Source: Candidatus Woesearchaeota archaeon | GTDB taxonomy: Archaea; Nanobdellota; Nanobdellia; Woesearchaeales; JAGWAF01 | NCBI GenBank assembly: GCA_018303205.1 | Contig: JAGVYP010000065.1 | Coordinates: forward strand, 1-44,305 | Length of the DNA: 44,305 nt | Direction: 5' to 3' | Part shown: piece after piece, positions 1 through 44,305 of the stretch | Numbering within the stretch: the stretch's first letter is position 1 | Layout: every line of letters starts with the position of its first letter | The notes under the pieces: model-generated | The model's database searches: none | Told to the model about the DNA's origin: nothing | The model's input: the letters and a program-made list of their open reading frames with translations, nothing else | Made by a program: the position numbers and the translations under genes

Positions 1-1041
1 CTTTCCTCTTGAATAATTTGCTATCATGCTTTTTGCAGGACAATGATCTTGGAGAGGATCGAGTAATACTCTTTCTTGAAGTGGGAGATGTGCTCTTGCA
101 ATTTCTAAAAGTTCATCGATGTTGTTTCTTGAAGACATGTCTCCATAGGTTCTCGCAATCGCAAATGATGGTTCAAGAGAAGATTCAGCAGGTAAAGAAA
201 TTTCTCCAGAAAGATAAGCAAGTACATATCCTTTTGTGAGTGCTGCAAGTGCAATTTGTCTGTCAATTGTGTGTTGCACTTCAGGACATCGTATTTCTCC
301 TGCAACACCTCTTTGTGGCATGGGACGCATATGTTTGTAATACATATTGGGGTGTTGAAATACAGGCAATGTTTCTAATGCTACTGCATAATCACCAAGG
401 TCATGCATGATGGGAGGCAATCCTGTTAATTCAGGATATTTTCCAATAGCTGCGTCATAAGTGTCCATTCTTTTTGCAGCAGAACCTGAATTTTGTCCAT
501 GAGAAAAAGGAGAAGCTGCTGATAAGGCTAACAAAAGAGGAAGTAAATGACGCAACGCATTGAATATTTCAAATGCTTGTTGTTCATTATCTGCGCCTAC
601 ATTTACCTGACCTGAAGCTACATAAGGCGCATTTTCTGTGAAAGGTCTTCCTAAATGCTGGGATAAAAGTCTATAACGAGGAGTTGTTCGAATACGAAGC
701 GGGTGTTCATCAAAAAGAGAAATAGGCAGCAAAAGAAGTTTTTGTTCTGTTGCTGCTGCAAGTGCGCGTTGAGCAGTGTCATAAAGTTGTGCACGAACAT
801 CTAGGAGAGAAGAAAAAGGGTCTGTGTTTAATTCAATTTGTTCAAGTGCAAATTCTGGTTTTATAAAATGAGAGTCCAGTCCTGCAAGATCCATTTCTTG
901 TGGAACAAGATCAGAATCAACAGTGAAAAGTTCTAGTTCTAATCCAAATAATAATCCGCGATATTGATCTGCAGGTACGGTATATGTTTCTTGAAATAAT
1001 CCATCGCATTGTATTGTAAGTTCTTTTGTTGTCGTGTTCAT
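1..1041 (-). CDS. Glutamate-cysteine ligase-like (GCS2) carboxylate-amine ligase, 3' end cut by window
   Basis: The frame is open from the ATG at 1041 to the window edge (347 codons, no stop). The translation has GCS2-family features: GLELELFTVD near residue 31, ELNTDPF near 76, a VASGQVNVGADNEQQAFEIF block, SAASPF before a Gly/Ser-rich turn, and GEIRCPEVQHTIDRQIALAAL. The family joins an amino acid to the gamma-carboxylate of glutamate, or a related carboxylate, using ATP; gamma-glutamylcysteine synthesis is the best-known case. The substrate cannot be read from this fragment. A GGAGG sits 8-9 bp before the ATG with an ATTATAAAAT box upstream, which supports this start. It diverges from the ACT-domain gene at 1243. 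The family is clear; the exact reaction is not. Confidence 0.75.
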   Translation of the reverse strand, partial: MNTTTKELTIQCDGLFQETYTVPADQYRGLLFGLELELFTVDSDLVPQEMDLAGLDSHFIKPEFALEQIELNTDPFSSLLDVRAQLYDTAQRALAAATEQKLLLLPISLFDEHPLRIRTTPRYRLLSQHLGRPFTENAPYVASGQVNVGADNEQQAFEIFNALRHLLPLLLALSAASPFSHGQNSGSAAKRMDTYDAAIGKYPELTGLPPIMHDLGDYAVALETLPVFQHPNMYYKHMRPMPQRGVAGEIRCPEVQHTIDRQIALAALTKGYVLAYLSGEISLPAESSLEPSFAIARTYGDMSSRNNIDELLEIARAHLPLQERVLLDPLQDHCPAKSMIANYSRGK

Positions 1042-1242
1042 TTTTTTAGCCTCCGTTTTATTTTATAATTTGTCAAAAAGATTGAAATGAAAATAAGATG
1101 AGAAAAAAGTGTTACCGCCAAATTTGATTTGGTTTTTTTGCATGGATTTGTTTTTGCATGAGAATAAACAAGGGTCAGTTCCTTTTATAGATTATGTCAT
1201 AAATGCATACTTTTATAAAGAAAAGGCATTTATTTCATTAAA
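1042..1242. promoter_or_regulatory. Divergent promoter region between GCS2 gene and ACT-domain gene
   Basis: There is no gene here. On the plus strand a CTTTTATAAAG TATA box at about 1208-1218 lies about 26-30 bp before the ATG at 1243, as expected for a near-leaderless archaeal transcript. On the minus strand an ATTATAAAAT element near 1059-1068 precedes the GGAGG of the GCS2 gene. The middle 100 bp are AT-rich and show no clear repeat. Confidence 0.55.
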
Positions 1243-1878
1243 ATGTCACAAATAGAACAAAATATACGAGAGTTCTTCGCAAGAAAGCCTGAGATAGAGA
1301 AATGTGTGCAAGAAGGTCTTATCAATAGGAGGAGTCTTGCGAGATACTTGATCAAGCAGAGAATTGCAGAAGATCATCAGTTAGAAGCAGTTATTGCGAC
1401 TTTGAGAAGATATGCATTTAGAGAATTTAAAAAAGAAGAGCTCAAAGTGTTTAAAGAAGTAACAGTAAGGGTAAAAGATAATATTTGTTTATTAGATTTT
1501 GAAAAGGAAAAAGATCTCCTTAAAGAGTTAAGGAGTATTATCGATCAGACTGATTATGATAAAGGAGAAACATTAAAGATTGTTGTGGGAACTTCATCCC
1601 TCTCTTTATTTTTAGATGATGACAATAAAGAATTGATAAAAACATTAACAAGAAAATATAAGTTAAAAAAGAAAACCGTAAACATTTCTGAACTGAGTAT
1701 TTTGTTTCCTGAAAAGGCAATAGAAACAAAAGGTGTTTTAGCATTTCTAACAAAAGAGCTTTACAATAATGATATTTTAGTAAATGAATTATTAACAGCA
1801 AGTTCTGAGGTCATTATCTACTTAGATGAACAATACGTATTGAAAGCTTATGAACTTGTAAAAAGATTGGGAAAATAA
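1243..1878 (+). CDS. ACT-domain regulator-like protein, paralog 1
   Basis: This 211-aa protein has a helical N-terminal half (about residues 1-60) that looks like a winged-helix/HTH segment ending in LRRYA. Two ACT-like beta-alpha-beta units follow, including DYDKGETLKIV near residue 104 and a C-terminal ILVNELLTASSEVIIYLDE strand-helix. It is a paralog of the protein at 6223, sharing LRRYA, the KGETL turn and length. ACT domains bind small ligands, often amino acids, so a ligand-responsive regulatory role is inferred; no catalytic motif is visible. A TATA box at about 1208 sets the start. The 3' end overlaps a malate dehydrogenase remnant on the opposite strand by 31 bp, so its end may lie at a recombination junction. 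Confidence 0.6.
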   Translation: MSQIEQNIREFFARKPEIEKCVQEGLINRRSLARYLIKQRIAEDHQLEAVIATLRRYAFREFKKEELKVFKEVTVRVKDNICLLDFEKEKDLLKELRSIIDQTDYDKGETLKIVVGTSSLSLFLDDDNKELIKTLTRKYKLKKKTVNISELSILFPEKAIETKGVLAFLTKELYNNDILVNELLTASSEVIIYLDEQYVLKAYELVKRLGK

Positions 1879-2084
1879 GTATGTTGATAGTCTGCACTGC
1901 CGACAATATGCACAGAGCTGTTAAGAAGTGGTGTTGCTGGCAATAAGTCTAATGCTTTTCCTTTTGCGATTCCGTCTTTTACATCAATAAGAACAATATC
2001 TCCAAGACCTTTTATCGCTGCAATAAACGCTGCTTGTGCGCCTACGTTGCGAGAACCAATGATGCTAATCTTTGCTCTTTTCAT
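1848..2084 (-). pseudogene. Malate dehydrogenase N-terminal remnant
   Basis: The first 65 or so residues match the NAD-binding start of malate/lactate dehydrogenases: a KISIIGSRNVGAQAA Rossmann loop, an acidic end of strand 2 (IVLIDVKDGIAKGKALDL) and the HIVGSADY strand. Homology stops right after ADYQ, where a full enzyme (about 310 aa) would continue with the VVITAG strand and catalytic domain. Instead the frame runs into the antisense of the ACT gene's 3' end and stops. The remnant still has a CTTTATATAC TATA box at about 2111-2120. It lacks the catalytic Arg/His residues and cannot be a working dehydrogenase. A recombination or deletion joined the two genes here. Confidence 0.7.
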
Positions 2085-2177
2085 AAAGAAAATTGATCAG
2101 ATCTGTGTATATAAAGTTTTGGATGAGGGAAAAGATGGTCAATGATTTTTCTATAGGAATTAAAAAAAAGAAAAAAA

Positions 2178-2315
2178 TTAACGACGTTTATTAGGTATAG
2201 AAATAACAGTAGGTGATAGAGACTTCCAAATGCATGAGGCAGTTATCGGGCTGATACCACTATTTTTTACGTCATAAGAAAAGGTGTTTTTCCTATATGC
2301 TTTAGCATAATTCAT
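2178..2315 (-). other. Shifted-frame continuation of the secreted protein gene at 2302-2790
   Basis: Downstream of the stop of the 2302-2790 gene a different frame stays open for 45 codons (MNYAKAYRKN... to ...IPNKRR). It contains SYDVKNSGISPITASCIWK, which looks like the C-terminal beta-rich tail of an archaeal secreted protein. Removing one base near 2307-2312 would fuse it to the upstream ORF at ...VNYEL. It may be the lost C-terminus after a frameshift, a sequencing error, or a chance ORF. No TATA box or ribosome-binding site of its own is visible. Confidence 0.35.
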
Positions 2316-2790
2316 AGTTTACATGACAATTAGGAGCGATAACTTGACATTGTCTTTCCAATTCGTCTAAAATAGGTTTTTCTTTAGAAGAAATAAATTG
2401 GTTAATATAATCAATTGTAGGTTTAATGTATTTATCACCATATGCTTGTGCCGCCTTGTTTGCTGCTATTTGTTGAGTAGAATAAGCATCGCTAGTTTCT
2501 AGAATAGTGGTTGGGATGAAATTAATTGTATCCGATTTGGTAAATGATGCAGTAGGTGTTATTGAAGGTCTTGCCATTTGACAATCTTGCTGAGCACCAT
2601 ACCCAACAAGATCTTTAGTAGAACCTACAGATGCAGGTTGATTAAAATCATCATCAGAATTTAAGTATACGGGTTGATCACTTACACTCATCATTGGCGT
2701 TCTACTTACCCCCATGGTAAGTACGACTAACGCAACAATAGCAACGATTGCGACTAAAGAAAGCATGACAAAGTTTGAATGTTCAGCCAT
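2302..2790 (-). CDS. Membrane-anchored extracellular protein, unknown
   Basis: This 162-aa protein has a short N-terminus and one hydrophobic segment (about residues 8-27, rich in V, A, I and L). A Ser/Asp/Thr-rich extracellular stretch and a helical C-terminal region with three Cys (in CQVIAPNC and the last residue) follow. The anchor resembles the class III-type signal or single-pass anchors common in DPANN surface proteins. The Cys content fits the disulfide-forming enzymes elsewhere in the window. An AGGTGAT ribosome-binding site precedes the ATG, with a TTTATATT box near 2830. The ORF may be prematurely stopped, because a protein-like tail continues in another frame. The function is unknown. 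Confidence 0.6.
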   Translation of the reverse strand: MAEHSNFVMLSLVAIVAIVALVVLTMGVSRTPMMSVSDQPVYLNSDDDFNQPASVGSTKDLVGYGAQQDCQMARPSITPTASFTKSDTINFIPTTILETSDAYSTQQIAANKAAQAYGDKYIKPTIDYINQFISSKEKPILDELERQCQVIAPNCHVNYELC

Positions 2791-2850
2791 AACAAATCAC
2801 CTTTTTTTAGAATTCTTGGTATAAGTGAATATAAATGTATCGGAAAATAA

Positions 2851-3016
2851 GGGTGTGTCCCAAATCTCACTATCGTTCGGGTTAGCAGCTTCTCGCGTAG
2901 CTAATTCTTTTGTTGATGAGTGCCATTTCCCGTCTGGAGCATCCCCTTTGTCACTGTTTATCTTTCTTGTTTACACACTCGACCTTATGCTGCTAACCAA
3001 CATTTGAGACACACCC
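2851..3016. mobile_element. 166-bp MITE-like element with 15-bp terminal inverted repeats and 9-bp target duplication
   Basis: The ends are GGGTGTGTCCCAAAT (2851-2865) and ATTTGAGACACACCC (3002-3016), a 15-bp inverted repeat with one mismatch. The nonamer GGAAAATAA lies directly outside both ends (2842-2850 and 3017-3025), as expected of a target-site duplication. A second internal inverted pair, GGTTAGCAGC (2880-2889) and GCTGCTAACC (2989-2998), would extend the terminal stem. The interior is more GC-rich than its surroundings and has no transposase, so the element must have been moved in trans. It landed between the TATA boxes of the two flanking genes. Several IS families give duplications of 8-10 bp, so no family is assigned. 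Confidence 0.8.
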
Positions 3017-3071
3017 GGAAAATAAGAAAAGCTTTTATATTCAAGAAAGAAAAGAGAGTTAAGGTGATCCT

Positions 3072-3395
3072 ATGTCAGCTGAAGAAAGTAGGGTAATGAC
3101 CCGATTTCGTTTGGAAGTGAATGACCATGCTCTTTTTTGTAGAGATGCGATAAAAAAAGGAAATCAAAGAGAGGCTAAAGAATGGTTTAATGAACTTATA
3201 CTTATGGAAGATAATTGGACGACTGCATTAGCAAAATTAGATAGACCCCTAGTTGCTACTGGAAGCTGGGCAAGGGGATATAAGATTCTGGATACTGCGC
3301 CGTTAAAACAATTAGCAAGGGCAAGGCTAGAAATTGTAAGAACTGCGATCAATGATTTATTCCCTCAGTTAAGGGCTAAAGGTTGGATTCAGTAA
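3072..3395 (+). CDS. Small helical protein, unknown
   Basis: This 107-aa protein is predicted to be almost all helical, with charged and aromatic residues (MTRFRLEVNDHALFCRDAIKKG, EAKEWFNELILMEDNW, LKQLARARLEIVRTAINDLF). There is no signal peptide or membrane segment, and no family is recognised. An AAGGTGAT ribosome-binding site 5 bp before the ATG and a CTTTTATATT box at about 3032-3041 support both gene and start. Its last 7 bp overlap the 3' end of the convergent gene at 3389. Confidence 0.6.
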   Translation: MSAEESRVMTRFRLEVNDHALFCRDAIKKGNQREAKEWFNELILMEDNWTTALAKLDRPLVATGSWARGYKILDTAPLKQLARARLEIVRTAINDLFPQLRAKGWIQ

Positions 3396-4261
3396 AGTCT
3401 TTCCAAAACGTGTTGAAATATGTTTTTTCCTTTTCTTGGACAAGTATGTGCTCGAAGTTCTACATATTTCCTATGATAAGCAGGATCAATTCCTTCATGA
3501 GTAATCATTTCTCTTGCTTCGCGTTCTACCATAATTTCTCTTTCTAAACGATCGTCAGGTAGTCTTCCTTCTACTGACAACGCAACTTCAGTGAGTTCAT
3601 GTGCAAGAACAAGGCCAGGAATGGCACTTTGAAAAGCAAGGTAATCTTTTGCAACTTCTCCTTGATGAAGAGCTAACAAAAAAAGCATTGCTAGAGAAGT
3701 GTCTCGTAAGAAAGGCATCATTTTGTCTGGCGTTGCACGTGCTCTTTCTTGTGCTGGCATTGTAACAGGAAACTCACTATATCCTGCATCAAAAATAGAA
3801 ATGTTTGCTGTGATTTCATGTCTTAACAAACCATAGCGTACTTGTCTTCTTGAAGGAAAAGTGTACATTCTTTCTTCTACATTTGCAACAAGTAATCCTT
3901 GTCCATCAACATTTAAACTATCGTCATAAGCAACCGCGAAAACACCATTGCGATGGGTAATAAATGTTGCAAGTGCGTGAGGTTCAGCATAAGTGACTGT
4001 GTCTTGTAATGTTGGTCTTTCTTCTTCAGGAATTTCACGTGGAACAAGTGTTTGAAAAAGCTGATTGAATAAGTCAGGGTGTAATAACATTGCATAAAGA
4101 GAAGGTAAAGAAAAAGTTGGTGATGCCATCCAGTAACTTGCAAAAATATCATGAGGATGCGATTTAATGTCTGCAATGGTGTGAACAGGTGTTGGCTCTG
4201 CAGGTCTTCTATAGGAAGCCACTATTTTTTCTAATTCTTTTCGTGAATAAGGTCTCCCCAT
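3389..4261 (-). CDS. Unknown soluble protein with a HELTE motif
   Basis: This 290-aa protein has no predicted membrane segment. A LVLAHELTEVALSVEG helix near residues 217-232 resembles the start of a zinc-metalloprotease HExxH/HExxE helix, followed by an acidic EREIMVEREAREMI helix. The second metal histidine is replaced by Glu, so a protease role is only a guess. The C-terminus has a lone Cys and many basic residues. The gene belongs to a set of long, Pro/Arg-rich unknown proteins in this window (4331, 8774, 14118, 24301, 25614, 33149) without recognised domains. It converges on the gene at 3072 with a 7-bp overlap. Confidence 0.55.
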   Translation of the reverse strand: MGRPYSRKELEKIVASYRRPAEPTPVHTIADIKSHPHDIFASYWMASPTFSLPSLYAMLLHPDLFNQLFQTLVPREIPEEERPTLQDTVTYAEPHALATFITHRNGVFAVAYDDSLNVDGQGLLVANVEERMYTFPSRRQVRYGLLRHEITANISIFDAGYSEFPVTMPAQERARATPDKMMPFLRDTSLAMLFLLALHQGEVAKDYLAFQSAIPGLVLAHELTEVALSVEGRLPDDRLEREIMVEREAREMITHEGIDPAYHRKYVELRAHTCPRKGKNIFQHVLERLY

Positions 4262-4330
4262 AAGAGAAAGATAATGGTTGTTTTTATAAAGATAGGGGGA
4301 AGTTTAGTAGTGGTAAGAAAGTAAAAAAAA

Positions 4331-5263
4331 TTAACGTGTGCCTACAGGAACTGGCAAGAGTGCATGTGCTTGTTGTGCAAGAGTATCAAAATTAGCTTGG
4401 GATCTGATAGGAGTTTGTAACAAATCAGTGAGGCTTGATTTTAAATTTCGTCCGTGTTCATTACATTGAGTTCTTAATGCGCGTAATTCCTCTTTAGTTA
4501 AGGGTCCTTGTTGAAAAAGATGTGCTGTGACAAGAGTATACAAAGCATTGGTTGCAAGAATATCCTCTTGTTGAGCTTCATTAAAATCAGCAAAGTTACG
4601 ATCGTATTCAGTCTGAGGCATTTTACAAGGATTGGTTCCGTACATAAAACTAACAATGGCAGTGGGTCTTCTAAATTCTCTTTGTAGTCCTTGGAGTAAA
4701 GCAGAGGTAAATCTTCTAAAAGTGGAATCTACACCATAAAGACCCTCATAAGATTCATCATATCCTGTGATACAAACAACATTTCCTGGAATTTCCCTAA
4801 CGAGTTCCATTTTATCATGATAAACAAGTGCTTCAGCAACGGTGCAAGAAACTCTTTTACCATCGCCTACAGAAAATCCGGTAATACGATCACCCTGGTA
4901 GACCAGTGCCTGAGTTGTATCAAGTTCACGCAAATCAAAATCAAGACTATTAAGAAAAGCAACATGACGCTCAACTTGCTCCGGATCTGTTGGAACTTTT
5001 CTACGCGCTTCATCAATAACATGAACATTACCAAGTGCGGTGTGTCTTGAAAGATCCGCAGTGATGTACGGTTGCAACTCATCATAAGAACGCGTTCCTG
5101 CTGCATCAAAAACAGGAGTTACTAAACCCAGGGGTTGGGGGCCTTGTAAACTTTGAAAAAAATACAAGGGGGGTAAGTGACGTCTAAATACTTTAGAACT
5201 CCACGTTTCATTTCCCCTTGTAGTAATGGGAGCTGCATCGAGAACATAAACGAGATCAGACAT
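4331..5263 (-). CDS. Unknown protein translationally coupled to dapF
   Basis: I chose the ATG at 5263 (MSDLVYVLDAAP) because it overlaps the dapF stop (ATGTCTGA); a longer frame from 5308 would run deep into dapF. The product is about 310 aa with alternating strands and helices (DLVYVLDAAPITTRG, TAIVSFMYGTNPCKMP, a C-terminal helical region from about residue 230). No family is recognised. There is no signal peptide or membrane segment. The 8-bp overlap with dapF means the two proteins are probably made together, so a role with the DapF-like enzyme's substrate or product is a reasonable inference. Confidence 0.6.
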   Translation of the reverse strand: MSDLVYVLDAAPITTRGNETWSSKVFRRHLPPLYFFQSLQGPQPLGLVTPVFDAAGTRSYDELQPYITADLSRHTALGNVHVIDEARRKVPTDPEQVERHVAFLNSLDFDLRELDTTQALVYQGDRITGFSVGDGKRVSCTVAEALVYHDKMELVREIPGNVVCITGYDESYEGLYGVDSTFRRFTSALLQGLQREFRRPTAIVSFMYGTNPCKMPQTEYDRNFADFNEAQQEDILATNALYTLVTAHLFQQGPLTKEELRALRTQCNEHGRNLKSSLTDLLQTPIRSQANFDTLAQQAHALLPVPVGTR

Positions 5264-6125
5264 CTTTATCAATCTCCACAACACCTGTAAAAGCGTGGTG
5301 TGCTTCACTTACAGAATAAATCCCATCTGTTCTGAAAAAGATCGTTTGCTCACCTATATCATTTTTGACGATAATGTGGTTAGGGTTGCAATTGAGAACG
5401 TATCGTGCAACAACAGCAGAACAGAGTGATCCTGTGCCACAGCTTGAGGTATAATTCCAGACTCCTCTTTCAAATGTGCGAACACGAATGGTATTTTCAT
5501 CGATTTTGCTTAAGACGTTTAAGTTTATTCCAACAGGAAACAAGGTGGTATCTTGAAGAATATGCATAAATTGCGCTAGATCAAGAGTCGGATGATCAAT
5601 GATGACTGCATGCGGTTCACCAATATTTAAGATGTGGAATACTCTCCCTTGAACGCTCATAGAGATGATATGAGGATAAAGAGAGGTAAAGGTAAGAGGA
5701 TGATTGGTTACATAAGCATAGGGATCTTGTAAATGCCCTAAGTTCATCTCTACTTGGGAACCTTGCATGTGTGCAGTGAAGATGCCTCCGCGAGTTTCAA
5801 GAGTTACCGAAGTTTTTTGCTCAGTAGTATTGAGATGGGTCATTACACATTTGATACCATTTCCGCACATGTCAGATTCAGTGCCATCTTGTTCAAAAAG
5901 TCTCATTCTCAGATCTGCATGTGTTGAAGACTGCAAAACAAGGATCCCATCTGCGCCAACAGACAATTTTGGATTGCAAAAGTTCATTGCTAATCTTTTA
6001 TAATCCAGATTATCGTGATCAAATGTTCGTTCATCGAGGATAATGAAATTGTTGCCATTAGAGTGATATTTAAGAAAAGGAAGTTGCATTTTTCTTTGTT
6101 GTATAGGTTGTGTCATTTGATCCAT
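5256..6125 (-). CDS. dapF: Diaminopimelate epimerase family protein
   Basis: This 289-aa protein has the length and motifs of DapF: NGNNFIILDE (about residue 23), VGADGILVL, DGTESDMCGNGIKC with the first catalytic Cys, GEPHAVII, and FERGVWNYTSSCGTGS with the second catalytic Cys. DapF interconverts LL- and meso-diaminopimelate without cofactors through this Cys pair. Some family members epimerise other amino acids (histidine racemase CntK, for example), and no other lysine-pathway gene is in view, so the substrate is open. AAAGGTGGG precedes the ATG at 6125. The gene overlaps an unknown gene downstream and diverges from an ACT-domain gene across a palindrome-rich promoter. Confidence 0.9.
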   Translation of the reverse strand: MDQMTQPIQQRKMQLPFLKYHSNGNNFIILDERTFDHDNLDYKRLAMNFCNPKLSVGADGILVLQSSTHADLRMRLFEQDGTESDMCGNGIKCVMTHLNTTEQKTSVTLETRGGIFTAHMQGSQVEMNLGHLQDPYAYVTNHPLTFTSLYPHIISMSVQGRVFHILNIGEPHAVIIDHPTLDLAQFMHILQDTTLFPVGINLNVLSKIDENTIRVRTFERGVWNYTSSCGTGSLCSAVVARYVLNCNPNHIIVKNDIGEQTIFFRTDGIYSVSEAHHAFTGVVEIDKDV

Positions 6126-6151
6126 AAGCCCACCTTTTTCCTAAAAACGCC

Positions 6152-6219
6152 AGAGTATATATTAACTTGATGTTATTATAATAACAAAAAGTATATAAAT
6201 AAGTTATTTTATATACTCT
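6152..6219. promoter_or_regulatory. Palindrome-rich divergent operator/promoter between dapF and ACT gene
   Basis: GTTATTATAATAAC at 6172-6185 is a perfect 14-bp palindrome. It lies between a widely spaced 10-bp inverted pair, AGAGTATATA (6152-6161) and TATATACTCT (6210-6219). TATA boxes for both directions (AATATATAC toward dapF, AAGTATATAAATA at about 6190-6201 toward the ACT gene) are embedded in it. The symmetry suggests control of both genes by one dimeric regulator, possibly the adjacent ACT protein. That link is inference. Confidence 0.5.
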
Positions 6220-6222
6220 AAA

Positions 6223-6876
6223 ATGGTCAATGTGAGCCAGGTAGTGCAGAAAATCATAGAAAGCAGGCCTATGCTTCAAGAAGCTATTTCTCAAAATATT
6301 GTGAGTTTTGCAAATCTTGCCGAGCATCTCAAGCCAAGGGTAGAATCTTTGTTAGGAGAAAAAGTAAAAGAAGCAGCTATCGTCATGGCATTGCGAAGAT
6401 ACGCAGAAAAAGAAAACAAGAAAGAACCGAAAAAATTGCCATTCAAATTTGATTCACAAATTACGATGAAAACAGGATTAGCAGATATTACCATTGTAAA
6501 AACAGCAAGTGCATTGACAAAATTAAAGCAAATTTATGATTTAATAGAATACGAGAAAGGAGAGACGTTGAATATTATTCAGGGAGATTATGAAATTACG
6601 ATAGTCATAAGCCAAAAATATGTTGAGAACATCTTACTCATATTAAAAGAAGAAAAAATAAAAAACATAGAAAAAGATTTAGTTTCTGTAAGCATGACTT
6701 TTTCTAAAGAGTTTCTTTACACCCCTGGAAGTTTGGCAAGAGCAACACGAAAGCTAGCCTGGGAGAACATTAACATTTTTGAAAACATTTCAACCATGAC
6801 AGAACTGATTTTTATTGTTAACAAAAAAGATGCTACAAGAGCGTATAATGCGTTACAGGAGTTGATTGAAGAATGA
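6223..6876 (+). CDS. ACT-domain regulator-like protein, paralog 2
   Basis: This 217-aa paralog of the 1243 protein starts with a helical HTH-like segment (about residues 1-66, IVSFANLAEHLKP... ALRRYAEKENKK). Two ACT-like halves follow; the second, TPGSLARATRKLAWENINIF followed by ENISTMTELIFIVNKKDATRAY, closely resembles the ACT domains of aspartokinases. Such domains sense amino acids, and its position divergent from dapF suggests amino-acid-responsive control (inference). The start follows a TATA box about 26 bp upstream. The stop overlaps the next ORF by 4 bp (ATGA). A decayed copy of its 3' end lies at 7238-7309. Confidence 0.65.
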   Translation: MVNVSQVVQKIIESRPMLQEAISQNIVSFANLAEHLKPRVESLLGEKVKEAAIVMALRRYAEKENKKEPKKLPFKFDSQITMKTGLADITIVKTASALTKLKQIYDLIEYEKGETLNIIQGDYEITIVISQKYVENILLILKEEKIKNIEKDLVSVSMTFSKEFLYTPGSLARATRKLAWENINIFENISTMTELIFIVNKKDATRAYNALQELIEE

Positions 6877-6908
6877 TAAAGAAAAGAATAAGAGGAGGGA
6901 CTTTGACC

Positions 6909-7232
6909 ATGATAGGATTTCTTCTTTCACCTCTTTCTTGGTGGAATGATATATTTATTAACATACCTTTGGCTTATATTTTTGCATTGCCATTTGGTTT
7001 TTTTTCAAAAAAGTTGTTTCTTCCAGCAATGATTTTTGGATATTGGGTTACTAATATTGTTGGTTTTATTTTAATGCATCATGGAGTGAAAGATTTGACC
7101 AACAAAGAAACCAAAAAGTATACAAGAAAAGAATTAGTGAAAGACATGATGATATCACTCATATACACGGTCTGTATTGTAATTCTTGTATTAATGGGCG
7201 TGTTAAAATTCCCCACAGAATATTTTGGTTAA
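6909..7232 (+). CDS. Small membrane protein, unknown
   Basis: I chose the ATG at 6909 because AGAGGAGGG lies 8-14 bp upstream; an earlier ATG at 6873 overlaps the ACT gene and has no such site. The 107-aa product begins GFLLSPLSWWNDIFINIPLAY, has hydrophobic segments at about residues 15-30, 35-55 and 84-103, and a basic loop (NKETKKYTRKELVK) between the last two. It is probably a three-helix membrane protein co-transcribed with the ACT gene. The SPLSWWND motif suggests a conserved archaeal family, but I cannot name a function. Confidence 0.6.
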   Translation: MIGFLLSPLSWWNDIFINIPLAYIFALPFGFFSKKLFLPAMIFGYWVTNIVGFILMHHGVKDLTNKETKKYTRKELVKDMMISLIYTVCIVILVLMGVLKFPTEYFG

Positions 7233-7237
7233 TTCCC

Positions 7238-7309
7238 TGTCTTTGTTATTGCCCAAAAAAAAATGCCACAAGGGATGATAATGCGCTGCAGGAATTGATT
7301 GAGGAGTAA
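7238..7309 (+). pseudogene. Decayed 3' end of a third ACT-domain paralog
   Basis: 7261-7309 encodes NATRDDNALQELIEE and a stop, matching the last residues of the 6223 gene (DATRAYNALQELIEE). Homology continues upstream through a one-base frameshift in the A-run (VFVIAQKK against IFIVNKK). No start or body of the gene remains. The nucleotide match to 6805-6876 is clear but diverged, so this is an old duplication remnant rather than a recent copy. Confidence 0.65.
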
Positions 7310-7310
7310 T

Positions 7311-7391
7311 TTAAGAGAGATTTCTAAAGAGCATAGGTACAGGAAGAGCATAAGCAAATCGTGTGACAACTTCTGGTTTATTTCCTCTCAT
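7311..7391 (-). pseudogene. Decayed 3' end of a paralog of the 8774-9460 gene
   Basis: The 26-codon frame ends KPEVVTRFAYALPVPMLFRN and a stop, nearly the same as the C-terminus of the 8774 gene (RPETVTRFAYALPVSMLFRN). The DNA match is 7319-7391 against 8788-8861. The rest of the gene is missing. It faces the ACT remnant tail-to-tail, so an earlier copy of an ACT / 8774-like convergent pair once sat here. Confidence 0.65.
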
Positions 7392-7452
7392 TTACCCATG
7401 AGTATACAAGTGAGAGCAAAAGATTATAAAGTTCAGAGTTTCACGTAATGAC

Positions 7453-7902
7453 ATGGAAGAGGGAAAAAAGTTTGATGTTGAATTGAAGCAAACGGTAAAA
7501 GGGTCTTGGTATATCGGTTCTTTAAAAATAGGTGCTGATAGCGTTGGAGAATTAGACAAGTTTATAGATTCAACAATTGCGTTTCTTCATACAAAAATTG
7601 ACAAATTAAACAAAAGAAATTTTAAGTCCGAGACTCTTCCGGCTATTGAATTGAATGATGAAGAAAAGATATTATTTGAAAAATTGCGAAGTATGAGGAT
7701 GGATATCGCAAGGTCAGAAAACATTCCCCCGTATATAGTATTCCATGATTCTGTCTTGAAGAGATTGGCTAAAACTAAGCCTATGACTAAAGAAGAAATG
7801 ATTCAGATTGATGGAATCGGAGAAAAAAACTTTGACAAATATGGCATTTATTTCCTAAAAGTAATAAGAGACTCAAGTTCAAATGCTGAAAATGAAAGAT
7901 GA
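7453..7902 (+). CDS. HRDC-domain protein
   Basis: This 149-aa protein has an unassigned N-terminus (about residues 1-62, starting with a FDVELKQTVKGSWYIGSLKIG beta segment). An HRDC domain follows (about 70-142): LFEKLRSMRMDIARSENIPPYIVFHDSVLKRLA, then MTKEEMIQIDGIGEKNFDKYG. HRDC domains are helical nucleic-acid-binding modules of RecQ helicases and RNase D; standalone HRDC proteins are common accessory genes. Its end overlaps the Bro-N gene by 20 bp, so the two are coupled. A DNA-binding role is probable; the biological role is unknown. Confidence 0.8.
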   Translation: MEEGKKFDVELKQTVKGSWYIGSLKIGADSVGELDKFIDSTIAFLHTKIDKLNKRNFKSETLPAIELNDEEKILFEKLRSMRMDIARSENIPPYIVFHDSVLKRLAKTKPMTKEEMIQIDGIGEKNFDKYGIYFLKVIRDSSSNAENER

Positions 7903-8743
7903 AATAATAAATAACAAATCTTTGATAGTATTCCAAGGAAAAGGAATAAGAAGAACTTGGTTTAATGATGAATGGTGGTTTTCTGTAGTTGACATTATTG
8001 GAGCATTGACAGAAAGTGATAGGGCTAGAAAGTATTGGTCTGACTTGAAAGTGAAGCTTGTTGAGCAGGGTTTTGAGCTGTCCGAAAAAATCGGACAACT
8101 GAAATTAGCATCTACAGATGGTAAATACTACCTAACCGACTGTGTAAATACAAAGAATGCATTCAGAATCATTCAATCTATCACATCTCCTAAAGCAGAG
8201 CCATTCAAACTATGGTTAGCTCAAGTTGGCTATGATAGAATCCAAGAAATAGAAAATCCGGAATTAGCCCAAAAACGTATGAGAGAAATCTACAAGGAAA
8301 AAGGCTATTCAGATGACTGGATTGAAAAGAGAGTAAGAGGCATTGCTGTACGAGATGAGTTAACGGATGAATGGAAAAAGAGGGATGTTAAAACTGAAAA
8401 AGAATTTGCTATTCTTACTGCGGAAATTAGCAAAGCAACATTTGGCATGACACCTGCTGAATACAAGCAATTCAAAGGACTGAAAAAAGAGAACTTACGA
8501 GATCATATGAATGATTTAGAGCTTATCTTTAGCATGCTGGGCGAAAGAGTTTCTACTGAAATCACCAAAAAAGAAGATGCACGAGGATATCACCAAATTG
8601 AAAATGCTGCAAAGAGGGGAGGCAGAGTTGCAGGAAATGCCAGAAAAGAAACAGAAAAAGAGTTAGATCGATCCGTGATGTCAAGTGAAAATTATATTTC
8701 TGAACCAGAAAAAAAGAAAAATAAACAGATTGAAGATAATTAA
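7883..8743 (+). CDS. Bro-N (phage antirepressor / DinD-like) protein
   Basis: This 286-aa protein starts with a Bro-N domain (about residues 14-110: KGIRRTWFNDEWWFSVVDII, ALTESDRARKYWSDLK, YYLTDCVNTKNAFRIIQSI). A conserved central region follows (MREIYKEKGYSDDWIEKRVRG, then EFAILTAEISKATFGMTPAEYKQ) and then a charged tail. This layout is typical of stand-alone Bro-N proteins related to phage antirepressors and to DNA-damage-inducible DinD. These bind DNA and travel with phages and mobile islands. It overlaps the HRDC gene upstream. An alternative start at 7889 would trim two residues. Decayed gene ends to its left suggest the pair was added by recombination. Confidence 0.85.
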   Translation: MLKMKDEIINNKSLIVFQGKGIRRTWFNDEWWFSVVDIIGALTESDRARKYWSDLKVKLVEQGFELSEKIGQLKLASTDGKYYLTDCVNTKNAFRIIQSITSPKAEPFKLWLAQVGYDRIQEIENPELAQKRMREIYKEKGYSDDWIEKRVRGIAVRDELTDEWKKRDVKTEKEFAILTAEISKATFGMTPAEYKQFKGLKKENLRDHMNDLELIFSMLGERVSTEITKKEDARGYHQIENAAKRGGRVAGNARKETEKELDRSVMSSENYISEPEKKKNKQIEDN

Positions 8744-8773
8744 TACTTGGGTTATTGCTCTTAAACAAATCAA

Positions 8774-9460
8774 TTATTTAGTATCATGATTTCTAAAGAG
8801 CATAGAAACAGGAAGAGCATAAGCAAATCGTGTAACAGTTTCTGGTCTCTTTCTTCTCGTTTCTTTTTCAGTAACTTCGATACGAGCATAAGAATCATGT
8901 ATCTCATTAGCTGGTAAAAAAAAGTTCGGATTATCTGGAGAAATTGTAAAAAGAACATGAGGAGATTTAGGAGGAGGAATACCTTGTGCTTCCTCTAAAT
9001 TGCTAGCGATAGGATTTCTGTAAGGTAGAGAGCAAGTATAACTTCTTTCTGCATTTTCTGTTCTCTGACTTAAAGATAAGTCAATAAAAGAAACATTATT
9101 TCTAAAATGAGTAAGAATAGGATCATTTGGTTTTGCAGAAGTATTGAGATGGTTAAAAAGAATTTGTAAAGCATCTGTAGTAGGAACAACAACATGAGTA
9201 GAACACCCTCGAGGAAAAACATAGCGACCGTTTAAAACCGTATTTGAAATATAATCTAGAACTTCATTTTGAGCAACAGCATAACCAATATTTGCAACAA
9301 AAGCAGGATGATCAAAATCTAAAGATCGAGAAGGACAATAAATTCGTAAGGTACCTTGACGAGTTAATGCCAAAGAAGATTCGCTGCCTAACTTTTGTTC
9401 TAAATTATGAAAAGGAAAAAAATTAAGATGATAAAATGACAATTGCAATCGGTTACTCAT
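8774..9460 (-). CDS. Unknown protein with a duplicated, decayed paralog nearby
   Basis: This 228-aa soluble protein has no recognised domain. It contains FHNLEQKLGSESSLAL near the N-terminus, a Pro-rich middle (GIPPPKSPHVLFTISPDNPN) and the C-terminal block TRFAYALPVSMLFRN, which is also preserved in a remnant at 7311-7391. Conservation of that block in two copies argues it is a real coding gene. The AT-rich region upstream of 9460 is shared with the divergent TrmB gene. Function unknown. Confidence 0.55.
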   Translation of the reverse strand: MSNRLQLSFYHLNFFPFHNLEQKLGSESSLALTRQGTLRIYCPSRSLDFDHPAFVANIGYAVAQNEVLDYISNTVLNGRYVFPRGCSTHVVVPTTDALQILFNHLNTSAKPNDPILTHFRNNVSFIDLSLSQRTENAERSYTCSLPYRNPIASNLEEAQGIPPPKSPHVLFTISPDNPNFFLPANEIHDSYARIEVTEKETRRKRPETVTRFAYALPVSMLFRNHDTK

Positions 9461-9546
9461 AAAAAAAAGAATGCGCGGTGCTTCTTAAATACAATTCGTT
9501 GCTATTACAACGAAACTTTTAAATAGTAACTCAGTATAACAGTTAC

Positions 9547-10284
9547 ATGCACGAAGAAACATTAATGCAGTTAGGTTTAAGTTTGAATGAATCTAGAATC
9601 TACGAAGCGTTGGTAGAACTAGGAGAAGCAAGTGTAAACACGCTTTCTATTAAAACAAAAATCAATAGAAGTAATGTCTATGACGCAATGGAGCGTTTGT
9701 GCGAAAAAGGTTTGTCAACACAACTTTTTATCAAAAGCCAAAAACATTTTAAAGCAATTCACCCCAGAAGATTGCTAGAGCTTCTAAAAGAAAAACAAGA
9801 AGATGTAGAAAGAATCCTACCAAACCTCACAAAAAAGTTCGAAACAAATAAGCAGGAAGAAGAAGCGTATTTCTATAGGGGCATAGAAGCGTACAAGAAT
9901 TATATGTTTGACATTCTCAAAGAAAAACAGCCGTATTATTGTATTGGTGGAAAAGGTATGTGGTTTGACGAGCGTTTAAAATATTTCAGGATGAAGTTTG
10001 ATAGAGAACGGCAAAAATCAAAAGTGGAGTTCAATCATATTTTTGATGAAGAAATGAAAACAAAAACAAAGCAGCCATTAAAATTCAAAAACAATACGTA
10101 CAAATTTCTTCCCAAAAAATATTGCAGCAAGTTAACGATGGAGTTCTTTGGAGATTACACCATTATTTATGCAGGTGAAGAGTTTGGAAAATTAAAAGAA
10201 GATCCTACAGTGTTTGTTATTAAAAGTAAAGATATTGCAGAGGGTTTTAAGAAGATATATCAGTTTATGTGGGACAAATTGTAA
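9547..10284 (+). CDS. TrmB-family transcriptional regulator
   Basis: This 245-aa protein has an N-terminal TrmB winged helix (about residues 5-75: LGLSLNESRIYEALVELGEA, TKINRSNVYDAMERLCEKGL, HFKAIHPRRLLELLKEKQ). A C-terminal effector-type domain contains FYRGIEAYKNYMFDILKE, CIGGKGMWFDE and FFGDYTIIYAGEEF, in a phospholipase D-like layout. TrmB proteins repress or activate sugar and central-metabolism genes in archaea; the ligand cannot be read here. TATA-like AACTTTTAAATAG lies about 25 bp before the ATG, so the transcript is near leaderless. It may control the divergent 8774 gene. Confidence 0.85.
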   Translation: MHEETLMQLGLSLNESRIYEALVELGEASVNTLSIKTKINRSNVYDAMERLCEKGLSTQLFIKSQKHFKAIHPRRLLELLKEKQEDVERILPNLTKKFETNKQEEEAYFYRGIEAYKNYMFDILKEKQPYYCIGGKGMWFDERLKYFRMKFDRERQKSKVEFNHIFDEEMKTKTKQPLKFKNNTYKFLPKKYCSKLTMEFFGDYTIIYAGEEFGKLKEDPTVFVIKSKDIAEGFKKIYQFMWDKL

Positions 10285-10303
10285 AAACAAAGAAACACAA
10301 AGT

Positions 10304-10711
10304 TTAATCCAGTTCTAATGCCTGTAAGATCTTATCTAATTTTTTATGGATTTCATCTAATTCTTTTTTAAAATGTGGGGATGAACTGAAACTTGAAGAA
10401 TTGGTAGGAGAGCTTGGAAAACTTGTATCATCATTTTTTCTAAAACATCTGCTACAATAAACAGGTTTGCTACTAGTAGGTCTGAAAGGGACTTCACAGC
10501 GTTCATTACATTTGTCGCAGGTTGCCCAGAAGAGTTGTCTTTCAGAGCGAGGATTTCCAGAATCCCTTCTATCATCTCTAAAGTTTCTTGATCCTCTTCT
10601 CTCAAATTTGTCCCTCGTGAATTCACCTGAGTCCCTTCCTGAGAATCTTGGACTACGTCTTTCTGATCTTTGTTCTCTAGAAAAATCCCGGTTTTTATGA
10701 AAGTTACCCAT
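10304..10711 (-). CDS. Arg/Ser-rich zinc-ribbon protein
   Basis: I chose the ATG at 10711 (MGNFHKNRDF) because a TTTATAAAC box at about 10750-10758 would place transcription start downstream of the earlier ATG at 10771. The 135-aa product has an Arg/Ser/Gly-rich N-terminus (about residues 5-55), then a zinc ribbon CDKCNERCEVPF... PVYCSRCF with two CxxC pairs. A Ser-rich linker and a C-terminal helix (LDEIHKKLDKILQAL) that may oligomerise complete it. This CxxC ribbon family is common in DPANN and CPR genomes and is thought to bind nucleic acid. The RG/RS-rich arm fits RNA binding; that is inference. Confidence 0.7.
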   Translation of the reverse strand: MGNFHKNRDFSREQRSERRSPRFSGRDSGEFTRDKFERRGSRNFRDDRRDSGNPRSERQLFWATCDKCNERCEVPFRPTSSKPVYCSRCFRKNDDTSFPSSPTNSSSFSSSPHFKKELDEIHKKLDKILQALELD

Positions 10712-10891
10712 GGTATGACTACTCCGAATAGGATCATAAAAAAAGCTTTGTTTATAAAGGTATGTTATCATATATATGAGAGGAAGAAAGATGCAAAGAA
10801 ACGAAATAGTTTTGTTTGTTTTTTCTTATTTTTTATTCTACAAAAATCAGAAAGGTGTATAATCAAAAGACTGAGATTGAGAGAAAATACA

Positions 10892-10936
10892 AAGGTTTAT
10901 ATACTTATAACATCAATTAGTTAGAAAATTACTAAT
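10892..10936 (+). promoter_or_regulatory. AbiE promoter with inverted-repeat operator
   Basis: GGTTTATATAC at about 10893-10903 is a strong TATA box upstream of the AbiE operon. ATTAGT (10916-10921) and ACTAAT (10931-10936) form an inverted repeat around the expected transcription start. AbiEi antitoxins of characterised systems repress their own operon through inverted repeats, so this is a likely operator. Confidence 0.5.
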
Positions 10937-10945
10937 AGATGTAAA

Positions 10946-11446
10946 ATGAAAGGACTCTCAAAAAAGGAAATTGAAGTTATAGCATGGCTTGAATTTCATC
11001 AAAAATACTTTTTCACAAGCGCGGAGATAGATCATTTTGCAAAAAATAAAACTCAGAGGTATAACATTGTAAAAAATTTAATGAAGAAAAGAAGAATAAT
11101 CAAATTAAACAGAACTAAATATGTTCTTGTTCCTATAAAAGCTACCAGCGGAAACTGGAGTGAACATCCTTTAATTATTGCAGATGAAATGTGTAATGGA
11201 AAAGAATATTATATGGGAGGATGGGCTGCAGCACATTATTGGAGAGTAACAGATCAAATTCCATTTCAATGGGACATCTATACAACAAGACGTCAAGGAA
11301 AAAAAGAAATAATGAATACGAGATTTGTATTTCATAGAACTACAAAGAAAAGAATAAACAAAGCAAGAACAGGAACAATACAAAATCATACATTTAGAAT
11401 TATTGCAAAAGAGGAAGCAAAAAAATGGATGAGATCAAGAGCATAA
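10946..11446 (+). CDS. abiEi: AbiEi-type antitoxin / transcriptional repressor
   Basis: This 166-aa protein has an N-terminal winged helix (about residues 5-60: LSKKEIEVIAWLEFHQKYFFTS, IVKNLMKKRRIIKLNRTKYVLVP). A C-terminal AbiEi domain contains MGGWAAAHYWRVTDQIPFQ and TRFVFHRTTKKRI, and the HTFRIIAKEEA end. AbiEi is the antitoxin of type IV AbiE systems and represses its own operon. The stop overlaps the toxin gene by 22 bp. Protein length and order match the AbiE family. Confidence 0.85.
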   Translation: MKGLSKKEIEVIAWLEFHQKYFFTSAEIDHFAKNKTQRYNIVKNLMKKRRIIKLNRTKYVLVPIKATSGNWSEHPLIIADEMCNGKEYYMGGWAAAHYWRVTDQIPFQWDIYTTRRQGKKEIMNTRFVFHRTTKKRINKARTGTIQNHTFRIIAKEEAKKWMRSRA

Positions 11447-12207
11447 CGAGAGAATATTTGCAGAACATTGCAGCAAAAAAAAAGTTTAACCAAGAGATGA
11501 TCATAAAAGATTATTATGTGACTCTTGTTGTTTATCTGCTTAAAGACATAGGAGGGATCTATTTTAAGGGAGGTACTGCATTACACAAAATTTTTCTTCA
11601 ATATGAAAGATTAAGTGAAGACGCAGATTATACTATAACAAAAGATATAAATGAAGTCAAAAAAGAGATAGAAAAGAGAATAAATAATTCTGGTTATTTT
11701 GAAAAGATAACAAAAGATAAGCACGTAAAAGATTTTGTAAGGCTTATAGCACATTATACAGATCCTTTTGGAAATAAAGGAACTATTTTTATTGATTTGA
11801 ACAAAAGAGCAAAATTGATGTTAACTCCAGAAACGTATGAGATCAAACATTTTTACACAGAAAAAATCCCTCCTTTTTCAGTTACTACACTCAATCAAAA
11901 AGAGATGCTCGCAGAAAAAGTCGCTGCAACGATAGGAAGAAATAAGCCAAGAGATCATTTTGATGTGTATCAGATAATAAAAAGAAAGATGCCTATTGAC
12001 CTTAGTTTGGTAAAGAAAAAATGTGAAAGTTCTGGGGATACATTTGACATTACAAAAATGTTTAACAATGCAAAAAAACTAAAGAACAGATGGGATGAAG
12101 ATATGATTCCTTTGCTCGCTGAAGAAATCCCCTTTCAAGATGTCATGAAAACGCTCGCAAAATATTTCAAATACGCGGAAAAGAAAGAAGAGAAGAAACT
12201 ATTATAA
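11425..12207 (+). CDS. abiEii: AbiEii/AbiGii-type nucleotidyltransferase toxin
   Basis: This 260-aa protein has the AbiEii nucleotidyltransferase signature: GGIYFKGGTALHKIF (GG-Thr-Ala-x-x-K, about residues 45-59), then RLSEDADYTI with the metal-binding Asp pair. A conserved EMLAEKVAATIGRNKPRDHFDVYQI segment follows near 155-180. AbiE toxins belong to the DUF1814 polymerase-beta-like transferases; related MenT enzymes modify tRNA, and the target here is unknown. It is coupled to the antitoxin gene. Only 5 bp separate it from the truncated ispH, so the module may have displaced the start of that gene. Confidence 0.88.
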   Translation: MDEIKSITREYLQNIAAKKKFNQEMIIKDYYVTLVVYLLKDIGGIYFKGGTALHKIFLQYERLSEDADYTITKDINEVKKEIEKRINNSGYFEKITKDKHVKDFVRLIAHYTDPFGNKGTIFIDLNKRAKLMLTPETYEIKHFYTEKIPPFSVTTLNQKEMLAEKVAATIGRNKPRDHFDVYQIIKRKMPIDLSLVKKKCESSGDTFDITKMFNNAKKLKNRWDEDMIPLLAEEIPFQDVMKTLAKYFKYAEKKEEKKLL

Positions 12208-12212
12208 AGAGA

Positions 12213-13109
12213 ATGTTATTTGGTGCTCCTGTTTATGTCAAGCATGAGATTGTGCATAATAAGTATGTTGTTGAACAATTACACAAGAAAGGCGCAATGA
12301 CCGTAGAGAGTGTGGAAGAAATTCCTGATCACAGCACAGCTGTTTTTTCTGCTCATGGAAGTCCTCCTGAAGATTTTGAAAAAGCAAAGAAGAAAAATAT
12401 TCGAGTAATTGATGCAACGTGTCCTTTAGTGAGCAAAGTACATTTTGAAGTACAACGCTTTAAAAAACAAGGATATCATATAGTCTATATCGGACATAAA
12501 GGCCATGTTGAAGGAAAAGGTGTTCTGGGTGAAGCTCCGGAAACCATAAGTATGATTGAAAAAAAAGAAGACGTGAAAGAATTATCTTTGTCATCAGAAC
12601 AAAAACTGATTTTTCTTACACAGACAACATTAAGTGTGGATGACACGAAAGAGATCATTGCCGCATTGAAGGAAAAATATCCTAAGATAGAATCTCCTCC
12701 TCAAGAAGATATTTGTTACGCAACAACCAATAGGCAGGAAGCAATAAAAGCGATAGCAAAGGAAGCTGATCTTATTTTGATTGTGGGTTCAAAAAATTCT
12801 TCTAACTCAAACAGGTTAGTTGAGACTGCAAGAGCTTGTGGAGTTGAATCTTATCTTATTGAAGATAAAACAAAGATAAATCCTGTTTGGCTTAAAGATA
12901 AAAAAAATATTGGGATCAGTTCTGGTGCAAGTGTACCTGATTATTTGGTACAGGAAGTTGTTTCTTTTTTTGTAGAGAAAGGAGCAAAAAAAGAAGAAGT
13001 ACAAAGAATAAAGGAAAAGATGGTCTTTACAGAGCCTCTTGAACTTATGAAGATGAAGAGGTTATCGCCAAAGGAGTTAGCAGCCTTAAGGTCACGCAAG
13101 GATTTTTAA
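12213..13109 (+). CDS. ispH: IspH/LytB (HMBPP reductase) lacking its N-terminus
   Basis: The sequence matches IspH from its second strand on: FGAPVYVKHEIVHNKYVVE (active-site His), VFSAHGSPP, VIDATCPLVSKVH (second cluster Cys), YIGHKGHVE, FLTQTTLSVDDT, ICYATTNRQEA (third cluster Cys), VGSKNSSNSNRL and ISSGASVPDYLVQ. IspH makes IPP/DMAPP in the MEP pathway with a [4Fe-4S] cluster. The normal first 25-30 residues, with the GFCAGV motif and first cluster Cys, are absent; the DNA upstream encodes AbiEii. The open frame starts exactly inside the conserved LYGAPVYV segment. The protein is probably inactive or altered, unless a start was lost in assembly. MEP enzymes are unusual in archaea. Confidence 0.85.
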   Translation: MLFGAPVYVKHEIVHNKYVVEQLHKKGAMTVESVEEIPDHSTAVFSAHGSPPEDFEKAKKKNIRVIDATCPLVSKVHFEVQRFKKQGYHIVYIGHKGHVEGKGVLGEAPETISMIEKKEDVKELSLSSEQKLIFLTQTTLSVDDTKEIIAALKEKYPKIESPPQEDICYATTNRQEAIKAIAKEADLILIVGSKNSSNSNRLVETARACGVESYLIEDKTKINPVWLKDKKNIGISSGASVPDYLVQEVVSFFVEKGAKKEEVQRIKEKMVFTEPLELMKMKRLSPKELAALRSRKDF

Positions 13110-13163
13110 GAAAATCTGGTAAAAACTTGTATGCCCTAGCTCAATCACATCATATAACAGGAA

Positions 13164-13268
13164 GGTCATCACCTTGGAGCATAGTCAGGAGGAGAGCGAT
13201 TCATGCAGCGAAGCCGACGCAAAATCTGCGAGGGACGAGCAATATAGCTCCGTGATGACCCTTTTTTT
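13164..13268 (+). ncRNA. Candidate structured RNA ending in a T-run
   Basis: The ends pair: GGTCATCAC (13164-13172) with GTGATGACC (13252-13260), followed inward by GGAGC (13176-13180) and GCTCC (13247-13251), giving about 14 bp of closing stem with a CTT bulge. Inside are CGCA/TGCG and GCAG/CTGC helices. A T7 run right after the stem would serve as a plus-strand terminator. The segment is far more GC-rich than its surroundings and has no convincing ORF. It does not match any RNA family I can name (not tRNA, 7S or RNase P by eye). A MITE with long inverted repeats is the main alternative, but no target duplication is seen. Confidence 0.4.
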
Positions 13269-13329
13269 AAGAATAGAAAAAGAGATACGATAAAAAATAT
13301 AAAAAGGGATAGGATAAAATAATAAAAAA

Positions 13330-14121
13330 ATGAATAAGAAACAGAAAATTCAAACAAAGATTCTTTCTTGGTACGCAAAGAATAAGAGGGATCTTCCCTG
13401 GAGGAAGACAACAGACCCTTACAAGATTCTTATTTCTGAAGTGATGTTGCAACAAACACAAGTTGATAGGGTTATTCCGTATTATGAAAGATGGTTAAAG
13501 CAGTTTCCTGATTTTAAAAGTTTGGCAAAAGCAGAGAAAGCAATGCTCTTGCAGCATTGGTCTGGTTTGGGGTATAATAATAGAGCCTTGCGTTTGCAAC
13601 AATTAGCACAAATCATAACAGAAAGGTATCATAATAAAATGCCAGAGAATGAAGAAGCATTGTTAGCCTTGCCTGGCATTGGACCTTACACTGCTCATGC
13701 TATTCTAGCCTTTGCATTTAACAAAGAAGTACCTGTGCTTGATACTAATATCAGAAGAGTTCTTATTCATGAATTGAAACTAAAAGAAAATACAGAACCA
13801 GAAAGATTAAGGAAGATTGCAAAAGAAATCATTCCGAAGAACAAATCAAGAATTTGGCATAATGCACTCATGGACTATGGAGCATTGATAGTAACAGCAA
13901 AAAAAACAGGTATTGCTTCTCTTTCAAAACAGTCAAAATTTGAAGGTTCACCAAGGCAAGTCAGAGGAGCAATTATCAGACTATTGTTAAAAGAGAAAAA
14001 ACTTTCTTTGAAGAGAATACAAAAAGAATTCCCCCATCCTCAATTAAAGACTATAGTAGAAAAGATGGAAAAGGAAGGTATGGTAAATTTCAATAAAGAT
14101 AGAATACAATTAAGAAACTAA
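13330..14121 (+). CDS. mutY: MutY-type adenine glycosylase without iron-sulfur cluster
   Basis: This 263-aa protein has the MutY HhH-GPD core: SEVMLQQTQVDRVIPYYERW (catalytic Glu and the QQTQV intercalating motif, about residue 37-56), HWSGLGYNNRALRL, LPGIGPYTAHAIL, and VLDTNIRRV with the catalytic Asp near 140. MutY removes A opposite 8-oxoG. After ALMDYGALIVTA the usual four-Cys cluster is replaced by KKTGIASLSKQSKFEGSPRQVRG, as in the cluster-free MutY group. The C-terminal 8-oxoG-sensing NUDIX-like domain is also missing; a short winged-helix-like tail takes its place. A TATA box (AAATATAAAAAG) at about 13294-13305 supports the start. Confidence 0.88.
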   Translation: MNKKQKIQTKILSWYAKNKRDLPWRKTTDPYKILISEVMLQQTQVDRVIPYYERWLKQFPDFKSLAKAEKAMLLQHWSGLGYNNRALRLQQLAQIITERYHNKMPENEEALLALPGIGPYTAHAILAFAFNKEVPVLDTNIRRVLIHELKLKENTEPERLRKIAKEIIPKNKSRIWHNALMDYGALIVTAKKTGIASLSKQSKFEGSPRQVRGAIIRLLLKEKKLSLKRIQKEFPHPQLKTIVEKMEKEGMVNFNKDRIQLRN

Positions 14122-14669
14122 GCAATTTGTCTGCCATATTTTTCTCTAAGAAATGCTAGTGTTTTAACTGGATCGGGTCTTTCTCTTACTTGTGTTCTAG
14201 CCCAATACGCAGTAGGAATTCCTGTAGGACTTTTTCCCCTTTCAACTTCCCATCCATGTTGTAATCTTTGTTCTAATTTGTTCATGTTCCACCAGCGTAA
14301 TACTTGTACTGCAACAGGTTTTGTAGTAAAAATTTGGTAACAACGATCAAAACCAGGTAATGCTTGTCTAAGACCATTTATCGGAACAAGAAGTTCTAAA
14401 CCGTATTGAATAAGACCTTCATTAAAGAGACCTGTTCCAGAACTTATTTCGGCTGTTCCTTCTTCCGGAAAAATAGCTGTAAGATTAACGCGGGAACGAG
14501 AAAAGACTCCATCACCCATCATAGCCACAATGTCATGATCGCTGGGAAGCATAACATGTTCTTGAGCAATTTTTCTAGCAGTTTCTTCATCTCTAACGTA
14601 ATGAAAAAGATGTACATAAGGTACACCATTTGATTCTACCGAAGTTAATCTATTTTGGACCATCTTCAC
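14118..14669 (-). CDS. Unknown protein, possibly ADP-ribosyltransferase-like
   Basis: This 183-aa soluble protein begins with VPYVHLFHYVRDEETARKIA near residue 17, then HVMLPSDHDIVAMMGDGVF. This order of an H-Y element, helix and GDGV turn recalls small ADP-ribosyltransferase folds (HYD1-like), but the match is weak and by eye only. The rest (LELLVPINGLRQALPG, VAVQVLRWWNMNKLEQRLQHG) is not recognised. A TTTATAAATAAAGG box lies about 25-30 bp before the ATG. It overlaps the mutY stop by 4 bp, converging. Confidence 0.5.
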   Translation of the reverse strand: MKMVQNRLTSVESNGVPYVHLFHYVRDEETARKIAQEHVMLPSDHDIVAMMGDGVFSRSRVNLTAIFPEEGTAEISSGTGLFNEGLIQYGLELLVPINGLRQALPGFDRCYQIFTTKPVAVQVLRWWNMNKLEQRLQHGWEVERGKSPTGIPTAYWARTQVRERPDPVKTLAFLREKYGRQIA

Positions 14670-14806
14670 TCACTCAATAATTAAATTGCCTTTATTTATA
14701 AAGATACTCTAATTGCCCCTTTTTAGTAGTTACAATACCCCAATTTGAACATAAAAAAGGACTTAAAAAATACACTAGAAAAAGGTCTTATATATATCTT
14801 TTGATA

Positions 14807-15532
14807 CTATCCCTTCTTAGCCCTTTGACTCTGCCCTTTCTTATGAAGTAAGTCTTCCATGACATCCATTTGAATTTGCTGAATTTCAAGAAGTCTTTGC
14901 CATTGATTAGAAAGCAGCTGGTCCATTTTTTGGTTGAGGTGTCTTATCATGAGTTCTGCTTTGAGGTTGACTTTGTATTCTTCTTCTGAGCGCAGTCTGT
15001 CTTTTGCTTCTTGTCTGTTCTGGCTCATCATAATAATGGGAGCCTGCAAGGCTGCTATAAAGGATAAGATAAGATTGAGAAGGATAAAAGGATACGGATC
15101 AAAGCCATGGGAGAGAAAAACCCAGGTGTTGATGACAATCCAGAGCAAGAGAAAAAAACCAAAAGAAATAATAAAATACCAGCTTCCTCCGAAGAGTGCA
15201 ACGTGGTCTGCTATTTTTTCTCCAAAGGTAAGTTTTCGTTCAAACTCCTTATTGATATCTTGCGCTAGGAGTTCATGCTTTTTGAGACTTTCAACAACAT
15301 CTTGTTCGAGATCAGTAAGTTCTCCTTTTTCTTTTTGGAGAAGTGATTGAATATATTCAGCACGGTATTTGTTGACATCGGTAAAGCAGATATTTGCATC
15401 ATCTTTAAGTTCAGAATGTGCATTCTTAATCACTTCTATAACCGGCTTTCTCAGAAGCTCAAGAGACATCACATAACTTGGCCTTTTCATTTCCTTGCAA
15501 ATCTGACACTGCACCATTACTTTGTTGGCCAT
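14807..15532 (-). CDS. DUF1003 membrane protein
   Basis: This 241-aa protein has an N-terminal CQICKE zinc-like knuckle (about residues 9-13) and a helical region. The DUF1003 core follows: LTFGEKIADHVALFGGSWYF, two membrane helices (about 115-138 and 147-168), FDPYPFILLNLILS, and the highly conserved IIMMSQNRQEAKDRLRSEEE helix. A coiled-coil-like C-terminus (LNQKMDQLLSNQWQRLLEIQ) completes it. DUF1003 proteins are inner-membrane proteins of unknown function. A TATA box about 25 bp upstream suggests a leaderless transcript. Confidence 0.85.
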   Translation of the reverse strand: MANKVMVQCQICKEMKRPSYVMSLELLRKPVIEVIKNAHSELKDDANICFTDVNKYRAEYIQSLLQKEKGELTDLEQDVVESLKKHELLAQDINKEFERKLTFGEKIADHVALFGGSWYFIISFGFFLLLWIVINTWVFLSHGFDPYPFILLNLILSFIAALQAPIIMMSQNRQEAKDRLRSEEEYKVNLKAELMIRHLNQKMDQLLSNQWQRLLEIQQIQMDVMEDLLHKKGQSQRAKKG

Positions 15533-15590
15533 GAAATGATAGAAAAAGAAACGCTATAAAAATGTTGTTATTTTGATTCTTCTCCCACAG

Positions 15591-16571
15591 CTAAGAAGGT
15601 TTAACAACAAGATCGTTGAAGACTCCTTCAGGAAAATAATCATTTTTATGCTGACCAAACATGAGGAAGGTTTCTCGAGAAGAAAGGAGATCACCAAATT
15701 GGTGACGAAGTGCAACCATAAAGGATTTTAGTTCAGAAGCATTAGAGACTATAAGATCAGCGTTGAAATTGTATTTTCCTGCAGTTTTTGCAAAGTAAAG
15801 AACTTCTTTTCTTGATTGAAAAAAATGAATTATTTTGTTTTCTTTTACTTTATTGAGTTGAGTAAATTGAAAAAAGCAGTTATAACAAGAGATGGGAATT
15901 TTGTCAAAATCAATAAGTATAGAAAACTGGTGGATATAACTTGATTGTAATAATTTCTTTAATCGGTAAGAAACCGTGTCATGGGAAATTTTTAACATCG
16001 AAGCAAGTTCTGTGCTTGAACTTCTGGCATGTTGGCTTAAAGAAAGGAGTAATTGAAAATCCATTTTATCAGGGATATAGGTTATCTCTTTTGTTTTTTT
16101 CTGTGATACCATTTTTTGTTCTAAATATTTATGATCGTATTGATATTCTTTGATCGTATCTAAGATTTCATAAGAGTGAAGTAGAGATCCTATGTTATTG
16201 AGTAGTGTTGTTAAGATTTCATCAAATTGTTCTGCTGTTTTTGAAACGATATCGATAAAAACGTCCCATTTCCCGCTTGAAGTGGTTACCCAGATGGTGT
16301 AAGGAAATGCTACAAGAAAAGAAAGTATTCGGTGTTCTATTTGCAAATCAAATTGGTTAAATTCAAGAAAAATGATATGCGTTCGATAGCCTAATTTTTT
16401 GAGATCAACAACCGTAGTGTATTTTTGTATGACATTTTGTTGTTCTAATTGTCTAATACGATAGAGCACTGCATCCTTTGAAAGATGCACGTGTTTTGCA
16501 ATCTGAGGAGAGGGCATACGCGCATCTCTAGAAAGGAGATACAAGATTTGTTTATCTTTGGTGTCAAGCAT
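15591..16571 (-). CDS. Tandem Lrp/AsnC-family regulator
   Basis: This 326-aa protein holds two complete Lrp/AsnC units fused in one chain. Unit one (about residues 1-150) has the HTH DTKDKQILYLLSRDARMPSPQ, HVHLSKDAVLYRIRQLEQQ and a RAM-like ligand domain. Unit two (about 168-318) repeats the HTH (DKMDFQLLLSLSQHARSSST, MLKISHDTVSYRLKKLLQS) and ligand domain. Lrp proteins bind amino acids and DNA as dimers; a fusion gives a built-in heterodimer. A TTTTATATAC box sits about 70 bp upstream, shared with the divergent 16717 gene. The AT-rich symmetric segment before the ATG could be a binding site. Confidence 0.85.
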   Translation of the reverse strand: MLDTKDKQILYLLSRDARMPSPQIAKHVHLSKDAVLYRIRQLEQQNVIQKYTTVVDLKKLGYRTHIIFLEFNQFDLQIEHRILSFLVAFPYTIWVTTSSGKWDVFIDIVSKTAEQFDEILTTLLNNIGSLLHSYEILDTIKEYQYDHKYLEQKMVSQKKTKEITYIPDKMDFQLLLSLSQHARSSSTELASMLKISHDTVSYRLKKLLQSSYIHQFSILIDFDKIPISCYNCFFQFTQLNKVKENKIIHFFQSRKEVLYFAKTAGKYNFNADLIVSNASELKSFMVALRHQFGDLLSSRETFLMFGQHKNDYFPEGVFNDLVVKPS

Positions 16572-16716
16572 AGTAGTGTTACCCTTTGAACCTATTTATT
16601 ATTTATCGTTAAATAATTTATTATAATCGCATTTAGTATATAAAACTTACGTAAAAAGATGAAAATTTAATGTTGATCTATTTATAATTGTAACATATAG
16701 TATTAGGGGTGAGAAT

Positions 16717-16974
16717 ATGGAACAAGAAGAGAAATCGGTTACAAATGATAGAGCAGAAAAAGAATTAAAAGTAAGAATAGGAGATATTACAGAAATGATA
16801 GTAGCAGGAGGTATGATGGCTGTAGTGGGACTAGCATTGTACGTAGGAATAATCTCAAGCGCATTAACACTTGTTGACAAGTATATTGTAGATTTAGATC
16901 CACCAAAGTATGAACGTGGATTTTCAAGTGATACTCCTCCTCCATTTTATCTTCATCAGAAAAGAGGAGAATAA
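16717..16974 (+). CDS. Single-pass membrane protein, unknown
   Basis: This 85-aa protein has a charged N-terminus (about residues 1-22), one hydrophobic helix (about 27-52: MIVAGGMMAVVGLALYVGII and on) and a short Pro-rich tail (DLDPPKYERGF). TTAGGGGTGAGAAT just upstream contains a GGGGTGA ribosome-binding site. Its stop TAA is followed directly by the ATG of the next gene, so the two form an operon. No family recognised. Confidence 0.6.
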   Translation: MEQEEKSVTNDRAEKELKVRIGDITEMIVAGGMMAVVGLALYVGIISSALTLVDKYIVDLDPPKYERGFSSDTPPPFYLHQKRGE

Positions 16975-17823
16975 ATGAGTGAAGAGAAAAATATTCTTTG
17001 GGAGTTATTTAGAATGGTAATGGCAGCGTCACAATTAAGGCCTATTGAATTAGAGTTGGCTAAAAGAGTGCTACCTGGAGATCATCTCTATAGACGTATA
17101 GGTGAAGGAAGCAGACCAAATCCTCAAGCAACAGCTGATGATAATTCAGTAGTAGAAATAGTAAACGGAATTGACCCCAACCCATACATCGTTGAACAAG
17201 TACAAATTCATAATAGTGAAGTAGTAGGCGGCGGATGTAGAAGTAGAGTAATGGGAGATCTAAGAGTGTGTTATACTTTAAGACCTGAAGAAGAACAAGA
17301 AAATCAAGAAAAGCTTGAATTTAACTCTCCAGAGTATTTTAGAAGAATAAATGATATAGAAGTAGATTATAGTAGTGTTTTTGTAACGCCCGAATTGCAT
17401 GCCACTTTGCAACAAAGATCCCCTGCAATATACGCTCAAGTACTTATGGAAGCTGCAAAAAGAGGAGATTGGAGTTTTGTTGATTTTAAGATTCCCAGAG
17501 TTTGCAATGAGCAACTTTTTATTGATTGGGCATATCAAGAAGGATTGTTACATGAACACGGTAATGTGAGAGATTTAGCAGCAAGCTTGCTAGAAAAGGC
17601 AAAGATTCCTGAAGATCAATTTGCAACGATGAGAAAAAGATTAGCTCAAGTAATGACTAAAGATACAAATCAATATGCTCAATTTAGAGCTGCTTGCGCA
17701 TTAGCATCAAAAGGTGCTGGAAAATATGAGAATCAGGTGAGATCAGTATTAGAACGTATGACAGAACCTGAATTAATGGGAATCGCACGTCAGTATTTGA
17801 CAAAATTGTATAAGGTGATATAA
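16975..17823 (+). CDS. Unknown protein with HEAT-like C-terminal helices
   Basis: This 282-aa soluble protein starts with a helix (NILWELFRMVMAASQL). A mixed central region (VVEIVNGIDPNPYIVEQVQI, GGCRSRVMGDLRVCYTLRP) follows, then a helical C-terminal half (about residues 150-282) with repeat-like helix pairs (VRDLAASLLEKAKIPEDQFA, AQFRAACALASKGAGKYENQ). These resemble HEAT/armadillo repeats, suggesting protein-protein contacts. It is coupled to the small membrane protein upstream, so it may be tethered to the membrane through it (inference). No enzyme motif is visible. Confidence 0.55.
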   Translation: MSEEKNILWELFRMVMAASQLRPIELELAKRVLPGDHLYRRIGEGSRPNPQATADDNSVVEIVNGIDPNPYIVEQVQIHNSEVVGGGCRSRVMGDLRVCYTLRPEEEQENQEKLEFNSPEYFRRINDIEVDYSSVFVTPELHATLQQRSPAIYAQVLMEAAKRGDWSFVDFKIPRVCNEQLFIDWAYQEGLLHEHGNVRDLAASLLEKAKIPEDQFATMRKRLAQVMTKDTNQYAQFRAACALASKGAGKYENQVRSVLERMTEPELMGIARQYLTKLYKVI

Positions 17824-17900
17824 AGAAAAATTATGAAAAAAGTAAAGATTGGTTAAATTTTCCGACATCTTTGGTTTTTGGTCTATTTTAAACCGCAATC

Positions 17901-17932
17901 TTTATATATCTAAAAGGATATAACACTATATC
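17901..17932 (+). promoter_or_regulatory. MNT/HEPN promoter with perfect inverted repeat
   Basis: TTTATATATC at 17901-17910 is the TATA box. GATATA (17917-17922) and TATATC (17927-17932) form a perfect inverted repeat with a 4-bp spacer near the expected transcription start, 14 bp before the ATG. The HTH in the adjacent MNT protein is a candidate ligand, as in autoregulated toxin-antitoxin operons. Confidence 0.5.
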
Positions 17933-17946
17933 AAAAGAGATATAAT

Positions 17947-18543
17947 ATGTTCACGAAGACACAAATACGAATTTTGGAGGTTTTTACAGCCCACATTACA
18001 GAAAAATATAGTATAAACAAAATAGCTCAACTTCTCAAAAAGCCTTATCCATTAATACATAAATCAGTAAAGTATCTTCTCCAAAAAAAAATGCTTGTGA
18101 AAGACCAGCATAAGCTTCTATCTGTGAACATAAAAGAGCATCATGCCGAATTAGCATATGTGGAATCATTACGCAGGGAAGCGCTTTATAAGAGGCATAC
18201 CTTCTTATCTCTGTTCTTTGAGGATTTTGAAAAAAGTGTAGGTCAAAAATTTTTTGTTGCTCTTGTTTTTGGCTCTACTGTCGAAACAAGAAATCCTAGA
18301 GATATAGACATCCTCGTAATTATTGAGAGCATGAATGATGTTGAACAGATAGAAAGAATCCTACAGAGAATCTGTGAACGTTATGCAAAAAATTTTGATG
18401 CCCACGTTATTCCCATAGAGAGCGTATATGAAATGCTTGCAAAAAGAGAAGAAAAAAACGTCATGAACGAAACGCTTAATAAGCATATCATTTTATGGGG
18501 AGGAGAAAACTATTATCGGTTCATAAACAATGGTAGACGATAA
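17947..18543 (+). CDS. HTH-fused MNT nucleotidyltransferase (antitoxin-like)
   Basis: This 198-aa protein combines an N-terminal winged helix (about residues 1-60: TQIRILEVFTAHITEKYSIN, SVKYLLQKKMLVKD) with a minimal nucleotidyltransferase domain (about 95-190). ALVFGSTVETRNPRDIDILVI carries the GS and DxD catalytic motifs. In HEPN/MNT pairs the MNT protein neutralises the HEPN toxin, in studied cases by AMP-ylating it. It overlaps the HEPN gene by 14 bp. The extra HTH suggests that it also regulates the operon. Confidence 0.8.
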   Translation: MFTKTQIRILEVFTAHITEKYSINKIAQLLKKPYPLIHKSVKYLLQKKMLVKDQHKLLSVNIKEHHAELAYVESLRREALYKRHTFLSLFFEDFEKSVGQKFFVALVFGSTVETRNPRDIDILVIIESMNDVEQIERILQRICERYAKNFDAHVIPIESVYEMLAKREEKNVMNETLNKHIILWGGENYYRFINNGRR

Positions 18544-19117
18544 GAAAAAAGAAGAAATACAAAAAAGGGTACAGCACTATCTCAACGAAGGTATTCTCGA
18601 AAAAGGAAATAAAGAATTTGTAGAATTTTTTCTTGAAAATGCTAAAAAATCATTGGAGACAGCTGAACTTTTATATGAGATATCAACTAAAGAAGAAATG
18701 CAAAAAAATATGCATTACCCCAATTTTGATGGTTTGTTGTGGGTTATCAATGCAAGTTATTATTCGATGTTTTATATTACGAGGGCGCTCTTGGAAAATA
18801 AGGGTATAAAGTTGAAGGCAGAATATTCTATTCATGCACTTACTTTTGATGCCTTACTGTATTATTTCTACTTGACAGGAAAAATACAAAAACATTTTAT
18901 CGATGCGTATACAGAAGCCAAAGAAGAAGTGAGAGAGTTATTAGGTAAAGAAAAAGCTCAAGAGCTCATTGAGTCATATTCTGCTGAGAAAAAGAAACGA
19001 GGAACATTCACGTATAGCTTAGGAGCAGTGGTATTACAAGGCAAGGCAAAAACGTCCTTAGAAAGAGCAAGATATTATAATCAAACCATAAGAAAAATGA
19101 TTCAAAACGAAAAATGA
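18530..19117 (+). CDS. HEPN-domain protein (toxin-like)
   Basis: This 195-aa helical protein has HEPN features: NAKKSLETAELLYEI (about residues 37-51), the conserved ASYYSMFYITRALLENKGIK helix near 76-97, and C-terminal SLERARYYNQTIRKM. HEPN proteins paired with MNT are usually ribonuclease-type toxins. The classic Rx4-6H active-site pair is not clear here; the C-terminal Arg lacks the following His, so activity may be changed or lost. It overlaps both the MNT gene (14 bp) and the VKOR gene downstream (ATGA). Confidence 0.75.
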   Translation: MVDDKKKEEIQKRVQHYLNEGILEKGNKEFVEFFLENAKKSLETAELLYEISTKEEMQKNMHYPNFDGLLWVINASYYSMFYITRALLENKGIKLKAEYSIHALTFDALLYYFYLTGKIQKHFIDAYTEAKEEVRELLGKEKAQELIESYSAEKKKRGTFTYSLGAVVLQGKAKTSLERARYYNQTIRKMIQNEK

Positions 19118-19488
19118 CCATACCCATTTTAGCAATCATCGGTCTTCTCCTCTCACTCTATGCTCTCTATGTCAAAACAAAAGCTGAGAAAAACAAAAAG
19201 TACAAACCTTTATGTGATATAAGCGAAAACATTTCTTGCACAAAAGCTTTTCTGAGCAAAGAAGGATCTCTTACAGGTTTTCCTAATCCTTTGATAGGAA
19301 TTTTTTATTATGTAATCATCTTTAGTTTATTTTATATAAAACAAAATCAAATTATTTTTTACTTTTCATTCATCGCAGCTTTAGGATCACTTTACCTTGC
19401 TTACCTTTCCTATATCAAACAAAAGAATTTTTGTTTGGTATGCACGGGAATTTATGTTGTTAATATTCTTCTCATGGTGAGTATATAA
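19114..19488 (+). CDS. Single-domain VKOR-like disulfide oxidoreductase
   Basis: This 124-aa membrane protein has four hydrophobic segments (about residues 3-20, 60-75, 80-97 and 105-122). It has the VKOR cysteine pattern: loop pair CDISENISC (34 and 42), the SKEGSLTGFPNPLIG segment, and the active-site CLVC near 107-110. VKOR proteins form disulfides in secreted proteins by passing electrons to quinone. It overlaps the HEPN gene by 4 bp, an unexpected coupling. A second VKOR, fused to thioredoxin, lies at 28975. Confidence 0.85.
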   Translation: MTIPILAIIGLLLSLYALYVKTKAEKNKKYKPLCDISENISCTKAFLSKEGSLTGFPNPLIGIFYYVIIFSLFYIKQNQIIFYFSFIAALGSLYLAYLSYIKQKNFCLVCTGIYVVNILLMVSI

Positions 19489-19534
19489 ATTCTTTTTTCC
19501 AAAAATTTATATACTGATTTATTAAAAAGAGCAA

Positions 19535-19999
19535 ATGCAAGAATGGCTAGGCACTTTTGAAATAGAATTTTTGATAAATCTTGGATTAGGCATACTTGCA
19601 GGTTTCTTAATTGGTATTGAAAGGGAATCAAGAGGTAAGGATGCTGGGATTAGTACACATACGTTTGTCATAACGGGTTCTATGATTTTTACGATGTTGT
19701 CTATGAAGGTTGATCCTGCTTCTACTTCAAGGATAGCTGCACAGATTGTTGCAGGTATAGGGTTCTTAGGCGCTGGTCTAATCATAAGGCAAGGAAAAGG
19801 GGTAAGGAATCTTACTACTGCTGCAAGTGTCTGGTATGCTGCTGCGATAGGAATGTCCTTGGGGTTTGGATTTCAGGTCATGGCAATCCTAGCTTCCATC
19901 GCTGCAATTTTTGTTCCGCGTATTCCTCATTTTAAGCATATAAAGTACAAAATGTTAAATATACCTGAAGAAAAAAAGAATATGCATCAAAGAAAATAA
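19535..19999 (+). CDS. MgtC/SapB-family membrane protein
   Basis: This 154-aa protein shows the MgtC N-terminal domain: LGLGILAGFLIGIERESRGKDAG (about residues 17-38), the HTFVITGSMIF helix, AAQIVAGIGFLGAGLIIR, and GVRNLTTAASVWYAAAIGMSLG. Four or five membrane helices are expected. MgtC proteins are linked to Mg2+ limitation and, in bacteria, to ATP synthase and phosphate control; the C-terminal cytosolic domain of the long form is absent. A TTTATATACTG box at about 19507-19517 gives a short leader. Confidence 0.88.
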   Translation: MQEWLGTFEIEFLINLGLGILAGFLIGIERESRGKDAGISTHTFVITGSMIFTMLSMKVDPASTSRIAAQIVAGIGFLGAGLIIRQGKGVRNLTTAASVWYAAAIGMSLGFGFQVMAILASIAAIFVPRIPHFKHIKYKMLNIPEEKKNMHQRK

Positions 20000-20017
20000 A
20001 AAAGAAAGTTAAAGAGT

Positions 20018-21070
20018 TTATTTTTGTCTCTCAAGGTTATACTCGAGTAAGTTCCGGAGTTCTTTTTTCTTTTCTGAAGAGATGGGAAGGTTTGAAATAA
20101 GGTGTTCTGCTTGAGTTTTGAATTTTTTTATGATATGATTTACCTTTTCAAAAATATTTTTATGTTCTATGAGGTGACGTACATAACGCAGATCATCTTT
20201 CGTAAAAGAAGCATTTCCAAAAATGTTTTGGAGTCTTTTTTTCTCTTCAGGTGTAACAGTTTGAAAAAGGTATAGTGAAAAGAGTGTTTGTTTTCCTTCT
20301 TTGATATCTGATCCTAATGGTTTTCCTGTTGTTTTTTCTTCACCGAATATTCCGAGTTCATCATCTTTAATTTGAAAGATGAGACCAAGATATTCTCCAA
20401 GTAAGGAAAGCTGATCAAGGACTTTTTTATGTTGCCCGGCAAGGAGTGCTCCGAGCATAAAGGGAAGGGAAAAAGTATATCGTGCTGTTTTGTTTTTGTA
20501 GAGTGAAAGCACGTCTTCTTCACTGACCTCTTTTTTTGATGCTCCTGCAGAGAGGTCCTGCATTTGTGCTAAGCAGACGTTCATGAGTTCTTTTGAAAAT
20601 AACTCAATAAGATTGTCTTTTTTTGTTTTTTCAATGTTAAGTGTGGATAAAATTTCATAAGCAAAGAAAAACCCCATGTCTCCTACACAGATGGCCATAC
20701 CTTCTCCAAAATGTTGCGAGTCTTTCATGGATGTATCGTGTTCTGCATATTGGGTATGCATCGTTTTTTTTCCTCTCCGCAGTTCATCCCTATCCATAAT
20801 GTCATCGTGAATGAGCAATGAAGAATGTATGAGTTCAAGTGCTGCTGCAACTTTGATGAGCTCTTCGTTTTTCTTTTTTTGAAAAAGATCGTAGGAAAAC
20901 AAAATAAGACTTCCTCGGAGCATTTTGCCTTGGTCAACAAAGTTAAGGAGTTTTGTAACACTGTCTTGACCCCAGAGGTTGATCAAACGCAACTGCTCTT
21001 TTTTTTGGAGAAGAAAAGAGTGAAGAAAAGTAGAAATAGATTTTTTGTAATCTTGAAAAAAGGAAAGCAT
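20018..21070 (-). CDS. Polyprenyl diphosphate synthase (GGPP/FPP-type)
   Basis: I chose the ATG at 21070 because a CTTATAAACT TATA box at about 21093-21102 lies about 26 bp upstream; an ATG at 21103 would lie inside the promoter. The 350-aa product has the first Asp-rich motif in LLIHDDIMDRDELRRGKKTM (about residues 86-105), the second in FQIKDDELGIFGEEKTTGKP (about 230), and GSDIKEGKQTLF. Class I trans-prenyltransferases build the C15-C25 chains of archaeal lipids. Chain length is not set by anything I can read safely. It may use precursors of the pathway that the truncated IspH belongs to. Confidence 0.88.
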   Translation of the reverse strand: MLSFFQDYKKSISTFLHSFLLQKKEQLRLINLWGQDSVTKLLNFVDQGKMLRGSLILFSYDLFQKKKNEELIKVAAALELIHSSLLIHDDIMDRDELRRGKKTMHTQYAEHDTSMKDSQHFGEGMAICVGDMGFFFAYEILSTLNIEKTKKDNLIELFSKELMNVCLAQMQDLSAGASKKEVSEEDVLSLYKNKTARYTFSLPFMLGALLAGQHKKVLDQLSLLGEYLGLIFQIKDDELGIFGEEKTTGKPLGSDIKEGKQTLFSLYLFQTVTPEEKKRLQNIFGNASFTKDDLRYVRHLIEHKNIFEKVNHIIKKFKTQAEHLISNLPISSEKKKELRNLLEYNLERQK

Positions 21071-21243
21071 GACCAAAAAAAGAAGGGAGAAGTTTATAAG
21101 CATTGGTGTTGATAGTGCCTAACAAGGAAGGAGAATAAACATAGGTAGATGTATGTATAAAAATGAAGAAAGTAAAAGAAAGAACAAAGAATAAAAAGAG
21201 ACAAACAGAACAAACATAAAAAAGATTGAGAGGTACATCAAAG

Positions 21244-21498
21244 ATGCTATCAGATAATAGAGAACTTATAAGAAAAGTAATTAATACCTATCCTGAAGTA
21301 TTTGAAAGTCTTTTAGAATTTGAGCGAACAAAAAAAATACCGAAATTATATCGTAGAAAAAGAATAAACTTGACCATAGATGAAAATATTTTACGTGAAT
21401 TTAAAGCGTACAGCCGTAAAAACAATATAAACATGTCACGTTTTATCGAAGAAAAAATGTTGAATGCTCTCAAAGACCGTAAATCTTCCGGAAATTGA
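21244..21498 (+). CDS. Ribbon-helix-helix DNA-binding protein
   Basis: I chose the ATG at 21244 (MLSDNREL), preceded by GAGAGGT about 10 bp upstream, over one at 21226. The 84-aa product has an N-terminal helical arm, then a basic RRKRINLTIDENILREFKAY strand-helix and NNINMSRFIEEKMLNAL helix. This is the CopG/Arc-type RHH fold. RHH proteins dimerise and bind DNA, often as antitoxins, but no toxin gene is adjacent. Confidence 0.75.
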   Translation: MLSDNRELIRKVINTYPEVFESLLEFERTKKIPKLYRRKRINLTIDENILREFKAYSRKNNINMSRFIEEKMLNALKDRKSSGN

Positions 21499-21537
21499 AG
21501 CGAAACGCTTATAAAGAAAGAGAGGCTCTCTTTTCTT

Positions 21538-22329
21538 ATGACTTCAGAGTGGATTGTGAAAAATGTGATGAAGGCAATGCCTTCTCCAAAGTCTGCTCTG
21601 CTCATTGAGGGTTTACCCGGTATTGGGAATGTGGGAAAAGTTGCTGTTGATTTTCTCGTACAGGATTGGAAAGCAAAACAGGTGTGTAGTTTTTTTTCAC
21701 ACGCGTTGCCTAACTCTGTTTTTGTCAACGAAAAAAACTTGGTAGAACTACCTTCGATTACGCTTTATCATAAAAAAGTGCAGGGAAAAGATATTCTTCT
21801 TTTAGCAGGTGATGTGCAGCCTACTGATGAAGCGTCTTCTTATTCTTTCTGTGAAACCGTGCTCAATTTGTGCAAGCAATACCAAGTAAAAGAAATTGTA
21901 ACGTTAGGTGGTATTGGGTTACAGGCAATTCCTGCAGAACCTAAAGTGTATTGTACAGCAAATGATCATGCAATCATGCAAGCCTATAAGAAGTATACGA
22001 AGGTCAATACCAACCTGTATGGTGTGGTGGGACCGATTATTGGCGTTTCTGGTTTGCTTTTGGGATTGGCAAAACAAAAACAGATTCAAGCAGGAGCTTT
22101 GCTTGCTGAAACCTTTGGTCATCCCATGTATTTGGGAGTAAAAGGTTCTAAAGAAATTCTTAAGGTTCTCCAGCAACGATTTAAGTTAAAAATGAACCTC
22201 AAAGAATTAGACAAAGACATAGCAGAGTTAGAAAAAGAGATAAAAGAAGGAAAAGACCCCGTACATCCCACAAGATTGCAGAAGATTGCTCCACAAATAA
22301 AAGAAAACGAGCAGAATTATATCGGGTAA
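21538..22329 (+). CDS. PAC2-family proteasome assembly chaperone
   Basis: This 263-aa protein matches the archaeal PAC2/PbaB family: ALLIEGLPGIGNVGKVAVDF (about residues 21-40), LLLAGDVQPTDEASSYSFCE, EIVTLGGIGLQ, VYCTANDHAIMQ, and GVVGPIIGVSGLLLGLAKQ, then LLAETFGHPMYLG. Family members help assemble the 20S proteasome, although some archaeal ones do not. A charged helical C-terminus (about 225-263) could include the proteasome-binding tail. Start: GCTTATAAAGAAAG TATA box about 30 bp upstream. Confidence 0.85.
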   Translation: MTSEWIVKNVMKAMPSPKSALLIEGLPGIGNVGKVAVDFLVQDWKAKQVCSFFSHALPNSVFVNEKNLVELPSITLYHKKVQGKDILLLAGDVQPTDEASSYSFCETVLNLCKQYQVKEIVTLGGIGLQAIPAEPKVYCTANDHAIMQAYKKYTKVNTNLYGVVGPIIGVSGLLLGLAKQKQIQAGALLAETFGHPMYLGVKGSKEILKVLQQRFKLKMNLKELDKDIAELEKEIKEGKDPVHPTRLQKIAPQIKENEQNYIG

Positions 22330-22532
22330 AAGGTATTATTTGTATTCTTCATTTTTCTTTTATTGTATCTTTCCCTTTTTTATTATTTTTTTATAAAAAA
22401 AAACTCAAACAAAAATATAAAAAGGATTATAGGGACGATAAAAGAACATTATAAAAAATATATGATAGAAAGAAGAAGAAACAATAGGTACATGAAAAAG
22501 GATGGAAAAAACTTACAAAAAGGTAAGACAAA
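22330..22532. terminator. AT-rich convergent intergenic region with terminator-like T-tracts
   Basis: There is no gene here. Between the convergent genes at 21538 and 22533, T-rich tracts at about 22341-22392 (T6, T7) are followed by A-rich tracts at about 22393-22450. The two halves are roughly complementary, so each strand carries a U-run suitable for archaeal termination. Similar layouts occur at 24060-24180, 32230-32270 and 33030-33120. Confidence 0.4.
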
Positions 22533-23276
22533 TCAGAAATGAATTGCTTTCCAGACTTGGGGTATAACTTTCTTTGCAAGCGGTTCTAAGTTAACAATGT
22601 CTTCTTCATTGTATTGGACAAGTAATTGCAGATATTTTGCATTTCCTGTTGCTTGGTATTGTTGCCAGAGGTAAACTGCATCTTCTCCTGTAACGCCAGC
22701 TACTTCTTCAGCACGTTTAAGCCCTATTTCTTTTTCTATGTTTTTTAACCCTCCTCTGAGCCCTATTTTTGAGCACACATGGCGCAAGTCAATATGGACA
22801 TGGTTGTTAAAGTTGGTTCCGAAATAACGGGTTATGATGGGTAAATCAAAGGAAGATCCATTAAAAGTGGCAATACCATCATAATTTTGTAGAGTTTTGT
22901 TAAAGAGTTCCTTGTCCATGTTTTTTCCTTTCACCATGGTCATAGTTTGTTGCCCATCATACATGCCAAGAACTGTAATGTCTCCATAATAGCCAGAAGT
23001 TTCTATGTCAAGGTACACTACATTATCTTTGATTTGCTGAAAGAGCCTCCAATGTTGGTTTTTAGGCAGTGTGGTGTGAAAAAAGGAAAAGTCATAGTCT
23101 TGCAATGCGCGTTCAGCTTGTTTGATTTGGAAGGCGTGTTTGACTTTTGTTTTTTGAGCTATGCCCTGTACAGGTTGTTCAAGGAAATGATCCCAATGAT
23201 TAATTCCTTGTTGCCAAAGTTTTTTCTCACGTAAAGAACCTACTCCTTCAAGAAAGATAAAGCTTTCCCTGATCAT
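22533..23276 (-). CDS. RNase H-like 3'-5' exonuclease (YprB/DEDDy type)
   Basis: This 247-aa protein begins with a helix-hairpin-like segment (FLEGVGSLREKKLWQQGI). An RNase H-fold nuclease follows: VVYLDIETSG (first DxE), DITVLGMYDGQQ, IATFNGSSFDLPII (FNG..FD), and YNEEDIVNLEPL with the last acidic residues. These proteins are predicted metal-dependent exonucleases of uncertain substrate. A CTTTTATAG box about 26 bp upstream marks a leaderless start at 23276. Confidence 0.8.
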   Translation of the reverse strand: MIRESFIFLEGVGSLREKKLWQQGINHWDHFLEQPVQGIAQKTKVKHAFQIKQAERALQDYDFSFFHTTLPKNQHWRLFQQIKDNVVYLDIETSGYYGDITVLGMYDGQQTMTMVKGKNMDKELFNKTLQNYDGIATFNGSSFDLPIITRYFGTNFNNHVHIDLRHVCSKIGLRGGLKNIEKEIGLKRAEEVAGVTGEDAVYLWQQYQATGNAKYLQLLVQYNEEDIVNLEPLAKKVIPQVWKAIHF

Positions 23277-23353
23277 GGGAAAAAAGAAAGAAGAGTGCTA
23301 TAAAAGGTTTTCTGCCAAATGTCCAGTGGTAAAAAAAAAGAGAAGAGATTCTC

Positions 23354-23917
23354 TTATTTGTTTCCGTAGTAGAAGAATTTTCCAATATCAATGTCTCCTG
23401 GTTTAAAGTCTCCTACGCGCTGGGATTTTTGTCTTGCTTCAGGTGCGGCAGCTGGTGCGGCTGTTTGAGCTGCAGGTGCTTGAACAAGAGTTTGTTGTGG
23501 AGTAGATGCTTGTGTAAAAGTCTGCTGTACAGGCTGTTGTTGAGCATTCTGAAGTATGTGTTGTACTTGGTCTTGTTTTTCTTCAAGACTTTTCATCACT
23601 TGGATGAGTTCGTTGACTTTGTTAATAATGTGAGCAACGTCATCTTCTAAGGATACTATTTTTTCTTGTGTTTTTCTTTCAAAGTTCTCAAGACGTTCAT
23701 GATTTTCATGCATGACACCAAGGGAGACTTCAGTTCCAGAAAATTGTTCTTGAGGATGTTCTAAGATAACTTGCGGTTCTTGGGGACTCATGCGATCATT
23801 CGTGTGAAGAAAGAAGGCTTCACTTTGTGCATAAGCTGCTTGCGCATCAGGTGCAATGCGATGCTGTTGAAGAACACGTGTCATTTCATTAATTTTTCTC
23901 ATTTGACTGATATCCAT
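23354..23917 (-). CDS. Coiled-coil protein with Gln/Ala/Pro-rich linker
   Basis: I chose the ATG at 23917, with CGAGGTGTTAGTA just upstream, over one at 23965 that lies in the promoter (TTTATAAATAAG near 23972-23983). The 187-aa product has an N-terminal helix and a coiled coil (about residues 72-130: LENFERKTQEKIVSLEDDVA, KVNELIQVMKSLEEKQDQVQ). A low-complexity Q/A/P/T linker (about 131-167) and the compact end KPGDIDIGKFFYYGNK follow. The conserved-looking C-terminal motif may be a docking tag. Function unknown. Confidence 0.65.
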   Translation of the reverse strand: MDISQMRKINEMTRVLQQHRIAPDAQAAYAQSEAFFLHTNDRMSPQEPQVILEHPQEQFSGTEVSLGVMHENHERLENFERKTQEKIVSLEDDVAHIINKVNELIQVMKSLEEKQDQVQHILQNAQQQPVQQTFTQASTPQQTLVQAPAAQTAAPAAAPEARQKSQRVGDFKPGDIDIGKFFYYGNK

Positions 23918-23999
23918 TACTAACACCTCGTTTTTAAAATATGATATACCAATATACGGATCCATATACTGACTTATTTATAAATCTTTCGAAAACAAA

Positions 24000-24300
24000 A
24001 GAGAAAAAGAAAAAAGCATCCTTGTGCCTAACTTTTTAAGATAACATTTCTTTATTGTTATGTTTTTTAGTATTTTTCTATCTCCTTATTTTTTGAGGTA
24101 TTTTTTATAATAATTTTTTTATAGTCTATATTACAGGTTTATTTTTCTTATTTTTGTTTGTGTTTTTTTTTATAAAAAGAAAAAGAATAAACGAAGAAAA
24201 TATTTTCCTTGTGCCTAACTTATAGGAAGAGTGGGGCAAGATAGCTTCTAAAAAAACATGATCAGCGAGTTTTATATAATAATTCCCATTTCTTCTCTTA
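24000..24300. repeat. Gene-free AT-rich region with two copies of a 15-bp motif
   Basis: The motif CCTTGTGCCTAACTT occurs exactly at 24020-24034 and 24207-24221, each preceded by an A/G-rich run. Long T-tracts fill the space between. The TATA box of the 24301 gene (TTTTATATAAT, about 24270-24280) is at the right end. Shorter relatives (GTGCCTAA) occur near 21115 and 31117. No ORF or RNA is seen. Confidence 0.45.
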
Positions 24301-25617
24301 ATGAAAGACGAAATAATGCGTATTTTAGGTGGGAATCGAGATGGCAAACCACAACTCTATAGAGAATCTTCTGGAATTATTTATGCTCCTGGCATATACT
24401 TAGAAAGAGTAGGTGGAAAACTCGTTTTTAAACCAACAACAGTAGATGCATTACTTCATGCTCCTGAATTACAACCTGATCACTTAAGAGAATCTGGTGT
24501 TGAAAGTAAAATTGACCCTATTACAGGAAATGTTGTTTACGCTCTGAAAGAGGGTAGTGCAAGAATTGGTTTTTATGATAGAACTAACGCTGAAAAAGCA
24601 AATGCAAGAGGAGATGGTGTAGGAAGTTTTGCTCTTCTTGTAAATAACACAGATCTTGATCTTAGTAAATTACCATTATTACCGAGAAGTCCCACTGTTG
24701 AAACTGTTTTAGGAGAAACTTTCCCGCCTATGTTTGGGTATAGGAGTGTTAAGTTTCCTGCAGATCGGGATACCATTCCTTATGGTCTTGTTGTTTCTGT
24801 AGACAGCAGCGTCATTGGTAATGAAGAAAGATTTGAGATGGTTGAACTAACACCGGAGTATATGAGAAATCATCCTGAAATTGTTATGTATCTCGTGCCG
24901 GCGATGATAAAAGCTGCAAGAAAAGAAGGACTAAGCATAAGTGATCTCACTTTCTCAGAAGTAGTTGATGCAAATATTTTAGAAGCAAAATTAGATAGCT
25001 ATATGAAATATATTAAAACTGGAAAAAGAACTGCTCACGTTACCTATACTCGAACACCACGACCTGTAGCGCATGCTAGGTTAAATGGAATTCCACTGGG
25101 ATTAGTGATGATAGAAAGAGACCAAGCTGATCCTCTTTATGGAGAATTTGGTTTTGGATTGCAACGTGTTGAAGATCAGTGGGTAGGTACTATTCCAAGA
25201 GGTGTGTTCCAAAATAAAAGAAATCCTGAAGACTCACTTGCAGGAGATATCTTATACAGACCAGTGAGCAGGGATCAGAGTAGAGCTGCTGCTAGTGCTG
25301 GAAATCCTCATTTTGGTTTAATGGAAATTCTGATTATGAGTGCTTATCAAATAACTGATTTATCAGTGCAATTTACACAAGTTGAAGAAGATCAAACAGC
25401 ACAAGATATGTTTACTAGGGCTAGTGAAACGATGCTGTCAGATTTAACCAGGAAAAGTGTGTATACGGCAGGAGAATCAAAAATTGGTAATATACAAAGA
25501 GTAACAGTAGAGACCATACCAGTTAGTTTTGGAAGTGTTCTTGTACGAGACGTTTTCTGTTTAGTGCATAAAGAATTAGAATCAGACGCAAAACCTTATG
25601 GTTCCCCTAATCCTTAA
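24301..25617 (+). CDS. Large unknown soluble protein
   Basis: This 438-aa protein is mostly beta with helical stretches and no membrane segment or signal peptide. Visible features are RESSGIIYAPGIYLERVGGK near the N-terminus, a Gly-rich ARGDGVGSFALLV strand (about residue 103), HARLNGIPLGLVMIERDQAD (about 262) and HFGLMEILIMSAYQITDL (about 338). No domain is recognised. A TTTTATATAAT TATA box about 26 bp upstream makes the transcript leaderless. Its stop overlaps the convergent 25614 gene by 4 bp. It belongs to the set of unrecognised Pro/Arg-rich proteins in this window. Confidence 0.6.
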   Translation: MKDEIMRILGGNRDGKPQLYRESSGIIYAPGIYLERVGGKLVFKPTTVDALLHAPELQPDHLRESGVESKIDPITGNVVYALKEGSARIGFYDRTNAEKANARGDGVGSFALLVNNTDLDLSKLPLLPRSPTVETVLGETFPPMFGYRSVKFPADRDTIPYGLVVSVDSSVIGNEERFEMVELTPEYMRNHPEIVMYLVPAMIKAARKEGLSISDLTFSEVVDANILEAKLDSYMKYIKTGKRTAHVTYTRTPRPVAHARLNGIPLGLVMIERDQADPLYGEFGFGLQRVEDQWVGTIPRGVFQNKRNPEDSLAGDILYRPVSRDQSRAAASAGNPHFGLMEILIMSAYQITDLSVQFTQVEEDQTAQDMFTRASETMLSDLTRKSVYTAGESKIGNIQRVTVETIPVSFGSVLVRDVFCLVHKELESDAKPYGSPNP

Positions 25618-26108
25618 CTTCCTCTTTCTTCGCCTAATCTTTCACGAATTTTCCTCAGGTCAAACTCTCTTGTTGCTCTGGTCATAGGACCTATAATTCC
25701 GTTGGGTGCTAAAAATGCAGGTTCTAGAGTGGGGATATGAGAGAAAAGAATAGCAAGTAAGAGTTGAGGACTACATACAAGTTGTCTTACTTGAGCAATA
25801 GTAAGATCAGGGGCTTGAAGTCCAGAGGTGTCTAACAAATGATAATAGCGATGTTGACTGCTAAATCTACTTTGAAGTCCCATCTCACGAAGAAGGCTAG
25901 AAAGACCGTTACTATATCCCCTAGCATCAACAACATGAGGCCAAAGTGCAATATGGGAAACAGGAGACACACCCTCAAGATATTGACATGCAAGATTTCT
26001 TAAAGAATCAGTTGGTTGTGCAGCTGCAAGTGCTTCTTCTAAAGGTTCATAACGAACAGGTTCTAAACCGCTTGCAACTTGTATTTTTCTATAATCAGGA
26101 TCTGCCAT
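25614..26108 (-). CDS. Unknown small helical protein
   Basis: This 164-aa soluble protein has helices such as PLEEALAAAQPTDSLRNLAC, LSSLLREMGLQSRFSSQH and TIAQVRQLVCSPQLLLAILF, and a charged C-terminus (REFDLRKIRERLGEE). No family recognised. The ATG at 26108 is preceded by AATATATAAAAAC on its coding strand's complement, and the AT-rich intergenic region is shared with the divergent Ubl operon. Confidence 0.5.
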   Translation of the reverse strand: MADPDYRKIQVASGLEPVRYEPLEEALAAAQPTDSLRNLACQYLEGVSPVSHIALWPHVVDARGYSNGLSSLLREMGLQSRFSSQHRYYHLLDTSGLQAPDLTIAQVRQLVCSPQLLLAILFSHIPTLEPAFLAPNGIIGPMTRATREFDLRKIRERLGEERGS

Positions 26109-26210
26109 AACTCTAAAAAAGAGAGGTAATATATAAAAACAAGTGAAGATTTATAAACTTCTTATGTTCCATTTTGTTATCCTACGGGAACTAGTCTCCT
26201 AGGTGAGAAC

Positions 26211-26405
26211 ATGCATGTGTTTATTGAAAAAGAAAATAGGGAAATAGAGCTCAAAAAAGCTTGTACCGGAATAGAACTTCTGAAAGAGCTTAAGATTAAT
26301 CCGAATACGGTTCTGCTCATGAAGAATGAAGAAATTGTTCTTGCTGATGAAATGCTTCCCGAAGATGCGAAAGTAACTATTCTCAGTGTTATTTCAGGTG
26401 GCTAA
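26211..26405 (+). CDS. ThiS/MoaD-like ubiquitin-fold sulfur carrier
   Basis: This 64-aa beta-grasp protein ends in VISGG, the Gly-Gly tail that an E1-like enzyme adenylates and converts to thiocarboxylate. It has the order strand (MHVFIEKENREIELK), helix (GIELLKELKI), NPNTVLLMKNEEIVLADE. It is followed at once by TtuA-like and E1-like genes, so it is probably the sulfur donor for tRNA 2-thiouridine (TtuB/SAMP2-like); protein modification is also possible. GGTGAG precedes the ATG. Confidence 0.85.
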   Translation: MHVFIEKENREIELKKACTGIELLKELKINPNTVLLMKNEEIVLADEMLPEDAKVTILSVISGG

Positions 26406-26406
26406 G

Positions 26407-27336
26407 ATGCAATGCAATCACTGTGAAGAAAAAGCAGTGTACCATGAGTTAGGAAGAGCCTATTGTAAGAATCATTTTCTGTCATATTTCGAAGAGAAAG
26501 TAGAAAAAACCATAAAAAAATACAAGCTGATTGAGAAGAATGATCATGTTTGTGTAGCAACGAGTGGTGGTAAAGACTCTTTAGCAGTGCTCTACACGAC
26601 GATGAAGTATTGTAGAAAACACGAGATTCCTTTTTTTGCTTTAGCGATTGATGAGGGAATTGCATTATACCGTGATCATACTTTGGAGGATTTGAAAAAG
26701 TTTTGTGATCAACATGACATTCCTTTACAGAGTGTTTCTTTTAAGGAAAAGTTTGGTAAAACCTTGGATGAAGTGCAAAATCATGCGATAACTGTTCTGA
26801 ATAAAAAGCCTTGCACTGTTTGTGGTATTTTCAGAAGAACCTTACTGAATAGAACAGCGCGAGAAATTAAAGCAACAAAGCTGGTAACAGGCCATAATTT
26901 GGATGATGAAGCGCAAACCTTGTTGATGAACTTGCTGAAAGGGAATATGCGTCATAATGCTGCTCTGGGTCCTCTCACAGGGCTTTCAGAAAATGAGGGG
27001 TTTGTTCCGAGAGTAAAACCGTTGTATCACATCTCTGAAAGGGAAACGCGTTTGTATTGTGTTCTGAGAGGATTTGAAGTGAACTTTCATGAGTGCCCAA
27101 ACATTCATCTTTCGTTTAGAGCAGGAGTAAGGGATATGTTAAATGAGTTAGAAAACAAATCTCCGGGAGCAAAGCATGGTATGATCAATGCTTTTCTAGA
27201 AATTCTTCCTGATCTGAAAAAAAAATATCGGGAAGAAAAAAAATTCAAATACTGTAAAAAGTGCAATGATCCTTGTGCAGGAGAAACCTGCAATGCATGC
27301 AAGCAAGAGGAAGAATTATGCAAAGAAGCGAAATAA
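26407..27336 (+). CDS. ttuA: TtuA/Ncs6-type tRNA 2-thiouridine synthase
   Basis: I chose the ATG at 26407, one base after the carrier gene's stop, rather than 26386. The 309-aa product has an N-terminal zinc knuckle (MQCNHC... YCKNH), a PP-loop ATP-binding motif (ATSGGKDSLAVLY, about residues 51-63) and KKPCTVCGIFRR. A third Cys lies in NFHECPN; the three Cys hold the catalytic [4Fe-4S] cluster in TtuA. The C-terminal zinc finger is CKKCNDPCAGETCNAC. The enzyme adenylates a tRNA uridine (U54 for TtuA, U34 for Ncs6) and swaps O for S. Which position is used here is not readable. Confidence 0.9.
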   Translation: MQCNHCEEKAVYHELGRAYCKNHFLSYFEEKVEKTIKKYKLIEKNDHVCVATSGGKDSLAVLYTTMKYCRKHEIPFFALAIDEGIALYRDHTLEDLKKFCDQHDIPLQSVSFKEKFGKTLDEVQNHAITVLNKKPCTVCGIFRRTLLNRTAREIKATKLVTGHNLDDEAQTLLMNLLKGNMRHNAALGPLTGLSENEGFVPRVKPLYHISERETRLYCVLRGFEVNFHECPNIHLSFRAGVRDMLNELENKSPGAKHGMINAFLEILPDLKKKYREEKKFKYCKKCNDPCAGETCNACKQEEELCKEAK

Positions 27337-28253
27337 TTCTTGGAAAACAAAATTGGAAAAGCAAGCACATTGTTGTTATAGGAATAGGAGGAACAGGATG
27401 TAGCGTAGCACAACTCTTGGCACGATACGGGATAACCCTTACTCTTATGGACAGGGACATTGTTGAAGAGCATAATCTAGAACGACAAGTTTTGTTTAAT
27501 AAAAGTGATGTTGGAAAACCTAAGGTTATGGCTGCACAGGAAAAGCTTAAAGAATTCTGCGATTGTTCTGTTTTTTTTGAGGATGTAAATGAGGACACCC
27601 TACCAAGTATTTTTGATGATAAGAAAAATAAAAAAATAGACCTTATTATTGATTGTACTGATAACAATGAAACAAGGTTGATTATCAATGATTTTTGTAA
27701 GAAAAAGAAGATTCCCTGGATGTACAGTGGTGCTGTAGAACAAAAAGGAGCATTTGCCTTTATACAACCTCAAGAAGCATGTTTTCAATGTTTTACTGAG
27801 GAAAAACAGGGAGAAACGTGCAGTGAAGTAGGGGTGCTCAACAGTACGGTAAGCGCAATAGCAAGCTTTGTTGTTCAGGCTGCAATCGAATATCTTGCTT
27901 CTGGAAAATATGACAAAGACTTATTTTTTTTAAATCTGAAAACAAAGAAGATAACCCATGCTAAAATAAACAAAAATAAGGATTGTAGAGCGTGTAAAGG
28001 GTTTTATGATTATCTTGAGGGTAGAAAAACAAAAAAGATAATTAAGCTCTGTGGCAATGAAAAATTTGCGTTTCAATTAGGAAAGGATATTGATCTGAAG
28101 AGTATGGAAAAGAAGTTATCAGGACAGAAAACAAAAAGATCAGCATATGCTCTTCAAAGTGATGACTTTCTTATTTTTTCCCATGGAAGGATTGTTGTCA
28201 ATGCAAAAACAAAGGAAGAAGCAAAGAAGAAATTTGATGAATATGTAGGATAA
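27318..28253 (+). CDS. E1-like activating enzyme (MoeB/UbaA/ThiF family)
   Basis: I chose the ATG at 27318, overlapping TtuA by 19 bp, over 27273, which lies deeper in it. The 311-aa product has VVIGIGGTGCSVAQLL (ATP-binding, about residues 19-34), LMDRDIVEEHNLERQVLF, DCTDNNETRLIIN, zinc pairs CFQC and CRAC, and the catalytic-Cys segment ETCSEVGVLNSTVS. It should adenylate the Gly-Gly tail of the 26211 carrier. A C-terminal extension of about 75 residues (from GFYDYLEGRK) is longer than in MoeB and may bind the partner. Confidence 0.88.
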   Translation: MQRSEIILGKQNWKSKHIVVIGIGGTGCSVAQLLARYGITLTLMDRDIVEEHNLERQVLFNKSDVGKPKVMAAQEKLKEFCDCSVFFEDVNEDTLPSIFDDKKNKKIDLIIDCTDNNETRLIINDFCKKKKIPWMYSGAVEQKGAFAFIQPQEACFQCFTEEKQGETCSEVGVLNSTVSAIASFVVQAAIEYLASGKYDKDLFFLNLKTKKITHAKINKNKDCRACKGFYDYLEGRKTKKIIKLCGNEKFAFQLGKDIDLKSMEKKLSGQKTKRSAYALQSDDFLIFSHGRIVVNAKTKEEAKKKFDEYVG

Positions 28254-28264
28254 GAAATAAAATT

Positions 28265-28975
28265 TTACCAAATACTATAAATCATGTACAATCCAAGAAG
28301 TATTAAAAAAATTCCTGTTACTAAGCGCATAAATTTTTTGTTTTGTTCTTTCCATTTGTGGAGTGTTTTGGATGATTTTCCAAAATAGGCAACACCGATG
28401 ATAAAAAACAAAGGTAAGATAAAGATAAGGTTGTATAAGAGTAACAAAGAAATGCCTTCGCTATAATTTCCTTGTCCGATTAATGCTAGCACTGCTAAGT
28501 AGGGAGCACCTGTGCAGGGAAGTTCTACTAAGACAACAAAGAATCCCAAAAACGCAGCAATGAGGTAGCTGAAGAGGATATGTTTTTCTTGTGCTTTACC
28601 AATCATTGCAGTATATTTTTTTACACGTTCGGAAGATTTTACAGTCATCCGTAAGGAAAAGCCTTTTCCATACCAAAAGTAATCTTTTATTTCAACAAGT
28701 CCTGCAAGGATAGCAATCAAAGCAGCGATCCAGTACACAGATTGTGATACGCCGAAGGAAACTGTTATTTTCAAAAAGCCTAAACCTAGAACAAAATAAG
28801 TGATATAAACAATAATAGTGTAAATAGCTCCTCCTACAAGCATCTTATGAGGATTTTTAAAAACTTTGGTCATAAATGCTATTAAGAAAATCAAAACACC
28901 AAAAACGCAAGGATTGATACTATCAACAAGCGCAGCAACAACAAGAATAGGTAAAGTTAATTCTCCGATAGGCAT
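28265..28975 (-). CDS. ccdA: CcdA/DsbD-type thiol electron-transfer membrane protein
   Basis: This 236-aa protein has six hydrophobic helices and the two CcdA cysteines in SINPCVFGVLIFL (about residue 23) and VELPCTGAPYLAVLAL (about 153). CcdA moves reducing equivalents across the membrane to thioredoxin-like partners. Its ATG shares one base with the stop of the VKOR-thioredoxin gene (TAATG). The pair therefore probably forms one redox pathway, one arm oxidising and one reducing or isomerising disulfides. Confidence 0.88.
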   Translation of the reverse strand: MPIGELTLPILVVAALVDSINPCVFGVLIFLIAFMTKVFKNPHKMLVGGAIYTIIVYITYFVLGLGFLKITVSFGVSQSVYWIAALIAILAGLVEIKDYFWYGKGFSLRMTVKSSERVKKYTAMIGKAQEKHILFSYLIAAFLGFFVVLVELPCTGAPYLAVLALIGQGNYSEGISLLLLYNLIFILPLFFIIGVAYFGKSSKTLHKWKEQNKKFMRLVTGIFLILLGLYMIYSIW

Positions 28976-29811
28976 TAAACATCACAACCTGAAAATACTG
29001 CTAATTCTTCAGGAGTCATATATCCGACTTGCCTTTTTATTTCTTGTCCGTCAACTTCCATGATCCATGTGGGAGTTAATTCAATATTTTTTTCCAGGCA
29101 TCGTTCTGTTTCTGGATTTTCTCCCTGAGGATGACATTCTATTTCTTTGATATATTGAAAGCTGTCTCCAAACTTTTCTCTTGTTTTTGCGCATACGCCA
29201 CACCTGAAAGAACCGTACATGACAACATTCTTTTCAGTGATACATTTGGCAATGTTGTCGTAATTCTTTTTTTCTCCGAAAGAAAAATTAAAAGCGAAAA
29301 TGAGGAGAAGGCTAAGAAGAAAAACAGTGATGATCCATGGTTTTGCCTGCTGTAACATTTTTTTTATGTTGAGGGGTATGTTCAATTTTTTTAAGATTAT
29401 AAAAGACAAAATCAGTTGAGTGATTATGATTATATGGACTAGGGTACAGTAGGGACAAATGGCCTGAAGAATGAATTCTGCGATAACAAGATAAATAACA
29501 GAGAGCAAACCAAGGATATGCCATAAGAAAATGGTTAAAGCATGTTTTTTTGGTTCTTTTCTTGCTTTGTATAAGATGATAAGAAGAAGGATGAACCATA
29601 ATGCTCCGAAGAGTGCAACCGAAACTCCGAAAAGTTCAGAAAAAATACTGGTATTGACTAAGGAGCAGGAAACGACTTCTCCAAAGTCACACCCGGAACC
29701 TCCCAGAGGAGGATTGTAATGATTTTGAACCAGGTAAATTGAAGTGGCTAATCCGATGAGGGAAAGAATGATCATGGTTATGACTATCTTTTGCACAGGG
29801 TTTTTGGCCAT
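28975..29811 (-). CDS. VKOR-thioredoxin fusion, disulfide-forming
   Basis: I chose the ATG at 29811 because a TTTAAATACTC box at about 29833-29843 lies about 26 bp upstream (leaderless); the longer frame to 29883 starts inside the promoter. The 278-aa protein has an N-terminal VKOR domain (about residues 8-150) with CDFGEVVSC (loop pair) and active-site CPYC. A further membrane helix (about 167-185) leads to an extracellular thioredoxin-like domain with FRCGVCAKTREKFG (CxxC) and LTPTWIMEVDG. VKOR-Trx fusions oxidise secreted proteins through quinone, in the place of DsbA/DsbB. Confidence 0.9.
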   Translation of the reverse strand: MAKNPVQKIVITMIILSLIGLATSIYLVQNHYNPPLGGSGCDFGEVVSCSLVNTSIFSELFGVSVALFGALWFILLLIILYKARKEPKKHALTIFLWHILGLLSVIYLVIAEFILQAICPYCTLVHIIIITQLILSFIILKKLNIPLNIKKMLQQAKPWIITVFLLSLLLIFAFNFSFGEKKNYDNIAKCITEKNVVMYGSFRCGVCAKTREKFGDSFQYIKEIECHPQGENPETERCLEKNIELTPTWIMEVDGQEIKRQVGYMTPEELAVFSGCDV

Positions 29812-29916
29812 GAGGAAACTTTCAGAAAAAGAGTATTTAAATTTAACTCTTACGAAAACGATACTATTCAAGAGTAAAAACAAAAAGATTATATGTGCGA
29901 TTTAGTCTGTTAAGAC

Positions 29917-31113
29917 ATGCATTATCTTATATGGTTTGTAGTGAAGTTGGCTGCTTTATTTGGGCTTTTGATAACACTGATTTTCCTTTTTTTCATGTAT
30001 CTGCACAGACATCATGTCACTAAAAAAATAGCTGTATGGTCGCTAATAGTAATCTTGTTAGTTTTGCTTTTTTTCTCAAATCAAGCTATGAATACTGTTT
30101 TGAGTTTTGATTATTTTATGAAAACAGTGGGTCCTGCTGATGGTCCTCAGATGCCTGTAGAAAACGCTTTTTCTTTTTTGATGAACGTGGATAACTTAAG
30201 AGAAGTAGATATTGCGAAGGATCCGCATGAGCTTGCTTTTTTACCGAAAGAAAAAGAGGTAACCTATACTTTAGAAGCAGAGGAAGTTATCAATGAGATA
30301 GCACCTGGAATTTTTTATAATTCGTGGACCTATAATGGAAAAATACCAGGGCCTTTTTTAAGAGCAAAGGCAGGAAATAAGGTAACGATCAAACTAAAAA
30401 ATAAAGAGACAAGTTTACATGTGCATAGTATTGATTTGCATGCAGTTACAGGTCCCGGAGGAGGAGCTAGTGTGATGCAAGTTGCACCCGGTGAAGAGCG
30501 GTCATTTACGTTCTTAGCAAAAAATCCTGGTCTTTATGTGTATCATTGTGCTACTCCAAATGTGGGAGTACATATGGCGCACGGAATGTATGGGTTGATC
30601 CTTATTGAGCCTGAAGAAGAATTGCCTCCGGTAGACAAGGAATTTTATGTTATGCAAGGAGAATTTTATACCAAGGGAGATATTGGAATGAAGGGATTGC
30701 AAATTTTTGATGTTGATAAATATCTTGCAGGTGATCCTACGTATGTTGTTTTTAATGGAAAAGCTGAAGCATTGAATGGAAAAATGAAAGCAAGAGTGGG
30801 AGACAGAATAAGAATTTTTATGGGCAATGGTGGTGTAAATCTGATCTCCTCTTTTCATGTGATTGGTGAAATCTTTGATGCCGTATATCCTGAATCAGGT
30901 ACTCCTCTACAAAAAGATATCCAAACAACTCTTATTCCTGCAGGTGGAGCAAGCATTGTTGAGTTTACCATTGATTTGCCAGGAAGATATATTCTTGTTG
31001 ATCATAGTCTTGCACGGCTTGATAAAGGAGCATGGGGAATTTTGGAAGTAGAAGGTACTTGGAATGAGAGTATCTTTTCTCCACAACCTTCTGGAAGTAG
31101 GACTGGACATTAA
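29917..31113 (+). CDS. nirK: Copper nitrite reductase (NirK-like), membrane-anchored
   Basis: This 398-aa protein has two N-terminal membrane helices (about residues 4-28 and 38-56) and then a two-cupredoxin NirK. Metal ligands line up. Type 1 copper: His170 (HVHSIDLH), Cys211 and His219/Met224 (YHCATPNVGVHMAHGM). Type 2 copper: His175, His210 and His363 (LVDHSL). Catalytic Asp173 and His323 (SSFHVIGEIFD) are present. NirK reduces nitrite to NO. The layout faces outside the cell, membrane-tethered, where an electron donor would be needed; none is adjacent. The promoter TATTATATG at about 29887-29895 gives a near-leaderless start. It is divergent from VKOR-Trx. A conserved multi-hairpin repeat follows 56 bp after the stop. 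Confidence 0.92.
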   Translation: MHYLIWFVVKLAALFGLLITLIFLFFMYLHRHHVTKKIAVWSLIVILLVLLFFSNQAMNTVLSFDYFMKTVGPADGPQMPVENAFSFLMNVDNLREVDIAKDPHELAFLPKEKEVTYTLEAEEVINEIAPGIFYNSWTYNGKIPGPFLRAKAGNKVTIKLKNKETSLHVHSIDLHAVTGPGGGASVMQVAPGEERSFTFLAKNPGLYVYHCATPNVGVHMAHGMYGLILIEPEEELPPVDKEFYVMQGEFYTKGDIGMKGLQIFDVDKYLAGDPTYVVFNGKAEALNGKMKARVGDRIRIFMGNGGVNLISSFHVIGEIFDAVYPESGTPLQKDIQTTLIPAGGASIVEFTIDLPGRYILVDHSLARLDKGAWGILEVEGTWNESIFSPQPSGSRTGH

Positions 31114-31169
31114 ATGTGTGCCTAATCTTTTTTTGGTTGGCCTTTTATGTTCTTTTGTCTGTTTAATTT

Positions 31170-31315
31170 TGTCAAAAACCACCAATCATAGATTCGTGGC
31201 ATGTGGCGACATGCCACTATCAATAGTGGTTTTTGAGCATGATCAAAAATTTTCCTCTGGTAATCGTACATTGGCTTCGAGCCGCTAGTCAGAGACTAGT
31301 GGAAAATTTTTGACA
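31170..31315 (+). repeat. 146-bp multi-hairpin repeat, copy A
   Basis: Copy A is the same length as copy B (34743-34888) and about 85% identical. Ends are TGTCAAAAA and TTTTTGACA. Successive hairpins: CCACCAATC/GATTCGTGG with an ATA loop; GGCATGT/ACATGCC; CCACTAT/ATAGTGG; TTTTTGA/TCAAAAA around GCATGA; CCGCTAGTC/GACTAGTGG with an AGA loop. Differences between copies mostly preserve pairing, or fall in loops and the spacer 31248-31283. It has no ORF. It follows the nirK gene in the same orientation as copy B follows the 34264 gene. Confidence 0.85.
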
Positions 31316-31436
31316 TTTATATTTTGTCTATCGTTTTTTTTTTTCATGGAGAGGGATATCATTTTTTTGTTTAAAGTTTTAAAAAAAGAAAATTACACTT
31401 CAAGAGTAAAAAAGAGTTATATGAACAATGAGGATA

Positions 31437-32165
31437 TTAAGGCTCAACATTGAAATATAACCTTTTGTTTTCTGCTCCTTTGTTTTCAAATTTTAGAAAG
31501 GTGATTTTGCCTATTTCACGGGTATTTTTTACATGTGTTCCCCCACAGGGTTGAGTGTCATATCCCTCAATTTCAAGAAGTCTTACTTCTTTGATGTTTT
31601 CATCAAACCCTTTTTCAAGTTTGATCATGTCTTGGTGAAGGATGACTTTTTCTCTAGGAAGAACTTTGATGTGAACAGGAACTTCTTTTTGAATAAGGTC
31701 ATTTGCTTCTTCTATATACAGAGGTAATTGTGTTTTATCGAAATCTTTGACATTGAAATCAATGCGACTTTTCTCTACTTCTAATTGATTGCCTGTTACT
31801 TTAACAAGAGGGTTGTTTTTCATAAAAATATAGTCTAAAATATGTGCAGAGGTGTGCATACGCATGAGCTTATATCTTCTTTCCCAGTCAATACTACCTT
31901 GCACGGTATCTCCCTCTTTGAGAGTATCATTTTCCTGTGGAATAATTTCATGGCTTATGGTTCCTTCAAATTTTCCTACGAAAACGACAGGAAACACTTT
32001 TCCATCTGATAATCTAATGAGTTTCCCGACATCGTGTGGCTGTCCACCACCAGAGGGATAGAAAGCAGTATCCTTGAGAACAACGTATTTGCTATCTTTG
32101 ACAGAAATGACTTGAGTTGTAAACTCCTTGCAATAACAATCAGTAAAATAAAGAGGATGATCCAT
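31437..32165 (-). CDS. alaX: AlaX-type alanyl-tRNA editing protein
   Basis: This 242-aa protein has a short AlaRS-like N-terminal beta domain (DTAFYPSGGGQPHD, about residues 33-46) and the editing domain: RMHTSAHILDYIF (HxxxH zinc site, about 102-114), VTGNQLEVEKSRIDF, and QPCGGTHVKNT (Cys and His zinc ligands, about 208-218). AlaX hydrolyses Ser or Gly wrongly attached to tRNA-Ala. Its length and the Gly-rich GGGQ motif fit the AlaX-M group. Confidence 0.92.
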   Translation of the reverse strand: MDHPLYFTDCYCKEFTTQVISVKDSKYVVLKDTAFYPSGGGQPHDVGKLIRLSDGKVFPVVFVGKFEGTISHEIIPQENDTLKEGDTVQGSIDWERRYKLMRMHTSAHILDYIFMKNNPLVKVTGNQLEVEKSRIDFNVKDFDKTQLPLYIEEANDLIQKEVPVHIKVLPREKVILHQDMIKLEKGFDENIKEVRLLEIEGYDTQPCGGTHVKNTREIGKITFLKFENKGAENKRLYFNVEP

Positions 32166-32343
32166 AACAAGAGCGTTCTTATTTTATTTATTAATGTTAT
32201 GGATGATAGATCGTGTTTAATCGGATAATCCCTTTTTATTATTATTTTATAAAAAAATTCAAAAAAATGAATAAAAATGAGATAAAGGAATAGAAAAGAA
32301 ACAAAAAAGAGCAAATACTTAAATACAGACTTCTTTCTGAAAA

Positions 32344-33009
32344 ATGATGTTCAAAGCTCTTATTTTTGATATGGATGGTGTTTTGGTAGACTCTCATCCT
32401 TATATTTGGCATTCGTTTCAGGAAGTGCTCAGGGAGCAGGAGATTATCCTTTCTGATAAGGAGATCAAACAATATATAGGACTATCTTTGAGAGATCAGA
32501 TGGAGATCTGGAAAAAAGAGTATGGATTAAGGGGGTACACAGTAGAAGAATTTTCTCAAAAATCTGGAAAAATTCAATTTGATCTTATTGAAAAAAATCA
32601 TAAACATGATCAGTATATTTATAGCTTTATCAACCAAGCGAAAAAGCAGGGAATGAGATTAGCTGTTGCAACGAATAGTTCTCGTTGGCGTGCTGATAAG
32701 ATGTTGGAAGTGTTGAACATAAAAAAGTATTTTGATGTTCTGGTAACTTCAGACGATGTAACAAACCATAAACCCCATCCTGATATGTTTCTTTTGGCCG
32801 CAGAACGATTGGGGGTACATCCAAAACAGTGTATTGTTTTTGAAGATGCGTTAAGTGGTATTCAAGGAGCAAAAAATGCAAACATGAAAGCAGTAGCCCT
32901 AATTACGCGTTTTCACACTAGAAAAGAATTAGAAGAAGCACATTTGGTCATTAATGATTTTTCTGAAATAGACATGCAACAATTAGTTGAGTTATATAAG
33001 AAAGAGTAA
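32344..33009 (+). CDS. HAD-superfamily phosphatase / phosphomutase-like hydrolase
   Basis: This 221-aa protein has HAD motif I FDMDGVLVDSHPY (nucleophile Asp and acid/base Asp, about residues 9-21) and a helical cap. Motif II is LAVATNSS (about 101), motif III Lys is in TNHKPHPDMF, and motif IV is VFEDALSGIQGAKNA. This layout is that of beta-phosphoglucomutase and phosphoglycolate-phosphatase-like HADs. The substrate is not readable. The second codon is also Met (32347), so either start is possible. A CTTAAATAC box is about 26-30 bp upstream. Confidence 0.88.
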   Translation: MMFKALIFDMDGVLVDSHPYIWHSFQEVLREQEIILSDKEIKQYIGLSLRDQMEIWKKEYGLRGYTVEEFSQKSGKIQFDLIEKNHKHDQYIYSFINQAKKQGMRLAVATNSSRWRADKMLEVLNIKKYFDVLVTSDDVTNHKPHPDMFLLAAERLGVHPKQCIVFEDALSGIQGAKNANMKAVALITRFHTRKELEEAHLVINDFSEIDMQQLVELYKKE

Positions 33010-33148
33010 GGGAAAATGTGAGTTTATCTTTTTTTATTGTATCTCAGTTCAAATTGTTTTTTAGTCTATTTTCTTTTTATTATTATTTTTATTAAAACCA
33101 CAAACAAAATATTTTTTTAATAGAAAAAATGAGATCAAATGTAAAAAA
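33010..33148. terminator. AT-rich convergent region with T-tracts
   Basis: No gene. Mixed T-tracts (33032-33095) follow the HAD gene and A-rich tracts precede the end of the convergent 33149 gene, so both strands have U-runs suitable for archaeal termination. No hairpin with a strong GC stem is seen. Confidence 0.35.
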
Positions 33149-34129
33149 TTATGCTACATACCTTAGGTAATCTCGTACAGCTTCTCGCGTTCTGTCTTCG
33201 TACACCACACGAAGCATACCACCAAGAGTGGCACCATAGCGAATAGGAGTTTCTCTGAATGTATGAACAGTAGCAGAGGATGCGACCTTTTCAGGTAACC
33301 AATGCAAAGTTTCCACAAAAAGTTCGTGCATGGCTTTTCGCGCGCGCGGATAATTTTTTCTGCCTTTTTTATTAGTCCACGTTCCAGGTGGAGATTTGGA
33401 AAAATGATAGGGTTGAAGATGCCGAAAGTACTGGCATACACTGGCAAAACGATTGTGCATAAGAAAATCTATAACCGCATTTGTTTTGCTTCCTTGGTAA
33501 AAATCGAGCATACCGTCAATTGAAGAACCGTAATCAAGAGGAACAAGAAAGCTTTTTTGCGAAACACGTTTTGGAATTTCACGATATCCCCAAGCAAGTT
33601 TTCTTATAAAGAGTTCTTCCATCGCTGCATGTGCTAATTGCCTTGCATCTTCTCTATGCCAAGTACCTTCATGATTGCCAAAATGATAGAGTTGAAGGTC
33701 CGGATAATCTTCGCGAGAAGCATCTTTAATGGCGTCTGCTAAACTTGGAAAAAGGTGGAGTGCTGGATAAAAAATTTTATGTTTGAGAAAGAATTCCTGA
33801 TCAAAAGTAGCAGCGCCTTCTTGGATTAAGCTATGTCCTTCTAAAGCTTGTCTGATAAGAATGCGAGTATTAAAAAGGCCTAGGGCTCCGTCAATATATC
33901 CAAAAGGATGTCTTTTTCTTTTTTCTTGAACTACGCTACTGTGAGTTTCTCTTAAAATATCGCTTGCCCAATATTCGTATTGAAGAAATAAGGGCCATTC
34001 TAGCTCGGGATGATCGGGAAGAAATTCATCAAGAGTATGACGAAGTCTTGGATGTACTATAAAGTCTGGATCCTTTCCTCTTACTGCATAGACTTCTGAA
34101 AGTGCATTTTCCCAAGGAGTGAGTTCCAT
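33149..34129 (-). CDS. Unknown repeat-containing protein
   Basis: This 326-aa soluble protein appears to hold two or three copies of a unit of about 80-100 residues. The clearest pair is AMEELFIRKLAW...IPLDYGSSIDGMLDFYQ...AVIDFLMH (VPLDYGSSIDG about residue 196) and AMHELFVETLHW...IRYGATLGGMLRVVYE...AVRDYLRYV (about 292). A weaker first copy is WASDILRETHSS...FGYIDGALGLFN. The family is not recognised. The repeat argues for a structural or binding role. It belongs to the set of Pro/Arg-rich unknowns in this window. Confidence 0.6.
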   Translation of the reverse strand: MELTPWENALSEVYAVRGKDPDFIVHPRLRHTLDEFLPDHPELEWPLFLQYEYWASDILRETHSSVVQEKRKRHPFGYIDGALGLFNTRILIRQALEGHSLIQEGAATFDQEFFLKHKIFYPALHLFPSLADAIKDASREDYPDLQLYHFGNHEGTWHREDARQLAHAAMEELFIRKLAWGYREIPKRVSQKSFLVPLDYGSSIDGMLDFYQGSKTNAVIDFLMHNRFASVCQYFRHLQPYHFSKSPPGTWTNKKGRKNYPRARKAMHELFVETLHWLPEKVASSATVHTFRETPIRYGATLGGMLRVVYEDRTREAVRDYLRYVA

Positions 34130-34263
34130 AGAAGAGGAACATTGTTTATCTTTATATTAGTTATTTTTTGACGATGAGAAAGTATTAGACAGATCATGAT
34201 TAACCATAGTGAATAGAAAACATTTATATAAGCATATTAACGGGGTTAATTGTGTGATAAAAA

Positions 34264-34647
34264 ATGAAAAACCAAGAAAAAGCAGAATGGATCTTAAGGA
34301 TTGGAATTTTTGGAAGTTTTTTAGGACATGGTATTTTTGCATTAGGAATAAAACAAAATTGGATTCCTTATTTTACATCGATAGGTTTAACTGAATCTTT
34401 CGCAACAACTGCACTTCCGATAATAGGAACAATGGATATCATTGTGGCATGTTTAGCACTGATAAGCCCATTCAAAATAGTATTAATCTGGGCTTCAGTA
34501 TGGGGATTTCTTACAGCATTAATAAGACCTGTTGCTGGTGAACCTATTTGGGATTTTGTTGAGAGATGGGCTAATTGGGCAGCACCACTTGCATTGTTGA
34601 CACTACAGGGATTTCCAAAAAGATGGAATGACTTGATTAAGAAATAA
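34264..34647 (+). CDS. DoxX-like four-helix membrane protein
   Basis: This 127-aa protein has four hydrophobic segments (about residues 10-28, 46-66, 70-88 and 104-115). It has a layout typical of DoxX-like proteins: WILRIGIFGSFLGHGIFALG, LPIIGTMDIIVACLALIS, WASVWGFLTALIRPVAGE and RWANWAAPLALLTLQG. The role of this family is not settled; some members work with thiol or quinone redox proteins. A TTTATATAAGC box lies about 30-40 bp upstream. A multi-hairpin repeat follows 95 bp after the stop. Confidence 0.6.
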   Translation: MKNQEKAEWILRIGIFGSFLGHGIFALGIKQNWIPYFTSIGLTESFATTALPIIGTMDIIVACLALISPFKIVLIWASVWGFLTALIRPVAGEPIWDFVERWANWAAPLALLTLQGFPKRWNDLIKK

Positions 34648-34742
34648 GTTTTGTTCAAGATTGAAGTGAAGAAGTGCAGGAATCCTTATCTTGTGGATGT
34701 TGAAACGCTTTGAGATACGGAATTATTTTTTCTTTCATTTCT

Positions 34743-34888
34743 TGTCAAAAACCACCAATCAGAGATTGGTGGCATGTCGCGACATGCCATTATTTATAGT
34801 GGTTTTTGAGCATGCTCAAAAATTTTTCACTATAGACCATCAATGGGCTTCCCGCCACTAGTCAGAGACTAGTGGAAAATTTTTGACA
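34743..34888 (+). repeat. 146-bp multi-hairpin repeat, copy B
   Basis: This second copy has better pairing than copy A: CCACCAATC-AGA-GATTGGTGG, the 18-bp palindrome centred on GTCGCGAC, CCATTAT/ATAGTGG, the 20-bp palindrome centred on GAGCATGCTC, and CCACTAGTC-AGA-GACTAGTGG. CAAAAATTTTTCAC also pairs with GTGGAAAATTTTTG across the 3' half. Ends are TGTCAAAAA and TTTTTGACA. No clear target duplication is seen; both copies sit in T-rich sequence. Its end lies 3 bp from the stop of the radical SAM gene at 34892. Confidence 0.85.
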
Positions 34889-34891
34889 TTT

Positions 34892-36370
34892 TTACCTTGC
34901 AACTGTTTTTGCGACAATTTTTTCAAAGTGTTGGCCTATGATTGCAAGTTCTACTGCTGTGGGAAATGCTTTTATTTTTGTGACAAAAGTTCTTGATAAT
35001 AATTTCCAATAGTGTAATCTTGCGTTAGAAATTATTCCAATGTTCCACATACTCCTAAAAAGTGCAAGCATATCTGATTTTGAAATTCTAGTTCTTACAG
35101 TAGGTTTGTAACTCTTAATAAATGTGTGAATTCTTTTATAATACACTCTACGTGAATAGATAGTTGAAAGAATTCTTTTATAGCCTTGAAGGAGGGTTTC
35201 CTTATTAAGTTTGGGAACGAAATTGAGTGTCCCATCTGTATTTCCGCCTGAAGACTCTTTTACCAATCTACCTTCTGCTTTAAGACGATGCCATAACCTA
35301 GTTTGAGGCAGGGCAGTTAACAAACCAACCATTGCAGTAACAACACCCGTCTGTTGTATAAACTTTATTTGTGCTTCAAAAATATTTTCAGTATCACTGT
35401 CAAAACCAACAATAAATCCGCCCATGACCTGCATTCCATTTTGATGAATTGTTCGAACAGCATCAGCTAAATCCCTGGATACATTTTGAAATTTGTCGCA
35501 TTCTTTTAAACCGTCAAGAGAGGGTGTTTCAATGCCTAAAAATACCTTGTAGAAATTAGCAGCACTCATGAGTTGCATTAATTCTGGATCTGCTGCAAGA
35601 TTGGTACTGGCTTCTGTAAAAAAACTAAAAGGATACTTATATGCTTTCTGCCAGGTAATCAGTTCAGGTAACATTTTTTTTACATTTAAGGTGTTTCCGA
35701 TAAAATTATCGTCTACAATAAAGATAGGTCCCCTCCAGCCTGCATTATATAATGCTTGGAATTCGGTAATCATCTGTTCTGGAGATTTATTACGAGGGAT
35801 TCTGCCGTTCATGATGACAATATCGCAAAATTCGCAATTAAAAGGGCATCCTCTTGAGTATTGTACTGACAGGGTAGCATAATCTTTAAAGTTTATCAAT
35901 GACCACATAGGAAGTGGTGTTTTTGTAATGTCAGGTCTTTCCGTAGAAGTATATATTTTTTTCAAACTTCCTTCTTCAAGATCTTTTAAAAACAAAGGAA
36001 GTGTCACCTCAGCTTCATTCAATACAAAATGATCAACATCGGTAAATTGATTATACTGAGTTGTAAAGAAAGGTCCGCCTGCAACAATTTTCTTGCCGAG
36101 TCTTTTGCAACGAGCGATAATTTCACGAGCACTATCTTTTTGCACAATCATTGCCCCAATAAAAACCATATCTGCCCATTCGAGATGATCTGCAGTAAGT
36201 TCAGTTACGTTAAGGTCTATCAACTTTTTTTCCCATGTTTCCGGAAGCATGGCTGCTACAGTCATCAAACCTAAGGGAGGAAATGCTGCTTTTTTTGAAA
36301 TGAATTTCAGAACATGTTTAAAACTCCAGAAAGTATCAGGATATTTTGGATAAACTAACAAGATGTTCAT
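34892..36370 (-). CDS. B12-binding-domain radical SAM protein
   Basis: I chose the ATG at 36370 (MNILLVYPKYPDTFWSFKH), 38 bp after a GTTTATAAG box; an ATG at 36388 is too close to it. The 492-aa product has an N-terminal cobalamin-binding-like domain (about residues 1-140: PPLGLMTVAAMLP, ADMVFIGAMIVQKDS). The radical SAM core follows (about 175-400): SRGCPFNCEFCDI (CxxxCxxC), FFTEASTNLAADPELM, and GFIVGFDSDTENIF. The C-terminal helical region resembles DUF4070. Related enzymes methylate or rearrange lipids and other substrates (hopanoid HpnP, for example). The substrate is unknown. Confidence 0.88.
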   Translation of the reverse strand: MNILLVYPKYPDTFWSFKHVLKFISKKAAFPPLGLMTVAAMLPETWEKKLIDLNVTELTADHLEWADMVFIGAMIVQKDSAREIIARCKRLGKKIVAGGPFFTTQYNQFTDVDHFVLNEAEVTLPLFLKDLEEGSLKKIYTSTERPDITKTPLPMWSLINFKDYATLSVQYSRGCPFNCEFCDIVIMNGRIPRNKSPEQMITEFQALYNAGWRGPIFIVDDNFIGNTLNVKKMLPELITWQKAYKYPFSFFTEASTNLAADPELMQLMSAANFYKVFLGIETPSLDGLKECDKFQNVSRDLADAVRTIHQNGMQVMGGFIVGFDSDTENIFEAQIKFIQQTGVVTAMVGLLTALPQTRLWHRLKAEGRLVKESSGGNTDGTLNFVPKLNKETLLQGYKRILSTIYSRRVYYKRIHTFIKSYKPTVRTRISKSDMLALFRSMWNIGIISNARLHYWKLLSRTFVTKIKAFPTAVELAIIGQHFEKIVAKTVAR

Positions 36371-36468
36371 ATACAACCACACCGACATAAAATAAGCTAT
36401 ACAACTTATAAACTTTTCGTTAAAAGCATATCAGAATTTAACAAATCATGTAGAAAACATGTAGAAAA

Positions 36469-37545
36469 TCAGCAACTAAGAACTTGCAAAGTTTGATCCT
36501 TATCAACAGGATTTTTAAAACTCTTCAAATAGGGTCCTATTTTTTCTTTCATTTCTTTTTTATAGTTTTCAGAGATGTTGAGTTTGTCAATTTCTTGTTC
36601 CCAATGAATATCTTGATAGGTAGTAATATTACTAATGAAATTTCTTTTTTCTTTTTTGATGATTTGTTCTATAAGTTTTGCTTTTTGTGTTGCGAATTGT
36701 TTGGTTGCTGGAAATTTCGTAATGGCATTTGCTCCTGCTTTCATGAGGTAAGCGATTTCTTCGCAGCGTCGTAAATTAGTTCCTGCAATGATTTCGAGTT
36801 TTGGAAAACGTAATCGTAAAGAAGCGATCCACGTAACATATTCTTCTACGCTGGGTCCTTGAGTAAAGGGTGTTCCTTTGACAGGTTTTAATGCATAAAC
36901 CGTTATTCTATCAAGCTGATGTTTTTCTATAAAGTCAAATAAGTAGTGCATATCTTGAAAAGTATCTCCAAGACCAATAATGACTGCTATACTTTTTTTA
37001 AATCCGTGTAAGCGTGAGAGCATTGCATCATAAGGAGCAACGGGTTTACGTGGACAAACTTGATTATGGAGAGTAGGATGTAAGGTTTCCATCGATGCAC
37101 AAATTCCTTCTACATACGGTTTGCATTGTTCGATTTGTTGGGAAGAAAGCACCCCCAAATTAAGCCAAATTTTGTCTCCATAAACAATACTGACGTTTTT
37201 GATAATTTCAAGCAGTTCAGAAAAAGGCATGATACCATAGCCTCCTGTTAAGAATTCTATTCTCCAATTGAATATTTTGCAAAAGAGCGTTTCAAGAAGT
37301 ATGGAAGCCATGGATCGTTTTGCTGTCGCAGGATGCATTTTTTGATGTTTTGGTGTTGATCTATAGCAGAAAGTGCAATCTGCGAGTGAGCAGTACCAGC
37401 TGATGAAGATACATCTGCCATACCATGTTTCTCCATTAAAATGTTCAAAATAGGTTTGCTCTGCTTGAGAGAGAAGTTTTTGAGTTTGAAGAGAGAGTTG
37501 AATATCTTTTTCATGAATAAAAAGATGGGGGTTATATTGCGACAT
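36469..37545 (-). CDS. Biotin-synthase-like radical SAM protein with CX4CX2C
   Basis: This 358-aa protein has a radical SAM TIM barrel. The cluster motif is YCSLADCTFCYRS (about residues 51-63), with four rather than three residues between the first two Cys. FLTGGYGIMPFSELLEII follows, then an ICASMETLHPTLHNQVCP segment, VIIGLGDTFQDMHYLFDF, and a TNLRRCEEIAYLMKAGAN segment. This resembles BioB/HydE-type enzymes, but the substrate is not known. It sits next to another radical SAM gene in the same direction, separated by about 98 bp. Confidence 0.8.
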   Translation of the reverse strand: MSQYNPHLFIHEKDIQLSLQTQKLLSQAEQTYFEHFNGETWYGRCIFISWYCSLADCTFCYRSTPKHQKMHPATAKRSMASILLETLFCKIFNWRIEFLTGGYGIMPFSELLEIIKNVSIVYGDKIWLNLGVLSSQQIEQCKPYVEGICASMETLHPTLHNQVCPRKPVAPYDAMLSRLHGFKKSIAVIIGLGDTFQDMHYLFDFIEKHQLDRITVYALKPVKGTPFTQGPSVEEYVTWIASLRLRFPKLEIIAGTNLRRCEEIAYLMKAGANAITKFPATKQFATQKAKLIEQIIKKEKRNFISNITTYQDIHWEQEIDKLNISENYKKEMKEKIGPYLKSFKNPVDKDQTLQVLSC

Positions 37546-37647
37546 AAAAAGAAAAAACGAACTGTTTTTATAAATATTGCTTAATGTATCAATAAAAAGA
37601 TTGAAAAAGAAGAAATGAGTATCACGATATAAAGAGGTATAAAATGC

Positions 37648-37956
37648 TTATTTTTTCTTAACTTTTTCTTCTTTTAACAAAAATTTTACAGCTAAGAAAA
37701 CAACCCATGCGATGATAAAGAAATTGATGAGTGCTGCAAGAAAAGCACCCCAAGAAATAACAACAGGACCTAAAGAGAATGTTGCAGCGGCCCAAGCGCC
37801 TCCTGAAATAAAAGGAGTGAGTAGAGGCATGATAATGTTATCAACAAGCGACTTGATGAGAGCATTTGCTGCAGTAGCCATGATGAAAGCTATGGCAAGA
37901 GCTGTTATTTTGTATTCTTTGAGAAATGCCCTGAATTCTGATAGTAAAAGTTTCAT
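37648..37956 (-). CDS. mscL: Large-conductance mechanosensitive channel
   Basis: This 102-aa protein has the MscL pattern: an N-terminal amphipathic helix (LSEFRAFLKEYKIT), first pore helix ALAIAFIMATAANALIKSLV with small residues, NIIMPLLTPFISG, and a second membrane helix (about residues 73-93). A short Lys-rich tail follows. It is shorter than bacterial MscL (about 135 aa) in the loop and C-terminus, as in many small archaeal members. It releases solutes on osmotic downshock. Confidence 0.88.
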   Translation of the reverse strand: MKLLLSEFRAFLKEYKITALAIAFIMATAANALIKSLVDNIIMPLLTPFISGGAWAAATFSLGPVVISWGAFLAALINFFIIAWVVFLAVKFLLKEEKVKKK

Positions 37957-37998
37957 AAGATCTGTTATGGTAAATCGTTTATAAAGTTTTCTAAAAGG

Positions 37999-38652
37999 TT
38001 AGTTTTGTTTTTGAACGCCTATTTTTGGGCAGTTATTTTTTACGCTGCATAAAGAACAGCTAGGTGTTATTGGTTTGCAGATGGTTTTTCCATGATGAAC
38101 TAAAGTATCGTTAATGATTTTCCAATATTTTTTTGGAAAAAGTTTTTCAAGACAATCAGCAGTTTTATCTGGATTTTTTGTTTTACAAAATCCTAAACGA
38201 TTGGAAATACGATGTACATGCGTGTCAACAGGTATAGCGTCTTTGTCAAAAGCATAAACAAGTACGCATCCTGCGACTTTTCTGCCAACACCTGGTAATT
38301 TCAACAAATCTTCAAGGGTGTCTGGAACTTTGCCATGAAATTCACTAAGGATCATGTGCGAAGCTGCAATGATATTTTTTGTTTTTACATTATAAAAGCC
38401 TATTTTACGAATAATCTTTTTAACAGCATGAGGATTTGCAGACGAGAGTTTCGCAGGTGTTGGATATTTTTTAAAAAGTTCATCTGCAATGGGCATCGTT
38501 GTTTCGTCTTTTGCTCGTGCAGAAAGTATGGTTGCAATGAGCATTTGAAAGGCACTGAGTTTTCGTTTTCTGAACTCTCCCAACATGGTAGTTCTCTCAG
38601 TGTTTGCAAGGATGTTCAAAATGTTCAGTGCTTTTTTGTTTTTATTTTTCAT
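37999..38652 (-). CDS. nth: Endonuclease III (Nth) DNA glycosylase/lyase
   Basis: I chose the ATG at 38652 because it overlaps the stop of the upstream nucleotidase gene; the longer frame would run inside that gene. The 217-aa product has the HhH motif LPGVGRKVAGCVLVYAF with catalytic Lys (about residue 124), VDTHVHRISNRL with catalytic Asp (about 142), and the [4Fe-4S] loop CKPITPSCSLCSVKNNC (CX6CX2CX5C). Nth removes oxidised pyrimidines and cuts the abasic strand. This protein keeps the cluster, whereas MutY in the same window has lost it. Confidence 0.93.
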   Translation of the reverse strand: MKNKNKKALNILNILANTERTTMLGEFRKRKLSAFQMLIATILSARAKDETTMPIADELFKKYPTPAKLSSANPHAVKKIIRKIGFYNVKTKNIIAASHMILSEFHGKVPDTLEDLLKLPGVGRKVAGCVLVYAFDKDAIPVDTHVHRISNRLGFCKTKNPDKTADCLEKLFPKKYWKIINDTLVHHGKTICKPITPSCSLCSVKNNCPKIGVQKQN

Positions 38653-39235
38653 GGTTGATATGGGCTGCGATGTCATGCCAGTTTTTAACATGGACAATGT
38701 TTTTATGTTTTGTTTTCTTATTCCAGGGTTGTTCTATCATGAGCACTTGGAATCCTTCTTGTGCGACGTCAAGTGCAAAGTTGGGGTCATCATCGATAAA
38801 AAGAGAAATTTCTAGTTCTTTACAGTATTCTTCTTTTGTTTTGAGATGATCGTTACTGTTATAATAAGGGTTTTTTGCTATGAGCACTTTTTTGAAAATT
38901 CCTGGAAAATGTTTTTTGAGCCAATCTTCGACTTCCCAGGTATGGGGTTCTAATCTTCCTGTAATAATAAAGAGGTCATGGTGTTGGGCAAGCTTAGGTA
39001 AGACTTCTTTTGCATCAGGATGGGGTTGCATTTCATGCATAAAAGCGTCCATTTGAAATTTGTTAAAAAAGAAATCAAATTCTTTTTTTGAAATGCCAAG
39101 GCATTGATGTAAGTGTCTATGGAGAAAGTCTTGTTTGGTAAGGTGATGTTTTTTTCCTAGATGGTGTTCAAAAAATGTTAAAAGATGATCAATATAATGA
39201 TTCAGTGTATCATCAAGATCAACTGCGATGTTCAT
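38642..39235 (-). CDS. 5'(3')-deoxyribonucleotidase-like HAD phosphatase
   Basis: This 197-aa protein has HAD motif I AVDLDDTLNHYIDHLL (about residues 4-19), motif II LFIITGRLEPHTWEVEDW (about 90-107), a Lys in the AKNPYYNS region, and motif IV LFIDDDPNFALDVA (about 147-160). This is the NT5C-type layout, acting on (deoxy)nucleoside monophosphates. It overlaps the OGG gene upstream (ATGA, 4 bp) and nth downstream (11 bp). A nucleotide-pool role beside two oxidised-base glycosylases is a reasonable inference. Confidence 0.85.
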   Translation of the reverse strand: MNIAVDLDDTLNHYIDHLLTFFEHHLGKKHHLTKQDFLHRHLHQCLGISKKEFDFFFNKFQMDAFMHEMQPHPDAKEVLPKLAQHHDLFIITGRLEPHTWEVEDWLKKHFPGIFKKVLIAKNPYYNSNDHLKTKEEYCKELEISLFIDDDPNFALDVAQEGFQVLMIEQPWNKKTKHKNIVHVKNWHDIAAHINHEK

Positions 39236-40035
39236 AAGACACCCTTCCTGCTTGCATCAAAGAGATATTGTTGTGCATATCCTGCATAAATTCCAAAATA
39301 GTCCATTGCGAATTGTCTTATTTTTTGATCAGAAACTTTTTTGCCTTTAAAATAATGACGAAGCATCACTTTACGCATCCACGTGTCGATAGGAAATGCT
39401 TCTGTCTTTCCGAGTGAAAATAATGCAATGCAATCTGCAACTTTAGGACCAATTCCTGGTAATTCATTGAGCTCAAAGATGCAGTCCTCATAATGCATAG
39501 CTTGTAATTGGCGAAAAAAAGGGTAATCCACAAGAGTGTTGATAGTGTATAAGTATTTTGCTCTGAAACCTGTTTTTGCATTCCAGATTTTTTGATAATC
39601 ATTTAAAGAGTGGAGTTCAGGAAAGTGAAAAACAGTTTTTCCAAATTTTTCTTCTTTTCTTCCAAATTGTTGTGAGAGTAGATCCATGTTCATTTTTATT
39701 TTGGGAATATTGCTTGCGGAACTGCAGAGAAATGCTACCATGCATTCCCAAGGATCTTGTTGAAGAAGACGCAAGCCTGCGCTGTGCTGAATCGCTTTGT
39801 TGATAACTTCATCTTTATTTATTTTTTTGTTTATTTTTTTTATATTTTCTTTCAAAGAAAAAAAAGAGGTGAGGAAATGATCAGGAGTTCCTTCAAAGTG
39901 AAGTTTGTTTCCTTCTTGTTTCATGCGAAAGAACTGGTCAAGATGATGTACATACCACCACCCATTTTCAAAATGATAGCGAAAAATCTGTCCTGAATCA
40001 AGTGTTTTCTCTACTGAGAAATCTTTTACGATCAT
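39232..40035 (-). CDS. OGG1-like 8-oxoguanine DNA glycosylase
   Basis: This 267-aa protein has an N-terminal beta domain (EKTLDSGQIFRYHFENGWWYV, about residues 9-29) and the DPWECMVAFLCSSASNIPKI helix. The HhH-GPD core is ELPGIGPKVADCIALFSLGK (catalytic Lys near 202) and AFPIDTWMRKVM (Asp near 220). OGG1/OGG2 enzymes remove 8-oxoG opposite C and nick the strand. The arrangement with an N-terminal beta domain favours OGG1 type over AGOG. It overlaps the nucleotidase gene by 4 bp and should be co-transcribed with it and nth. Confidence 0.88.
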   Translation of the reverse strand: MIVKDFSVEKTLDSGQIFRYHFENGWWYVHHLDQFFRMKQEGNKLHFEGTPDHFLTSFFSLKENIKKINKKINKDEVINKAIQHSAGLRLLQQDPWECMVAFLCSSASNIPKIKMNMDLLSQQFGRKEEKFGKTVFHFPELHSLNDYQKIWNAKTGFRAKYLYTINTLVDYPFFRQLQAMHYEDCIFELNELPGIGPKVADCIALFSLGKTEAFPIDTWMRKVMLRHYFKGKKVSDQKIRQFAMDYFGIYAGYAQQYLFDASRKGVL

Positions 40036-40288
40036 GTTCCTCCCATCTCATTTGGAATGAAGGGTATTTATAAAGATTTGGGAGAGTAGAATAAATGAAG
40101 GTATATATTGATAATGTTTACCATATTTTTATTGCTTTTTTAAATAACTGGTCAGGAATCCAGCGAGAACTATATTCATAATTCTTAATAGTTGGAGCGA
40201 CCGATTCTTTATCTCATTTGAGTGTTGACTTTTCTGTACTAAATAAAATGTCTCAAGAAATACGAAATGTCTCGAAGAAATTAGTCGT
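40036..40288. promoter_or_regulatory. Promoter of OGG cluster plus gene-free sequence
   Basis: A GGTATTTATAAAG element at about 40067-40079 (read on the minus strand as CTTTATAAATACC) is the promoter of the OGG gene. The rest holds no gene that I trust. A 31-codon minus-strand frame ending at about 40107 (...SSRWIPDQLFKKAIKIW) looks protein-like but has no start and may be a remnant. Confidence 0.4.
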
Positions 40289-41701
40289 TTACACACACAT
40301 TAAGACAATTGGAAGTCCAGCAGCTCTTTTAGCAATATATAACGCATCTTGTACATCTACTTTTCCATCAATGTTTACATCCCCGCAATATAACTGTTGA
40401 GTTGTGGGGATAATAAGTCCAGCACCTATTCTGGCAGCTAGATTAGCATCAACTATGTCAACTATTCCGTTAGCATCAATATCTCCGCATAGACTACACA
40501 TGGGAGACTCGACAACTCTATAGGAAGAGAAACCCGTAACTGAGAACTCTATGTCATTACCTGCATAAATTAATGTGCATCTTCCGATAGGACAATCTAC
40601 CCACAATCCTGTATCAAATAAATCAAATTCTATTTTGGGATTCGATACTCCTATGTTTAGTAATTTGATAATAGATGGCACATTAAACTCAGGTACTGCT
40701 AAATCATTGATAAAAGCTTTATTTTGAGTTATATCTAAATTGTTCCTGTTTATATCTCTAGTTACTCCGCTTTGTATAGATGCTGATCCTGTTGTTATAG
40801 ATCCGCTAAATCGCTCAAAAGTGATGTCAGAGTAACTACTATCTGAATTTAAGATGTATATCCACCCATAACTATTGTACAGTTTGTCTTTATTGAAAGA
40901 GATCCCTTGAGAGTTTCTAAGTCCAACTGCATAACTAAGATCACCTCTACCATCGCTTTGTCCTTGAAAAATATTTTCCATAGATCTGATATTATTTGAT
41001 CCAATTAAATTAAGGGCGTAGCTATCAGAAAGACTATCAATACTTATATCATTTTCAATTATATCAACAGAATCCGCACCAAAGAGTAATATTCCTGAGT
41101 TATCATTTGTTAAAACACCCGATTGTAACCCTAATATTCTGATAAAATTGTTTGATATTGTTGCATTAGTTATTAAAAATCCTATAATCCCTGCGTTTTC
41201 GTTTTTGTTATCATCAATAACTATTCTGTTTCTTTCAGCAATATGTCCATTACCCCTAAAGAAAAGTATACCGCGACTCTCTCCAATAGTATTTGTTGAT
41301 ATTAAATTATTCGAAATGTTGACAAAATTAGAAGTTCCTAGTACGGCAATTCCATTACCTCCAGTATTTGAACGTTCATGAATTCTACAATTTTTAATAA
41401 GAATGTTGTTATTGCCACCATCTACTGTAATGCCTGTTGTTATTGAGAGCAGACCTGATGCACTAGGGTCACCATGCTGAATTAAATGGTTTTCACAATC
41501 TAGCTGAACGTCTGAAGAGTCTATAGTTATACAGCTTCCAAAACTAGAAATATCATTAGCTAGCCTATATGCTCCAGGATTATTGATTGATCCACAAGAG
41601 AATATATCTACTGCAGAAACTAGTGGCAATGTAAGACAAACTCCTAATAAGAGTACTAAAAGCTTTTTCAATCCTAAATGACTTAATTTTTTTGATCCCA
41701 T
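40289..41701 (-). CDS. Secreted beta-helix protein with dockerin-like C-terminus
   Basis: This 470-aa protein has a signal peptide (about residues 10-30: LGLKKLLVLLLGVCLTLPLV, then SAVD). A right-handed parallel beta-helix region follows (about 70-300), with many N-rich turns (DGGNNNILIKNCRIHE, SNFVNISNNLIS, NGHIAERNRIVID) as in NosD/pectate-lyase folds. The C-terminus has two Ca2+-loop repeats, GDIDANGIVDIVDANLAARI and GDVNIDGKVDVQDALYIAKR, each like a type I dockerin half. Dockerins bind cohesins on scaffolds. No cohesin is in view. A TCTTTATAAAC box about 22-26 bp upstream makes the transcript leaderless. The ligand is probably a surface polysaccharide (inference). Confidence 0.85.
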   Translation of the reverse strand: MGSKKLSHLGLKKLLVLLLGVCLTLPLVSAVDIFSCGSINNPGAYRLANDISSFGSCITIDSSDVQLDCENHLIQHGDPSASGLLSITTGITVDGGNNNILIKNCRIHERSNTGGNGIAVLGTSNFVNISNNLISTNTIGESRGILFFRGNGHIAERNRIVIDDNKNENAGIIGFLITNATISNNFIRILGLQSGVLTNDNSGILLFGADSVDIIENDISIDSLSDSYALNLIGSNNIRSMENIFQGQSDGRGDLSYAVGLRNSQGISFNKDKLYNSYGWIYILNSDSSYSDITFERFSGSITTGSASIQSGVTRDINRNNLDITQNKAFINDLAVPEFNVPSIIKLLNIGVSNPKIEFDLFDTGLWVDCPIGRCTLIYAGNDIEFSVTGFSSYRVVESPMCSLCGDIDANGIVDIVDANLAARIGAGLIIPTTQQLYCGDVNIDGKVDVQDALYIAKRAAGLPIVLMCV

Positions 41702-41784
41702 AGAAGATATATTATTAAGATGTTTATAAAGATTTGGTAGGATAAAAGTGAACAGGTTTTTGATAGTATTAAAAAAATATTGGG

Positions 41785-41898
41785 CGGCGTGGGCGGGACT
41801 TCCCGAATCATGTTACTGAGTTCTTTTGAACCCGCATGGGATCGGGTGACCCCACCAAGGCTTCAACTGGGCGCAGTACCAAATTGTGCCACCACGCC
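41785..41898 (-). tRNA. Class II-type tRNA with GAA (Phe) anticodon and a 26-nt T-loop insertion
   Basis: Read on the minus strand from 41898: acceptor GGCGTGG pairs with CCACGCC, U8, D arm GCAC/CTGC with A14, G18G19 and A21. The anticodon arm is CCCAG-TTGAAGC-CTTGG (one mismatch, anticodon GAA). A variable arm of 7 bp (TGGGGTC-ACCC-GATCCCA) follows. The T arm GCGGG-TTCAAA...T-CCCGC is interrupted by 26 nt. Removing the insertion gives an 88-nt tRNA. A long variable arm normally marks Leu or Ser tRNAs, not Phe, and residue 73 is G. A TATATAAAA box 26-27 bp upstream would start transcription exactly at G1. It may be a spliced tRNA, an unusual tRNA or a decayed one. Confidence 0.6.
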
Positions 41899-41951
41899 TT
41901 TGCCCAATATGAGTGCGAAGTTTTATATACTTGTTCTCATTGAGTTAATGT

Positions 41952-41983
41952 GATCGGGTGATCTTGCCAGGGTTTCAACCTGG
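41952..41983 (-). repeat. Partial copy of the neighbouring tRNA (anticodon and variable arms)
   Basis: On the minus strand CCAGG-TTGAAAC-CCTGG makes a perfect 5-bp anticodon stem with the same GAA anticodon, followed by CAAGATC-ACCC-GATC, matching the variable arm of the tRNA at 41785. The ACCC loop and GATC are identical, and base changes keep the pairing. Acceptor, D and T arms are absent. On the plus strand this is a hairpin followed by a T7 run and preceded by a TTTTATATAC box at 41921. Confidence 0.55.
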
Positions 41984-42022
41984 TTTTTTATTTTATTTTG
42001 AATTTTTAGTATTCTATGATTT

Positions 42023-42043
42023 AAAATATCTTTTTGATATTTT
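42023..42043. terminator. AT-only hairpin
   Basis: AAAATATC-TTTTT-GATATTTT is a perfect 8-bp inverted repeat with a T5 loop, about 107 bp beyond the stop of the minus-strand zinc-ribbon gene. It could help end transcription but is weak. Confidence 0.25.
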
Positions 42044-42149
42044 ACCGTAAAGTTTTCGAAGAGAGAAAAAAGTTTACGAAAATCTCGAATACTTTTCGGA
42101 ATTGAGGAATGTGAACCGTAAGAATTTCGAAAAAAGCAAAAAAAATGCA

Positions 42150-42308
42150 TTAATGCACTTCAATCTTTCTCACAGTAGTTCTTTTAAAGCATCGAGAACA
42201 TAAGGGAATAAATTTTTCTTGTTCTGCATAGCCTATTTGGGTTTTTCCGCGTTGTAAGAAGATGATATCATCGCCAATTCTTGCACAGTCGTAGCATCGG
42301 TAAAGCAT
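42150..42308 (-). CDS. Small zinc-ribbon protein (52 aa)
   Basis: The frame starts at ATG 42308, 5-6 bp after GAGGTGA (a good ribbosome-binding site), and encodes 52 residues with two Cys pairs: YRCYDCARIGDDIIFLQRG near the start and FIPLCSRCFKRTTVRK. A CxxC/CxxC pair spaced by about 25 residues is typical of zinc ribbons that bind nucleic acid. Its stop overlaps an ATG (TAATG) of a 75-codon frame that I do not trust as a gene. Function unknown. Confidence 0.7.
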   Translation of the reverse strand: MLYRCYDCARIGDDIIFLQRGKTQIGYAEQEKFIPLCSRCFKRTTVRKIEVH

Positions 42309-42391
42309 GTTTTCACCTCATAACTTTCTCAGAAGAGTTTATTTAAAAATCTTATTTGCGCATGTCCAGTGTCCAGTGGTACAACCATCGA

Positions 42392-42649
42392 TTAGAAGAT
42401 CATAATAAGTTCAACATGAACATTATTTCTTTTGAAAAAAGTAAGCAGGGAATGTTTAGAGGAGCTATCAAGAAGAAAACATCCGGGTTTTAATTTTCTG
42501 AATTTTTTTCCTGTTAAAAAGCCTGGTCGTTCATAGGTATATTTGCCATATTTGGATTTGTCAGTATACCCAAAAAGCTCCTGACTCAGTTTGCATTGTT
42601 TTTTTCTAGGCAGGTGTTTTGCGGAATAACAGATCATCATTTCTTTCAT
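42392..42649 (-). CDS. Small unknown protein with a conserved YSAKHLP motif
   Basis: This 85-aa protein starts MKEMMICYSAKHLPRKKQ and contains LSQELFGYTDKSKYGKYTYE, a dense run of aromatic and basic residues. A hydrophobic C-terminus (NNVHVELIMIF) follows. The composition suggests a compact, possibly nucleic-acid-binding, fold. No family name is certain. Its ATG is 2 bp from a perfect 8-bp inverted repeat that overlaps the promoter region, so it is probably regulated. Confidence 0.6.
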   Translation of the reverse strand: MKEMMICYSAKHLPRKKQCKLSQELFGYTDKSKYGKYTYERPGFLTGKKFRKLKPGCFLLDSSSKHSLLTFFKRNNVHVELIMIF

Positions 42650-42650
42650 A

Positions 42651-42672
42651 GTACTTAAACAAGATTAAGTAC
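42651..42672. promoter_or_regulatory. Perfect 22-bp operator-like palindrome
   Basis: GTACTTAA (42651-42658) and TTAAGTAC (42665-42672) form a perfect inverted repeat with a 6-bp spacer, directly before the ATG at 42649. A TTTAAATAG TATA-like element at about 42673-42681 abuts it. A regulator bound here would block the start of the minus-strand gene. Confidence 0.6.
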
Positions 42673-42745
42673 TATTTAAACCTTTCTTTTTTGAAAGAGG
42701 AGGGTTCTCCTTATCTTTTTATAGATCCTCTCCTATCCCCTCCCT

Positions 42746-43642
42746 ATGACCCTTTTTGAGTATAAACATGCGCAAATAGAAATAGCTCCAAGACCAAGGA
42801 TTGATATTTATCAGGAAATAATAAACCTGAGCTCACCTACCTCATATCTCCTTAGGGAGAATGATCAGGAAGCATTCTTTCGTAAACAAGGTATTGAGGA
42901 AACTGTAGTGTTTGAAAGGAATAGGGAAAAGTTTAGATCTTCTCTGCAATTGCTGACTGCTTTTTTGTGGGAACATTTTGGTTTACCAACAAAAGATATT
43001 GTAGAATACGGATCTGGAGCAACAGGATATTTTGATGCTGTTTTACGACCAGAACAAGTACAACCTTGGTTGCAAGTAGAAATTAACCCTGCGGCAAGAG
43101 CAGAAAACAAGAGAAGAAATCCAAATGCAAATGTGGTAGAAGGATCTTATAACCATATAGAGTATCGCCACGTTCCCATGATTGTGGGTCTTTCTTCTTT
43201 TGATACTGCAGATGATATGCCGCACGCTATAGACCAGGTAGTACAAGCATTATCTCCGGGAGGTTTCTTTTTTCACGTACAAGATGTAAGGCCTGGAGTG
43301 TATTGTGCAGCAAGTCATGTAAAAAGAAAAACTGGCAGTTTTGCTGATGTTTTTTATGAATATGACAATCAGGTTTTTGGAATGGAAATTGCTGGAGTAA
43401 GACGAACATTAGTAAACGTGTTTCAAGAAGCAATAGGAGAAGCTCTTCATGCTCAGACGAGCTTGGAAGTGTTGGCAAATGATTATGTAACACTCACCGA
43501 ATCCTCAGTTGATGCTCATCACGAAATCTATTTCCTTAATTTGCATGCCGCATCTCCTGGAAGCCTTCCTGTTATGAGAAAAAGAGAGACTACCGTATTA
43601 GTAACAGTAGCTCGAAAGAAACTGCTTAAAAAAACAAAATAG
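42746..43642 (+). CDS. Class I SAM-dependent methyltransferase-like protein
   Basis: This 298-aa protein has a Rossmann methyltransferase core: motif I DIVEYGSGATGYFDAVL (about residues 83-99), LQVEINPAARAENKR (acidic end of strand 2), NANVVEGSYNHIEYR, then MIVGLSSFDTADDMPHAIDQ and LSPGGFFFHVQDVRPG (strand 5 region). The N-terminal 80 residues and C-terminal 90 are not recognised. The substrate is unknown. A TTTTTATAGA box about 28 bp upstream supports the start. Confidence 0.75.
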   Translation: MTLFEYKHAQIEIAPRPRIDIYQEIINLSSPTSYLLRENDQEAFFRKQGIEETVVFERNREKFRSSLQLLTAFLWEHFGLPTKDIVEYGSGATGYFDAVLRPEQVQPWLQVEINPAARAENKRRNPNANVVEGSYNHIEYRHVPMIVGLSSFDTADDMPHAIDQVVQALSPGGFFFHVQDVRPGVYCAASHVKRKTGSFADVFYEYDNQVFGMEIAGVRRTLVNVFQEAIGEALHAQTSLEVLANDYVTLTESSVDAHHEIYFLNLHAASPGSLPVMRKRETTVLVTVARKKLLKKTK

Positions 43643-43688
43643 TCCTAGTTCTGCTAGAGAAAGAAAAGAGATTAAAAAAATAAAAAAA

Positions 43689-44138
43689 TTACCTGTACCT
43701 TGTGTCTAAGATGAAATCACGAATGTATACGTGTTCATTGAGTTCATAGGTTGGAGCACGAAGCATGGACAAATGTGCTTGGGCTTCTGGACAGTATACT
43801 CCAAAGGTAAGCCATTGATTAAAATTTCTTTTTGAATTATCTTGTGCATAAACACATGCTGCACTATCAAAGTAACGTGCTATAACAGGATTGTTATATT
43901 CTCCTTCAACAGGTTTTACCTTACTGAAGTGGTTATGCCTTTGGTCATAGTAAAGACCTGGACCATAGGTTGCATACCTATCATAATAAGGACTCATCCA
44001 ACTCATATGATGGGGCGTTACCAAACGATAATTAGGTGCTTTTTCTAAAATAAAAGAATCTCCTTCAGCTGCAGATACTGCTGCAATACTCATACTTAAT
44101 GCAAGCACGAGCGTGACAATAAACATTATTCTTTTCAT
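43689..44138 (-). CDS. Small secreted protein, unknown
   Basis: I chose the ATG at 44138, with GGAGGGAGTGA just upstream, rather than 44153. The 149-aa product has a signal peptide (MKRIMFIVTLVLALSMSIAA then VSAAEG). The mature domain is rich in Tyr, His and Pro (MSWMSPYYDRYATYGPGLYY, KRNFNQWLTFGVYCPE) with two Cys that could form a disulfide. It has no recognised family. An AAGTATAAAAAGC-type TATA box is at about 44184-44196 on the complement. Confidence 0.6.
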   Translation of the reverse strand: MKRIMFIVTLVLALSMSIAAVSAAEGDSFILEKAPNYRLVTPHHMSWMSPYYDRYATYGPGLYYDQRHNHFSKVKPVEGEYNNPVIARYFDSAACVYAQDNSKRNFNQWLTFGVYCPEAQAHLSMLRAPTYELNEHVYIRDFILDTRYR

Positions 44139-44255
44139 ATTCACTCCCTCCACAATTGGTAATTTGTATGTTCACATATACTCAAGTATAAAAAGCTTTC
44201 TTTTTAGGGTAAAGTCAAGTTAAGTGGGAATGCACAAAGAAACAAAGTTTCTTGT

Positions 44256-44282
44256 GCCCTAAAAATCTTGATTTTTATGGGC
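44256..44282. terminator. Hairpin near window end
   Basis: GCCCTAAAAATC pairs with GATTTTTATGGGC (one bulged T) around a TT loop. It lies upstream of the promoter of the 43689 gene and may end a gene beyond the window edge or be a regulatory site. Its function cannot be told from the window. Confidence 0.3.
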
Positions 44283-44305
44283 CTTGGAGTGATATCAGGA
44301 GAATA

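Follow-up and report, generated by a model that had tools for sequence, protein, structure and literature searches.

Among the known systems closest to the locus analyzed here are the bacterial allo-tRNAs, reportedly described by Mukai et al. in 2017. Allo-tRNAs are serine tRNAs with foreign anticodons that insert serine at leucine codons in E. coli, and some of them were suspected to be parts of transposons or toxin-antitoxin systems (PMC7609411). Nematodes have class II code-breaking tRNAs, the nev-tRNAs, for which no mistranslation was detected (PMC4300185). In CreTA, a type VIII toxin-antitoxin system, both partners are RNAs (PMC8501985).

The window is the whole 44,305-nucleotide stretch of DNA that was analyzed, a contig from a Candidatus Woesearchaeota archaeon. 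It contains a tRNA-like RNA (the core) and a divergent gene for an antisense RNA. The family to which they belong shares with allo-tRNAs a class II tRNA with a non-serine anticodon and, judged from its identity elements, probable serine identity. It differs in having a 7/5 acceptor/T branch, not the 12-bp 8/4 or 9/3 branch of allo-tRNAs, and in being archaeal, with a T-loop insertion, an outer helix, NUN-restricted anticodons, and a cognate antisense RNA gene. The nev-tRNAs are likewise of class II and break the code by carrying anticodons that belong to other amino acids (PMC4300185), but they have leucine identity, are eukaryotic, have no known antisense partner, and are not known to be mobile. 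As in CreTA, the putative toxin and antitoxin are small RNAs without a dedicated protein and translation would be the target. CreT sequesters tRNAs and CreA, which is crRNA-like and retains remnants of a CRISPR repeat, guides Cascade through a partial match, whereas the Woesearchaeota core is itself tRNA-like and its partner is a direct, extended antisense RNA that needs no CRISPR. Archaeal tRNA genes with T-loop introns share the insertion, as in the tRNA-Phe of the host genome, but they are genuine genes without an upstream antisense gene or an outer helix. In-frame mobile repeats, among them the Rickettsia palindromic elements, are small, protein-free, and inserted within protein genes; the Woesearchaeota module differs in encoding two RNAs whose structure and pairing are selected. 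Antisense-controlled type I toxin-antitoxins and plasmid RNAI/RNAII set a copy-specific antisense RNA against a structured target, which here is a tRNA-like RNA and not a toxin mRNA or replication primer. None of these systems unites a tRNA and an antisense RNA against it in one mobile element, we found no counterpart among open-licence papers, and to our knowledge a tRNA that spreads with its own antisense RNA as a protein-free unit of ~250 bp is undescribed.

The tRNA-like core and its family

The minus strand at 41785-41898 encodes a class II tRNA-like RNA with a GAA anticodon and G73; its variable arm has 7 bp, and its T loop carries an insertion of 26 nt. The RNA folds as GGCGUGG-UG-D arm-CCCAG UUGAAGC CUUGG-UGGGGUC ACCC GAUCCCA-U-GCGGG UUCAA[26 nt]GU CCCGC-CCACGCC-G. 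As the initial annotation had described, U8, A14, G18G19, A21, U33, and GAA at positions 34-36 are all present, the 7-bp acceptor stem is perfect, and the variable arm is of class II, with one G•U among its pairs. The insertion lies between positions 58 and 59. Two mismatches, C13•C22 and C29•U41, were absent from that annotation, and the full feature exceeds 41785-41898, taking in an outer helix at 41777-41910 and an antisense RNA gene that reaches to about 41999. Also missed were the multi-copy mobile family, the upstream cognate antisense RNA gene of each copy, the covarying leader/trailer helix, and the apparent selection on the anticodon. The parts of the window module are as follows.

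41777-41910 (-): tRNA-like core RNA with outer leader/trailer helix; scored by covariance model R1 and supported by compensatory changes
41902-41910 (-): outer helix 5' strand, AUAUUGGGC, pairing with 41777-41785; covariation such as GGGC/GCCC, AGGC/GCCU, and GUGC/GCAC
41777-41785 (-): outer helix 3' strand, GCCCAAUAU, which takes in G73 in the precursor; covariation
41899-41901 (-): one-sided AAA bulge at the junction of outer helix and acceptor stem; AAW in the family (A 76%, A 80%, and A/U 92% at -3, -2, and -1)
41892-41898 (-): acceptor stem 5' strand (G1-C72); fold and covariation
41873-41889 (-): D arm resembling that of tRNA-Ser in the same and related genomes; the blastn matches here that ARAGORN can name are tRNA-Ser genes
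41855-41871 (-): anticodon arm, with anticodon GAA at 41862-41864; fold
41837-41854 (-): 7-bp variable arm with loop ACCC; fold and covariation
41793-41835 (-): T arm, split by the insertion; fold
41800-41825 (-): 26-nt T-loop insertion after position 58, a presumed intron
41785-41792 (-): acceptor 3' strand and discriminator G73 (41785)
41915-41929 (+): BRE (GCGAAG) and TATA (TTTTATATA) of the antisense RNA promoter; the motif of genuine tRNA-gene promoters, localized on the antisense strand and not the sense strand
41950-41999 (+): antisense RNA gene
41967-41983 (+): antisense RNA hairpin whose loop, GUUUCAA, is complementary to the anticodon loop; fold
41984-41999 (+): U-run terminator of the antisense RNA

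The window core was matched by neither ARAGORN nor Rfam, the latter not even at E = 10; tRNA-gene search tools miss the family because of the T-loop insertion. Covariance model R1, for which the window sequence was one of the eight building sequences, gives the window core 140 bits compared to ≤49 bits for the genuine tRNAs of the same genome. The tRNA-like fold in the window is far beyond chance. The family scores mostly 58-147 bits, and genuine tRNA-Ser of some relatives reaches up to 60 bits.

The host genome (G000) is 85% complete in 74 contigs and has 21 tRNAs by RF00005. The initial annotation had raised the question of a normal tRNA-Phe(GAA), and one is present at G000:C57:18683-18823. 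It is a class I tRNA with its own T-loop insertion, and its presence rules out the window core as the sole tRNA-Phe of the genome. This gene (L021) apparently has two insertions, one of them at the same T-loop place as in the tRNA-like family. Contig C2 of the same genome has a tRNA-like sequence with a T-loop insertion (L016:1207-1335, minus strand), separated by ~165 nt from a genuine tRNA-Ser(TGA). This sequence has no antisense partner and is possibly an ordinary intron-bearing tRNA.

Searching 99 genomes with blastn yielded another copy in the host genome (77% over 230 nt) and further copies in other families of the order. The host genome carries four copies, on contigs C9, C65, C66, and C33. 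About 92 distinct loci with an antisense RNA were collected in Woesearchaeota, all sharing the core fold, and those members whose records are named come from Candidatus Woesearchaeota and from Nanoarchaeia/Nanoarchaeota archaea. When the phylum as a whole was sampled at E 1e-16, 19 genomes were positive, of which 18 fall inside the order; the remaining one (G383) belongs to the same class outside the order and has the upstream matching segment too. In an alignment of eight sequences, 95% of the cells of the cloverleaf and outer helix are paired and 13 pairs have double changes, a covariation signal that is abolished by shifting the pairing partners. With 87 sequences, standard pairs fill 93.6% of pair cells and compensatory changes occur in 31 of 34 pairs (724 cells compared to 210 in shuffles). 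The covariation rules out a pseudogene or a chance fold. Decay to a pseudogene, an outcome the initial annotation had allowed for, is contradicted by structure and pairing kept across dozens of genera.

Two side branches were observed. Genus g201 (L069, L070, L075, L077-L079, and L094-L096; nine loci) has 2-9 tRNA-like cores per genome; the upstream antisense RNA and the AAW bulge are mostly missing, and several cores have a CAG or GAA anticodon and G73. In L083, a divergent second kind of core (1824-1956 and 3055-3229; 43-48 bits) has its own antisense partner and is interleaved with the main kind.

The antisense RNA partner

Nearly every member has, 45-110 nt upstream, a segment that duplicates the variable arm of the core together with the anticodon arm or D arm. 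This segment encodes an antisense RNA of ~45 nt, divergent to the core, and has a BRE/TATA promoter of its own and a U-run as terminator. In the window, antisense positions 41952-41979 pair with core positions 41840-41867 over 28 continuous nucleotides, counting G•U pairs, from the anticodon loop to the variable arm. The promoter motif GAAACCTTTATAAAG was learned from 37 genuine tRNA genes; it scores 6.0 bits on the antisense strand compared to 3.7 on the sense strand and is localized on the antisense strand only. The antisense RNA starts ~30 nt past the TATA, at the complement of the variable arm, and a hairpin with a U-run forms its end. A 12-nt window with at least 10 T marks the terminator in 76 of 92 loci, compared to 0 of 92 on the sense strand.

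Duplex energies rank the own core first for nearly all antisense-bearing loci, compared to 2 of 40 for genuine tRNAs used as a control. Each antisense RNA also pairs best with the core of its own copy within single genomes. The upstream repeat and the core differ by transitions in a directional manner: A>G 386 compared to T>C 83, and C>T 127 compared to G>A 28. The direction is the one that G•U pairing tolerates in 84 of 86 informative loci, a count in which the loci are related, so the p-values overstate independence. The core-core control was symmetric, and both directional comparisons were matched for AT drift. Loci were preselected by antisense pairing in the first version of the test; a repeat with symmetric selection gave the same result. 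These data show that the complementarity of the antisense RNA is selected and copy-specific. By computation, the antisense RNA pairs specifically with its partner RNA, as the antitoxin RNA of a type VIII system does.

Other readings were considered. The upstream repeat is not a sense RNA or split-tRNA half, as it is the opposite strand that the hairpins, G•U pairs, promoter, and terminator agree with. No C/D or H/ACA boxes were seen by eye and Rfam gave no match, which sets aside a guide RNA. The upstream TATA as the promoter of the core was also rejected: in most loci its distance to G1 is ~8 nt shorter than in genuine tRNA genes, and the BRE lies on its other side.

Two variants of the arrangement were seen. 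Upstream of position 1501 in L068, the antisense gene and its promoter are tandemly duplicated beside a single core; between L068 and L066, the core and the nearest antisense RNA differ in a coordinated, G•U-compatible manner. In L045:727-815 and L074:1059-1153, the upstream repeat is joined straight to the T arm, an arrangement that recombination between the repeats, with deletion of the promoter and the 5' half, would give.

Dispersal and genomic setting

The copies are dispersed and tandem, and the tandem arrays number up to five copies (L083). L083 also has a copy, together with its antisense gene, that is missing at the orthologous place in L063. Elements also lie within long surface-protein genes, in frame and in the sense direction (L066, L068, L080, L097 with two, L165, and L185; the in-gene count is limited to these). 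One such gene holds the element in G054 and G259 and is empty in other genomes, including G094 and G305, which have 6 nt at the element's place. The family thus varies by presence and absence at orthologous sites, as mobile elements do. One candidate junction has a short A-rich repeat. The surface-protein ORFs of L185 and L080 each contain several different element-derived in-frame insertions, some of which appear to derive from other tRNA-like elements. Some same-strand ORFs merely begin at the T-arm ATG (for example, L148) and were not counted as in-gene copies, and short ORFs of 80-120 aa on the strand opposite the elements look spurious.

Neighboring genes are mixed in orientation at the 68 of 92 loci that are intergenic. 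No conserved partner protein was found; the one neighbor shared between loci occurs at five of them (L046, L053, L059, L089, and L161). There, in five genomes from different families, the gene directly downstream of the core (0 to ~170 nt away) encodes a homologous multi-pass membrane protein. By eye, we take this protein to be a TctA-like permease. A scan of the family loci with the tRNA-gene promoter motif gave no dedicated, well-placed core promoter on the sense strand, and the core may be transcribed by read-through or from the shared TATA.

Serine identity elements and proposed function

The identity elements of archaeal SerRS include G73 and G30-C40, and leucine requires A73 (PMC9976931). 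The family has the body of a tRNA-Ser: G73 in at least 110 of 119 members, G1-C72 in 86 of 86, G30-C40 in 66 of 87, and a long variable arm. The window copy keeps G73 and G1-C72 but has A30-U40. G73 is not the A73 of a tRNA-Leu, which the local tRNA-Leu does have, and the GAA anticodon of the window sits in a class II, serine-like body and not in the class I body with phenylalanine identity of a functional tRNA-Phe. Among 89 loci the anticodons specify leucine (45), phenylalanine (21), isoleucine (17), and valine (2); a few, such as ATC in L165, come from an automatic parser and may be wrong. A serine anticodon occurs in 1 of the 89 antisense-bearing loci (L194), apparently a genuine tRNA-Ser next to a partial copy. 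Of the 89 loci, 85 have A at position 35, whereas positions 34 and 36 vary; Y32 and R37 are kept. The Y32 and R37 pattern predicts an anticodon loop competent for decoding, and we read the anticodon pattern as probable selection for decoding NUN codons, because A35 is retained while its neighbors vary. The initial annotation's class II, serine-like body with a non-serine anticodon, allo-tRNA-like and possibly a misreader, stands; its picture of a lone odd phenylalanine anticodon gives way to the A35 pattern.

Its intron-like T-loop insertion proved to be near-universal (89 of 92 members, 14-80 nt) and resembles that of the genome's own tRNA-Phe. Splicing of the insertion would restore UUCRANU. 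A motif like a bulge-helix-bulge appears in the folds of some members (L043, L044, and L057), and the minimum free energy folds of other members, including the window copy, are without it.

On these sequence features, we give an even chance to a selfish two-RNA module resembling a toxin-antitoxin, in which a serine tRNA that misreads hydrophobic codons is held inactive by the antisense RNA. Somewhat more tentatively, the module may be a protein-free mobile addiction module of archaea, its toxin a serine tRNA that mistranslates hydrophobic codons and its antidote a copy-specific antisense RNA, possibly released by a virus or by loss of the locus. We infer transcription, splicing, serine charging, and toxicity of the core and a role in addiction or defense. 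The leader and trailer would be removed and the T-loop insertion spliced out. The mature core would carry serine, read leucine, phenylalanine, isoleucine, or valine codons (phenylalanine for GAA in the window), and put serine at hydrophobic positions. The antisense RNA would pair with the variable arm and the anticodon (or D) arm, unfold the core, and keep it inactive. Loss of the short RNA through locus loss, transcription shut-off, or infection would then release a stable tRNA. The case for this toxin-antitoxin reading is that serine at leucine, phenylalanine, and isoleucine codons should do harm, that the antisense RNA has a recognizable promoter, that tRNAs are stable, and that copy-specific immunity combined with mobility is typical of addiction modules. 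Should the core be charged with serine, this would amount to a novel means of poisoning translation and the module would be among the smallest conceivable selfish addiction modules; if true, this would help to explain the recurrence of tRNAs with wrong anticodons in compact genomes.

Several results run against the toxin-antitoxin reading. The core is without a clear promoter on the sense strand, the nine loci of the genus g201 branch keep cores without the antisense gene, and five distant genomes keep the core right upstream of the same permease gene. Potentially mistranslating nev-tRNAs gave no detectable mistranslation in vivo in nematodes (PMC4300185). RNase P RNA was found in 4 of 4 genomes tested. 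Maturation of the core by RNase P or RNase Z is not certain because G73 is predicted to be locked in the outer helix of the precursor.

Chief among the rivals is a switch based on RNA processing in read-through transcripts. In this unlikely alternative, the fold would be a self-silencing signal in read-through transcripts or mRNAs, where RNase P, RNase Z, or the splicing endonuclease would cleave it, and antisense pairing would block folding and protect the transcript; the module would be a switch for host genes and the anticodon would be secondary. It accommodates the missing sense promoter, the sense and in-frame orientation of all copies within verified long genes, an antisense RNA that spans the central arms of the fold, and the cores directly upstream of the permease in five families, a conserved position that fits regulation better than pure selfishness. 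It leaves A35 and the conserved G73, G1-C72, and G30-C40 unexplained, and the intergenic majority with mixed neighbors speaks against it.

Antisense control of transposons or plasmids is the model for another, distinctly doubtful reading, in which the antisense RNA of a selfish element limits its own mobility or copy number. The tRNA-like RNA would then be a substrate for mobility, such as a primer or a signal for packaging used by a machine whose genes lie elsewhere, and not a toxin. The dispersed, tandem, and in-gene copies, the insertion polymorphism, the lack of an encoded protein, and the copy-specific antisense RNA agree with such an element. However, we identified no mobility protein or target-site signature at the family loci, and the anticodon selection and serine identity would go unexplained.

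A beneficial regulated tRNA for deliberate serine-for-leucine, -phenylalanine, or -isoleucine ambiguity, yielding a statistical proteome or surface-protein diversity with the antisense RNA as dosage control, seems improbable. It draws on the same identity and anticodon evidence as the toxin-antitoxin reading, and allo-tRNAs do put serine at leucine codons in E. coli (PMC7609411). Nevertheless, it has no need of a copy-specific antisense RNA or of mobility, serine at hydrophobic positions is expected to be harmful, and the anticodons vary freely between copies. Degenerate tRNA-Ser paralogues (pseudogenes) with a duplicated upstream fragment are a highly improbable source, for although the upstream segment does copy part of the core and repeat fusions exist (L045 and L074:1059), the paired cells and double changes, the directional divergence, and the conserved promoter and terminator oppose it, and the covariation and directional divergence refute it as a general account.
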